Both the position numbers and the translations under genes were made by a program. Of a stretch of 64,000 nt of DNA, positions 1 to 64,000 are shown piece after piece. This stretch comes from Mytilus galloprovincialis (taxonomy: Eukaryota > Mollusca > Bivalvia > Mytilida > Mytilidae). The notes beneath the pieces were generated by a model, which was given only the letters and a program-made list of their open reading frames with translations, was not told the origin of the DNA and made no database searches. Numbering within the stretch: the stretch's first letter is position 1; every line of letters begins with the position of its first letter. The stretch is taken from positions 16,270,863-16,334,862 of the forward strand of contig NC_134849.1 in assembly GCF_965363235.1 (NCBI RefSeq), given 5' to 3'.

Positions 1-960
1 TTTGTACACCAAATTCATGAGGGTAACGAGTAACGTGTATTCAAACAAATTAGACGTCAATTGTATAATGTAAACTGTTGATCTTTGGTAAACTATATCA
101 AAAATATCTCTTCAATTTTCAATTTTCTTTTATATTTCAAAACATGTTCGATAATCTATTTGTACACATGATTATGTTAATATAAGAACATGGTTATTTC
201 TAGGTCAGACGTACGACCCATGTTCAATAAATTAGTCGGCCGTAACAGAATATGAACGTCTAATTGTATGCCTTGTATTTTCAGGGCACCATGTTCTATG
301 TACTGTGTACAAATTTATACCCCTTTATTAACAATGTTTTTATTTCATTTTCTTTAAATGTCTATACTCTGCCAATTTTTTTTATTTAACAACCGATCCA
401 TTGTATACTTCTGTCGGTACCGTGTAACAAATCAACATGCTGACAAAGTGTGGACTTTGATTTTGTTTTGTCAAACTTGCCAGTAGAAAAAAAACAGTAC
501 ATATATGAATAACGTGTTCGAGTACCTTCTCTAATCGGCTTTATACTACTGATATCAAAAACTTTAAAATAAAGTATTATTATATTAAGAAGTAAAACGG
601 TTTCATCTACATTTAACTGATCATAAATTCAAAGGGGGAAAAAACATGCAAATATTAGTGATGAGGGCAGGGTTGATACAAATTGAAACGAACTCAATGA
701 TTAGGTGTATTCTAAAACAAGAACAAAGGATAAAGTCTTTATAGAATTGATCATTATGTCAAATGTTATAATGCAATATGATTTTAAAAAAATAAAATAA
801 TTACTGTGTAATAAAATTATTCTCGTGTGTTTCTTGCATAAAAAAAGAGAGAATATACTAAGGGACAAATGTATATCTTTCGTCATCATTAAGATATGAA
901 CTTCTGAATGAAAAAACTAACATATAGGGAATTTCCCCACCAGTAGAATAATCTCCGTAT
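1..960. other. Flanking DNA without recognised genes
   Basis: AT-rich sequence with short ORFs only. No exon, RNA gene or complete repeat that I can support. Confidence 0.5.
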
Positions 961-1057
961 TTTCTTTTATTTAACAACATTGATAACTTTAAACGGAAAC
1001 TTACAATCTGATACATCATTGTTTACACGCATTTTTGTCTCACTAGGAAGTTATACT
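961..1057 (+). repeat. Dispersed segment, copy 1
   Basis: About 95 bp, including AAACGGAAACTTACAAT and CACTAGGAAGTTAT, recurs at 3,505-3,597. The two copies are clearly related and lie 2.5 kb apart. In the second copy the similarity stops where the GAAT tetranucleotide array begins. Confidence 0.6.
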
Positions 1058-1508
1058 TGTAACTGACATTTTATCAAATTGTTTTATCAATATGTTAGAT
1101 TTCATTTAAACAGTCGTAACTTTTATCTTTTCTGTTTTACAACTGGTCAACATTTTAATAGGAAATTATTTTTCTTAAACACTTTCGTTCTAGTCTTCAT
1201 CGCCGTATAATAGAATCGACAACAAACTTTTGAGAAATAAATTATGAAGTTAGTTTTGTGAAAATATCGTATGGAAATGTTTTTTTTTATATGTACCTTA
1301 TGTGTCAAAGATGTAAAAATACCAGTAAATAAATTACCAATTAGAAAGGTAATTTTCATCTGAAATATTCACATTCGTTTGGTATACAAAATAAAAGGAA
1401 CAGACTACAAAATAGAAGTATACAAACACAATATATTTTGATTTCAGCTATGCTTTGGCTTTATCATGTTTATGTTTAAACGTTTCATAGCAATATGTTC
1501 ATTTACAT

Positions 1509-1672
1509 AATGTGGAGAAGGATCTGCTTGCCATTGTTTGGTTGTCTATGTTGTGTCATGTGTACTATTGTTTGTCTGTGTGTCCTTTTCATTTTTAGCC
1601 ATGGCGTTGTCAGTTTATTTTCGATTTATGATTTTGACTGTCCCTCTTGTGTCTTTCGTCCCTCTTTTACAT
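1509..1672 (+). mobile_element. Retroelement 3' end, solo copy (family R1)
   Basis: Contains GGATCTGCTTGCC, TAGCCATGGCGTTGTCAGTT and GACTGTCCCTCTTG, the same 3' segment that follows a reverse-transcriptase ORF at 53,036-53,830. The copy is 5'-truncated. The ORF across it is only this repeat read in frame. Confidence 0.65.
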
Positions 1673-2143
1673 AAACTTTGCAAATACAATACAGTTTCGT
1701 ATTTTGTCTTTGATACTTTTAAAACTATCCAACGCGTACATTTTGATCATGTGAGGAAAATTATAAACTGTGACAGCGAACATTCGAATCCAAAACTTAA
1801 ACACCTCGTGAATAGGTTTGCTACTATAAATAACTCCATGACAATTCAGGTAAACCTAGAAAAGAGTGTCTGACGTATTTCGTTTATAACGTGTAGATTC
1901 ATTTTTTGAACAACCAACAGTATATAAATTAGCTACCGTCAAGTAAAGAATAGTAAATTATGAGCATAACACTCACCAATGATCCACTGTATATATGCGA
2001 TATTTGTTTTATAAAGTCAGAAAGACTTTTTTAAATGTGACTAACATAGCTAAAAAACAGTTTTTACGTGTTTCAAGCCCGTTGGTCTACTGTAAAATAC
2101 GATATGTATGTTTCCATTTTTTTATTCTTTTCATTATAAATCA

Positions 2144-2230
2144 TTTCGACAATCCATGTTTTTGTTTTTGCCATTTGATCAGGGACTTACTTTTCTGAAT
2201 ATTCCTCGGAGTTCAGCATATTTGTGATTT
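2144..2230 (+). repeat. Dispersed bivalve repeat fragment
   Basis: Contains GCCATTTGATCAGGGACTT and TCCTCGGAGTTCAG, also seen at 39,340-39,420 (GCCATGTGATTATGGACTT, TCCTCTGAGTTCAG). It is the end of an abundant repeat whose full form is not in this window. Confidence 0.5.
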
Positions 2231-2739
2231 TTCTTTTTAATAGATTGGGTTTTGATTTAAGCAGCCAGTCGGGTCCTAATATGGGCGTATTATCTAGTGC
2301 TAATTGTTTGGACGGCACCACGTTCTTAGTCAATAATGTTTTCTTATAAGTAAATCAAGGGTTAAAAATTGACATATTGAGCTAATACTGATCTCTTCTC
2401 AAAAACTAAGCCAAAAAACCAGTCCGTTCATTTAATTTGCCGTGTTAACTTTTTTGAATTTTATCTTTTGTTGTGCAGTAGTCATGAAAAAAATATTTTT
2501 GACTACATTAACGTTGAAAAAAATATATTAACAATTTTTGACGTGTCAACTCAATTCTTGTTTTTAAGATGTTTGATTCATTTCAAAAGTGTTTCGATCC
2601 TATATCTTTACAACGATATTATACCTTACAAGTTTCAGCATACACGTTTATATGTTATAATAGTTCCTTAAACGCTGTGAAGCAGTTTTTATAGCGTTTG
2701 AAAAAGTTTTCATCCGTGCAACTTAACAATGAATGTAAA

Positions 2740-2806
2740 CTAAACAGGGTATTGAGGATTGTCCATAACTCCATCATCGTTATTTTCTGGGTCCTTGACT
2801 ATCCTT
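2740..2806 (-). CDS. Gene A exon 11: cytosolic tail and stop
   Basis: It is entered in phase 2 and encodes RIVKDPENNDDGVMD and then NPQYPV, followed by TAG. The acidic hydrophilic composition, the phase match to exon 10 and the T-rich acceptor context support it. The acceptor could be three bases further in (AAGAAG). A small unseen in-phase exon inside the 2.9-kb last intron cannot be excluded. Confidence 0.65.
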
Positions 2807-5800
2807 CTTTGTGTATACAAAAAGAATCACACTCTATATACTACTTATCTTAAAAACTCACATACCTATTTTGTAGTTATTCAAGATAATCAAGGGTTTC
2901 GGTATATGAATCATTTTACAGAAAAATCTATATCTTATTAAATTTAACTCTTTCCATTTTAATGCAAAGAATCAAAGTTTGACACATCATACAAATTGTG
3001 AATCTGGTTATTATCTATTATTTTTTTTTAATTTTCTAAGTACATCACGTTTATCATTGATATGATCATAAGTATTAAATAATTGTTAACAAATTTTGTA
3101 TTTTTGAAATACTGAGGCATTTCTACCTCAGGAAAAGACTGCATAAGCTGTTTCTGATTAGTTTATTGTTAAATTATAGACACAACTATGATACAGTGAT
3201 AAAGACGGTGTCTTTTTATGACCCGTTTTATGCTTCTGCAGTGCTGTTGACAATATGATTTGAAACTAGAATCCAGTAATAAAACTCTGTCCACTATAAT
3301 ACGTCTGTCGTCGCCATGTTAAGAAAAACAAACTGACTGTGTGTGGTTTAAGAGCCACATTTGCGAATAGAAAAAACAATGCGAATAAATTGAACTGCTA
3401 CATTTGTTTACTCTAGTTGATTTATTCTACTTAGTATTGCGCTTTCCTCTGAATGTATTCTACAGCCAAAAAAAAAACAGTAAAAATTTAACTTCGAGCA
3501 ATAGGTCCATTTAACTACATAGATAACAGCAAACGGAAACTTACAATTTGAAACGTCATTGTATAAATAAATGTTTGTCACACTAGGAAGTTATTCTTGA
3601 ATGAATGAATGAATGAATGAATGAATGAACTTTAATGAATGAATGAATGAATGAATGAATGAATGAATGAATGAATGAATGAATGAATGAATGAATGAAT
3701 GAATGAATGAATGAATGAATGAATGAATGAATGAATGTTCTCACAAAACTACATGTAATAGTTACAGAAATGAATTTATAAGCCTGCACATGTGTGATCA
3801 AATAACGTAACTTAACTTGGAGGACTGACTTTCACCAGTATTGTTTTTATAAACTCACATATTTTTTTCTAAAATGATAGTATGGTCTGAATTAAATAAT
3901 CTAAGTTATTTGTATGCATTCGGATTTTTCCAGCAATATTAGGGTAAAAATTTCTTTCTCTCTAGATCTAAAGATTTACAAGTCATGATATAATGAAATT
4001 CGTCACCGATTTCACTTGAATTGCATAGATGACAAGGTCTGTCGTTTCGGGACAACTTATACACAAATATTCATTACACGCTATATCTAGTTCTATCTGT
4101 ATTATATATTTACTATTGTACTGTCTAAACCTTTTTTTTTTATTTGGACATAAAAATATTCCATTCGTAATCATAGAATCATTGACTGACAACTATACAT
4201 CTTTCTTACTTGATGCCTCATCCCCAGTATACATTACCTTGTACATTTTGTGCATTTAACCACCTTGATAGCAGAAACTATACACTAGAGGCTCCAAGGA
4301 GCCTGTGTCGCTCACCTTATATTTTTATTAGCAATTGATGGATGTGATAATGTAACCGTTATACCTTTGCTTTTGTTTTAGAGATATAAGTCAAAAACTG
4401 CATTTTTCTATTTTTAGTCATGTCTGTCATTTTGATTGGCAGCATAATGACGAGGCACATATTTTAAACTGGAAACCCTAATGCTTATTGTGGCCAAGTT
4501 TATTTCAGTTGTAAAAGATAACAAAATTTACGAAAAATTGTTAAATTTTGTCTTTAAAGGGCAATAACTCCTTATGAGGTAAATTAATTATTTTGATCAT
4601 GTTTTACTTATTGTAGATCTTACTTTGCTAAACACTATTGCTGCTTACAGTTTATCTCTATTTATGATGATATTCAAGATAATAACCAAAGACTGCAAAA
4701 TTCCCTTAAAATTACAAATTCAGGGGCAACAATATAACAACAAATTGTCTAATTTGTCTGAAAATTTCAAAAGTCAAATTGATCTGGACCTGATAAACAA
4801 TTTTACCCCCAGTTAGATTTGCTATAAATGCTTTGGTGTCAGAGATATAAGCCAAAAATCTTCATTTTACCCCTATGCATTATTTTTAGCAATGGCGGCC
4901 ATCTTGATTGGTTAGACGGGTTATCGGACACGTTTGAGAGTGTTAACTATTACACAATTGGCTTGGTTTTTAGTTATTGAAGATAATAACCAGGGACCAG
5001 TGAAACGCAAAAAAAAAGTTAGTAGATTGGTTTAGTACAATAAATCAATAAACTTAGAAGAATTTTTTTATACAAAAAAAAAAAATAAAACAAATACGCA
5101 TTATGTAACATTAGTCACTTAAATTTAACAAAGTGGGTTTTTTTCAGTTTGTAAATCATGTAAATCCAATGTAAAAAGTTTCAACTAATCAATAACTGTA
5201 AAGTATATATCGTTGTTACAAGTATTCCTGTTTTCCATTTTTAAATCAGCGTATTGCGATGTGTCCTTGAAAAGTTCAGTTTTCCTACAAAAAAAGTGAT
5301 ATTTTTCATAGCTGTTTTCAAAGTTTAGATTTTAACAAATGTACATGGAGACATTGTACGTACTTACCACAGCATGAATAATGTGAATTTAAGTTAATCA
5401 GGTGTCCACGTAAACGAATCAATTGACAGAAAAATATATATGAGACTCTTTCCAAAACAAAGCACAATGTCACTTGACAACATATCTCGAAAATTGTGCA
5501 TCAGTTTATTTTCAAAATGTCTCTTAATTTTCTATGAACATACCTTTAAGTGAAAAATAGATATGAAAATGATACATTGAAAAACTTCATGTAGTTCTAT
5601 CTAAGACCCTATTTTAGTTGTCGTCGGATACATGTAATAACATTTTAAAATTGTTAATATATTGAAAGGTATGTATTAGTGAAATTGGTAATACCTGAGT
5701 TTACGAATGAGTAGTATGATACCAAAACATAACAAGTTTAAACCAACACTTCCTCCTATGATAGCTCCTGGAAGACAATGACATATTTTAAATCAAAGAC

Positions 5801-8800
5801 AAACAGGTGCATAGTGAAAGTAAACAAAATTGATGTGTTAACGGACATACCTATTTTCGACGTAATTTCCGAGTGCTCATATCACCGTTTGATATTTTAG
5901 TTTATACTATTGACTGTTATTGTGTTTAATTAAGAATGATCTGAGGTATATCAAAGGTACTCTGTGTATTTTGACGCTGTTGGCTTACTGAAACAAGATT
6001 TGGTGACAATTCCGCTTTAATGTGTTGGTCAAATTTAATCGTACCATATTTAAAAGTTTTGAAATAGTTTAACCGTCAAAATGAGGTTTAAACCGTCTCT
6101 GAAGTATGCTCTTCTGTTAGTGGCATTTTACAAACATTATTTTAGATATAATGTCATCAGATTTACTGCATGAAATTATATACCTCATGTTCTCATCTGA
6201 CAACAAGAAAATAAATTATGCAAAGAGTCAATTTTTCAACAAGACAAGAGACGCAACAAATCAATCAAGTATATTCACTATTTAAATTGTGTGAGAAAGG
6301 AGCCAATTTTGACAAAAATTACAGATATAAAGTAAGAATATAGTTTCTTCAATATCAATTTTGATTGCAGGATGTTTGCATGAGTGTCTTTGTCTATGGC
6401 TTAGAATAAATATATAGATGAATCGTTACCAACGAGTGCGGCTGCTGTAAATCCTTTATGACACTCATTTGTCACTTTTTCAAAAGGTGTTACCCCAGAC
6501 GTTATACCTACAAAATATACAACCTGATTGTTCATTTATGATTTAATATGTTTACTTGCTAAAAATTAAACATGTGGTATTTGCTATAGTAGTAACAAAA
6601 TTGAAACATATCGAATCCATGTCTCAAATGCAATAAAACTTCCTTATGTTTAATCATATTTAAATGTAAGGTGAACATATTTATAAAATACAACACTTGA
6701 AATGATATGTTTGCTAGTCACAAATGCACTCACAGTCAGTTACACACAAGGCACAAAGAAAACCACTCACATATACATAAAAAGGACGTCACGTGTACGA
6801 AAATGAAAGAAATGTATATCAATGCAAGTAGTTATAAAAACATTTGTTTCAAACTGTTCAACTCTACGAAAACAAAATACTGTCAATATATAAATGTCAG
6901 AGTGGTTAATGACCACATAAAATGTATTAAATAGGGTGTTGATATGCTAACGTATTATGCTGCATACAAACGTTTATTCACACTGTAAATAATATTCATA
7001 TTAAACATTTATGTCAAATGTTGACTTGAAGTTTCATTCGAATATGTGAATTTGATTAGGAACATATATAATGCCTACAAACTTAAAATGTGCGTACCGT
7101 ACCTGAAAATAGTGGAACCGTTACAAATGTATATATGCCATAGCTCTGCTTGTGGGTGCTGAGTAGTATGTTCACTTAAATTCATTTTCGAACCGTCCGT
7201 CAATGAATGAATGTGTAAATGAGAGTGGGTAAAGTCTTAGTATAGTACTTGTATAATAACTGTACTATCTGATAAATTGCTACGGTGAGATAAAATTGCA
7301 AATATGTAGGTAAAAAAAGTGACGTTGATTCTGATTTCAATTTGTTTTTCATTTCTAATGATCCTATGGTAATGATGCTCTCTCTGTTAGATTTGCAATC
7401 TTCGGCTTATATTCACATGTATACTTATTCAGATAGGAATATAAAAGTACATGATACATGTATGATGCGTGCCTTTATGTATCTTTTTTCTAATGCGCAA
7501 CACACTTGCAAGACAGTTTTTAAAAAGAAATAAAACATTTGCATCATTTACATCTGTCATAACATGTTACATCCAAAAAGATATATCCAGCAAAAACAGT
7601 ATCTAGAACCTATATCAAAAGATTAAAGAATGTAATTTAAATAATTGCCTGACATACTTTTTACTAACGTTGTCTTAGTATTTCCCTGGTTTTCTATAAT
7701 TTGCTTTGGTGTCATCCCTAAGGAAGACAACGTTGTGAAGAGTACATGGTCTGTTTTTGAACTTTCTATAAGAAATGTATAAATATTATTTTTTTTTATC
7801 ACTTTCATACTTAAGCAAACTAGACAGATATAACTTGAATTCTAATACTGGTTACAACAGTTTTTGACAAGCTTGTCACATTCACTGTGAAAGCAATTGA
7901 ATCTTATCGGTGTTTTCACTGTCTGTTCAAATCTGCTCAGCTCATCAGAAAATTGCATATCACAGCTTTTTTACATCCAATAGGTTGACCAGCTTCAATA
8001 AGATTGATCTGGACATATCATCAACGTCATAAAGAATTAACCCACGTTGGTTAGTTCGCCACGAAGGCATCAAGTCATCATCTGGTTTGCTTGTGAAACA
8101 AATAAAACACTCGTGTCTCACATATTGTATTTTCAAATATATAAGTGTAGTCTGAAAATGTGATCATCAAATTTTTATAAGGTTCATGTAAATTATCTTC
8201 TGTTCGACACAATATGAAGTGTTTTTAAACTCAATTGCTGTGCTCACTCGACACATAAACAAGCTCTTGTTATAACTCGCACATGGTAGTTTCGAATATC
8301 AACATACTGACAACCTGATATTTTGAAAATTTTTAACAAAATTTATCTCGTAATGCATAATAGGATTCAATACTATTTATTTCTATTTTTAGAAATCGAT
8401 TGCCATTTCTTACTTTCAATTAAAATCGCGACTAACCCACAAAGAGCTGTTTCATCTGCAGGCCCTGTTTTTATTGAATTTTCTAACATGACGTCATTCA
8501 AACGCTTTGAGTACACACCCGTGGTAAAATATAAATATATATTGTTTTGGTTGTTCCGATCGTACTCACACGTCATATGCTTTTTTTATGAATAAGCTAC
8601 CCGACGTCATATAACGTTGACGTCTAAATATAAGCATTTAACTGGAAAATACACGCTTGTGAAACAGAAAAATCATCACAACAAGGAAACGTAAGCAAAC
8701 GATTCTAAAATGTGTTATATAGGCCATTTTTGTACACATATAAGGCATTTAAGTACAATTATCATTTAGATTTCTCCGAACCTATCTAAATATGTTTTTG

Positions 8801-11800
8801 TAAATAGTTTAATCATGAAATATATTCAGTTTGCTCTGTTCTTTTACGTCAATTTAATCGTGCGTTTATTTATAGGAACGGCAAATAAAGCCTTCACCTA
8901 GAGCGTTTCGATCCAAAACAATTGCCTTAATTGTCCTATTAGAATCGAAATAATTCATGGGGGCTTAAGTATATCGTAATTTTACCACGGGTTGTCCCTT
9001 TATGCCAATAGTTTACCCCTCGCTATCGCTCAGGGTAAGATATTTGTCATAAAGGTCCATATATATATTCTAGCCCCATGAATTAGTTCTTAAACATTTT
9101 TACCCAGATTCAATTAACTCGTTTGACAGCTTCAGTAACAATTTTATCCGACATTCATCTAGAACTACCTCTATAACAGGACCTTTCTATAACATTTGCT
9201 GTTAATTTGTTCTCGTACTGAACACGCATGCTGTTGCAATTGGACATTAAACAACACACAATCAATCATCAACAAATTTTGTCGGTTGTCCTTTCGGTCA
9301 CTATGTTGTCTGTTGTTATCATCATCGGTTTTGATTTTTTCCTATCAATCTATCTAGCTATTTGACATGTTCGTATTTTCTCAAATCAAATACTAGTAAC
9401 AGATAAGTTGTCAGTTGAAAACGTATATATGTACTTTAGGTACGCATCTTCATACATGATATATACAGATTTCAATTTATAGAGATGAAGTGATAGGAAA
9501 AATCTTCTTGCCCTTAGACCAATATTATAGTACAGGGGGATGAATTTTTAGAAATTATCTCACCACAATTAATGAGAATGATTTTTACGTTGAAATATGG
9601 CTCATCATAACAGTGAAATGATTTTGCTTTTACAAATGTATTTAGCGTTTCGATAAACGTGTGATATCTTCCGCCTCTTTGACTTTTCAACTCAATTAGA
9701 CATGTAACATAACATCCATTGTTTCTTTTTTATACTTACGATCACTTCTACAAATAAACCATTGCAGCGTTTCGTTACAAGCCATTTCAATCTTTTTAAA
9801 TATCGTGTTGCCATTTATAATATTGATAACACCTGCCGGACACATCAATGGTGTGTTGGTACAATCTTTTAAATAAAAATTAATTCATCAAAACATAAAT
9901 TATGCCGTTTTTATCATACACGGTGTTATAGTAATATCGTTTGCAGGTTCTGTTATTACATTGTTGTCAGTGTAAATGGAACTTTATGTAACTGTTATAC
10001 AAGTGAGAGGTTTATTTAGCTAAGTGTAATCCACCATTTTCTACACATTGAAATGCTTGTACCTGTGTCAAGACTATAACATGCAGAATTGGTTTTGCAA
10101 TATGATATGATATTAAGATTGTGTATATAAAAGCAAACACAGATTTTATACATATGACAATTTAAGGACATACAGACAATTCTTTGTGGAGGTAATCACG
10201 TCTTTATGTATAATGTGTGATTTTTTCTATCAAAACTTAAAGATTCATTCAATGCATTCAGAAAAAAATCATAACATAACATTTAACTTTTCCTCAGAGT
10301 AAAATGGAAAAAGAAAGGATAGCTAGTATACAGGTACTTGCTTTAACTTTGTCATAAAGTACAAACTAATGATAACATTATAGTTTATCAGCCTAGTTTG
10401 AAATGTTTCTACATTGCAGAAATTCAAAAATGAGTCTAGCTGTCAACTAAGCCAATACGACTTGATATATAGTAAGCACCTTTCGATGTTACTGGTGTAC
10501 AATCTTATACATAAAGTATAGGCTAGAACTAAAGAGGTCTTTCTACAGACGATGCAATCGCTTATACCTTAATCCCCGTTGCTATAACCCGATTGAAGAC
10601 ATAAAAGTGCATGCACCATCATATATTTAATTATTTTTTTTATTGTTTAATACTTCCTTTGTGTGAATATACCATTATGTAAACCTTTGTTCATACATGT
10701 TGTGCTAGTCCATTTGTTAAAATTATAAAGAAAATTCATTATAAAAAAAGTACATGTAAATATATCTAAAAGACATAGACATGGACTTTTGATATACTCA
10801 TTGAAATCTATTGTTTTGTTTGGTTTTAGTTAGATCGTCGTCTGTCCGTTTGCTGCTGTTGAAATTATCAAGTACCGATATGAATCTAGTGGGTGTGTTA
10901 ATAACTTTAGAGCGAAAAATCGATACTGATATTTTATAAAATGGTTGGAAAGGCTACTATTGACATGTGTTATCTTGTTTCGTCTCTTGATCTGTTAAAA
11001 AGCGGACGTTTCCATGATTAAGTTATTTGTTTAACATTATCCTACTTCTGATTTATTAAGTAACTTTGTATCACCACAAATAAGAGAATATACATAACAA
11101 TTATTAGCATTGTGTTCGGTTTTGTATTTCGGTCGTAGTCTGATTGACGTTTTGTCATACATTTTCCAGACATAAAAATGTGTTTTTTGTAATAAATTAA
11201 CTTGATGTTTTGAAAAAGCTACACATAAAATCTTAGATATATCTATAGACTTACTTGTTTCAAAACACTCTGTTTTATGTTCTCTAATAACATTCGTCCA
11301 TGCCGGAATTCCTGAAAATTTAGAATTTCCAGTTTGATGACAAAAAGTTGAAGGTAACAACAGTTGTTGCTTTGATTTACAAAACCTCGCTCCTTCGTGT
11401 TGTGTAGCTCCCCAGTATGAGGAGGTTCTGTCTTCTGAAAAAAATGAAACATTAATCAAATTACAATAAAATAAAAACAAAATATACTTTGCTCATTAGT
11501 ATGTACGATTCAAAATTTTTGACAAGCATGCAGATATAGCTTTTCACTAATCATAAATACCTTAATAATAAACTAGTTATTTTCCGGAACATTATTGCGC
11601 AGTGTTGTAATCGATTTAGTACTACGCATACTACAAAAGTGGTTCAAGAAGAAATGTTGATTTCTCTATTTCTTCTACGAGTAAACAAGCTAGACTATAC
11701 GCCTGTGTGTTGGTGTAAATGACTATTCCTCTTGTTATAAGTGCTAATATTCTATATCTTTTCAAGCAGTTAATGAATTTAATGATAGTTCAAGATATGT

Positions 11801-14800
11801 ACAACATGTGTTATAAACAAAACATTACAATAATTTTAAGAAACGCTTTATCTTTTCAATTCAACGAATATTTCTGGTATATTCCTAGTGAATGCTCTTA
11901 ATTTATTGTTTTTTGTCTAACCATATCAATTTTCATTGAGGATTATATAACTATAAATTGTAATTACCACATCTAGCAACGGTTGTTAAATCCTTTGCAT
12001 TACAATTTCGTGCTTCAAACATGTGTGACTGAGCACTGCCCTTTGAACATCCTCCACAGCAGAATGTCATGCAGTTTCCAGGATCGTCTGAATCAAAAAC
12101 TGTTCCAAGAAACTCTGTATTAAAAGCAACAATATGTTACCGGTCTTGATATCTAAAAAATTCAAAAGCTCAGCAAAACCAGAATTTGAAAGAAAAAACA
12201 TGGACAGTCGCACAGCGGGGGGAATCGATTGCGTCTACAGATTCACAAGCACAACATTGCATGTAAATCAAAACTATTCAAAATATCAATATATGAGCAT
12301 AATCTGATGATACGGTGGTGTGTAGATTAAATATATTTACAAATACGCTTTTACAATAGGACGAAGTAAACAGACAGAATGAGCTACGAACGTGTCTCGA
12401 TGTCTCTGGTTAAGTATATTATAAGTGACAACATTAGCCTAGTTATTCATTGCAAATGAAATGAAACCCCATAATTGATCTAGTACAATGTAAGTAAAAT
12501 AGAAATTTACTAACCTTTGTATACATAGTAGGAATTCGACTCTTCGCATACACTCATATTCCTCTGATTATCAGTAACGACTTCATCTAGGATGCAAACA
12601 CATCTTCTGGATTCAATCTTCTTATTATAAAAAAATATGAAAATATCCAGGAACATAAAACATGAAATGTGCAGAGAAGGACCAAAAATGACACTTAATT
12701 CAGAAATTGAAATTTTTAGTGCAAATACAATTGTAAGATCTAAAGTCAGTATACGAGTATTTACTACTTATTCATGTTATTCTATAGCTAATTTCCTTAT
12801 CAAGCCCATGAATGTTTTATTCAAAATACAAATGGTTGGACCCACGTCTGCATTTTCAATTGATGTGGGTCTACGCATATGTGTCCCAAATAGCTTACAT
12901 GTATGTCGTGCATGGCTATGTGTTGTGATAGAAGTAAATAGTGTAAGTGTTGTTGATCCTTCTACGGTAGATATATAAAAATTGAATTGAAATATTTGTT
13001 AATTAATTATGTTCAACAAAAATTCAATGCAGCACTTTTCAACTATACATATGTTCTCTGTTTATTATACATTGTAGTAATTCCATTTGCTACATCTGCA
13101 TTTAGTTCACATACCTTGAATCCAAAATGTTTGACATGATGACACTTTTTCTGACATTCATCACGTGTGTTTATGGAATAGAATTCGGTGTTGTTCAATC
13201 CATCAACTTTATAACAACCTTAAAGCATAATATATATCATCAATACCATTATTGAATTATTCCCATGCAACAGACTAAATGCATTAAACTTTTTATATCA
13301 TACTGCAACAAATATAGGTTATTATCAGTATTCTAATTGAACTTGACTGTATACATTTAGTTGTTTTTTAAATGATTTCCATGATTGGATTTGCAGTGTC
13401 TGGCCGTTTTATTTTGGTAATCGACACAAAATAACAGAAAACTGTATGCGCCTACACCGAATAGATTAAATGGATTTAATTTGAGGTCATTGCACGTGAA
13501 TTTTTCGATTGGCGTCAGATTTCAAATATCTTAGTAAATAGATTTGTTTACCAATGTCGTCGTACTACCATTGTATCACTGCGTTTAATTTTCAAATCTT
13601 ATCAGATATAGACAAATGTTGAAAGTAGCAAGATGTAAAGCACGATAATGAATACACATTTGTACATATTTTTGTGATATATTTTGCTAGAGGCCTAAAA
13701 ACCACTGTTAATCACATCTGAAGTCCGTGATGATTACTCGACAATAACACATAATCGCCCAAAGTCTACAAAAATCCCAGAAAATAATGTGTATGATATC
13801 ATCGAAAATTTCTAGACATGTTAGATGGACAAAAGACAGACAAGCACATAACACACTGGATTACTTGTGCCGTAAAGGCGAATTGAAAATTTCAGAGACA
13901 CATAAGTATAACGAGAACTGATTTGCTTATTGTGCATGTGCAATAAATGTTAGTGTACATGTAGGCTTACGGATTTATAGCGCTAGAAACTTAGTTTATT
14001 TAACGACGGCTTTATTTAGTTGATTCTACAATGTATTTTGTACTTTAATCATCAAATCCTTTTAGGGGATTTATTAAGGAAAAAAGGATTTGTATCATGT
14101 TGTATTTTGATAAATATATTATTTTTACATAGTTTGAATGGCTAGTCAAACATACTCGTATTTTGATTTTTTGTGCCAAACGTTTAATAGTCACAGTTCC
14201 AATGGCTGAATTTCTGTTTACTTCAATATATACATGTTTTGTTTTCCGTATATTTCTAGTGAGGTTCAACACGACATTTTGTGGGCATTGACAAAAGGAT
14301 ACATACATGTAGCCTTAAATGAGCGTTTCTTAGACGACCATGTATTCAGTTTTTCTAGCACAAAAGGTTAACATAAGATTTCTTTTCTAGTACAGGTTAT
14401 TGAATATACAATGTATAATGTACATGTCTATATTTTTCATTTATTTTGTCTTCCTAAATCGACAGCTCACAATAAGAAGTACTCGAGCAAGTAAACCAAT
14501 AAAAGTGCTATTGTTGTTTTTAAATTTTTTAAATAGTTGAATTCAAATATATTTAGCGGAAAGATGACTGATCCTTCAACATATATATGGCGGGGTTAAG
14601 CTATTTTTATGAATTCCCGACCTTCCTTATGTTGATTTTCGTTTCAGAATGACATATCTGTCAAACAATTAATATATCTACTGTACAATGTTATTTATTC
14701 AATTTCCTTTTTAAGATGTGTGCATTGTCTTCAAAGACCAGTTTTTAGTATCAGTTTTTAAACTTACACATAATTATAATATTCGTTCGTAGATTCAACT

Positions 14801-16804
14801 GCTAATAATGTGATAACTTATAGGACATATAACCAAAAGAGACATGCGCATTTTATTTATATTGAATACAGTTTTTTTTTCTTCATTTTATAACCTTACA
14901 GTGGAACAATCTACAGTACCTATCATTTCAATCCATGGTGTGAATATTGAAGTTTTTCCAATCCAAAATTGTTGATTCTCTAATACATCGCTTCTTTTTA
15001 AAATTTCTTCCATTATCTCTAAACCATTTATCCCACATGATGAAGATGCATTATTCCAAGTCACTCCATAGGGAGAATAGTGAAGTATCTGCTCTCCTCC
15101 AACTAAAGACATATGGTCATAGGTTTAGGTTAAAAGTAGAAATGTTAAAAAAGCCGATAATTCAACATTGACCAAATGATGTTTATGTTATCCTATTAAT
15201 TGACAATTAACAAACACGTAAACCTAGGTACTCAGTTTACCAGTGTTTCACCGCCAGCCTATTTAAACATGGTCTTATAGTATAAATATAATGGTTAAGG
15301 TAGATTGATGGTACATGTATACCCATCAATATTCTCGTATTTTATTTTAGAATTCTATCTCATAGGTTTCTATTTAGGCACATGAATGTGTTTTTTCATG
15401 AACAGTCTAAGCAAATTTGGACAAATGTGAAGGACCGTAGATTGAAAAAAAGCACGGTGACCCATACTTTTAACATATTTTTGAGAAAACCATAGATAAA
15501 TCATTATTTTTGCTAAGTATAACACATTCTGTCTGAGGAAATATATACGTATGATCTACCTCAATAATCTTATTTAAGAATGAGCAAATCAAATCAAAAC
15601 TTTAGATAACATTTGATATATCACCACAAAAAAAAACAACAATTAATCTAAAAATTATATGACAATGTCTCCCAATTTGTTTATACAAACATCGATTTCC
15701 TTGTTTCACAGATAACCATATTGATTATTGTTTGTAACGAAAGCCGGAATTGTTATTGTAATATAAAATCTGTATTGCTCTTTTAAACCATGAATTATTG
15801 CTACCAACCAAGTGCTAGCAAATGAAATCAACACTTTACTAAACATGCAGATCGCTTTTTGATTTGATTTTCCTCAAAAATGTTTAATTCCAATCATTGA
15901 AAAATTTATAAATACATACACAGTGGGAGCTATATGAATAAACGGCACATATAAAGAATATTTCATGTCTTCTTAGTACAGGTTTGTCCGATTGAGTTTG
16001 TACCTTTGTTTCTTACTAATTATCCACTTCCAATACAGAGAAATTGAAACATATATCAAATATGTTCTTGAGTAGCACCTTATACTACCATCGGTTTTGG
16101 TGAGGTTCGTGTTGCTCGTCATTTAGTCTTATATGTTGTATTGTGTACGCAGTTTGCAACCGGCTTATGAGTATATGTATCCCCTTGGTATCTTTCGACT
16201 ATCTCTTTCAAAGTCTTATTAATTCTGAAATCTGTATCACATTCGTTCGTCAAATACATGATTCAGTACTAACAGTTTAACTTTGAATTTAGTTCCTTTT
16301 GAATGTAAAATCCTTACGCTTATCAAAAAGCTGACAATGTACGTATCTTATCACCCCCTTTTAAATTTATCCATTCATTGTTTTGTTAAAACGTTCACTT
16401 TTTGACAATGTAACAGTAAATTGTATTAATCGTAATGATTCAATAATTTACAAGTGTTTCGAAGATATATTTCTGTATTGAATTTAAAACGAATATCGAA
16501 AAAAATTAGAAAAAGTGACTGCTTTTTTCGTCCCCGGATATAAGAGAAATAGACGAAAACAATCATCACAAATGAGAATCATCTTTTATATCTTATACCC
16601 TGTACTTTCGAACGACATTCTGGAGACACTCTTTGAAAATTGGTATAGATCATGGCCTCTCACAGACACCAAGCTCAAAGTAAACTATAAACTTTTATGA
16701 TGCAAAGCCCATTCCTATCAAAACAGTCAATTTAAGATCACATAATGTAAATACTCACATAGTGCAAACTGATGGACAATGAAAATTAACACAAAACTTA
16801 TCAT
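2740..16804 (-). CDS. Gene A: WSC/lectin-like single-pass membrane protein (11 exons)
   Basis: Joining eleven GT-AG exons (listed separately) gives 1,218 nt, exactly 405 codons plus TAG. Order: signal peptide (1-15), lectin-like module with W-x2-A and FWIG motifs (16-76), WSC-like Cys module starting GCYKVDG (77-146), Cys-rich segment with CCGGC (147-195), second lectin-like module (196-255), Cys segment ending WFIC (256-297), Ser/Thr-containing stalk (298-359), transmembrane helix (about 361-380) and a roughly 25-residue cytosolic tail ending NPQYPV. Introns are phase 1 except those after exon 3 (phase 0) and exon 10 (phase 2), the pattern expected of shuffled extracellular modules. WSC domains in other proteins are carbohydrate-binding or stress-sensing, so a role as a cell-surface glycan receptor is inferred. 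I do not recognise a named orthologue. Exact divisibility by three and phase matching at all ten junctions are the main support. Confidence 0.8.
3505..3597 (+). repeat. Dispersed segment, copy 2
   Basis: Partner of 961-1,057. Its right edge coincides with the tetranucleotide tail of the LINE fragment, marking the LINE insertion point inside this repeat. Confidence 0.6.
3598..3738 (-). repeat. (ATTC)n array, tail of a LINE
   Basis: About 140 bp of GAAT/ATTC tetranucleotide with one interruption (AACTTTAA). On the minus strand it lies directly after the 3' end of the LINE fragment at 3,739-4,190, so it is best read as that element's tail, later expanded as a microsatellite. Confidence 0.7.
3739..4190 (-). 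mobile_element. 5'-truncated LINE fragment (RT C-terminus)
   Basis: On the minus strand, frames read RFRQYNSKYIIQIE, EYLCISCPETTDL and then, after a frameshift, CNSSEIGDEFHYIMTC and ERKKFLP, with NIAGKIRMHTNNLDYLI further on. The C-x2-C...GDEFHY-x3-C motif is the zinc-knuckle-like end of many non-LTR reverse transcriptases. At least two frameshifts are present, so the copy is dead. Clade is not assigned. Confidence 0.6.
4283..4985 (+). repeat. Bivalve dispersed repeat, family R2 (GTGTCGCTCACC)
   Basis: Begins with CTAGAGGCTCCAAGGAGCCT, a small hairpin, then GTGTCGCTCACC, and contains AATGGCGGCCATCTTGATTG. The same blocks in the same order occur at 37,519-38,229 and 42,297-42,868. It is non-coding and lies in the last intron of gene A. 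Confidence 0.7.
4986..5694. other. Intron, nothing recognised
   Basis: Part of gene A intron 10. No repeat or exon identified. Confidence 0.5.
5695..5767 (-). CDS. Gene A exon 10: transmembrane helix
   Basis: It encodes GAIIGGSVGLNLLCFG and then IILLIRKLR, a Gly-rich start and long hydrophobic run followed by a positive stop-transfer cluster, which fixes a type I topology. The acceptor is TTGTCTTCCAG; the exon ends in phase 2. Confidence 0.8.
6430..6507 (-). CDS. Gene A exon 9: membrane-proximal stalk
   Basis: A 26-codon phase 1-1 exon encoding ITSGVTPFEKVTNECHKG and then FTAAALVG. The acceptor is TTTTGTAG and the donor GTAACG. It carries a single Cys just before the membrane helix. Confidence 0.65.
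7658..7765 (-). CDS. Gene A exon 8: juxtamembrane stalk
   Basis: Exactly 36 codons, phase 1-1, acceptor TTTCTTATAG and donor GTATGT. It encodes a Cys-free Ser/Thr-containing stretch (SSKTDHVLFTTLSSLGMT and on to NTKTTLVK), as expected of a stalk. It shows no domain match, so support is splice signals, phase and position. Confidence 0.6.
8951..9085. repeat. Palindromic element with CGCT-rich centre, copy 1
   Basis: Outer arms TAATTCATGGGGGCT and AGCCCCATGAATTA enclose a centre containing CCCTCGCTATCGCTCAGGG. It shares its centre motif and the flank TTGTCCTATTAGAAT with the palindrome at 51,582-51,739. Confidence 0.55.
9740..9865 (-). CDS. Gene A exon 7: Cys segment closing the second module
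   Basis: A 42-codon phase 1-1 exon with donor GTAAGT. It encodes CTNTPLMCPAG, then KKIEMACNETLQWFICRS. The WFIC ending resembles the terminal strand of lectin-like folds, so this probably completes the module begun in exon 6. Confidence 0.75.
9866..11254. other. Gene A intron, nothing recognised
   Basis: AT-rich intron without an exon, RNA or repeat that I can support. Confidence 0.5.
11255..11434 (-). CDS. Gene A exon 6: second lectin-like module
   Basis: A 60-codon phase 1-1 exon with acceptor TTTTTTTCAG and donor GTAAGT. It contains SYWGATQHEGARFC and IPAWTNVI, paralleling the W-x2-A...C and PWIEMI layout of exon 2, so the two exons look like duplicated modules. An out-of-frame ORF overlaps it and is a shadow. 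Confidence 0.8.
11968..12114 (-). CDS. Gene A exon 5: Cys-rich extracellular segment
   Basis: A 49-codon phase 1-1 exon. It contains NCMTFCCGGCSKGSAQ, a dense cysteine cluster, then EARNCNAKD and ARC. The exon start after the acceptor ATACAG keeps the frame. The fold is not recognised; it may be a divergent WSC-like or lectin-associated extension. Confidence 0.7.
12515..12620 (-). CDS. Gene A exon 4: second half of WSC-like domain
   Basis: It encodes KIESRRCVC and then NMSVCEESNSYYVYK, completing the C-x-C end of the WSC-like module. It runs phase 0 to phase 1, with donor GTTAGT. The acceptor could shift by one codon (ATAAG or AAG three bases later). Confidence 0.7.
13115..13218 (-). CDS. 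Gene A exon 3: first half of WSC-like domain
   Basis: It encodes GCYKVDGLNN, then TRDECQKKC and HFGFK, the opening of a WSC-type domain (GCY start, a Cys pair in a short helix, then an aromatic-Gly strand). The donor is GTATGT at phase 0; the acceptor side is phase 1. Confidence 0.75.
13219..14919. other. Gene A intron, nothing recognised
   Basis: AT-rich. A minus-strand 87-codon ORF (14,045-14,308) shows no domain features or matching splice phase. Confidence 0.5.
14920..15102 (-). CDS. Gene A exon 2: first lectin-like module
   Basis: The acceptor is CTTTAG and the reading is phase 1 to phase 1. The product contains WNNASSSC, a Leu-rich helix and FWIGKTS followed by PWIEMIG, a spacing like the core of a short C-type-lectin-like fold. 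A second donor (GTAAGG) 20 nt further on would add a Cys but leaves phase 0, which does not match the next exon. The donor GTACTG at 14,919 keeps the whole gene in frame and was chosen. Confidence 0.7.
16098..16215 (+). mobile_element. Retroelement 3' end, degraded (family R1)
   Basis: Contains GGTTTTGGTGAGGTTCGTG, TATGTTGTATTGTGTAC and CCTTGGTATCTTTCG, the R1 3' end with an internal deletion. Confidence 0.4.
16759..16804 (-). CDS. Gene A exon 1: start codon and signal peptide
   Basis: The exon encodes MISFVLIFIVHQFAL, a typical short hydrophobic signal peptide, and ends at the strong donor GTGAGT in phase 1. The ATG at 16,804 is preferred to the in-frame upstream ATG at 16,933, because the upstream stretch adds a second hydrophobic and then a charged segment before the signal peptide. 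The 5' UTR and promoter cannot be placed from sequence alone. Confidence 0.7.
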
Positions 16805-17269
16805 TTTACAAAATAAATTCTTATCTGATTGTAGAAGTCTTTTTCCGGTCAATGATGACAAATTGATAACAAACAAAAGACGTCTAAAAAAAAGGAAATT
16901 AATTTCAAATAACAAAAGTATAATAAACAACACGTCTTATCAAAAATATGTGCATATAAGGGCATAACGCAAAACTACACCCTCAAAGACACAACCCCTT
17001 ATGAAGACTACGCTGTTGTCGTTGATAACTCCGGTTTGTTCCGGTTTTTAGGTTTATCAATATTTGTTAAGATATATCATTACTATGAAATACTGTTACG
17101 CTTTAAATATATATCTAGGATTCATATATCAGGAAAGTTGATTTTACACATCTGTCTCCAATTAAACAAATAATCAATTCGAAACGTCAACACGCAAATT
17201 CTTTCAGGTCTTTTTATTGTCCCCTTTTTGTCTTACGACTACATATATTAACCTCTCTGAACACAATAT

Positions 17270-17545
17270 GCGGCACCGTCATAAACTATTAAGACCGGAA
17301 TCTGTAATTAACATGTGGTTGTCGTTTTTAGTCGTTTCTTAATTTTTGTTTCGTCCTTTGTTTGGTTGTTGGTTTTCTCGTTAAATTGTTTTACATTAAG
17401 TTTGTTTTTCGCGGCTTTTTATAGTTGCTCATGGGATAGGGGATATGGTCATTGTTGAAGGACGTACAATGACCCTTACTTTTTAACCTCTGTTTCATTT
17501 TATTTGTTGTGGAGAGTCGTCTCAGTGTCAATCATATTACGTCTT
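17270..17545 (+). repeat. Dispersed repeat, family R3
   Basis: Contains GTTGGTTTTCTCGTT, TCATTGTTGAAGGACGTAC and GGAGAGTCGTCTCAGTGTCA. The same block order occurs at 54,520-54,715 and, inverted, at 34,105-34,270. It ends near CTTCTTATTTT. SINE-like in size; no tRNA-like head was recognised. Confidence 0.6.
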
Positions 17546-17644
17546 CTTATTTTAATATAAACTAACTTTAGACTATAATAATACCGTCGATACACAAGTC
17601 ATATTACATGAAAACTGATCCGATAGATGTATATTACATGTGTA

Positions 17645-17880
17645 CAAACAAAAATCAAACCCAAGACCTCCAACACTCTAGGTGATCACGGTTACAAACT
17701 CAAGACCTTCAACACTCTATGCGTGCATGATCACAAATCCAAGATCTCCAACACTCTGGGCAAGCCCGATCTCAACCCTTAGTCCTCAAACACTCTTGGA
17801 AGCACTGTCACAAATCTAAGACCTCCAACACTCTAGGCGAGCACTGTTACAAACCTAAGACCTCCAACACTTTGGGCTTG
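17645..17880. repeat. Degenerate minisatellite, about 42-bp unit
   Basis: Six or so units built on AAGACCTCCAACACTCT followed by a variable TAGGCGAGCACTGTTACAAA segment. No coding potential seen. Confidence 0.75.
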
Positions 17881-18191
17881 ATCTTTGATATGTTAAGAAA
17901 CTCTTATCTCTATTTTCTATTATATTCTTTAGATCACAATTAGTCCTGTTTTACATGTAACGTATATTGATAATTGTCATATTGCTGTTACAAGAAGACA
18001 ACAAGGTAAATAATATAATTGCAATAACTTTTTGCTCACCATTACTTTTTTTTTATCACGGTGAATAAATACATGATACGGTTTACATCGGCAAAGAATA
18101 CAGACTTTGTTAAAATTAATGAAATGTATAGTACTATTCATTGACTTGGTTCACTGTACTATATCTTTAGAAATATCTTAATATCTTACAT

Positions 18192-18400
18192 AGGGGCGAA
18201 TGATACCAGAGGGACATTCAACAAATAGATCAAAAATAAATTGACAACGCCATGGCAAAAACAAAGACAAACAGACAGACAAACAATAGTGCATGAGACA
18301 CAACATAAAAACTAAGCATCACGAACCAAAAACTGGGGTGATCTCAGGTGATCCGGAAGGGGTAAGTAGATCCTGCTACACATGCGGCAGGTGTTCGCAG
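18192..18400 (-). mobile_element. Retroelement 3' end, solo copy (family R1)
   Basis: Contains GAGGGACATTCAAC, GACAACGCCATGGC, TGGGGTGATCTCAGGTGAT and GTAGATCCTGCTAC, in the orientation opposite to 1,509-1,672. Confidence 0.65.
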
Positions 18401-19387
18401 ATATATTTTGTCTTTTTCAATTAGGTCCCACTTAGTCGAAAAGTTCTTTCAAGTGTTTTACATTTTTGGAAGGCTTTATAATTATTTGGTGTTGTGTAAA
18501 ACCAGAGAAGCCCTTCTGGTACTTTTTTTTTTAATTGACATTTTCATTTTTTTTATAAGCTTGAGGGGTCTGTAAAACTTTCAGTATATTTGAATAGGAT
18601 AATCACAAAAAAATGTGAGTGATTCATTTATCTATGTTGTAGTCATAACCAATTCTCTTGATATGGTTTTGATTGTAGAAATTAACGCTTAAAAGGTGGA
18701 AACATGTATCACAAAAGGATCGTCAAAATGTGCGTGATCAAAGGGCTATATATAAGAATTTATAGAAATTTGCCATAATCAAATTTTAAAACCGTCTCAT
18801 TCGGTGAGTGCTAGCACCAAGGTTTTCTACCATTAAACAAAGGTGCCTTCATTTCTCTATTCTTTAATTTATATCATTTTCTCTTGTCTTAACTTTTTTA
18901 ATGTGATTGTACGGCCTTCGCCATTGAGCAAAACCTATATCTTTTGATAAGCAAAACTAATATCATTAATCTATTTATTGAAAATCTCATAACATTTTAC
19001 AATTTTTAAAAGAAATCCAAAATTCTTTATCGAAATATAATGTAATCTGTTTATTTTGTGTCATTTACACAATTCAAACAAATAAGGACGATAGTATAAG
19101 AATCTTAGCACCGTAGTAATGTGTCCTTATTTAAATACAAACAAACAGTTCAATAAAGACGTGTTTAAAAAGAAGACTTTAGCCACTACGTCATCAAGTA
19201 TGAATGACATATCATACTTTTACATGTATGATATTTACAACCTTTGATCTCCGGAAGGATGTTTGTTAGAGGGGCACTGGCTATGAGATATATGAAAAAC
19301 CTAGTATATTTTTGGTCAATCAGTAATGAAATACAAATAGTGAAATAATAATTCCTTTTTAGTAGCCATTAGTTATTAAAGGTACTA

Positions 19388-19690
19388 GGGTTATAATTTA
19401 GTACACCAGACGAGCGTTTCGTATACATAAGACTCATCAGTGACGCTCATATCAAAATATTTATAAAGCCAAACAAGTACAAAGTTGAAGAGCATTGGGG
19501 ATCCAAAATTCCAAAAAGTTGTGTCAAATACGGCCAAGGTAATCTATGCCTGGGATAAGAAAATCCGTAACTTTTCGAATAATTCAAACAGGAAATTTAT
19601 AAAAATGATATTAATGTCAACACTGACGTGTTGACTACTGGGTTGGTGATACCCTCGGGGACGAAACGTCCATCAATAAGGTCAATAAGG
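19388..19690 (+). repeat. Dispersed bivalve repeat with GACGAAACGTC end
   Basis: Runs from ACCAGACGAGCGTTTCGT through CATAAGACTCATCAGTGACG and GAGCATTGGGGATCC to CCCTCGGGGACGAAACGTCC. I recall this block from bivalve genomes. A short inverted relative is at 39,555-39,600. Confidence 0.65.
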
Positions 19691-19719
19691 TTCAATTTTG
19701 TTAGAAATAAACAACTATT

Positions 19720-19945
19720 AATTGATTATGAATTATTCACTTGCAAGTTAATAGTTCGACCTCATTGAATCCGTATTCATGTGAACTTTAATTTAACTCC
19801 TTAGCTTGAGATAAATAACACGTGAATTGTATGTGTTAAGTTATTTAAAGGAAGAGAATGTCAACATTGAAAGTGAAACAAAGGTAAATCATTTGATTGA
19901 CTGATTCGATCCACAAATAAACATTCTAATACAGGTAAAAACGAT
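19720..19945 (+). repeat. Dispersed repeat, family R4
   Basis: Contains TTCACTTGCAAG, GAAGAGAATGTCAACATTG and AAATCATTTGATTGA. Relatives: inverted at 33,350-33,510 and direct, partial, at 49,150-49,345. Confidence 0.5.
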
Positions 19946-20104
19946 GATAAACATTTATTTTTTATCTGTAATATGAAATTAAATAGACCTACAATAATTC
20001 AACAGCACGTGTTTGCTTAATCTATTTATAGCTATATTTATGTTTACTACGATTATATGGTCATCGGATGACTATAGCTAGAGATCAACTCGATAAATAA
20101 TTAG

Positions 20105-20274
20105 ATGGCGTCTAGACTGAAATACACAAGAAACGAAGCTACGTATTTTCATGCCTGTGTCTTGTTTATTGTTTTATTTGAGACTTTTAATAGTTTGGAT
20201 AAATGTTTTACATCGTTACAAATCAAATATGGGAATTTGATTAGAATCGGTGAACATGAATTTGACAGCTACAT
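20105..20274 (+). CDS. Orphan candidate first exon with hydrophobic N-terminus
   Basis: The ATG opens MASRLKYTRNEATYFHACVL followed by FIVLFETFNSLDKC, a plausible signal peptide or anchor, and runs 56 codons to a possible donor GTATAG just before the 4.1-kb palindrome. No downstream exon was found, and no family is recognised. It could be chance, or a host gene interrupted by the element. Confidence 0.2.
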
Positions 20275-21009
20275 GTATAGATCGGCGGCTACAAGCATTT
20301 TTCAAACGAATTGTGCATATCCTGCTACAAGCATGAAATTTTGCACAGATCTTCCTCAACTATTACTCTTTTATTTCAGATGGAAAGGCATTTGAAAAAA
20401 ATGTCTCACTTCCGGTAAAATCCAAAATGGCGGACATCATACTTAAATCAGCCCTATATAAAAGGCTAGTATGTGAAAAGGTGTTATCATCATGCTACTA
20501 AAATAATATATGGTACAATCCTTTGTTATATACTACGTTTGGATATATGATATAGATAAGATGTCTTCTAAAACCCTACTTCCGGTAAAATTCAACATGG
20601 CGGACAAAGTACTAGAAAAAGCTTATTTTTAGGGAGGGTAATTGAAATGTGTTTTATTGTATTGTTACTATCATTACATTGTGCAGGAACCTTTTTTATG
20701 CTCTTCATGGATACAATGTATAAGACATATCTTTCTATTTTAATATTCAACTTTTTTTCAAAATTATTTTGGCTCGTCATTAAACTTTTGTCTTCTAGTT
20801 ATCCTCAAAACCACTAATTTTATTCTGTTGTGAATTTTTAAATAACTCTTCCGGTAAAAAAAACAACCCCAATATGGCGTAAAGTTCAAAAAGTTTTCTC
20901 AATCCATATCTTTGATTTAGAGTTTTAGATAGATTTATTAAAACAAAATAAAATTACTAAAGTACTAAAACCTTTTTCAAATTACTACTATTTGGCTAAA
21001 AATACATGT

Positions 21010-21890
21010 TTATTCACAGTCATCACCACATTAACAACGACCGCGACATCCTCTGTATTTGTATATGTATCTGTATGTATACGTTGTCGATACCAATTAT
21101 GGCTTTAATATAACGGTTTGAGAGAGCACCGCCGATTTATTGACGAGGCTTAAGAGCAGATTTGATGCTCTCTACGCTTGGTGCGCGCACTACAGTGTCG
21201 TCTACCACAATTTACAAAGAATGAGTTTGAGTATTGTGGTGTTTAGCTTAGTGGAATGTCAAAACACTTAGAGTGATTCTTTACTTGCTTTTCCATAATA
21301 TTTGTTGCGTGGTATTATTCGAACCTCTTAGCAGTTATGCTTCTCTTAGGACGTGCTTTTTTTTTTAGAAATTCGTATGATTCAATAGCGGGAATCAGCC
21401 CCTAAACCACTTTGTCCATAAATATCAACTTCTAGCTTGTTCGTCTTGCAATTGTCTGGATGTCTTGTAGTTTCAGTTGGGCAAGCATATTGGAGACACA
21501 CCCGTCCTCTCTTGACTTGTATTCTATGGTGATAAATCTTGCCACTTGACGTTGTATCCTTTCTAGCTTATCTATGTTTGTTACTGTGTAGGGGTCCCAT
21601 ACTATGGCTCCATATTCCATCGTTGATCTGACGAGCGAGATGTAAGCTGTTTTTTTGCAATCTTGTGGGCAGTATTTCAAGTTTCTTCTTTGAAAGCCTA
21701 GTGTTGAATTTGCTTTCTTTGCCACGTTTAATATGTGGGTGGTTCATTTGAGGTCTCCCTAAATTTGTAGGCCTAGGTACGGATAATGCTTAACTTGTTG
21801 TTGTAGTATGTGTCTATTTAAACTTTATATTTTATGGCTTTTGAATCTGATGCTTATGATGTAGCTGTTTTTGGCATTGAACTGAATTCT
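21010..21890 (-). mobile_element. LINE fragment inserted in palindrome left arm
   Basis: The minus-strand ORF at 21,725-21,432 reads KANSTLGFQRRNLKYCP, YISLVRSTMEYGAIVWDPY and IDKLERIQRQVARFI, the C-terminal region of CR1/L2/Jockey-like reverse transcriptases. HYPYLGLQI lies just upstream, past an in-frame stop. It is 5'-truncated. Its edges are set by where the inverted arm resumes. Confidence 0.75.
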
Positions 21891-21891
21891 C

Positions 21892-22620
21892 CAGTACATC
21901 CATATTGTACAAGCTTCTGACAAAATGATGAGGCCTTAGAAAGAGTTATTTAAAAGGATCATCTTTATCCCTTCACCATCCATTAGCGCCTAAACTGGGT
22001 AGCATAAGAGCCAATTCCATGCTCGTCCCCCTAAACACCTACCTTAGTACATTGCACGTTTAACATGCTGGAAAAGACTAGACCAAGTTGAGGGAATACC
22101 CTCAATTAGTCTTCCCTTAGGCGCAAATAGTTATTTTCTTGATTCGTTAACCATGTTAATCCCATCTGATATTTTGTGTGATCTTACAGTTAAACCTCGG
22201 TGATTTAGGCTGATAAATCATCATTCTTTATGTTCAAGTCACATCTTCAAATGCCATCAATGTCTCCCACGCAGTCTTGTTTTCCCTTTCAAGCAATCAG
22301 AGAACCATTTGACAACCGGTAAACACTTAGATCACAATAAGTGTGTGTAATCACTCATTACCAGATGCATTTGAAAGATCATTGATATATATTTATCCAA
22401 AGCATCTGCCCTCCAAAACACAATTCATAGTTCGTCTACCCCTGTCACGGAATAGCGAAACAGTAATGACAGCATCATCAGTAACGACTATTCGAATCAC
22501 GACTCGTGCAAGTTCGTGTTTCATTGCATCAGACACATGCACCATGGTTCTATTGTCTGTCAGCCTCTTATTGTGAACATGGTGATAAACTTGAAATAAA
22601 TCTCGAGGTAGATAAGATAG
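21892..22620 (-). pseudogene. Palindrome left-arm copy of HEEADT/FTG-motif protein
   Basis: Minus-strand fragments align with the right-arm copy: the DTD-region equivalent, an FTGC-like stretch, KTAWET and an EAS...C-x2-LVQYGC end. The copy is heavily decayed, more so than the right arm, and is cut off downstream by the LINE. Confidence 0.55.
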
Positions 22621-22859
22621 AATATCCTGAGCATTTGTTATAAGAAGGAAGTGCTACATTTAGGGGAAAGGGAATACACAGACGAATCCAGAGTCAAAAC
22701 AAAATCCTCAAAATTGGCAAAGTTTTCTGAGAGATGACGATAATAAGAAAGAACTTTTAAGTTTTCATTCGCAACAGCTTTCTCAATAGATTTTGAGGAA
22801 AAGGTAGTTGTAGCAACAATTGCTCAGATTGTTCTGTGTTAATACTTATCCACCACATC

Positions 22860-23580
22860 AGAATTTTTCAAGCGTAGCACCATGTTCACATGAAGAGGCT
22901 GACACTTAAATCAAGATGCATGTGTATGATGCATGTGTATGATGCAGTGAAACACAGACTTAACTGAGTCATGACTCGAACAGTTGATACTGATATTGCT
23001 GTCATTGCTGTTTTGTTATTCAGTGACATAGGGGCAGATGAACTCTGGCTTGCATTTGGAAGTGGGAAAAGCTTTAGATATATATCTTTCCATGACCTAT
23101 CAAATATACTAGGCATTGAGAGATTACACGTTTACTGGAAAGGGAACTGCGTTCGTGACATGGATGGTGTTTGAAGATGTGACTCTATCAGTTAGAATGA
23201 TGATTGATCAGCCAACATCACCAGATATGGATTTTACAATGTCATTGATAGAACGATACGTGGTTTTTTTGTAAGATCAAACAAACTTAACAGATGGGGT
23301 TAACGAAGCAAGAAAACATGTGTTTTTGGAAGAGGAAATACTTATTGAGGCTATTCCAATGACTCGGTCTAGTCTTTGTAAGCAAGTAAAACGTGCAATA
23401 TACCATGGCGGGTGCGAATGAGTAACAAGCTTGCATTTTGTATTGGTTCTTATGCTAACTAGTCCAGACGCTTATGAAATGCGAAGGGGAAAATATGATC
23501 CATGGGAACCCTTTTGGACATCTCTTTGTGAGGCCTCTACATCCTATCAGTAGCTTGTACATTATAGATGTAAGACACAA
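22860..23580 (+). pseudogene. Palindrome right-arm copy of HEEADT/FTG-motif protein
   Basis: Readable motifs in order: HEEADT, IKMHV, TRTVDTDIAVIAVLLF, ADELWLAFGSGKSFRYIS, FHDLSNILG, then FTGKGTAFVTW, SLIERYVV, VNEARKH and WEPFWTSLCEAS. I remember this motif series from a large uncharacterised protein family abundant in invertebrate genomes. The E-A-D / D-T-D / G-x-D-like spacing suggests a FEN1/PIN-type nuclease fold (inference). The copy is broken at several points and lacks an N-terminal half. Confidence 0.6.
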
Positions 23581-24889
23581 TACTACGATATTTGTAGATT
23601 TGGAAAATAAGCTCTCCGATTATTAATTAACATGTATTTGCGGCCATAAATAAGTCATTCTAAAGATGTTTAAGAACTTTATTGATTTCATTTTGTTTTT
23701 ATCAATCTATCCAAAACTCCACATCAAAGATATGGATTGAGGACTCATCTTTGTAATTTACGCCATATTGTTTTTTTTACCGGAAGTGTTTGTATTTAAA
23801 CATATAAAGCTGAATAGAATTAGTGGTTTTGAGGATGACTTAAAGCCAAAAGTGTAATGACCCTCTAAAAAAAATATTTTCTTTATATTTTGAAAAAGGT
23901 GAATATTAAAATGAAACATTATCAATATTTCCATATTCGCCATATTGGATATCACCGAAAGTATAAAGGGTTTTAAAGACATATGTCTTATACATTGTTT
24001 CCATGAGAAGCGCCAAAGAAAGGTTCCTGCACAATATAATGATAGTAGCAATACTTTAAAACACATTTCAATTACCCTCCCTAAAAATAAGCCTATTTTA
24101 GTACAATGTCCGCCATGTTGAATTTTACCAAAAGTAGGATTTTTGAAGACATCTAATCTATATCATATATCCAAAAGTAGTACATAACAAAGGTTTGTAC
24201 AAAATATCATGATGGTAACATGTTAATAACACCTAGTCGCATACTAGCCTTCGATATTGGGCAAATTTAAGTATGATGTCCGCTATTTTGGATTTAACCG
24301 GAAGTGAGACATTTTTTTCAAATGCCTCCCTATCTGAAATAAAAAAGAAATAGTTTAGGAAGGTCTATGCCAAATTTCATGCTTGTAGCAGGATGTGCAC
24401 AATTTTTCACAAAGCCGCCGTACTTCTAGTGCCCCATTAAGAGACATGGATTAAACACGAAAATATGTTTATTTCTCTTCCAGTTTTTAAATAAACCCAT
24501 TCACAAAAGACTTTTTTTGATGCATTCTCTATTGCTAGTTCTTCTCATCTACCAATTTTGTTTTCTTGATAACAGTTATACAAATAATATTAAAATAATA
24601 TTGTCTGCATTGTAGCTATGATTACAATGTTTTGAAAAGCCGTATATTTCTTCTAAATTGATGCTAGTCTCTGAAGTTTATTTTTAAGATAAACATAAAT
24701 TATGAACGCGTGGTATTATTGCAAAATTCTACAATTCGTCAAAATGACCTGGATGTAAGCAAATAGCATTACTTATGATCACTGTACGAGCTATATAATT
24801 ATGATACACAATTATCATAAAAGACTCCAACATGATAAAAAATGAAACACGTTTAACAAAATAATAAACAAATAATAAAATAATAATAT

Positions 24890-25585
24890 GACATGCTTCT
24901 TTCGCTTTGTAAACAACACCGTGATAAAATTCCCGATATATATCTATACTTAGCACAGACTCAGAGATGTACATACTACCTCCCACGTAAATCCACATGT
25001 ATCGGAACCTATTTTCAAACGCAATATCGATTTTATTGTTTTAAAAATTCTCATTCGGATGCATATCAAAAAGAATTAATGCACAATATCTCGGAGAAAT
25101 CTACAAGACAAAATAAAATGAATTTCTGCGAAAGTCCTTTAACGCTTTTGGCGCATTTTACTCATTTCAAACATGATGTCATACATATGAAAACTCTAAA
25201 GCTGAAGGTTTTTCCGTTACGTGAACCATCGAAAGTCGTTCTTAGTTACACAATTTGGATCTGACGGTAGCTTTCGAGAAAAACATGTAAATTAAGAACG
25301 GCAAATGTTGGGATTGAGAATTAAAATATTTAGGCACATTTTTCTACCGGTTATTTTCGAAATAATTCATGCAAGCTACAAATTTGTTAGAATGTTTTAG
25401 CTATTTTCTAACAAGCGGAAAAAAAGAATAGCCACACACATGGCAATCCAATCCTTGCTTCAGTTTTTTAACGACCGTGTTTGTCCTATTAGAATAAAGC
25501 TCAGGTAAAAATTCGAATATCACGGCCCAGGCCATGGTGTAAATTTCCAACAAATCTATGGATTCCATGAATTGTTTCTTATATA
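24890..25585 (-). repeat. Dispersed element, inverted copy of 51,589-52,500
   Basis: Reverse complement shares TTTACAAAGCGAAAGAAGC, ACATGTGGATTTACGTGGGA, the block around TGTGTGGCTATTC and the end AATATCACGGCCCAGGCCAT. It retains only one half of the terminal palindrome seen at 51.6 kb. The ORFs on both strands here follow the repeat and are not taken as genes. Confidence 0.55.
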
Positions 25586-27150
25586 TATCGGACAGCAGGT
25601 GAGACAGTTGTTTAATGACACTTGGACGCTCTAATGAGAAAGCTTCCCAACGCCTTATTAAAAAAATAATTCATTTGTTCTGGATTCGTCGAATCTGAAA
25701 TATCATAATCAAATATGTAAGCTGTGTCATAATGACATTTGTCCACTACAAAACAGTACATACATTTGGGGGTCATTTTTAAGAGTATTTAAGATTGCAC
25801 TTTTCATTTACAAACAGGTCTGTAATAGCTAGCTAAGAGGTTTTCAAAATAACTCTTGAAAACAAAATTCGCACTGTTATTGAAAAACGCCAATACATGT
25901 TAGAGTTTCACTAAATTTCAGATTGTACACAAAAAAAAACAGCTAAAAACAAATTAACGTATTTTAGCTTTAAAATGTTATAAATATAAAACTCCGTATT
26001 TATTCTCGGGCACCCCAATATTTTCGGTGTATACTGAACCTTGACCGTGTATGTGACGTTTTCGCTTTGTGACTTCATTTGCCTACGTCACTGTAGAATC
26101 ATCTAACGTTTGAAATGGGAAGCTTAGTCAACTTGCTTGATGAAACGTTTTTTGGATACTCAGGTTCCATCATCGGCACATATGAAATATAAAAAGACAT
26201 GTCATTGACACCTGCCTTTACGAGTCTTGTTTAGTGAAAAGGTCAAATCCTGATCGAAAAAGACCAGATATGCTGTTAGTTTCACACTTGTTCATTATGA
26301 TCCATCGAGCCATGTGTCACCTCATGGTAATCAGAACTTTGATGGAGTGAGTAAGTTTTCTACCAAAGTTAAGGTAATGCAAACAGAGACGAGTGTATTG
26401 CTTCAAATCAAAACCAAACTATTCGTGTGGAGTTGGACTCTGTGACATAAGCCATTCCAGGACAGGCGCCATTGTTATATTAGAAGTCGAGGCCAGATTC
26501 ACATTGTACACAATTTCATTTATGTCACCACAGGGATTCATAGTAGAGCAGTTGATAGCATTCCAAGAATAAATAATCGAGAGGAGATGGTCCTGCCAAT
26601 TCAGCAAAAATCATGGTATGACATAATGTATACACAACTAGGGAACCAAATCCCTTACCCTTTTTAAAGTTAGAGGTCCGAGTTGCAAAATTTAGTTTGG
26701 AACTTGGCTAGTGGGGAAACTTCCTGTTATTCAAGTCTCAGATTAAAGTATTCCTTGTATATTTTATCCATATTTGTGCTTATATTTCGGCAATAATTAA
26801 AAACACAATTTGACGGAGTTGAATGCTTCTTTTTGTAAATTTGTTGGGTTGTGCACATACTAAAAGCGTTGACCGAAGTACATTTTGTATGAAGTGCGTA
26901 AGTGCTTCATTTTAATAATGTACACAAGATCAACACTCTTACAATCCTGTAAAATTACAAAGAAGTATTCATTACTTATAATTACATTTTTTTGAAACAT
27001 GGCAGATCTATTAGAAAAATGGCCGTCAAAATCCAAAGTATATTAAATATATGCAATGCATTCGATTGGCGGATTTAGAGGTACTACGTATAGGCCGTGT
27101 ATGAAATAAACAGTACAGATTCAAACAATGTGCTATCAAACATAATCCTT
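25586..27150. other. Intergenic, nothing firm
   Basis: AT-rich DNA with short ORFs. No domain, splice-supported exon or complete repeat identified. Confidence 0.45.
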
Positions 27151-27153
27151 GAA

Positions 27154-27330
27154 AGAGGGATGAAAAATACCAAAGGGACATTCAAACTATAAATAAATCG
27201 AAAATAAACTGACAATGCCATTGCTTACAAAAAGACAAATAGACAAAACACAACAAAGAAAACTAACGACTCAGAAAGACGAACCTCACCAACAAAAATG
27301 GGGGTGATCCCAGGTGATCGCTAATTCTCA
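27154..27330 (-). mobile_element. Retroelement 3' end, solo copy (family R1)
   Basis: Contains AAATACCAAAGGGACATTC, CTGACAATGCCATTGC and GGGGTGATCCCAGGTGATC, with the far end lost. Confidence 0.6.
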
Positions 27331-27919
27331 AAATGTAACGGGGCCAATTCTCAAGATCTACAGTTGTATATTAAAAAAAAATCAAAAATTGCGTCTTGAC
27401 AACTATTGTGATGTAGAAAAATATGTGTTGTATTACATGGAAAAAAAAGTTTCCTGCGAATAGATTCAGGGTTTCGGTTTGTCCTAAACTTATGAAAGCT
27501 CGTCCAGGTTATCTCTTTAATACTCGTTAAAACTCTTAACATGTTATAAAGAACACAGAGACTACTAGGAAGAAGTAGAATACAGAAGAATGTTTTCTAC
27601 ATTTCGCCGCTCCCCCTTGCTTGCTCTTATACTTAAAAAGACCATAGGGGAAGTTAAATTCTAAATCTTTCATACCCCACTGATAATTCTGTCAATGATT
27701 TCATTGATCGAGAATTTTGTTCCCTGTGTGATAAGTGTATTGACGACATGGTCGAGATGATAAAAACATCAGGAAATGAGATTGTAATTGCAAAAGCAGA
27801 CGCAGTGGCGGGTCCAGAGGGGTGGGGTCTGAGAGTTGCTACAAACCCTTTTTTTGGACGATCGATGCATTTGAAAGGGGACATATATTTGACCCCGCCC
27901 CCTTTATCTTGCGTTATTT

Positions 27920-28375
27920 TTTTTATATTTATACTAGTCATTGGGGGCCCTTTGATTGCTCTGTGTTGTATGTCGTACTGTTGCCTATTATGGTTTACTT
28001 TTACAAATTTTGATTTGGATGGAGAGTTTATCGTTGCCACTCATTCCATATCTTCGTATATCTATTAACCCAGCCATATTCTGTATGTGCCTGTCCCAAG
28101 TCATGATCCTGTAATTTAGTTGTTATCGTTTGTTCATGTTTCTTCTCATATTATATATTTTCTAAATTGTTTTGTTATGTATATCTACGACCTTAGTTTT
28201 GTCGTTTGAATTATTGCACACTTTTCATGCATGTCTGGCCTTCTATAGACAACTATATACAGTATTGGGGTTTCTGATTATTGAAGGCCGTACGCTTGCC
28301 TATAATTGCTTACAACCACCTTATATTTGAACTTCCGTGGAGCCTCATTAGCAATCATACCATATCTATTGTTTT
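27920..28375 (+). repeat. Two R3-like repeat tails
   Basis: TTTACTTTTACAAATTTTGA with GGATGGAGAGTTTATCGTTG (27,990-28,055) and TTGAAGGCCGTACGC with TAGCAATCATACCATATC (28,270-28,365) both match the R3 family end. ORFs across this block on both strands are not considered genes. Confidence 0.5.
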
Positions 28376-29402
28376 ATAGTATAAACCAGAATTTTAAACT
28401 CGTGTTTTCCAGAACTTACATGAAATATTTGTCACTGGGCGTTTAAAGTTAGCAATCAAACAATCAATCATTTTAAACTTGTATAAAATAAGAGGAAAAC
28501 CATTTGATTTTGTTTTGTTGGGGTGTGAAGCTTTTAATTTTGTTGCCTGTTAAGAGCTGAAAAATAGGCATGATCAGCGACAGATTAAAATGGATAATAA
28601 ATCCGCAAAAGTCGTCCTGTCCCCTTCCCTTCCCCGATAAAAACTGACCGCCACAAAAAAGCACAATGGTGTTAAAAGTGGTGTAAAACACCAATTAATA
28701 CCATCTTTTAATTAGAATATCAAATATTCATACATAACTATCGAAAGCCACAGTGAACTAATAAATCTTTAGAATATCAATGAACCCCTCGGTTATTATT
28801 ATTATTTTGCCTTTAGAAATACATAAATACAAATACATCTTCAGCTTTTGAATTTTCACGACCCTGCCGATTATTATCAATTATCAAATCTTCAGCTTTT
28901 GAAAATGAAGACGCCGCGCCGATTATTCAGTCCTATACTGTAATATCTGCGGCTGTCGTTCCGAGCTGATTTTATATATGATAGTGACGTCATAATAAAC
29001 ACAGGAACACATGATAAAGTGAATTTAATGCAAAAGTATTTTAGAATTTACATGAATGATTGTCGAAGATCATTTTTACGATATAGATATTTTAGGATTT
29101 TGTTTACATCGTCAATTGTCTTAACCTTGGGTAGATAATGTTATAACAAACGTACACAACATAGACCATCAATAATCTGTGATTTGTTTTCGGGTAAACC
29201 TCAATGTAAGTGACTGCTATTATCCGTGCAGTTTTCATATTTATTTAGCTTATCGTCCTACAGGTATGTCCTTTAATAATGCTGCTACACCATAAACAAC
29301 GTTTATCACACAGCCCACATTCTATTATATATATGCATTCATAAATTTATAAATGTCATTTAGACTAAACGACGCCATGTCCGTTATGCGCCTCTGACGT
29401 CT

Positions 29403-29548
29403 AAACTACCTATCTATTGAAAAGGAAGAGGCAGAAGAGAGCAGGAAGATCATCCTAATGCAAAAAAACAGAAATGGACCTCTTCTGACTCACTACCGAA
29501 GAATGTAAAAAAACACGCCCCAGAAGAACAACTTCTTTCCAATATTAC
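29403..29548 (+). other. Orphan exon-like open segment
   Basis: From a GAAAAG acceptor-like site the frame reads RGRREQEDHPNAKKQKW, then SLPKNVKKHAPEEQLL and SNITK, followed by GTTTGC. Composition is protein-like and charged, but there is no start, stop or partner exon, and the donor is weak. Function unknown. Confidence 0.2.
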
Positions 29549-30544
29549 AAAGGTTTGCGTTTTGTATCGTCTAGCCAGACCTTTTTTACTGGTTTTTTTT
29601 TCTGCGGCCGATTCCCTTCGATAAGCATTTCTTGAGTTTATTAAATCTTTAATTAATACTGTATACAGGGACCTCCTTTTTTCTTATTTATTTTATGGTA
29701 TGAAATCTACAAAAGCACACATTCTTCATGTGATAACAATGTTTAATGAAAGCAAGTGTTTAATTAGTTAAAAATCAAGCTTAATTCAAGTCTAATTTGA
29801 TGCATAACTCACAACAAAACAATTCCTGTGTTCACCAATTCATACCCGTTCATCAATTATTAGATGACAAAAAGATATGTTAATGACTTGGGAATTAAAA
29901 TTCAATGAATAAAAAATTTCAATAGAAGTGAACATAATTCAGTTATGTTGTTACACCTAGATAATGCAGCTTGGTCAATTAATTCCTAAACAAAAGATTT
30001 GTATGTTTTTTCGAGTACTAGAAAAAACAAGGCTTCACTTATTCATGTTTTGTTGTTCCTAGAATACTTTTGAGTATTTACAAATTCAACTGATGCAGTT
30101 ATAACGTAAAACGTGCCCTTTTGTAAATTTCATGCCATAAATTGAAAAATAAAAACACATTTAAACTGGTCTTGTTTACACCAGAAATCAGGGAATTCAT
30201 GTATCCAACATTTTCTGACTTGTGCCCAACATGTTTGAAGTGACAAAATAGATTGATTTCAAAGCACGATTCAAACCATTTTTACTCAAAGATTTTATCC
30301 CTTAAACAGGAACAGAGGTAAAAGACAAAGCCAATCAAGGTGCACTCAGTGGATCGAAAGATTCTTCAGATTTTTTATTTTCAAATATCACCCTTGCACA
30401 CAACACAAATCGTGTGATGTTTGTTTTCCTTGATTCCGTATCATATAGACGCTTCAATGCAAAAATGCCTTGATTTAATACAGCATCAGAAAGGTATGAC
30501 AAAAAACCAACGCACGTTTACTACAGCATTGGAAAAATATCAAA

Positions 30545-30712
30545 TATTGTGCATCTATATTGAATTTCACAAAAAGGAATGTGCATCTATATTGAATTTC
30601 ACAAAAAGGAATGTGCATCTATATTGAATTTCACAAAAAGGAATGTGCATCTATATTGAATTTCACAAAAAGGAATGTACATCTATATTGAATTTCACAA
30701 GAATAAATGTGT
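30545..30712. repeat. 32-bp minisatellite, about five units
   Basis: Five tandem copies of a unit beginning GAATGTGCATCTATATTG and ending TTTCACAAAAAG. The first units are identical and the last diverge. Confidence 0.85.
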
Positions 30713-31006
30713 AAGCTGAAAGAATGCAAGACATTAAACATATATAGAGTGAATGAAAGAATGCAAGTCATTAAACTTAAATGGAATGAAAAACTAACAC
30801 AACTTCCTTAATATTCTTTTATTTTTGTCTTTTAAATAAACCAAAATAGTACCAAATGCTGACTGGCTAAATATCACTAGGTTTTCAGGCTAATATTCAG
30901 AACGAGGCTTTCTAATTAGCCATTATTACCAGAAAATGATAATGAATTGATAAATAAAAATGTTTGTTAGTTAAATATAACATGGTACAAGTTGGTTAGA
31001 TGTATA

Positions 31007-31215
31007 TACTGTGGATTCATTTATTTTCATGGGTATCAATTTTCCTGGATTCAGTAAACATTGCATTTTCGTGGATATTTAATTTCGTGGTTTTGCCAAA
31101 GTCTGCATACAAACCTATAGAACAGTTGTATTTTGATGAATATTTGCATTCGTGATTCACCTTTACCAATGAAATCCACAAAAATCGATATCCCACGAAA
31201 AAAAATGATCCAAAA
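31007..31215. mobile_element. Foldback MITE, family M1
   Basis: TACTGTGGATTCATTTATTT at the left mirrors a degraded right end with CCCACGAAAAAAAATGAT. It contains CGTGGATATTTAATTTCGTG. Four other copies lie at 45,645-45,860, 46,690-46,832, 54,727-54,937 and 62,385-62,601. Confidence 0.65.
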
Positions 31216-31725
31216 TATGTTCTATGAATAACACAGATGTAGTTTCATTATTTCTGGAAAATCCTTGTTTTGTAATAAAATATTGGAGTCTGAAAACCTA
31301 GCTATAATGTTTAATTACAAACTTATTTAGTGATTATATGACATGAAGATAAAAATATAATAGTTACAACGGTTATTTACAATTATGAAAATCTATCTAG
31401 GTTTTCTTGAAATTAAAAAACATTTTTGAACATGATGGGTAGCTGCCATCGAATGAAAACTCTCTAAAGTTGACTATCCTAAATAAAATACATACTTCTA
31501 AGTAAGGACCTATAAACATCAATATGGTTTAACATTTTTTGGAGGAAAATTGTTGGAAAATGATTTCCCCAATTGTTTCACTGTACATTTATTTGAATTT
31601 TATTGTATCATAATGAAATATTTGTTCTTTTCATCCACAGAGAATATTCTCTTTAGTTATAAAATTAGGAGAAATGCACCTCTTTTGATGGTACAGTATG
31701 GGCACCTCTATTTGTGGAGCAGCAT

Positions 31726-31960
31726 ACTGTAAATGCAGAAATAATTGCGTTCATTTATTATTGCATTTTGTCATCTTAGACTAAAACACGATTATGTAAT
31801 TTTGGACTAAAACATTATTTTAATTTTTGTGATAGTGAGAAAAATCCTGTTAAATCATATGGAAAATTTCAAAATGCAAGTTTAAACTATTGTGATTATA
31901 ACCCTGTCCAATTTTTCGCAATAATAAAAACATCACAATAATTTCTGAATTTACAGTAAA
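31726..31960. mobile_element. Foldback MITE, family M2
   Basis: Left end ACTGTAAATGCAGAAATAAT mirrors right end AATAATTTCTGAATTTACAG. It contains ATTGTGATTATAACCCTGTC. A second copy is at 37,157-37,352. Confidence 0.65.
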
Positions 31961-32099
31961 TACTCATAATTGTTCATGAAATATTTTTCACTGCACAAGC
32001 TTCAAGTACATTATTATTCACTTTTTTTTGGTGCAAGTGGAATTTTGTTATAAAAGAACACAGACATCTGTACTCCAACAAAATACATTCAAAATTGAC

Positions 32100-34100
32100 A
32101 TAATGGTTCAATTTTTACATATAATTTTTTACATATAAATAACATTTCCTTGCATTGGTAAAAAATCAAAAAAAATCTTAATTCATGAAATAACAATAAT
32201 TGAAATTAATAATAATAACATAACTTTTAAAGAATCTTTCCTAGCATCTCAAGTAATTATAATATAGCTAAATTAAACATAAATAGAGAGTGTGCCATTA
32301 GCCACAAGTCTGATGCCCAAGACAAGTGAAATTTTATTCGAAATTAGTAAGTTTAGGCAAAACTTTGCTCATTAATATAAGAAAAATATTGGAATATTTG
32401 ACTTGGAACAGTTAGCAGGAAAGATTTTGGTGCACAGACTTGAAATTCATGGCATTTTGATATTACATAAGCATCATTATACATGTTATATACGATCCAG
32501 ATACAAAATGTAATGAATTAGAATTAATATAACTCTATAGTATGTTTTATAAGGCCAAATAAAATAGTATGCATGGTTCCAGTTATTTCTAAAAAAAAAA
32601 AAAAAAAAGAAGAAGATTTACTGGTAAGTTTGTTAAAATTATTTAAGGTAAGAATTTTCTTTATTTTCTTGAAGGCTTGAGATGGTGTATGGTTCATGTC
32701 ATTATGAATTAACCTGCCCCACACCAACTCAATTTCTATCTACATCCCAAACTTTTGGCCTGGAAAATGGTGTGGGAGGGGCCAAAATGGTGCCGAAATT
32801 TTTTACAGGTGTGGACTTTGTCATTTTTTATACCCCGCCACACGTAGGGGCGAGGTTTAATGTGATGCCCTCCGAAAAATTTGTAGGTGTAAAGGGGAAA
32901 TATTATATACCTACATGATAGTGATTAATTTTTTAGCTCATCTATGTGGGCTATTGCTATTCACTATATGTCTGTCGTCGTCGTAAACTTTTCAGAGGAT
33001 GAACACGGATGTGGCCACTTTCATTTTTGACAAAAACCATCTGAAAAGTGACATTTTTCTGCATATTTGAGCTTCAATCGGATCATTTTTAATGACTAAA
33101 TCAGTTAAAATCTTTCACGTAAACACATTGAATCAAATGAAATAGACATTAAAGTGTTTAAAAAGTGGTCGAAATCTTTTGTCAGATGAACCTGAAATTT
33201 GAGGCCAAAATCAGTCCTTACCGGACCTACTCCTTTCTAATTTTTTTTATACTGAGTTTTTTTTTAAATTATATGTTGGTACAGAAATTTGTGTTATAGG
33301 ATCGCCAATTTCGTGTTGACAGTATACATAAATCAAAGTGGTGTACTAGGTTAAATACCTCAAGTTTGAATAATTAACATTCTCTTCCTTTAAATAGGTG
33401 AACACATCTAGCTTATGCATAACCCATCTCTAGCTAAGGGGTTAATTCAAAGTTACAGATTCAATGAAGTTGAAATATTCACTTGCAAGGGAATAAATCA
33501 TCAGCGATGTTTATTAGCTTATTTTGACAAAAATAAAGCATATGAGATGCTTAAGGTGAATTAATTCATAACTTCACTTTCATAAATTAAATGATTGAAC
33601 AAACAAAAAATTATAAAATATTTAAAATTTTATCTCGTAACTAATGCCTATTTGACAAAATAAAATAACTGTCAGAAGTTCAATTATCTGACCTCATGTA
33701 ATACATATATTACAAAAATAATTCCATAATCTGTCAGATTCTGAAATGGACAAATCAGTATTTAACTTATAAAATATACCAAGTCAATCTTTGAGATAAA
33801 ACAACAATTTTCGTGAAAATATATAAACTATTATGGCATACAATTTTATCCTAAATACTGGTTATAAAAGTTCATCCAAATTGTTCATCTTGACTCCTTT
33901 AACATTTTTGATACATTACACAATCATGGTTAACTGATGGTCTAAAATTTTATAACAATAATATTAACATCACAGAAATCAACCTCTTTAACATATTAAA
34001 TGAAAATGAAAGACGATTTTCTCTTTAAAAAAAAACAAGCATTATTCAAATAACCTTGAATAGCAAAAGGCTTGAAAAAAAAAGAAATTCTGTGAAATCT
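32100..34100. other. Intergenic with one R4 relic
   Basis: AT-rich sequence. The 33,350-33,510 part is an inverted R4 repeat relative (AACATTCTCTTCCTTTAAAT, TTCACTTGCAAGG). A CGCCACACGTAGGGGCGAGG block at 32,830-32,860 is an unassigned GC-richer patch. No gene seen. Confidence 0.45.
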
Positions 34101-34104
34101 TTAA

Positions 34105-34270
34105 TATAAAAAAGATGTGGTATGATTGCCAATAATGATACAACTCTCCACAAGAGACCAAAATGACACAGAAATTAACAACTATAGGTCACTGTACGGC
34201 CTTCAACAATGAGCAAAGCCCATACCACATAATAATGACATTGTAAAACAATTCAAACGAGAAAACTAAC
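34105..34270 (-). repeat. R3 repeat, inverted
   Basis: Contains GATGTGGTATGATTGCCAAT, ACTCTCCACAAGAGACC and CTGTACGGCCTTCAACAATG, the reverse complement of the R3 end. Confidence 0.65.
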
Positions 34271-35557
34271 CTACTTGTAATTTTGAAAGGACATGCCAAA
34301 ATTCTGTGTTACTTGTTTTCAACTACATTCTTGCACAAATAAAAGTAATGATCTGACTCATCTATTGTCTATGACCTCTGCAATACAAAACTTTCACATG
34401 TTTATGACAGTAGAAAAACTCTTATTTTCCATCAATATATAACTTTTAATTGCTTTTCAACAAATGGTTAAATATCTAACAAAAAAAATGTCAACAAAGA
34501 AATGGAACCTACATATAGGAAGAACAAAATAATAAAACAAATACATTACACTAAACATCATATCTAGAACATTATCAACCTTCAGTAAGTTCCTGGAGGT
34601 AATTATAATGTCTATTGAACTGGTCAATTATATTTTTTGCAAACTAAGCTCACATTCCAATTATGTACTGATGGTTCTAAGCAAAGAAAAACACAATCAA
34701 GTCATCGTTTATTCTTTGAGGAATTCCAATTACAAAATTTTACTGTAAGAACCAACCACTAATTAAATGATGAATGTAAATAGTCTCTACAAACAAAACA
34801 ATGAGTACTGTAACTTCAGAAGTAAATTAAGAAGAAAGATGTTATATAATATGTGATGGTCAAAAACCTAATTTACAATGTAACTGACACTTAACTGACA
34901 ACATTTATATGTTGATTAAAAATATCATAGTGAAGCTGGGATTTGAGAAAAAAAAGGGTGGTGGGGGATAGCAAAGCTCCAATGTACAATGATACCAATT
35001 ACATATAAAAGTCAGGAAAAAAAGAGATGGGAGGTCCATATACAATGCATGTGATCAACTACCACATTATTAGGCCATTCATTAGGAGGGGTTACTCTTT
35101 ATACCCTACTATGGTATTGACAAATACTGTCTAAATGTAGGAATTAAGGTATTTGTGAAATAAATTGAAAAGTACCACCTACAAACGGGGAAAGAACCAG
35201 TCAAGATTAGCATATTTTTGTAAGGGGCATAACATCATTTAGAACAAAAATTACTGCAAATGTTTCATGACATCAATCACAGGAATGGAAATTTATGTCA
35301 TGTATGACTTAGTCAGACATTTTCACCTTACAATTATTTCCATACACAAAATATAGTGGACCCCTTGCTTATGGGGACAATTTTACAAGATTAAATCTAA
35401 GTTCCATATTCTAAAAGGATTAATAATATGAATCTAACTTTAAAATCGAATATATCAGTGTTTGTTTGTTTTCAAGGGGAATCTGTTTGAACACCTCAAA
35501 CCCCCTAAGTCTACGAGTGTGTTGCAGTATATTACTTTCTTTTCATCACTGTTTAAA

Positions 35558-35826
35558 CAAGAATGTGTCCATAGTACACCGATATCATGCCCTATCATTT
35601 TCTATGTTAAGTGGACCGTGAAATTGGGGTCTAACTTCACATTAAAATTAGAAATATCAAATCATAGGGAATATTTGGTCTTAGTTTCAAATTGATTGGA
35701 CTTCAACTTCATCATAAACTACCGTGACCAAAAATTTTAACCTGAAGGGGGACACATGGCTGAATGGACACACAGACCAGAAAACATAATGCCCCTCTTC
35801 TATTGTAGGTGGGGCAAAATAAAAAG
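35558..35826 (+). repeat. Short dispersed repeat, family R5 (AAGAATGTGTCC)
   Basis: Starts ACAAGAATGTGTCCATAGTA and ends AGGTGGGGCAAAATAAAAA. It contains GGACCGTGAAATTGGGGT and AGACCAGAAAACATAATGCC. Better copies are at 47,808-48,085 and 51,010-51,272. Size and A-rich end are SINE-like. Confidence 0.65.
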
Positions 35827-35895
35827 TAATTAACAAATTTCCATTATGTTATACACAGTATATATAAAGGGATTGAATGGTTATTTCACAATGTG

Positions 35896-35946
35896 TTAAC
35901 AAAGGGAAGTAATAATTGAATCACCACCAGAGGATGATGAAGTTAA
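35896..35946 (-). other. Possible alternative terminal exon of gene B
   Basis: It begins after GAATTGCAG in phase 0, reads LTSSSSGGDSIITSLC and stops at TAA (35,896-35,898). It repeats the SSSSGGDS codons of the main terminal exon 84 bp away. It could be used as an alternative last exon or could be a relic duplication in the 3' UTR. Confidence 0.3.
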
Positions 35947-35991
35947 CTGCAATTCTTCAGTTTAGATATAAAGATATAAAAGTACATATAA

Positions 35992-36078
35992 TTAATCTGA
36001 ATCGCCACCGGAGGATGATGAAGTGCTGGACTTTGACTTCGAGTTCAAAGCTTTAAACTTGCTTTTCTTTGGTGAAGC
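35992..36078 (-). CDS. UBTF: Gene B terminal exon
   Basis: It encodes ASPKKSKFKALNSKSKSSTS, then SSSGGDSD and a TAA stop at 35,992-35,994. Acceptor TTTTTTGTTTCAG, phase 0. The tail resembles the serine/acidic end of UBF. A degenerate copy of its last codons lies 84 bp downstream. Confidence 0.75.
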   Translation of the reverse strand, partial: ASPKKSKFKALNSKSKSSTSSSSGGDSD

Positions 36079-39000
36079 CTGAAACAAAAAATTACATACT
36101 TATATTGTAGAAATTTAAAAATACAGTGTAACATGTGTTATCAGACACACTGGGGGTTCCAATTTTTTTTTTATTAAGCAGAGTGTCAGAATACTCTGGT
36201 TTATCCTGCAAGAATAGGCATATTTTGGAACCATGTGTTGGTTAAAGCAGAACGTTGGAATACTAAGATGTTGTATTTGGCAGGTTACACTGTTTTATCA
36301 ATTAGGTATGTCAATTGAAATATATTATATATAAATGCAAATAAATATTTTCATCTGAAAGATTATTATTAGGTTTATAAATCTTTGTAATCATTGTATG
36401 TACAAATGTATTATCAATATGTAAATGATAAATGAAAGCATTCAAAGCTGGGACATACAAACTCATAAGGTGAAATAAACTGACAATATAAGAAAAAGAC
36501 CAAAAGACAAACAGCAGTACACAACACACAACATACAAAACTAAAGACACGAATCCCACCAAACACTGTGGTGATCTCAGGTGCTCTAGATCTAGAAGGG
36601 TAAGCAGATCCTGCTCCACATGTGGAACTGTGCAAGAAAATATGTTTAAGGTATGATTATGTTTTTATAATAAATATGAGAATCAATAATTTTGATTGGC
36701 TGACAACAAATGTGAGGAACTCCATTATCATATTTTTTTCTGTATAGAACACAACAGCTATGAATAAAATTGAGAATGGGACAAAAATCCGACCAAATAG
36801 AAGAAGGCCACCAATGAGTCTTCAATACAGCAAGGCAATCACGCATGTGGAGGCATGCTTCAGCTGGCCCCTAAACAGAAGTGTGTACTTGTTGAGTGAT
36901 AATGGATGTCAGCTATGAATGCACCAGCTACCTGAGATAAGGTAAAACCAAAGCATAGTAAAAGCACCCCCTTTTCAGGATCCACCTATGGATGTAACAC
37001 ACACACACATCATGTTGTAAACTATGTGTAGATTACCTTTTCTGTTTTCTCCGTTTCACTTCCAGAATCAGAATCTGAATCACTATCTACCATCCCCTTG
37101 GTAAATGGGTTGGCCCTCAAGATAACCTACAACACACGAAATTATCCTTCAGTCAAATGCTGTAAAATCAGATTTTATTGTGATGTTTTATCATTGCGAC
37201 AAATGCGACCGGGTTATAATCGTAATAAATTAAACTAGCATTTAGAAATTTGTTATATGAATTTTAAAAGGATTTTCTAAATATTGCAATAATTTAAATT
37301 GTAATTTAGTCGAAAATGACTAAATTGCATGCAATAATTTCTGAATTTACGATATATATGCAAAGGCCAAAACAAAAATAGTATGATTATTATTAAATGC
37401 TGAAGAAAATAGGGTAGGTAGCTATAGGGAGGAACTTTTTTTCATGTTTTAATATATTTTTTTAAATTGAGTGTATAGGAGCAACATTGCGACTTGAACA
37501 GTGCTTAATAAAAAAAACTAGAGGCTCTAAAGAGCCTGTGTCGCTCACCTTGGTCTATGTGAATATTAAAGGAAGCAGATGGATTCATGACAAAATTGGG
37601 TTTTGGTGATGGTGATGTGTTTGTACATCTTACTTTACTGAACATTCTTGCTGCTTAAAATTATCTCTATCTATAATGAACTTGGTCCATTAGTTTCAGT
37701 GGAAAATGTTAGTAAAAATTTAAAAATTTTATGAAAATTGTTAAAAATTGACTATAAAGAACAATAACTCCTAAGGGGGTCAATAGACCATTTCGGTCAT
37801 GCTGACTTATTTGTAAATCTTACTTTGCTGAACATTATTGTTGTTTACAGTTTATCTCTATCAATAATAATATTCAAGATAATGACCAAAAACAGCAAAA
37901 TTTCCTTAAAACTAACAATTCAGGGTCAGCAACCCAACAACGGGTTGTCCGATTCATCTAAAAATTTCAGAGCAGATAAATGTTGACCTGATAAACAATT
38001 TTACCCCCATGTCAGATTTGCTCTAAATGCTTTGGGTTTTGAGTTATAAGCCAAAAACTGCATTTTACCCCATGTTCTATTTTTAGCCATGGCGGCCATC
38101 TTGGTTTAATGGCCGGGTCACCGGACACATTTTTCAAACTACTAACCCAAAAGATGATTGTGGCCAAGTTTGGATTAATTTGGCCCAGTAGTAGTTTCAG
38201 AGGAGAAGATTTTTGTAAAATATTACTAATAGGCGAGTGACATTTTCAGAAAAGACGCTTAGTTAGTGACTTTAATGCACCCACCTAACACACAGCTGAT
38301 TTTTTTATATGTTATAGTATGATATCTGCACTTCCTTTTTTGGTCGGTCGTAAAAAATTCGTACGGTGCAATTTTTGTAAAAATTGAATTAAAATCGAGA
38401 AATAATTCCAAATTGAAAAATGACCAACAGTATTGAAGAGTGAAAAATTAACATGTAGATTTATTTTCTGTTGTCACAATGCAAAAATAATGTACGTTTA
38501 AAATGTCAATGTATAAAATAATACTTTTCAAAAATAAAAGAAGTAATTTTTGCGAAAAAAAGAAGCTTTTTGTAACAATTTTTGATTTTTTTATAAAAAT
38601 GGTTCCAATTTTCATATTTTTTTTTTCATTTCTTAGATATTTTCGTCTTGAAACCCAAATATATGATGTTCGTATTATTCAAAAGTTCATTACTTGTTTA
38701 ATACATATCGTTATCACTGTATTATTCTGAATTTATACATTTTTACACACTCCCCCTTTTCAATCAAATTTCCGAAATCGCTTTCTCTGTTAATTTCCCT
38801 CAAGGTAACGGACCTAAACGCTTCGGAAAAGAGTATGAATAACCATGAAGGCATTTTTTTGGTACAATATTATGCACAGTATATAAAAAAAAATTAAAAG
38901 GACCATAGAAGCTGAGATTTCAACATTTTTTCTTGGTAGAAAACCAATATCTTATTGTTCTTAGTCAATATGCACTTACAAAAAGCAGAGATTATGAATA

Positions 39001-42000
39001 ACTATTGAAAAATACTTCTTTCTCAATTGGATCAATGCACATTTTAGTTTTGCAACTTATAAAAAGTACGCAAAAATGTGTCAAATCTGATATGTTCCCC
39101 ATGAACTTGAATGTGAAATATGTCCACCTTTTAAATTTCCTACCGTTTTAACCATCGCATACGGTAGACTTATTAATGGTGCAAATTTGATCAATATTTT
39201 AGAGGAAGCATAGCGTATGTGCTAGGGCCACGCCAAGAGCCTGTATGTTGACATACTATAAATACTTTAATATATGGGGAATGCCTGTACCAAGTCAGGA
39301 ATATGACAGTTCTTGTCCATTCGTTTTTGATGCGTTTTGTTATTTGATTTTGCCATGTGATTATGGACTTTCCGAATTGATTTTCCTCTGAGTTCAGTAT
39401 TTTTGTGATTTTACTTTTCATTCGGTTGACAATTTTGAATTCTTCGTATAGATATTTGAAATACAATAAATGTTCTACCTCAGGGGGTATGTATTACCTA
39501 AGCCGTATTTTAAATAGGATTACGTGTTTTTAAATATTCTTCGAAGTTTTACTTGGTTCGAGCGTCACCAATGAGTCTTATGTCGGCGAAACGCGGGTCT
39601 AACGTAAACAATCGACCATATGCCTGATATCTTTCAAATGGATTTGTTATTCATTATGATTGTCGTTAGTTGCTTTTTATGATTTTTGCTTTTGTTTGTA
39701 GTTTTGAGCACGAATCAAGCTTTTAAAATTGGGTATCTAATTAAAATTGTTTAAGAACCTTTGTAGCTTATTATACAGTGTTGGCTATTGCTTCTTGTTT
39801 TAGGTCATACGATAAGCTTAAGTTGTTTACCTCAAACCATTTAGTCTCTGGTATACAGAGATCATAGTGTCTTTTTAATCATACTTATCAAAGGTACCGA
39901 GATTATAATATAATATCATCAGGCTTCTTATTTTAAGTACGGATTAACAATTTAAGAGGAGTAATGTCAGAGGATCAACGATGTCCTGACACTTCGTTGT
40001 ATTCTAGACATGGAACAACTGTGTGTTGTTTACGAGTTCCATAACCAGTGGGAATTATGGTTGGCGATGCACCATGTTTATTATGCATGTATAGTTTCTT
40101 TTATTAAATATATGTACCTTTACCAGCAGTTCATGCTCTTACAGATTCTATAGCTCATCATCTATCTTTGTTCCTAAGAAAACTCTCTTTTAACGCTATC
40201 GAAATCATCAATAGATGGCGGGTTTATCACAAATTAAATAAAATTCATATTGACACGTAGATCGGTGCTGCAAGAAAACTCTAAAGTGTCCGAAACCAAA
40301 AATAAGTTTGTTTAAGTGTAAGCAAGACAATTTGAGCAAGCTACATAATATCAGACTTCCAACCAAAAAGATTGCCATCGTGTCACGCCTACCACCAAGT
40401 ACATCATCATTCAAACTACATGTTCCGAAAGCTGGCAAACAAATACATGGCGTCGTAACAAACAAATACGGCAGTAGGTTTACGTAAGTATGAATACGGA
40501 TGACAAAGGTGGTCTAAATACGTCATACTTTCTTCAGGATTTGATAAATTTGTTCTTGTGAAGAAAAAATATATGCATTAGTGAAATTGTACATGTACTA
40601 AAATCATTGTAAGCATCTGTTACACAAATTTTTTGTCAGTAACAGCGAAGTATCAGGAATCGTTCCAGTTAAGCAAAAGCTTCACAGGCGCAGTTTTAAA
40701 ATGTAAATTTCGACTGTCTTCTATTGTTAAAAATCACAAAACAGAAAATTGCATTATTTGTTATCAATTAGATTTATTTCGTTTCTTTTAAAGAAATAGA
40801 TTATTCACAGAAACTCCTCCAAAATGACAAAAAACAACTTTATATAGGTTAAGCCGAACTATATCCCGCAAATTCATATTAGTTGATATATATCTATATA
40901 TATCTAAGTTTTGAATACTGGTAAGACATTAATGCTTGTTAGTCCTAATAAAAAAACACGTTATGAAATTAAAGTGTTTGTAAAGTATACAATCCCAAAT
41001 GTCAAAATAAAGGTCACCGTGGGACATAACTTTAGTTAATAAATCACCGCATTCTAGTTTTGCATCTGGGGTCAGTTTCACAACAAATCTTTCGACTAAA
41101 GGTGGTCGTAAGTCATGAACAGTTCAGTTTACTTACGATCAATCTTGTCTTAAGTTTTTTTGTGAAACTGACTTCTGTATCTGAAGTTTGGTAAACCTTA
41201 GTTTTGCAGCTATATATGTCGCGGACAGGATTCCATTATGATTGGATCCATATCATAGTGTCCTGATTTTAGTTGATGGCCATCCCCTATTATATGATGT
41301 GTATGCATACTTAGTTTGGAAAACCCAGATTCAACGGTTCAAAAGATATGGACCAGACACAAACCAGACAAGGACGATTCAAACAATGTTTGAAAACTTG
41401 ACGGCTCAAATGTCAATGCCAATGTCAAAATGAACTGATTTAATTTATAAAGTACCACGTGCCATCCCATAATACATCTCTAAACTAAGTGTGTTTAACA
41501 TCAGTTTTAAAGTTCAAGGCAATGCATTTTATATTTGAAATCATTGGTTTTTGGGTGAACTGTATACATGTATAAGTTCCCTGATTTAATTCGACACGGG
41601 CCGCAAACTAGTGGGGACTGACGGACGGACAGACTTAAAATGTGATTCATATATCCTCTTTAACTTTGCTTGTGGTTGTATTAAACACGTAAGATAGTGA
41701 TTTCCGATCTTGACATGGTTTGTAGGCTGTTAACAAACAGGAGACTATTGTCACTGTTGATGTGACAAAGACGTCTACATTTTACTCTCTTTATTGCGTT
41801 GTTTTCTCTCCCTTTTACTCGTCCAACTTACAAATATTTCATCATATTTTTTTATTTCGCATGGCACACCATCAAATATAGTAAATATTAACACATTTAA
41901 TGTAAAATATTTGTTATTATACGTCGTTTTTGTAGAAAGTACCGTTTTACCTATAGCAGAGTGAAAACGTCAAAATGACGTCAATTATCGCCAAACCATG

Positions 42001-45000
42001 AACGATAGGCAACTAAGAATCATAGAGATGTTATCATAGTATCGTGTAAAGTAGAATTTGAATTAGCTTTATTACTAGCTGCTTCAAATAAGACAATAAT
42101 ACTACAAAAGTGTTATTCTTTCAATTTTTTATGAATGACCTTTGACCCCAATTTTAAAAAAAATGCACCATATTTCACTTTTACGACCGGGAAAAATGGA
42201 ATCTACACATTTTTCCCTTTCGATTGATATATAATATAGCTGTGTGTTAGATAGGTGCATTAAAAATATTTTTTAGGTCTGAATGTCACTCGCCTATAAG
42301 ATTTACGAAAAAAGGTTAAAAATTGACTATAAAGGGCAATAACTCCTAAAGGTGTCAACTGACCATTTCAGTCATGTTGACTTATTTGTAAATCTTACTT
42401 TGCTAAACATTAATTCTGGTTACTGTTTATTTCTATCTATAATAATATTCAAGATAATAACCAAAAACAGCAAAATTTCCTTAAAATTACTAATTCAGGG
42501 GCAGCAAACCAACAACGGGTTATCCGATTCATCTGAAAATTTCAGGGCAGATAGATCTTCACCTGTTTAACAATTCTACCACATGTCAGATTTGCTCTAA
42601 ATGCTTTGGTTTTTGAGTTATAAGCCAAAAACTGCATTTTACCCCTATGTTCTATTTTTAGCCATGGCGGCCATCTTGGATGGTTGGCCGGGTCACCGGA
42701 CACATTTTTTAAACTAGATACCCCAATGATGATTGTGTCCAAGTTTGGTTTAATTTGGCCCAGTAGTTTCAGAGGAGAAGATTTTTGTAAAAGTTAACGA
42801 CGACGACCGGAAGCCGGACGCCAAGTGATGAGAAAAGCTCACTTGGCCTTTTAGGCCAGGTGAGCTAAAAATGGTAAAAGAATTTTAAATTTTAAATTTT
42901 AAAAGAAAAAATTTAATTACACCTTCCTTAACTTTATGATGATTCAGTATTATGTATTTAAGGAATGACTTATATTTTTTATGTCTATGAAGAAATAACA
43001 TAGCTGGTTATTTTAAAGTGTGCACCACATTTTTTATGTTATTTCAAATAGACAGATAAAATATTATAGTTATTTCTTATAATTTACATCCAAAATTAAA
43101 TTATTATTGTATAACAGGGTACAATTTCTCACATAGTTAAGTGAGTATGCATTATTCTTTTGATTGATTGATTGTCTGTGCCACTTTCAGCACTATAGGC
43201 TTATTTCATGTATTTGTGGCTCGGGTTTCTATCTCATTGATCAACACTATTCGATCTTTGTCCTTTTATCATTGAATTCAAAAAACATGAGTACCATTTT
43301 CATTGTGTTTTAAAACTTTTTTTGAAACATGCACATTTACAGTAAAATACATTTTCTTCATTTCATTCATGAAGATTTATCCTGCAATTAGGTGTCCTAC
43401 TATACAGATACAGCCCTACAGATATCACTTTAAAGCTCCGCCCACTGCCGGACTGAGTATTGTCTGTGTGACCTCAGAATGTGTATTCCCATTGCATTCC
43501 AATGACGATGACAATTGTCGATTTCAAAACTTGAATGTGTATGATTGTGTTACAAAATCAACCATGTCAATTTCAGCATGCATGTTTAGTGAATGTCAAG
43601 TCTGAAGCGTAGGACAACTCGTACACTTCTGTTTCAAATTTGACAATGTTTTGTTATTTGTTTTTACTGTTGAAATTAGTTGTTATGCTAAAATAGATAA
43701 TTATTCACCTTGAGCGATATATTATTGTTGACCATTCAAGATTCTTTTTTTGCAAACCCGGCTTCAGCGTAATGTGTGATTTTGATATTACTACGTGGGC
43801 CTCAAGGGATTACGATTGGAAAATAAATGCTTAATATGTTAGTTTTTGTGTCTTTCAAAACACTAACAATATACAGAATTAATTGCAGGATAAAGACAAT
43901 AACTGTTTAGTGTCTTTAAATATCAGCTGTATTTGTACTTGGCTCGAAACAGGTGTAGTAGCTCGCTAAAAACTCGCATACTCCTTGTTTCCTAGCCTGG
44001 GACAAATACAGCTGATATTTAAAGACACTAAACAGTTATTGTCTATATCAGGGAAAGTAGCGTTAATTAAAGTCATAAGAAACCTCAAATCAAAAAAAAT
44101 TAATGCATATGATTTTTATAACTCAATGGATAGTTTTCATTATAAAACTTATGTACATATACTTTTTTCTGAAGAAAATTCTTTAATTTATTCATATTTA
44201 GAAGAAGTTTACTTTATTTGAATAGCTTCCTTCCAGCAAGCTATTCCCCCGACATATTTCCGTATGCAAGGTGACCTCAGTGTGACCCATCTCGTAAAAA
44301 TCCGGTGACCACAATACGCATGGATGTCCTTAAAATAAACTATTATCTGAATTTACATGTTAAACACGTGCTCAATTTCCATGCTTTTTTGTTTATTTTT
44401 CGTCAATTGTTGACAAACAGGTGACAATCGTTAAACTTCGGCTTCAAAACACGAACTTTAATTACCTGCCATATTTTCACAACAACACTGACCGATTGAG
44501 AAAAAAAATTGACAATTATACGAAATTTACACGAAAAAATGATAAATTCGAGCACAGAAGACGAAGTTTAGGATGTTTGTATGCATTAGTTCAAGAATTG
44601 GAAGAACATTATTTTTCACCGGTCACTCGTTTCTTATGACTTTAAGACTAGTAAAGTTTACAATTTTACTTGCGAGGGAAAAAAGTGGTCACAGCAAAAA
44701 TTTCCACAACCCTGTTTTAATTCCCTAAAAATTTCTCTTCATCTCACCTTCTTAGATTTTTGTTGCATTGAAGATGATGGAGTCACTGTAGTATTAGGAT
44801 TCTTTTTTACTCTGCTTTTAGTGTCTTTTTCTTCATCTGAGTCCGAGTCTGATGATGAGGAAGATGAAGATGAATTAGATTTTTTTTGTTCAACTTTTCC
44901 AGTTTTTTTAGCCGGTGTTGCCTTTTTAGGGCTTGCCTTCTTGGGACTTGCCTTCTTAGGACTGGACTTTTTCACCGTGGTATTAGCTGTACTTTCCATT

Positions 45001-48000
45001 TCAGATGAGCTGGATGAATCAGAATCTTTCTCAGTGACTGTGACTTTTTTAACACTTGATTTATTTTGTTTACTTATTGCTTTCCCTGAATCTGACTGTG
45101 AGGAACTACTAGATTCCTTGGCTTTCTTGTCCTGTTTTGTCATTTTCTTACTCAGCTTTTTCACTTCTGCTACGGGTTTGATTAATTTATTGGATGTATC
45201 TTCTGAGTCGGAATCCGATGAACTACTTGAGTCTTCTAATTTTTTCTCTATTTTTTTAGATTTTTTATCGGACTGTTTGACTGTTGCCGATGGTGACTTC
45301 TTTGTTTTGGTAGTTGCCTCTTCTGAGTCAGACTCGGATGATGAAGAATCTGTACTATCTTTTTTAACTTTTTTCACCGGTGATGGAGCAACTTTTTTCT
45401 TTTTAGATTGTGGTGTATTTTTTCCATGTTCTTCACTACTTTCTAATGGCCTTTTCAATTTTTTCTTGGGTGTGATAATCTTTAAACTTTCAATAGTGGA
45501 TTTGACCTTCAATAGAAACATAATTACAATTTAATAAACTCAATATTCCAAAAGTTTTAAAATCTAATAATATCCAACAAATGACTGAAAAATATTAATT
45601 CACATAGGCATACATTAGCTGTTGTGAATGGTTCCTGTCTATATACTTTGGATTCAGTTACTTTCGTGGGTACCAATTTTCGTGGATTAAGATAAACTTT
45701 GCATTTTCGTGGATATTGTGATTTCATAGTTTTCTGAAAGTCTGCATTTAATCATACAGCAAATTTGCAATACGTTGAACATTTAAATTTGTGGTTTCCC
45801 TGTTCACACAAAATCCAGGAAAATTGGTATCCAAGGAATAATAATGAATCCACAGTATATATTATTTGGTTTGTCATAAGTCCGACTAAATGTTTTGTTC
45901 CAATAATTTCACATAGTCATACCAGGGCTTTATGTAGTTCCATATAAAGTAAAAGTTCTGCTCATTATAGAAGGCCTTGAATTTCTGCTCTTCAACTTTG
46001 TATTTTATTTGTACTTTTCAATCTTTTTGTGTCACTGATGAGTTTTATTCCAGAACAAGAATGTGTCCAAAGTATATGGATGCCCCACTTGCATTTTTGT
46101 TTGTCATTTGAAGACATAACCAAATATTCTTATAAATTATTTGATTCAAGACAGTTTTCAGAATATATATAGTAGCTTATACCTTTTCTTTTAACTTGCT
46201 TGCTGGCTGCAGTTTATCTGATAGTTTTGAGCTATGAATTGGTGTACTGGTACTAAGAAATTCATACTTGTCTGAGAGCTCCTCATCATCGTCCTCATCT
46301 TCACCTGGGTCGGATTTTACATCTCTGAGCTTATTCTAAAAATAAATCAACAAAAACATATAAAACCTTGCCTACTGAATCATAAGATAGATGTTAAGGG
46401 ATTGAAGTTAAGATTTTGGTAATGGTATATAAGTTAGAGTGAAAAAGTTAAATCTAATGTTTAAAGTACTTTCTTTACAAATTCAGATTTTTTTTTAAAT
46501 CAAAAAGCAGCTTTTTCAAATATTTTACATAAGAATTACAAGAAATTTGATCAAAGCTTATGTATAAATGTGTTTGTCAGAAAATAACGGAAAAAATATT
46601 ATAATGTACATGTGTGTTCAGTAATTAACAGGGCATCACATCTTGCAAATATTAATGTTAGGAATTTCTTGTTGTTGCATGGTTTTAAATGCTGTGGATT
46701 CATTTATTATTATTATTATAAGTAAATTGTGAGGAAATTTGCTTTTTGTTGAACACTTAATTTTGTGGTTCTCCTATACCCAGGAATTCGACAAACATAG
46801 GAATCTGGTTAGCAATAATGAATCCTCATTTATTAACCCTCTCAATGCTACACAAAAAAATAGAAAAATGGCTGCTGCTGCTGCATTTTTTTGTGTTCAT
46901 TCATTAGAACAGTACATTCCTTTTCAGACTGTTGTATCTTTTTTATTATAAGAGATACAGAGTAAGTTATTGCATGAAAAATGCTCAAGATGTTAGATAG
47001 TTATTTCAGTAAAATTTTTATCAGGTTACCTGCATTTTCAGGTAATTAACAGGTAAAAGGTGTAATTTATTACATTTGTGTTGAATTTTGAATAAAAACT
47101 ACTTTAAGTCTTCATCTATTTTGTTGTTTTATCTGCCATATAATAAAAAAGACACCAAATGCTCGATTCCGTAGCGTATGATGTAATCGTGGCACAAATC
47201 AGTGGCGCCATCCTCAAAATTTTCAGTCAACCTCCGTTTTCCCCCTTTTTCTACATCTCGTAATGATCTATCAAATCATATTTCCCACACGAATTGAATG
47301 TTATAAACACATTCAGATAACAAGAAACCGTTTAACTAATCCTCGTCGTCAGTTTCACCATAGAAATGCTGAAAAATTTCCATATTTACAGCTTCTTTTC
47401 CGATTTCCGCCATTTGCATTTGTCAAAATATTTGTTTTTATTTTCCTTCTACTGCATGATTTTACAATAAAAATTGCCGGGATTTTAAGCGCAAATGAGA
47501 CCTTGCATATCCTGGATTCATACAAGGAAAAATTAGAGAGGACCCAAATGAAAACCAAACGGTTTAAGAGTCCTTATGAAAAATCTGTTGTCATCGCGGC
47601 ATATGCCGTGTATAGCGTTGAAAGGGTTAAGTTTTGCATTCTGCAGATTTCTATAAAAAAATATATCGTCTCTGTTCCATCAACCTATGTGTACTATATT
47701 TTGGATCTTTTATTTAACAATTTACCTTTGATTTTACTGGACCACTGCTTGCTCCGGATACATTCCTAAACATAGAAAAAAATTATCATAAATAACAACC
47801 AAAAACAAGAATGTGTCCTCAGTACACGAATGCCCCTCTCGCACTATCATTTTTCATGTTCAGTGGACCGTGAAATTGGGGTAAAAACTCTAATTTGGCA
47901 TTAAAATTAGAAAGATCATATCATAGGGAACACGTGTACAAAGTTTGAAGTCGATTGGACTTCAACTTCATCAAAAACTACCTTGACCAAAAACTTAAAC

Positions 48001-51000
48001 CTGGAGCGGGACAGACGGACGGACGAACGGACGCACAGACCAGAAAACATAATGCCCCTCTACTATCGTAGGTGGGGCATAAAAAAAGATTTTTTATACT
48101 CCTTATTGCTATTTGTCTGCCAATACTGGACTTCACAAAAAAGGTTCACGTAAAATTTTGATGTCATAATACAAAATATCTGACTTCACAATGGAAAAGT
48201 GATTGTTGTATGACGTCAATAGTTCAAGTGGGGCAGATTCTCTGGTCACCTAGGACAGGCTTTTAAATAGCATTAGGTGTATTGTCAAACATTGAAATTT
48301 CAAGTTAAGCAATTATAACAAATATTTAAAAGCTTACGGCATGACCAAAAAGAATGTAAAACTGAATGTGGAGTTATAAATTATGTTAGGAAAGGTACAT
48401 TTTTTCGAGGTACATAGCATAGATGGCAATGCCATTATTGCCCTTCATCATATTTCATAATTATATATAGGAAGGTAGTAATGCTCTTTACCGTCAGGCG
48501 TCAAATGGCAATTTTCAGCTATCGTTAGCATCAAATTGATTAAAATTTTACCGTGATTCGTCAAAATATCCTCATCGTGATTGGTCAGAGGTCTCAAATA
48601 ATTATTGATACCGTTATTATTTGAAAAAAATTAATGTGATTCGTCAAAACCATTTGATTTTTTAATCGTTTAAAAGTAAGTGCATATTATATCGTCATGC
48701 ACAAACAATAACTGTTAATGTCATTTGGCAAGAATTTTTACTGTATTCGTCATGAAAGTACCCCAATTACCACCCTCATATACAGCATAGTCTGGACAAG
48801 AAAAAAATAGAGGGCAATAACTCTTATAAGTTGTCATCCAACAATTTTGCCTAGGTTTGACCTATTTGTAGATCCTGGTTTGCTGACATTTTTTGATTTT
48901 CTGGTATTTATTTAGTTTTCAAGGTTATAGGCAATAATGAGGGAAAGAATGTCATTTTAAAGCAATTTCTCTGGATAAAATTTCAAGTGACAGTTAGACA
49001 GTAGGTAGATCTCACCATTTACAACGTAATTGCCATTTCTGATTTTTTCCTATCTATATTGTTTTTCATGACAATAGATAAATATGAAGTCATTCTGTTC
49101 AGTCATAATGGAGAAATGTATAACAAAACAATTTGAGCTTGTTCCTCGTATTGCAAGTATTTATAAATAGGAAGTCTATGTCTGACAAATCAGAAAAGTG
49201 CTCGCACCAATCACCAAGAGGGATAATGCCTGAATTGTGCATGTGTTGTTATTTATAGGAAAAGAATGTAAACATTGAAAGTGAAATAAAAGTAAATCAT
49301 TTGATTAACATATTTGATCCACAAAAAATTGTTCTTATCATATATGGTAATAAAATGACTTGCTGAGTACAGCCTTATATCAGTGTTCTCCCCAGGCCGT
49401 TTTAGCGTCGCGGTACCGCGACGCTATATTTCTTCCCGTGACGCTATAATAATTACTGCGACGCTATAATTATTACCTCAACGCTATAATTATTTCAGTC
49501 AGGATGTTATTTTTCTCGTTCCTAAATTTTGAACTTTCATCTAATTACCACTTATGATCATAAAAAATATATCACTTTTAATTGTAATCCCTTCAAGTCG
49601 GACAATAGAGGCAATTTAGAGTGGTTAAATAGGTGTTAATTGCCCTTTGGGAGATAACTGTTTGGATACGAAGACCCCAAGCTGTCACTTTGACATGATT
49701 AATACCACGTGGTTTGCAATCGGCAAATTTCGACCAGGGGAAAACGTAATCAGAAAATCATAAAAAAATCGAAATATATGTTTGCTATAAAATGAAAATT
49801 CAAAGAAACAAACAATTTTTCTCTTTTAAAATGAGGTTGAGTCTTATCTTTTCACGACTTTTAATATATTAGTATTACTTTCTTTCTCTTCCTATTACTT
49901 TTTGTAAATCGAGAGTGAAAATTTTGATTTTGGGCTAAATAAGTTTTGTACTTTCTTTAGAAAGTGATCAAAATTGGCTTGTGTATATGTTTCATTTATT
50001 TAATGCATTAAAAACGCCATATGCATTCCCAATCTCTTGTCAAACATTGGTTATTTTCGTATTTTTCATTGCTTCCGGCGGCCATTTAATATTTAAGTGT
50101 AAATTACTGATCGGAACCGGACCAGATATGACAAAAATCAGCATTTTACAATAATATTACATATGCACAAATGGCACAGTAGACAGAAAACAATGATACA
50201 TAAAGAGAAAACTAAGCATTAACAGACTACTTGTAGATAACTTTGTTAAAAACATATCATTTTGTAAAAAGAAACAACTGGGACCATGAACCAATATGTT
50301 TCAAAGACATGATAAAGAATTTTTCTATTCAATTTTTTTATTAAGAACTCATGTTTTTTCCTACATATTTAGTGCAATTGTATCTATGCTAGTTGCACTA
50401 TAATAAACCATTCATTCATTTAGCTGGGTATAGGTAGGGTAACTGGAACCACACATATATTTTTATTTAGACTAAGATGAAAAAAACAATTCTGGAACTA
50501 TAAATGAATATAGAAAACATAAACTGAAAATACTGTTATCATGGTTATAGTTTAATTGTATTCTCAGTTATGAATTCAACAAGATAAAAACAAAGAATAG
50601 GGTGGAATAGAATATTTTATTTACCAAATAAGGGCCTATAGCATACTAAAAATATAATACATTTTGTAATAAACAATAATGTATATAACATTAAGGAAAT
50701 AAAGCGTTGCCACGACACGATAAATTACATTGAAAAAAGATACAATTTATTTTTTACGCCAAATGTGATGCTATCCAAAATTTCTGGGGAGAACACTGCT
50801 TATATGTGATATTACTGCTTGTTTAGGGTAATTACCTCCATACTCAATCCAATATGATATGGAACCATGTGGTATAATTTCAATGAGATTTAAAGTTATT
50901 CATTTAATGTCTGGCAACCAAATGTGTCTTCAACGTTGACAGTGCACACCTAAATAACCAGCAAAGCGAGTTATTTAAAAGTGTGCACAATACTTGAGGG

Positions 51001-54000
51001 AAATTCAAACAGACAGTACATGAATGTGTCCCCAGTACATGTATGCCCCATCCAAACTATCATTTTATATGTTCAGTGGAACGTGAAAATGGGGTAAAAA
51101 CTCTAATTTGGCATTAAAATTTATCATAAGGAATATGTGTACTAAGTTTCAAGTTGTTTGACTTGAACTACATCAAAATCTTAACCAAAAACTTTAACCT
51201 GAAGCGTGCCAAACAGACGAACGAACGGACGCATAGCCCAGAAAACATAATGCCTTCAAATGGGGCATAAAAATATTACAGTCATTCCTAATAATTTAAT
51301 TCTGAAATCTGTTTTTCAGGAGTAATTCATGATGGCTTGAGTCACATGACAAAATTATGTCTATGAGTTGATAGACACAAGCAGGCTTTTAGCCAATCAG
51401 AAGACGTCTTTCATCAATGCCCGTCCAAAACTAAATAACAAGTTAGTGACTAACACTTACAGATACTGTTTGATCTCAGACTGCTTTTTTATCGCCACTT
51501 TTTTCCTCTGCGCTATTTTCTGTAAAATAAATTATGTGAAATCAAAACACAAATGCATAGACAATGAAAGATTTTTAAGATATAATTTATGGAAGCCATA
51601 GATTTGTTGGAAATTAACACATGGCCTAGGCCGTGATATTCGAATTTTATCCTGAGCGTTAGCGAGGGATAAAATTAACGAATATCACGGCCCAGGCCAT
51701 GTGTAAATTTACAACAAATCTATGGCTTCCATGAATTATTTCAATTCTAATACGACAAATACGATCATTAAAAAACTGAAGCGATGATGGGTATACCGTG
51801 TGTGTGGCTGTTCTATTTTACCCACTGTTCGATAAATGTAAAACAAATCTAATAAACCTGCATGAATGATTTCTTAACCAACCGCTAGAAAAAAAAATGT
51901 GATTACTTTTTTTACTTCTCAGTAAACCCAACATTTGCAATTTTAGATTTGCATTTTTTATCGTAAGCTACCGTTAAATTCACTGTTGACATGTTGTAAC
52001 CAAGGAGCCGCCATGTTGACTTGCTGAAATCAGTAAATGTGCGTATATTGCAATAGAACAGAAAACAAGCAACACCTACCTCGATACTTTATTTTAATGC
52101 AATTGTATCCGAGTTTAGAAGGTAAACGCAATAGAAAAACCTTCAGCTTTGACGTTTTCATTCGTATGACGTCATGTTTTGAAATGATTTTAATGCGCAA
52201 AAATCATTTCTGGAATTTCGCGGAATTTTAATTTGTTTTGTTTTTGTCCATTTTTCCGTTCTCTTATGTGTACATTCTTTTTGTTATGCATCAGAATCAG
52301 AATAAATGTTCTGTAGGGTTTTATTCAATTGTAATTGTTAATAGCGAAATCCACAACCGTTTACACATAGGTTACGATACATGTGGATTTACGTGGGAGG
52401 CATATTTAAACAGCCATTTGTGTACATCTTGGAGTCTGCGCTAAGTATAGATATATCGAGAATTTTATCACAGTGTTGTTTACAAAGCGAAAGAAGCACG
52501 TCATATTAGAATGGCTAATATATTGTGAATCACCATGCAAATGGTCATTTTCACAGTCAGTAACAACTTTTTATTACATTAATATTTAATATGAAGATCT
52601 CTCACTTTTCTTGCAATAGCCAGAGCAGCTATGTGTCAGGGTAGCTTCTGCAGGCTAGCTATTGGTTAAAGGGTATTTGTATGTATCATATACAGTGTAA
52701 CCTGCCTAATCTGGCACCTTAGTATTCCAACATTCTGCTTTAACCGATACATTTTCATGGTTCCAAAATATGCCTATCCTCACAGAAAACCTGATTATTC
52801 TGACACCCTGCAGAATTTGACATTTTTTTTCTGGTCCCCTAGTGTGTAGGATAACATAGGTTACACTCTCACCATGATCAGACAGACTGGTAAATTGTTA
52901 ACTGTGAAACCACTGTGAAACCAAACAACAAAATTTTAAACATTGTTGAAACCGCTGAAATAACAAAACTAAGTTTTGCTGATAACGGACTATTTCTTTT
53001 TAAAGTGCTTAAAAATAGGAAAAAATAACCCTACTATATAAAAGAGGGACGAAAGATACCAAAGGGACAGTCAAACTCATAAATATAAAACAAACTGACA
53101 ACGCCATGGCTAAAAATGAAAAGGACAAACAAACAACAGCACACACAACACAACATAGAAAACAAAAGAATAAACATGAACTCCACCAAAAAACTAGTGG
53201 TGATCTCAGGTGCTCTGGAAGGGTAAGCAGATCCTGCTCCACATGTGGCACCCGTCGTGTTGCTTATGGGATAACAAATCGGATAAATAGTCTAAATTCG
53301 GTAGGTCACATTCATGAAAGGGAAGGGGATTGTAGTTACGACGTAAGGAACATATCCGATATCATTTGTGAAACGGTTATTCCATAACGGTCAACCAACT
53401 CGTGATGGCGTCCGTAAAATTTACGAAGGGATGATTTCAACTTCACCATTTGGAACTCTTGGTTTAATAGCTTCCTTGTGAGCAGCAACCCTCTATCAAG
53501 AAAATCATGATACGAAATGCAAGCACGGGAATATCGTATCAATTGGGAGATATATACCCTGTATGCAGGTGCTGCTGGAATGTTGCTACTTAGAAATGGA
53601 AAGTTCACAATTGGAAAGCTGAAATCATCTCTTTTGTCGTAAAGTTTTGTTTTCAACCGACCCTCATTGTCAATTTCTAGATGTAAGTCAAGATATGAGG
53701 CCGACTTAACTGTATCTGTATAAATTGTCCAAAGTACTCATCTTGTCTTATCTCAGTGGCAAAAATTACTGACCCTTTTAACTTTTTACTGTTGTTTATA
53801 GTTTCTTTCTCTACTATCATAGTTTTCATAATCATTTAAACCCAACTTATTTTTACTGATACCTAATTTCTACACTTAACTCTATCTTGCCAACGTTGTA
53901 GTGATTTCTGGAAGCATTGAAGATTCAGGTTTACATATAACAATTTATTTTCTCATTTTTAAAAATTTGTCTGGTAAATTTATTCCTAATTGGTGTGTAG

Positions 54001-57000
54001 TTCAGAAATCAACATACCTCTTTTCTTTCATTCTCCTGTTTAATTACGTTCATTTCATATATCTCCCTTTCATCTTCTGGTAAACTCTGTAAAAATCTTT
54101 CATATTCCTCTAATTTCTGTTTTGTGATCTAAAAAGTTATTTAATAAAAGCAATGATCAATCTCTACTATTTTTTCACATTATCAGTGTTCTTCAGAGGG
54201 CTTTAAAACACTATGGTACCCTTGTGCTATATTTTCTACCATGATGCTATCTTAGATGATTTTATATTAAAATGTATAGGGACTGTTATGTTATATTTTT
54301 GGGAAATCCAGTGTTATGTTAATATCCATGGTGCTTTTTGAAAATTCTGAGGAGAACACTGCATTATTAAAATGATTAAGGAACCAATTGAAATTTAAAA
54401 TAGCAAAATTAATGTATTTCAATGCACCAGTATGACAAGCCCATAAATATAAGAAAATGGAAACTTAAGTCAACTGTGGTTGTCATTGTTGATGGGGTTC
54501 ATAAGGTTTCGTTTTTCTCAGTTCTTATATAAATTAGACTGTTGGTTTTCCCGTTTGAACTGTTATACACATGTCATTTTGGGGCCCTTTATAGCTTGCT
54601 GCTCAGTGTAGGGCCATGGATAACTGCTGAAGACCATACTTTGACCTATAATGGTTTACTTTTACAAATTGGTATTTGGAAGGAGAGTTGTCTCATTGGC
54701 AATCATACCACATCTTTCTATCTCTACTGTGGATTCATCTATTTTGTTGGGTACCAATTTTTGAGGATTAAGGAAAACTTTATGTTCTTGGATATTTAAT
54801 TTTGAGGTTTTACTGAAATCTCCATACAAGCTTATAGAAATTTTTTAATTTGTTGAACATTTAATTACGTGGTTCATTTGTACCCAGGAAATCAGTAAAA
54901 AATTGGTATCCCACAAATAATAAGAAATCCACAGTAATTACCTTTAGAGCTTCATCAGTGTATTTTTCTTTCTCCTGCTCACTTAGATTATATCTAATTA
55001 CCTTTAGAGCTTCATCAGTGTATTTTTCATTCTCCTGCTCACTTAGATTATATCTTATTACCTTTAGAGCTTCATCAGTGTATTTTTCTTTCTCCTGCTC
55101 ACTTAGATTATATCTAATTACCTTTTGAGCTTCATCAGTGTATTTTTCTTTCTCCTGCTCACTTAGATTATATCTAATTACCTTTAGAGCTTCATCAGTG
55201 TATTTTTCTTTCTCCAGCTCACTTAGATTATATCTAATTACCGTTAGAGCTTCATAGAGTATTTTTCTTTCTCCTGCTCACTTAGATTATATCTAATTAC
55301 CTTTAGAGCTTCATAGAGTATTTTTCTTTCTCCAGCTCACTTAGATTATATCTAATTACCTTTAGAGCTTCATAGAGTATTTTTCTTTCTCCTGCTCACT
55401 TAGATTATATCTTATTACCTTTTGAGCTTCATCAGTGTATTTTTCTTTCTCCTGCTCACTTAGATTATATCTAATTACCTTTAGAGCTTCATCAGTGTAT
55501 TTTTCTTTCTCCAGCTCACTTAGATTATATCTAATTACCGTTAGAGCTTCATAGAGTATTTTTCTTTCTCCTGCTCACTTAGATTATATCTAATTACCTT
55601 TAGAGCTTCATAGAGTATTTTTCTTTCTCCAGCTCACTTAGATTATATCTAATTACCTTTAGAGCTTCATAGAGTATTTTTCTTTCTCCTGCTCACTTAG
55701 ATTATATCTAATTACCTTTTGAGCTTCATCAGTGTATTTTTCTTTCTCCTGCTCACTTAGATTATATCTAATTACCTTTTGAGCTTCATCAGTGTATTTT
55801 TCTTTTTCCTGCTCACTTAGATTATATCTAATTACCTTTAGAGCTTCATAGAGTATTTTTCTTTCTCCTGCTCACTTAGATTATATCTAATTACCTTTTG
55901 AGCTTCATCAGTGTATTTTTCTTTCTCCTGCTCACTTAGATTATATCTAATTACCTTTAGAGCTTCATCAGTGTATTTTTCTTTCTCCAGCTCACTTAGA
56001 TTATATCTAATTATCGTTAGAGCTTCATAGAGTATTTTTCTTTCTCCTGCTCACTTAGATTATATCTAATTACCTTTAGAGCTTCATAGAGTATTTTTCT
56101 TTCTCCAGCTCACTTAGATTATATCTAATTACCTTTAGAGCTTCATAGAGTATTTTTCTTTCTCCTGCTCACTTAGATTATATCTAATTACCTTTTGAGC
56201 TTCATCAGTGTATTTTTCTTTCTCCTGCTCACTTAGATTATATCTAATTACCTTTTGAGCTTCATCAGTGTATTTTTCTTTTTCCTGCTCACTTAGATTA
56301 TATCTAATTACCTTTAGAGCTTCATAGAGTATTTTTCTTTCTCCTGCTCACTTAGATTATATCTAATTACCTTTTGAGCTTCATCAGTGTATTTTTCTTT
56401 CTCCTGCTCACTTAGATTATATCTAATTACCTTTAGAGCTTCATCAGTGTATTTTTCATTCTCCTGCTCACTTAGATTATATCTAATTACCTTTAGAGCT
56501 TCATCAGTGTATTTTTCTTTCTCCTGCTCACTTAGATTTTATCTAATTACCTTTAGAGCTTCATTAGTGTATTTCTCTTTCTCCTGCTCACTTAGATTAT
56601 ATCTAATTACCTTTTGAGCTTCATCAGTGTATTTTTCTTTCTCCTGCTCACTTAGATTATATCTAATTACCTTTAGAGCTTCATCAGTGTATTTTTCTTT
56701 CTCCTGCTCACTTAGATTATATCTAATTACCTTTAAAGTTTCATAGAGTATTTTTCTTTTTCTCCCTCACTAAGATTATATCTTAATTACCTTTTGAGCT
56801 TCCTCAGCGTATTTTTCTTTTTCTCCCTCACTCAGATTTTTCCAATCTTCTCCATTCTGTCTCATGGCATCGTTGCTTTGTATTTTGCCTTTCAGTTTGT
56901 GCAAGTTTTGAGATGTGAACACTTGAAAAGCTGACCTGAAAACAAAAAGAATGTGTCCATAGTACACAGATGCCTCACTTGCACTATCTTTTTCTATGTT

Positions 57001-60000
57001 CAGTTGACCCTAGCCTGTAATTGCGATAGAGTACAACAAGAGGCTGTCACAACGACAGCAAACCGGATTTATTAACATTTATTTGTGTCCTGCCAATATC
57101 ACAAGAACCATAACAGATGAACGGTGAAAGTGAAAATCGTCAATATCAAATTTGACCTCCATTTTGTCATCAGTATCAACATATTAAAATTTGAAAAGCT
57201 TAGGTTGAATGGTTCATGAGTAAATGCAACAACATGAATGGAAACGCCATTTTTCGATCTTTCAAGCACCATAACTCCTGAACGGTAAAAGTCAAAATCG
57301 ACATTATTGAACTTGACCTCCATTTTGTCATCAGTAACAACATATTAAAATTTGAAAAGCTTTGGTTTAACAGTTCATGAGTAAATGCACGGACACGACT
57401 GGAAAAGCCATTTTTCACTCTTTCAAGAAACATAACTCCTGAACGGTAAAAGTCAAAATCGTCATTATTGAACTTGACCTCCATTTTGTCATCAGTAACA
57501 ACATATTAAAATTTGGGAAGCTTTGGTTGAACAGTTCATGAGTAAATGCACAGACACGACTGGAAATGCCATTTTTCAATCTTTCAAGAACCATAACTCC
57601 TGAATGGTAAAAGTCAAAATCGTCAATATTGAACTTGACCTTCATTTTGTTGTCTGCAACAACATATTAAAATTTGAAAAGCTTTGGTTGAAAGGTTCAT
57701 GAGTAAATGCACGGACAACATTTGGTTGCCGCCCGCCCAGCCGCCTGCCGTACATCCCCAAACCAATAACCTACATTTTTGTCACAAAAATCCGGTTAAA
57801 AATGATTTATGATTGAAACTAATAGGGACAACATTGATGTGTTTCTCTACGAAATTTAAAAGGGAACCAGTCGATCTTTTGAGTTATAATTTTATGATGC
57901 ATGGAATGAAAATTACCCCTGATGATGTTTTTTTATATTTTCTATTTATTCTATTCAGTCAGTTAAGACGTCTGAATTTGGATGTGAATTTCTGACGGCT
58001 TCCATACAGTTGTTATCTAAATAAAATTAAAGTTAAGAATCTAGTTTTGAATAGTACAAAAATCAACAACTATTCAATAAAAAAACCCACAAAAACACAG
58101 ATGGAAATTAAAAAGCCAATTGTTCATGAACAATTGAAAGGTCTTTCCTTTTTTTTCTTTTATTGGTAGCCTTCTGAGTTAAAAAATATATGGTTGCTAA
58201 GGACTTTTATGTTCATAACAAGTGGTTGCTAAGGACAAAAATCATTCCTAAGGATAAAAATATTATTTCCAGTATTAAAAAATTCATATGTACTATTCAA
58301 AGTTTTTAAAGTTAAAAAAATAAGTGATTGCTTAGGACTTATATGACACTGCTAGGGACAAAAATGTCAATTCCAGTATTAAACATTTCATATTTATATT
58401 ATTCATAGCCTTCTAAATCCAAAAATATATGGTTGCTAAGGTGTTTCATGTCGTTGCTAGGGACTTTGACCTCTGATCTTGACCTAACTTTGTAGATCTT
58501 CTTATGCTGAACATTTTTGCAAGTTTCTTTCTATCTCTAACCTCTTTTGGGTTATAAGCGAAAAATCATCATTTCGAACCTAAAAAACAGTTTTCGTGCA
58601 CTAGGTCCATAATAGTTGGTCCAATAATTTTGAACCCAACATAACAAATGTAGATCTGGACAACACACATTTTCTCTGTTATATTTTATCTTTTACGGTT
58701 ATTGAGTAAATCCGATAACAAGCTAATTTTCGTAGTCATGTAAATTGATGATCATCAAATTGGTGAAGATCCTATATGTAGCTACAACTTACGGTTGATG
58801 AGTTTTAGTGGCCAACCAACATCGGTTAATTTTTGAAGGGGCATAACCCTACCAATGAGTCGTTGAATCTTTTAAATCCATATGTAATGAAGAACCAGGG
58901 TCTGTTCCTGAACAAATTCCACCCTTTGTTTTTTTCTACCTATTATGGTTACGGAGTTAGAATGATAACAAGGTTTTCAGTGTAAGGGGAGATAACCCTT
59001 ATAAGCACAGAGAAAATATAGCAAATATATAACATCTACACATGGTGAATCCATATGTTGAAAAAGCTTTACCTCGGTACAAAATACAGTTTATCAGTAA
59101 ACATTCACCATCTTATATAATAAGTGGTTGGCATTTAACTGTGAAATTAACGCAATTTCTAATATGAAATATGAGAACATAGATTTTATAATAATATTGG
59201 TTCAGAATATTTACCCTTACCATGTAAGGCCTGTAATATTACGGCCGTACCCAAAACACAATTTTTTGGCTCTATACATTTTGAGGTCAAGTTATGCCAT
59301 TTTTTTAAAAGTGAATGCATGTTTCCTTAATCTTACTCTTTATTGTCATATTTCTCAGTTCAAATGTTCATAGTGAGCTCAAATATGAACTTCCAAAATA
59401 GAGATCAGACAAAACTGTTTTTTTGTAGGGGTGTGTTTCCCTTCAAGGTCGGATACAGGAAGTTCTGAGGCCTTAAACTTTTATAAATAGTGTAAACCAG
59501 AGGGCATTTAAGTACTGATCATGTTTATTTTGAAATATGCAAAGACAACCACTATTTCTGGTTGGGGTTCCAGTTACAGCAGTGTTCTAGGATTCCCATT
59601 ACCCGTTACCCGGGGTAAGTGGATTAGGACAACGGGTAAGTCATTTTTTAGCCTTTGTCACCCGGTGGTAAGTCAATTTTCAAGTTCGGGGAAGCAGAAA
59701 AACTCTTGAAATTTCCCGGTCCTCTTCAATTTTCCCATATCTGCTTTTTATTTTTATTAAATCACGAGAAAAAACTTTGATAAAAGATCGAAGATTTTGT
59801 CGATGTCTATCGGCGCTTTTATTCAAGCACTCGTTTACTAGGTGTAATCAAGCGCAAAAGAGACCACATTCTTCTATCATTCTAAAAGTCGGTCACGGTG
59901 TCGGTAAAATCGGAAAATCCGGATTGATAACTGGTGCTTAAATCAGGACATAAACGATTTTTTTTCTTGTCATCGGAGGAAAATAAACTTACAGTTGCAT

Positions 60001-63000
60001 TTATTATAGCTCTTTATAAATGACATAGTAATAACTATAACATATTTGTCAAATTTAGTAAGAAATCGTTTTTTTTGCGCCGTCCGCATTGGTTGGCGGA
60101 TTTAACTTTTAGATGTGGGTAAGTAATTTTTTTATTGATCTTACCCGTGGTAAGTCAAGGTGCCAAAAAATCCTAGAACACTGTACAGAAAAAAAATCAG
60201 AAATTTCAGATTTTTTGTGCAAATGACCTTCTTTAAACTGGTGTGCACAGACTGTCAGATCAGTTTCACTCCAAACTAAGAACTGCTGTGAGTAATGTGT
60301 TCAATGGGTTCCACTCTACATGTAGACTACAGTAGGATATATCTATTGGCATCCTTCAGACTTCCAGGTCAAGAAAAAGGACGAAAATATAAAATAGAAT
60401 TTTTTTCTGAAGAGTCTTTATTTTATAAAAATTGTACCATTTCTGAGTTACCTTCCTTTAATACATAAAGTTGAAAAATAATCAAATCAAGCAAAAATAT
60501 TCTTCTATTCTTAAATTCCAATAATTGGTTCTCTTTAATTTCAAATGAAAATACTTCAACTTTGATTTGGAGACTTAAATAATAAGTTCATCCTTGAATA
60601 GCATACAAAATATAATTGCCTGAAACATTTTTAAATTTGAATTTCCGTGTGTAATTAATTTTGTACAGCCCAAGATCTGCATGAGCTGTAAATAATTATG
60701 TTATGCCCAAGTACTGCATTTTCTGTTACTAGTGTTCGTAATTTTGCACAGCCCAAGGTCTGCATTATCTGTACAATGCTGTAGTTAATTTTGTATAGCC
60801 AAATATATGCGTTAATTATTACTAATTTAGAACAGCCCAAGGTCTGCATTAACTATTAGTAATTTTGTACAGCCCAAGGTGTGCATTAACTGTTAGTAAT
60901 CTTGTACAGCCCAAGGTCTGCATTAACTGTTAGTAATTTTGTACAGCCCAAGGTCTGTTTAAACTATTACAGTAATTTTGTACAGCCCAAGGTCTGCATT
61001 AATTGTTAGTTATTTTGTACAGCCCAAGGTCTGCATTAACTGTTAGTAATTTTGTACAACCCAAGGTCTTTTTAAATTATTATAGTAGTTTTGTACAGCC
61101 CAACGTCTGCATTAACTGTTAGTAGTTTTGTACAGTACAAGGTCTGTTTAAACTATTAGTAATTTGTACAGCCCAAGGTCTGCATTAACTGTTAGTAATT
61201 TTGTACGGCCCAAGGTCTGCATTAACTGTTAGTAGTTTTGTACAGCCCAAGGTCTGCATTAACTGTTAGTAATTTTGTACAGCCCAAGGTCTGCATTAAC
61301 TGTTAATTTTGTACAGCCCAAGGTCTGCATTAATTATTAGTAGTTTTGTACAGCCCAAGGTCTGCATTAACTATTAGTAGTTTTGTACATACCAAGGGGT
61401 GAGATTTTTAAATAACTATGCATAATTTTTGTAGTCACTAATATATATTATTCATTTAAATTAACACAAAGACTTACGTTTTTGTTGGCTTCTTTAAAAC
61501 TGGTGCTGTTGTCTGATTAGAAAAAAATGAAAATAAACATAAGGTAATAAATACTTTGCATAGATCAAAACTGGATTCCATTCATAAAAATGTTTTTCAG
61601 TACACTAAATGATTGAGGTCTAGTACAGCACCACATTTAAATATATCAAAGAGAGCGACAGTAGTATACCGCTGTACATGTTTATTTAAAAAAAACAGAA
61701 ACCTAACTAAATCGGAGGGAAACACATCAACTATAAGAGGAACATTATAAACACCAAACTGTAACATGTGTAACAAAAACAAATGCCAACAAACATAGAA
61801 CTCATTGATATTTAACAACTGCCATATACCTGACTTGGTACAGTATTTTTTTTTAAATGACCTCCTGCTTATAAAATTTTTCATCCATACCTTAGCTGAT
61901 GCCTTGGCTAAATCTTGTGCTACTTTTTCAGCTTTCTTTTTCCACTTGTTCTTTTTTTCTTCACTCAAGCTCTTCCATTTCTTTAGGTAGTGCTCATGAG
62001 CAGCATCACCACTTCCCTGAATACATTTAAAATACATTACAGCAGAATGCAATGGGTGTGTAGGTAAAGGTAAAATCTCCAGTTAGCCAGCTTGTTAGCT
62101 GAACCGTGAAGTCATTGTTAGGTTAGGTATATTAACCTCCTTAGTAGTTTAGTCCTAAAGACAGATATATTGGTTATCTGATGGACTAGTCTACTCTTAC
62201 AGGAGGGTAGTTTACCTAACCTAATGACTTCACGATTCAGCTAGCAAGTAAGCTATAACAAATGGTATTACCTTTACCTATACACACTCAATGTATTCTG
62301 CTGTAAAAGTTTTGTATAATGCTAACATTTACACAAATTCAGAATTCATTATATCTGTCATTAATATATATCATTCAATAAGAATGAACTGGGGATTCAT
62401 TGATTTTGGGGTATTAATTTTTATGGATTGAGAAAAACTTTCATTTTCTTGGATATTTCATTTCCCAGTTTTGCAAAAGCCTTCATACTAACCTATAAAT
62501 TATATATATATTTGTGAACTGTTGAACATTGAAATTTGTGGTTCATCTGTGGAACATATTACACAGACATTGGCATGTAACGTGGAATAGTGAATCCACA
62601 CAGTATTTGATCATTTATACAATAAACAATTGAAATAAGTCTGGACATTTTCTTATTCAAATAGACCACTCTATACTATGAACAAATACACCTGGAAGTA
62701 CTTGGTGTAACTCTAGATCTACATTGTAACTTTGCCACTTATATTTCTTTGCATACTGTACATATATAAAATCATATTTTAAAGAATAACAAGTTATATC
62801 TTTTTATATTTAATTGGTCTACTAGTATTGATATGAAAATATGGTATTAGGTGTGAGCCAAGGCTCTGTGTTAAAGATTGTACTAGACCAATAAGGGTTT
62901 TCTTTTACAAATTTTGACTTGGATGGAGCGATGTCTCATTAATATTGGCACTCATACCACATCTTATTTTTTGAGACATTTCATATCTGAAGTGACAAAA

Positions 63001-63077
63001 ATTCCTCTGAAAGTCTTACCTCTTCAACATCTTCTTTAGCAACTCTGTTTTTGATATACAACTCCTGAGCCCTTTGA
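35992..63077 (-). CDS. UBTF: Gene B: UBF-like HMG-box nucleolar factor, 3' part
   Basis: The gene enters from the right edge and terminates at 35,992. The visible product has two HMG-box segments (exons at 63,020-61,891 and 61,478-54,018), a helix with FLQSLPEDERE after the second box, an acidic linker (GEDEDDDEE), a 253-residue Lys/Ser-rich exon, an acidic SDSDSDSGSE exon and a tail ending SSSSGGDSD. The box order, W-x2-LSE cores, the post-box FLQSLPEDE motif (FLESLPEEE in vertebrate UBF, from memory) and the SSSS-GDSD terminus point to the rRNA transcription factor UBF, which acts in the nucleolus with SL1/Pol I. The Lys/Ser-rich exon is more like NOLC1/treacle tails than the purely acidic UBF tail. 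N-terminal exons are outside the window; at least one exon between 47,766 and 54,017 is not found. Confidence 0.65.
36124..36294. mobile_element. Tigger/pogo-like MITE
   Basis: Ends CAGTGTAACATG and CAGGTTACACTG are inverted. It contains TATTTTGGAACCATG, shared with the copy at 52,693-52,870. CAGTGTAACC ends are typical of pogo/Tigger-type elements. It lies just upstream of the terminal exon of gene B. Confidence 0.6.
36450..36632 (-). mobile_element. Retroelement 3' end, solo copy (family R1)
   Basis: Contains GGACATACAAACTCATAAGG, CCAAACACTGTGGTGATCTC and GCAGATCCTGCTCCACATG. The ORFs covering it are this repeat in frame. Confidence 0.65.
37037..37126 (-). CDS. UBTF: Gene B exon: acidic SDSDSDS segment
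   Basis: A 30-codon phase 0-0 exon encoding VILRANPFTKGMV, then DSDSDSDSGSETEKTEK. It is preceded by a 7.6-kb intron that holds the nested Harbinger-like insertion. Both splice sites are canonical (TTGTAG and GTAATC). Confidence 0.7.
37157..37352. mobile_element. Foldback MITE, family M2
   Basis: Shares GACCGGGTTATAATCG-type and AATAATTTCTGAATTTACG blocks with 31,726-31,960. It lies immediately upstream of the exon at 37,037. Confidence 0.6.
37519..38229 (+). repeat. R2 repeat, left part of copy split by insertion
   Basis: Begins CTAGAGGCTCTAAAGAGCCT and GTGTCGCTCACCTTGG and runs to TTGTAAAATATTACTAA, where the Harbinger-like element is inserted. It continues at 42,297. Confidence 0.8.
39230..39600. 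repeat. Dispersed repeat fragments inside the Harbinger-like element
   Basis: Two blocks: TGCCTGTACCAAGTCAGGAA with TTCCTCTGAGTTCAG (cf. 2,144-2,230), and GTCACCAATGAGTCTTATGT with GCGAAACGCG, an inverted relative of 19,388-19,690. Confidence 0.5.
39965..40485 (+). pseudogene. Decayed coding stretch inside the Harbinger-like element
   Basis: Plus-strand segments look protein-like: YVPLPAVHALTDSIAHHL, FNAIEIINRWRVYHKLNK, then after a frameshift KTLKCPKPKISLFKCKQ, RLPTKKIAIVSRLPPSTSS and HVPKAGKQIHGVVTNKYG, ending at TAA. There are two in-frame stops and a frameshift. It is not recognised as transposase; it could be the element's second (Myb-like) gene or captured host sequence. Confidence 0.3.
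41071..41172. mobile_element. 102-bp MITE nested in the Harbinger-like element
   Basis: Ends GTCAGTTTCACAA and TTGTGAAACTGAC are exact inverse complements. An inner CGTAAGT...ACTTACG pair makes it a two-part hairpin. Confidence 0.65.
42297..42868 (+). repeat. R2 repeat, right part after insertion
   Basis: Resumes GATTTACGAAAAAAGG and runs through GCCATGGCGGCCATCTTGG and GACCGGAAGCCGGACGCC to the end hairpin GGCCTTTTAGGCC and AGGTGAGCTAAAAA. The family therefore begins and ends with small hairpins and carries GCTCACC/GGTGAGC at its two ends. Confidence 0.75.
43894..44044. repeat. Perfect 43-bp inverted repeat with 65-nt loop
   Basis: Arms 43,894-43,936 and 44,002-44,044 are exact reverse complements by base-by-base reading (AGACAATAACTGTTTAGTGT and its mirror at the far end). 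It is in a gene B intron. It could be a young foldback MITE or a structured RNA. Confidence 0.9.
44748..45506 (-). CDS. UBTF: Gene B long exon: Lys/Ser-rich repetitive tail
   Basis: A 253-codon phase 0-0 exon (acceptor CTATTGAAG, donor GTGAGA). Basic Lys-rich stretches alternate at least five times with SSSSSxSDSE blocks (for example DSSSSESDSEE and SSSSSQSDSG), and KKASP is repeated in tandem near the end. The serine-acidic blocks are casein-kinase-2-type sites; by analogy with NOLC1 and treacle they may bind Pol I or rDNA factors. The overlapping plus-strand ORF is a low-complexity shadow. Confidence 0.85.
45645..45860. mobile_element. Foldback MITE, family M1
   Basis: TTTCGTGGGTACCAATTTTC and CGTGGATTAAG at the left mirror AATTGGTATCC and AATGAATCCACAGTATA at the right. 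It is just upstream of the long gene B exon. Confidence 0.7.
46052..46115 (+). repeat. R5 repeat fragment
   Basis: Only the first 60 bp (AACAAGAATGTGTCCAAAGT, GATGCCCCACTTGCA) are kept. Confidence 0.5.
46183..46335 (-). CDS. UBTF: Gene B exon: acidic linker
   Basis: A 51-codon phase 0-0 exon: NKLRDVKSDPGEDEDDDEE, then LSDKYEFLSTSTPIHSS and LQPASKLKEK. The acidic run is typical of nucleolar factors. The acceptor is a T-rich TTTTTAG and the donor GTATAA. Confidence 0.7.
46690..46832. mobile_element. Foldback MITE, family M1, shortened copy
   Basis: GCTGTGGATTCATTTATTAT and AATAATGAATCC are the mirrored ends. A piggyBac-like element abuts it at TTAA. Confidence 0.55.
46837..47626. mobile_element. 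piggyBac-like non-autonomous element, 790 bp
   Basis: TTAA flanks both ends (46,833-46,836 and 47,627-47,630). The termini CCCTCTCAATGCTACAC and GTGTATAGCGTTGAAAGGG are inverted with a few mismatches. TTAA duplication with CCC...GGG ends is diagnostic of piggyBac-type elements. No transposase; the 168-codon plus-strand ORF inside runs past its right end and is not a gene. Confidence 0.7.
47726..47765 (-). CDS. UBTF: Gene B small exon (Ser-rich linker)
   Basis: A 40-nt exon between acceptor ATGTTTAG and donor GTAAAT encodes NVSGASSGPVKSK. It ends in phase 0 (any other frame puts a stop at the start of the next exon), so it must be entered in phase 2. The exon at 54,018 ends in phase 0, which implies an unseen exon between them. 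It is short, so confidence is moderate. Confidence 0.45.
47808..48085 (+). repeat. R5 repeat, full copy
   Basis: Runs from AACAAGAATGTGTCCTCAGT through GGACGGACGAACGGACGCAC to TAGGTGGGGCATAAAAAAAG, in the intron beside the exon at 47,726. Confidence 0.75.
48470..48790. repeat. Repeat with recurring ATTCGTCA motifs
   Basis: Loose repetition of TTACCGTGATTCGTCA-like motifs (GATTCGTCAAAA, GTGATTGGTCAG, GTATTCGTCATG). The edges GGTAGTAAT and ATTACCACC are inverted, so it may be a degraded MITE. Confidence 0.4.
49381..50798. mobile_element. hAT-like non-autonomous element, 1,418 bp
   Basis: Ends CAGTGTTCTCCCCAG and CTGGGGAGAACACTG are exact inverse complements, flanked by the direct repeat CTTATAT (49,374-49,380 and 50,799-50,805). 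CAGTG termini suggest hAT, although the duplication is 7 rather than 8 bp. Near the left end is a perfect 24-bp palindrome (TAGCGTCGCGGT and its complement), then about four copies of ACGCTATAATTATT. No transposase seen. Confidence 0.7.
51010..51272 (+). repeat. R5 repeat
   Basis: GAATGTGTCCCCAGTACATG to ATGCCTTCAAATGGGGCATA, with AACGAACGGACGCATAG inside. Confidence 0.65.
51582..51739. repeat. Palindromic element with CGCT-rich centre, copy 2
   Basis: Near-perfect arms (ATGGAAGCCATAGATTTGTT and its complement at the far end; CATGGCCTAGGCCGTGATAT and complement) around TCCTGAGCGTTAGCGAGGGA. It forms the end of the dispersed element that continues to 52,500. Confidence 0.75.
51740..52500 (+). 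repeat. Dispersed element, partner of 24,890-25,585
   Basis: See 24,890-25,585. Shared blocks include GATACATGTGGATTTACGTG and AAGCGAAAGAAGCACG. The ORFs in it (52,037-52,444) follow the repeat and are not taken as genes. Confidence 0.55.
52693..52870. mobile_element. Tigger/pogo-like MITE
   Basis: CAGTGTAACCTGCCTAATCT at the left and TAGGTTACACTC at the right. Related in inverse orientation to 36,124-36,294. Confidence 0.6.
53036..53830 (-). mobile_element. Broken retroelement with RT C-terminal ORF (family R1)
   Basis: On the minus strand an ORF (up to about 53,728) includes SASYLDLHLEIDNEG, TKLYDKRDDFSFPIVNF, SNIPAAPAYRVYISQLIRY and VKLKSSLRKFYGRHHELVD, a reverse-transcriptase C-terminal region I remember from bivalves. 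Non-LTR versus Penelope-like affiliation is not resolved. It is followed by the R1 3' segment that occurs alone at five other places here. The copy is 5'-truncated and not functional. Confidence 0.7.
54018..54128 (-). CDS. UBTF: Gene B exon: post-box helix
   Basis: A 37-codon phase 0-0 exon. It encodes ITKQKLEEYERFLQSLPEDE, then REIYEMNVIKQENERKE, highly charged and helical. YERFLQSLPEDE parallels the segment after an HMG box in vertebrate UBF. Confidence 0.75.
54184..54361. mobile_element. hAT-like MITE, 178 bp
   Basis: Ends CAGTGTTCTTCAGAGG and CTGAGGAGAACACTG are inverted, flanked by CATTAT on both sides. Related in its termini to 49,381-50,798. Confidence 0.6.
54520..54715 (+). repeat. 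R3 repeat
   Basis: Runs from TTGGTTTTCCCGTTTGAAC through GGAGAGTTGTCTCATTGGCA to ATCATACCACATCTTTCT. Confidence 0.7.
54727..54937. mobile_element. Foldback MITE, family M1
   Basis: CTACTGTGGATTCATCTATT mirrors AAGAAATCCACAGTA. Its right end abuts the 60-bp tandem array directly. Confidence 0.65.
54938..56790 (-). repeat. Tandem array of an HMG-exon end plus splice donor, about 31 units
   Basis: Units of 60 bp (TTCATCAGTGTAT form) or 59 bp (TTCATAGAGTAT form). On the minus strand a 60-bp unit reads YNLSEQEKEKYTDEALK, then GTAATTAGA. This parallels the preceding exon's NLSEGEKEKYAEEAQK and its donor GTAATTAAG. Variant order repeats every eight units (about 475 bp; CCGTTAGAGC at 55,538 and its TCGTTAGAGC relative at 56,013; TTTTTCCTGC about 476 bp apart). 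The 60-bp units stay open; 59-bp units shift the frame. The array is probably intronic, but nearly every unit carries a candidate 5' splice site. Confidence 0.9.
56791..56935 (-). CDS. UBTF: Gene B exon: last HMG box
   Basis: It encodes SAFQVFTSQNLHKLKGK, a loop, then GEDWKNLSEGEKEKY and AEEAQK, a complete HMG-box core (hydrophobic helix 1, W-x2-LSE helix 2). It begins in phase 2 and ends in phase 0 at GTAATTAAG. The last 45 coding bases plus this donor are the template, or sister, of the tandem array that starts immediately downstream. Confidence 0.8.
56942..57006 (+). repeat. R5 repeat fragment
   Basis: AAAGAATGTGTCCATAGTAC and TATGTTCAGTTGACC only; starts 7 bp from the HMG exon. Confidence 0.5.
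57033..57800. repeat. Element with four 161-bp internal repeats
   Basis: CAAACCGGATTT near the left and AAATCCGGTTAAAAA near the right are inverted. The interior repeats a 161-bp unit about four times (AACTTGACCTCCATTTTGTC, GTTCATGAGTAAATGCA, CATAACTCCTGAACGGTAAA). Overlapping minus-strand ORFs simply follow the repeat. Confidence 0.75.
58140..59060. other. Intron with degenerate GGTTGCTAAGGAC repeats
   Basis: ATATATGGTTGCTAAGG recurs at 58,190, 58,210 and 58,430. 58,480-58,600 resembles the body of the R2 repeat (TTTGTAGATCTTCTTATGCT, GGGTTATAAGCG). No exon. Confidence 0.4.
59580..60183. mobile_element. hAT-like non-autonomous element, 604 bp
   Basis: Ends CAGTGTTCTAGGATT and AATCCTAGAACACTG, where the right end is the inverse of the left. 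The interior has TTACCCGGGGTAAGT and TTACCCGTGGTAAGTC near the two ends. A short TACAG direct repeat flanks it. Confidence 0.65.
60655..61390. repeat. 38-bp minisatellite, about 18 units
   Basis: Unit TTTTGTACAGCCCAAGGTCT then GCATTAACTGTTAGTAA. Central units are nearly identical, outer ones degenerate. It ends about 90 bp from the small exon at 61,478. Confidence 0.85.
61478..61512 (-). CDS. UBTF: Gene B small exon: linker into last HMG box
   Basis: A 35-nt exon between TTTCTAATCAG and GTAAGT encodes TTAPVLKKPTKT. It ends in phase 2, which joins precisely to the next exon to give KKPTKTSAFQVF, a typical K-x-P-x-SAF entry into an HMG box. Confidence 0.7.
61891..62016 (-). CDS. UBTF: Gene B exon: helices 2-3 of penultimate HMG box
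   Basis: A 42-codon phase 0-0 exon containing YLKKWKSLSEEKKNKWKKKA, the W-x2-LSEEKK core of HMG boxes, then EKVAQDLAKASAK. The acceptor AAATGTATTCAG lies only about 20 bp from a foldback MITE. Confidence 0.75.
62037..62304. mobile_element. Foldback MITE next to a gene B splice acceptor
   Basis: TACAGCAGAAT with GTAGGTAAAGGTAA at the left mirrors TTACCTTTACC and ATTCTGCTGTA at the right; inner arms GTGAAGTCATTGTTAGGTTA and TAACCTAATGACTTCAC also pair. It starts 20 bp from the acceptor of the exon 61,891-62,016. Confidence 0.75.
62385..62601. mobile_element. Foldback MITE, family M1, degraded
   Basis: GGGGATTCATTGATTTTGGG and GTGAATCCACACAGTA are the remnants of the mirrored ends. Confidence 0.55.
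62890..62968 (+). repeat. R3 repeat tail
   Basis: TTTTACAAATTTTGACTTGG and GGCACTCATACCACATCTTA. Confidence 0.55.
63020..63077 (-). CDS. UBTF: Gene B exon: start of penultimate HMG box
   Basis: It encodes QRAQELYIKNRVAKEDVEE and ends at donor GTAAGA in phase 0. One base before the first full codon shows that the preceding intron is phase 2; its partner exon is outside the window or not found up to 64,000. The segment matches helix 1 of an HMG box. Confidence 0.65.
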
Positions 63078-63764
63078 CTGCAATGATATAAACATGATAA
63101 AATTAAATTGATTTAAAATTACGAGAAAAAAAAACATGTTAGAATCACAACATTGTACTATTTTTTTACAGTTGATTTCCTACTGCATGTAGAGCAAGAC
63201 TTTGGTTAGCTTGCTTGCTTTGTTTGTATATTGTACAATTGTAATTGGGATAACGTCCAATCAAATTTAAATATAATATTTTCAGGTTAAAATATGCCTA
63301 TACATGTATATATATTGTTTGAAGATGTCAATGTTAATTACATAGGACAGACTGATTGACCTATAATGTATACCAATAATGTACATCACAATAAACTAAA
63401 ATTGAGAATGGAAATGGGGAATGTGCCAAAGAGACAACAACCCGACCATAGAGCAGACAACAGTAGAAGGTCACCAACAGTCAGGGGACTTACTTAAATG
63501 AGTGATTTTCTAAATCACTGATTCAAGTAACATTATGTTCATAAAGGTTGGAAGTAAGGGTTGTCTTTCTTTGATAATCACTTATTTACGTAGTACAATT
63601 TTATCACTAGACTAAGTGATTTCATTTTATTGTAGTTTTGAATATAGAATACTAATGATCCAGGGACTAATTATGTTGCTAAAATTATCAGAACCAAAAT
63701 CTGTGTTGTCTAGGAGGACCAGGTCATGTCAGATGATGACCTTGTACTGAATCTAGGATAATGA

Positions 63765-63832
63765 CATAAAAATCACTTCTTTAAGTATCATACCTCAATT
63801 TCCTTCCCAAAAATCACTTCTTTAAGTATCAT
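63765..63832. repeat. Short tandem duplication
   Basis: AAAAATCACTTCTTTAAGTA with TCAT occurs twice, 44 bp apart, in the intron near the window edge. Confidence 0.6.
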
Positions 63833-64000
63833 TATTTTAATAACCCCCACTAATTTCAACACCCCCGAACAGTGATTTTTTTATCACGAACAGTAGAATT
63901 TTATTACATAATCTGAAAGATGAAACCTTGAACTTTACAGGAAAAATGATCCCACTGCTGGGAAAAATCTGTAAAGAAAGTATCAGTTCATTATGTAAAG

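Follow-up and report, generated by a model that had tools for sequence, protein, structure and literature searches.

The window, which is the whole stretch of 64,000 nucleotides analysed from Mytilus galloprovincialis contig NC_134849.1, contains on its minus strand an animal-type gene for an HMG-box protein. Seven exons with GT and AG borders join in one frame with a sole stop at the end, and the other two frames of the join contain 53 and 29 stops; the exons were picked visually among open stretches whose borders fit, so that their choice accounts in part for the single joined frame. In the order of transcription, the exons are:

63020..63077, minus strand: candidate exon X1 (58 nt), possible first half of an upstream HMG box, placed by frame and splice borders only
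61891..62016, minus strand: exon A (126 nt), second half of the possible upstream HMG box (exon join; weak HMG match, E 0.018, below cut-off)
61478..61512, minus strand: exon B (35 nt), start of the HMG box (exon join)
56791..56935, minus strand: HMG-box exon C (145 nt), which encodes SAFQVFTSQNLHKLKGKIQSNDAMRQNGEDWKNLSEGEKEKYAEEAQK and is the source of the repeat unit (exon join and HMG_box match)
54018..54128, minus strand: exon D (111 nt), end of HMG helix 3 and linker (exon join)
46183..46335, minus strand: exon E (153 nt), acidic linker (exon join)
44739..45506, minus strand: terminal exon (768 nt with the stop), Ser/Lys/Asp-rich tail (exon join)

Independent support for a gene model built in this way comes from the Pfam HMG_box match on the joined protein (residues 71-133, 34.1 bits, above the cut-off of 25.4), which begins in the last part of exon B, continues through exon C and takes in 12 residues of exon D. 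Matches to PDB sequences also span the C-D junction. Exon C, described in the original prediction as the last HMG-box exon, is indeed an HMG exon, but the box runs on into exon D and exon C is not the last to carry it. The best PDB sequence matches are spread over an SRY/HMGB1 fusion, TFAM and HMGB1, with UBF lower, so that they are compatible with several HMG subfamilies. The upstream HMG box on exons X1 and A scores 15.9 bits, under the cut-off, and no start of the gene was identified within the window. The Ser/Lys/Asp-rich tail presumably resembles those of nucleolar proteins. On the minus strand at 53339-53737 lies an open reading frame of 133 residues, which has no Pfam match at E 0.1 and which we take to be reminiscent of the end of a retroelement reverse transcriptase.

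The intron between exons C and D begins with a large tandem array, whose features are:

56782..56793, minus strand: authentic donor AAG/GTAATTAAG, with G+1 at 56790 (exon join and donor count)
56776..56778, minus strand: in-frame TAA, which stops any read-through beyond the authentic donor (exon join)
54935..56782, minus strand: array of 31 units in exon phase (GATATAAT...GTAATTA), 1848 nt (TRF and unit recount)
56724..56782, minus strand: unit 1, 59 bp, a mosaic of exon-like GGGAGAAAAAG and the 59-bp-type deletion (unit alignment)
55412..56363, minus strand: two adjoining 8-unit blocks of 476 bp (units 8-15 and 16-23), 474/476 identical (block comparison)
55115..55708, minus strand: two adjoining 5-unit blocks of 297 bp (units 19-23 and 24-28), 296/297 identical (block comparison)

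The array is real. TRF finds it at 54935-56838 with a period of 60, 95% matches and 31.9 copies, a count that includes the authentic exon copy along with the array units. It lies directly after the HMG exon on the minus strand, inside the intron, and the recount in exon phase gives 31 complete units between 56782 and 54935, 19 of 60 bp and 12 of 59 bp, as foreseen by the original prediction of about 31 units of 59-60 bp; the exon and donor that it gave are likewise borne out by the exon join. Another phasing, in which the minus strand is cut at CTNAGTGAG, yields 32 pieces: 30 full units, preceded by the authentic exon copy, which measures 61 bp up to the next start, and followed by a final piece of 52 nt. 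By this phasing there are 14 distinct sequences among the 31 units, one of them distinct only through being cut.

All 31 units align over 60 columns to the last 53 nt of exon C and the first 7 nt of its intron. The unit consensus differs from the exon in 11/60 columns, and the authentic copy has one extra A relative to the units. The period of 60 falls within the unit size of 10-100 bp of a minisatellite spanning an exon-donor border, and each unit holds both the exon end and the intron start, as such a minisatellite does, with the first 8 nt matching at only 5/8. This level of match is reached by 6.6% of the 8-mers of the window, so that the alignment of these 8 nt is insignificant alone and they are possibly filler DNA. 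The last unit stops at GTAATTA, where the unique intron sequence CTGTGGATTTC begins.

Since each unit carries the whole donor, the intron has 30 further GT 5' splice sites. GT is kept in 30 of the 31 units and the exact authentic 9-mer AAG/GTAATT in 26, which agrees with the tens of near-identical 5' splice sites noticed earlier. Counted over all 32 pieces of the CTNAGTGAG phasing, the donor variants are AAGGTAATT (27 copies, one of them authentic), ACGGTAATT (two), AAGGTAATA (two) and ACGATAATT (one, with GT lost), so one array donor has no GT and four others vary in the 9-mer. Chance is no issue here, because all 27 minus-strand copies of AAGGTAATT in the window are confined to the exon and the array; the plus strand has a single copy. 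When two units were searched against the rest of the window with the array masked, no match was found at E up to 1. A 26-mer of the unit has 0 matches in viral_contigs and 0 in genome_contigs, which hold viral, bacterial and archaeal sequence, may omit records close to the window and say little on this point, and none of 4227 known RNA families is found in the window at the gathering score. An open stretch of 138 residues (54861-55277, minus strand) spans the last array units and runs into the intron, as expected from successive units of 60 bp, a multiple of three.

The origin of the array from an exon-donor segment is supported by the sequence, as the unit aligns to the exon end and donor and the last unit adjoins the unique intron exactly there. 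In the simplest reading, the ancestral intron would have started with GTAATTACTGTGG, and a segment over the exon-donor border, with 53 nt from the end of the HMG exon and 7 nt from the start of the intron, would then have been duplicated in tandem. The upstream copy would have stayed as the coding exon, and the extra copies would have expanded through slippage or unequal exchange, lately in blocks of 5 and 8 units. A seed segment ending in GATATAAT was dropped in favour of the GTAATTA end, since the last unit ends at GTAATTA. Unit 1, which adjoins the exon, retains some exon-like bases that are lost in later units. The 8-unit blocks and the 5-unit blocks, with identities of 296/297 and 295/297 for the latter, point to recent growth by blocks, presumably through slippage or unequal exchange. 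Two further tandem arrays, one of 161 bp (3.8 copies, 57102-57717, in the intron immediately before the HMG exon) and one of 37 bp (16.5 copies, 60786-61397, same intron), are counted toward the minisatellite reading. The array is best explained as a minisatellite born at the exon-donor border; in full, it is probably a minisatellite spanning this border and grown by slippage or unequal exchange, with donors that are mostly unused or yield truncated transcripts.

The human CBS 31-bp VNTR is the closest precedent. In PMC2630376 it is given as c.1444_1467+7(16_21), with 24 nt of exon 13 and 7 nt of intron 13 in a unit that is invariably 31 bp and present in 16-21 copies, and a table in PMC1395315 places it at exon 13-intron 13. 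Both arrays have the donor border in each copy, with, by numbering, 24 nt of exon and 7 nt of intron in CBS and 53 and 7 nt in the 31 extra copies of the Mytilus array. Unlike the CBS units, which are always 31 bp, those of Mytilus are a mixture of 59 and 60 bp. The gene and the sequence are also different, and the CBS repeat is polymorphic in people, whereas the Mytilus array is seen in one sequence. In the Mytilus array an in-frame stop lies just after the first donor. Alternative splicing in the CBS repeat was reportedly described by Lievers in 2001.

Other systems share single features with the array. In potato RdRp, a new intron arose by tandem duplication across an intron-exon border (PMC4974935), and there too the splice signals are carried along; that case is, however, a single duplication on the acceptor side, with the new intron shown by RNA-seq, while in Mytilus the donor side is copied many times and is seen in genomic sequence. 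The duplicated-splice-site pre-mRNAs of the Eperon laboratory, used for U1 and site choice (PMC8724738), also have equivalent donors on one transcript, but they are laboratory-made with few sites and the Mytilus array is natural with 31. Intronic minisatellites occur in earthworm metallothionein genes, as stated in PMC12783039. In a literature search over titles and the openings of abstracts, mostly without subscription papers, no donor-spanning array beyond the CBS VNTR was found, and absence from print is not claimed. The kind of array is thus known, if rare, and the Mytilus array is a new, larger example of the CBS type.

Three other explanations bear on the same units. A real locus with fewer units, in which the repeated blocks are an assembly error, would account for the near identity of the 476-bp and 297-bp blocks, but it is very improbable, as one or two base differences remain between the blocks and 14 unit sequences are counted, including the one distinct only by its cut; an array with unique edges would stand regardless. 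The array could also extend the protein, as in the original prediction, by which the 60-bp units stay open in frame and use of a downstream donor could add 20-residue repeats. This does not hold, since 12/31 units are of 59 bp and frameshifted, one 60-bp unit contains a stop, and the authentic copy, of 61 bp, reads on from exon C as ...EEAQKVIKI-stop, with the TAA at 56778-56776, 12 nt past the donor. All 30 array donors lie beyond this TAA, so that read-through cannot lengthen the protein by repeats, VIKI-stop rules out a coding extension through downstream donors, and transcripts from array donors would be truncated, contrary to the proposed extension. With read-through blocked, in-frame addition of repeats needs an acceptor inside the array, by which internal units would be spliced in as in-frame cassettes of 20 residues (or 8 to 12) and lengthen HMG helix 3. 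There are 68 frame-preserving, stop-free AG-to-donor pairs 9-60 nt apart, and 15 of them yield an open 60-nt cassette such as VIRYNLSEQEKEKYTDEAQK, with phase 0 like exon D. Two open array stretches also score above the Pfam HMG_box_2 cut-off of 22.4 (25.0 and 23.4 bits), which is expected of copies of the HMG exon; their other Pfam matches are all below cut-off and were taken as composition effects. Against such cassettes, the pyrimidine fraction is 0.25-0.50 at all 68 candidate acceptors and 0.55-0.80 at six real acceptors, the terminal exon acceptor being left out of the scoring. Recursive splicing at the AG/GT unit borders is disfavoured in the same way as the in-frame cassettes: the frame allows it and AG/GT is present, but the acceptor context is poor. 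The variation among units has no codon-position bias either (5, 3 and 5 variable exon-derived columns at positions 1, 2 and 3), and a protein-extending array is extremely improbable.

The same variation bears on the explanation in which the array is a decoy or poison for splicing, where U1 at many donors would slow splicing or divert a fixed share of transcripts to stop-bearing isoforms and copy number would tune the output of the HMG gene. Among the 31 units 16/60 columns are variable, with 3/9 donor columns against 13/51 elsewhere (Fisher P 0.69), 13/45 exon-derived columns against 3/15 (Fisher P 0.74) and 1/8 linker columns against 15/52 (Fisher P 0.67). Neither the donor nor the exon-derived part nor codon positions 1-2 are depleted of variation among the 31 units, so that selection leaves no sign in what is a weak test with few independent changes, and the pattern lends no support to coding use or kept donors. 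Donor columns as variable as the rest count against a decoy, as do the donor that lost GT and the four that vary, and the sameness of the units is explained by recent block amplification alone. In its favour are the GT in 30/31 units with the exact 9-mer in 26, the exon-derived sequence copied beside each donor, the higher average predicted accessibility of the array donors over the authentic one and the truncated product expected from each of the 30 donors. The literature is in line with it: according to a review (PMC5188458), CBS activity is lower and homocysteine higher where the CBS VNTR has more repeats, and in another gene U1 trapped at a pseudo-5' site is able to block the authentic one (PMC6002489). 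The decoy is an unlikely explanation. Its version as a copy-number dial, in which the 30 array donors (26 with the authentic 9-mer) draw U1 and divert transcripts to stop-bearing forms, so that an array length that varies between individuals sets the dose of HMG-box protein, is quite unlikely.

Under the minisatellite reading, correct mRNA needs the first donor, 56790, in agreement with the joined frame and with the HMG match that spans the C-D junction. Most likely, the array donors are passive, or are used at low level and give transcripts truncated at VIKI-stop that would be NMD targets. By standard rules, truncation in HMG helix 3 with exons downstream would mark the mRNA for NMD. The main gap in the minisatellite reading is why the authentic donor should win. 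No local reason for it is visible, since its 9-mer is common to 26 units, its U1 consensus score of 7/9 is like that of the array copies and its predicted accessibility is lower than that of most array donors (mean unpaired 0.41, against a mean of 0.60 and a range of 0.15-0.73 in the array). Over the six donors of the gene the U1 consensus scores are 5-7, and three others also have 7/9. Structural masking of the array donors is on average not found in the accessibility prediction, with one array donor at 0.15. The rules from experiments with duplicated sites could favour a downstream copy.

The array may have a regulatory effect on splicing, and if its donors are used, gene output could change with array length. 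If the array is no more than a minisatellite, it adds a larger case to the CBS type and demonstrates that one intron may contain 26 donors with the same nine bases as the real one, and it is then a natural test of how the spliceosome selects one among many equal 5' sites.

On the plus strand of 54935-56838, where we know of no gene, the sequence of most units is TTTTTCTTTCTCCNGCTCACTTAG (N = T or A), which looks like a good 3' splice acceptor and occurs in 25 exact copies in the window. Apart from these features, a diverged tandem array of 39/116 bp lies at 17656-17877.
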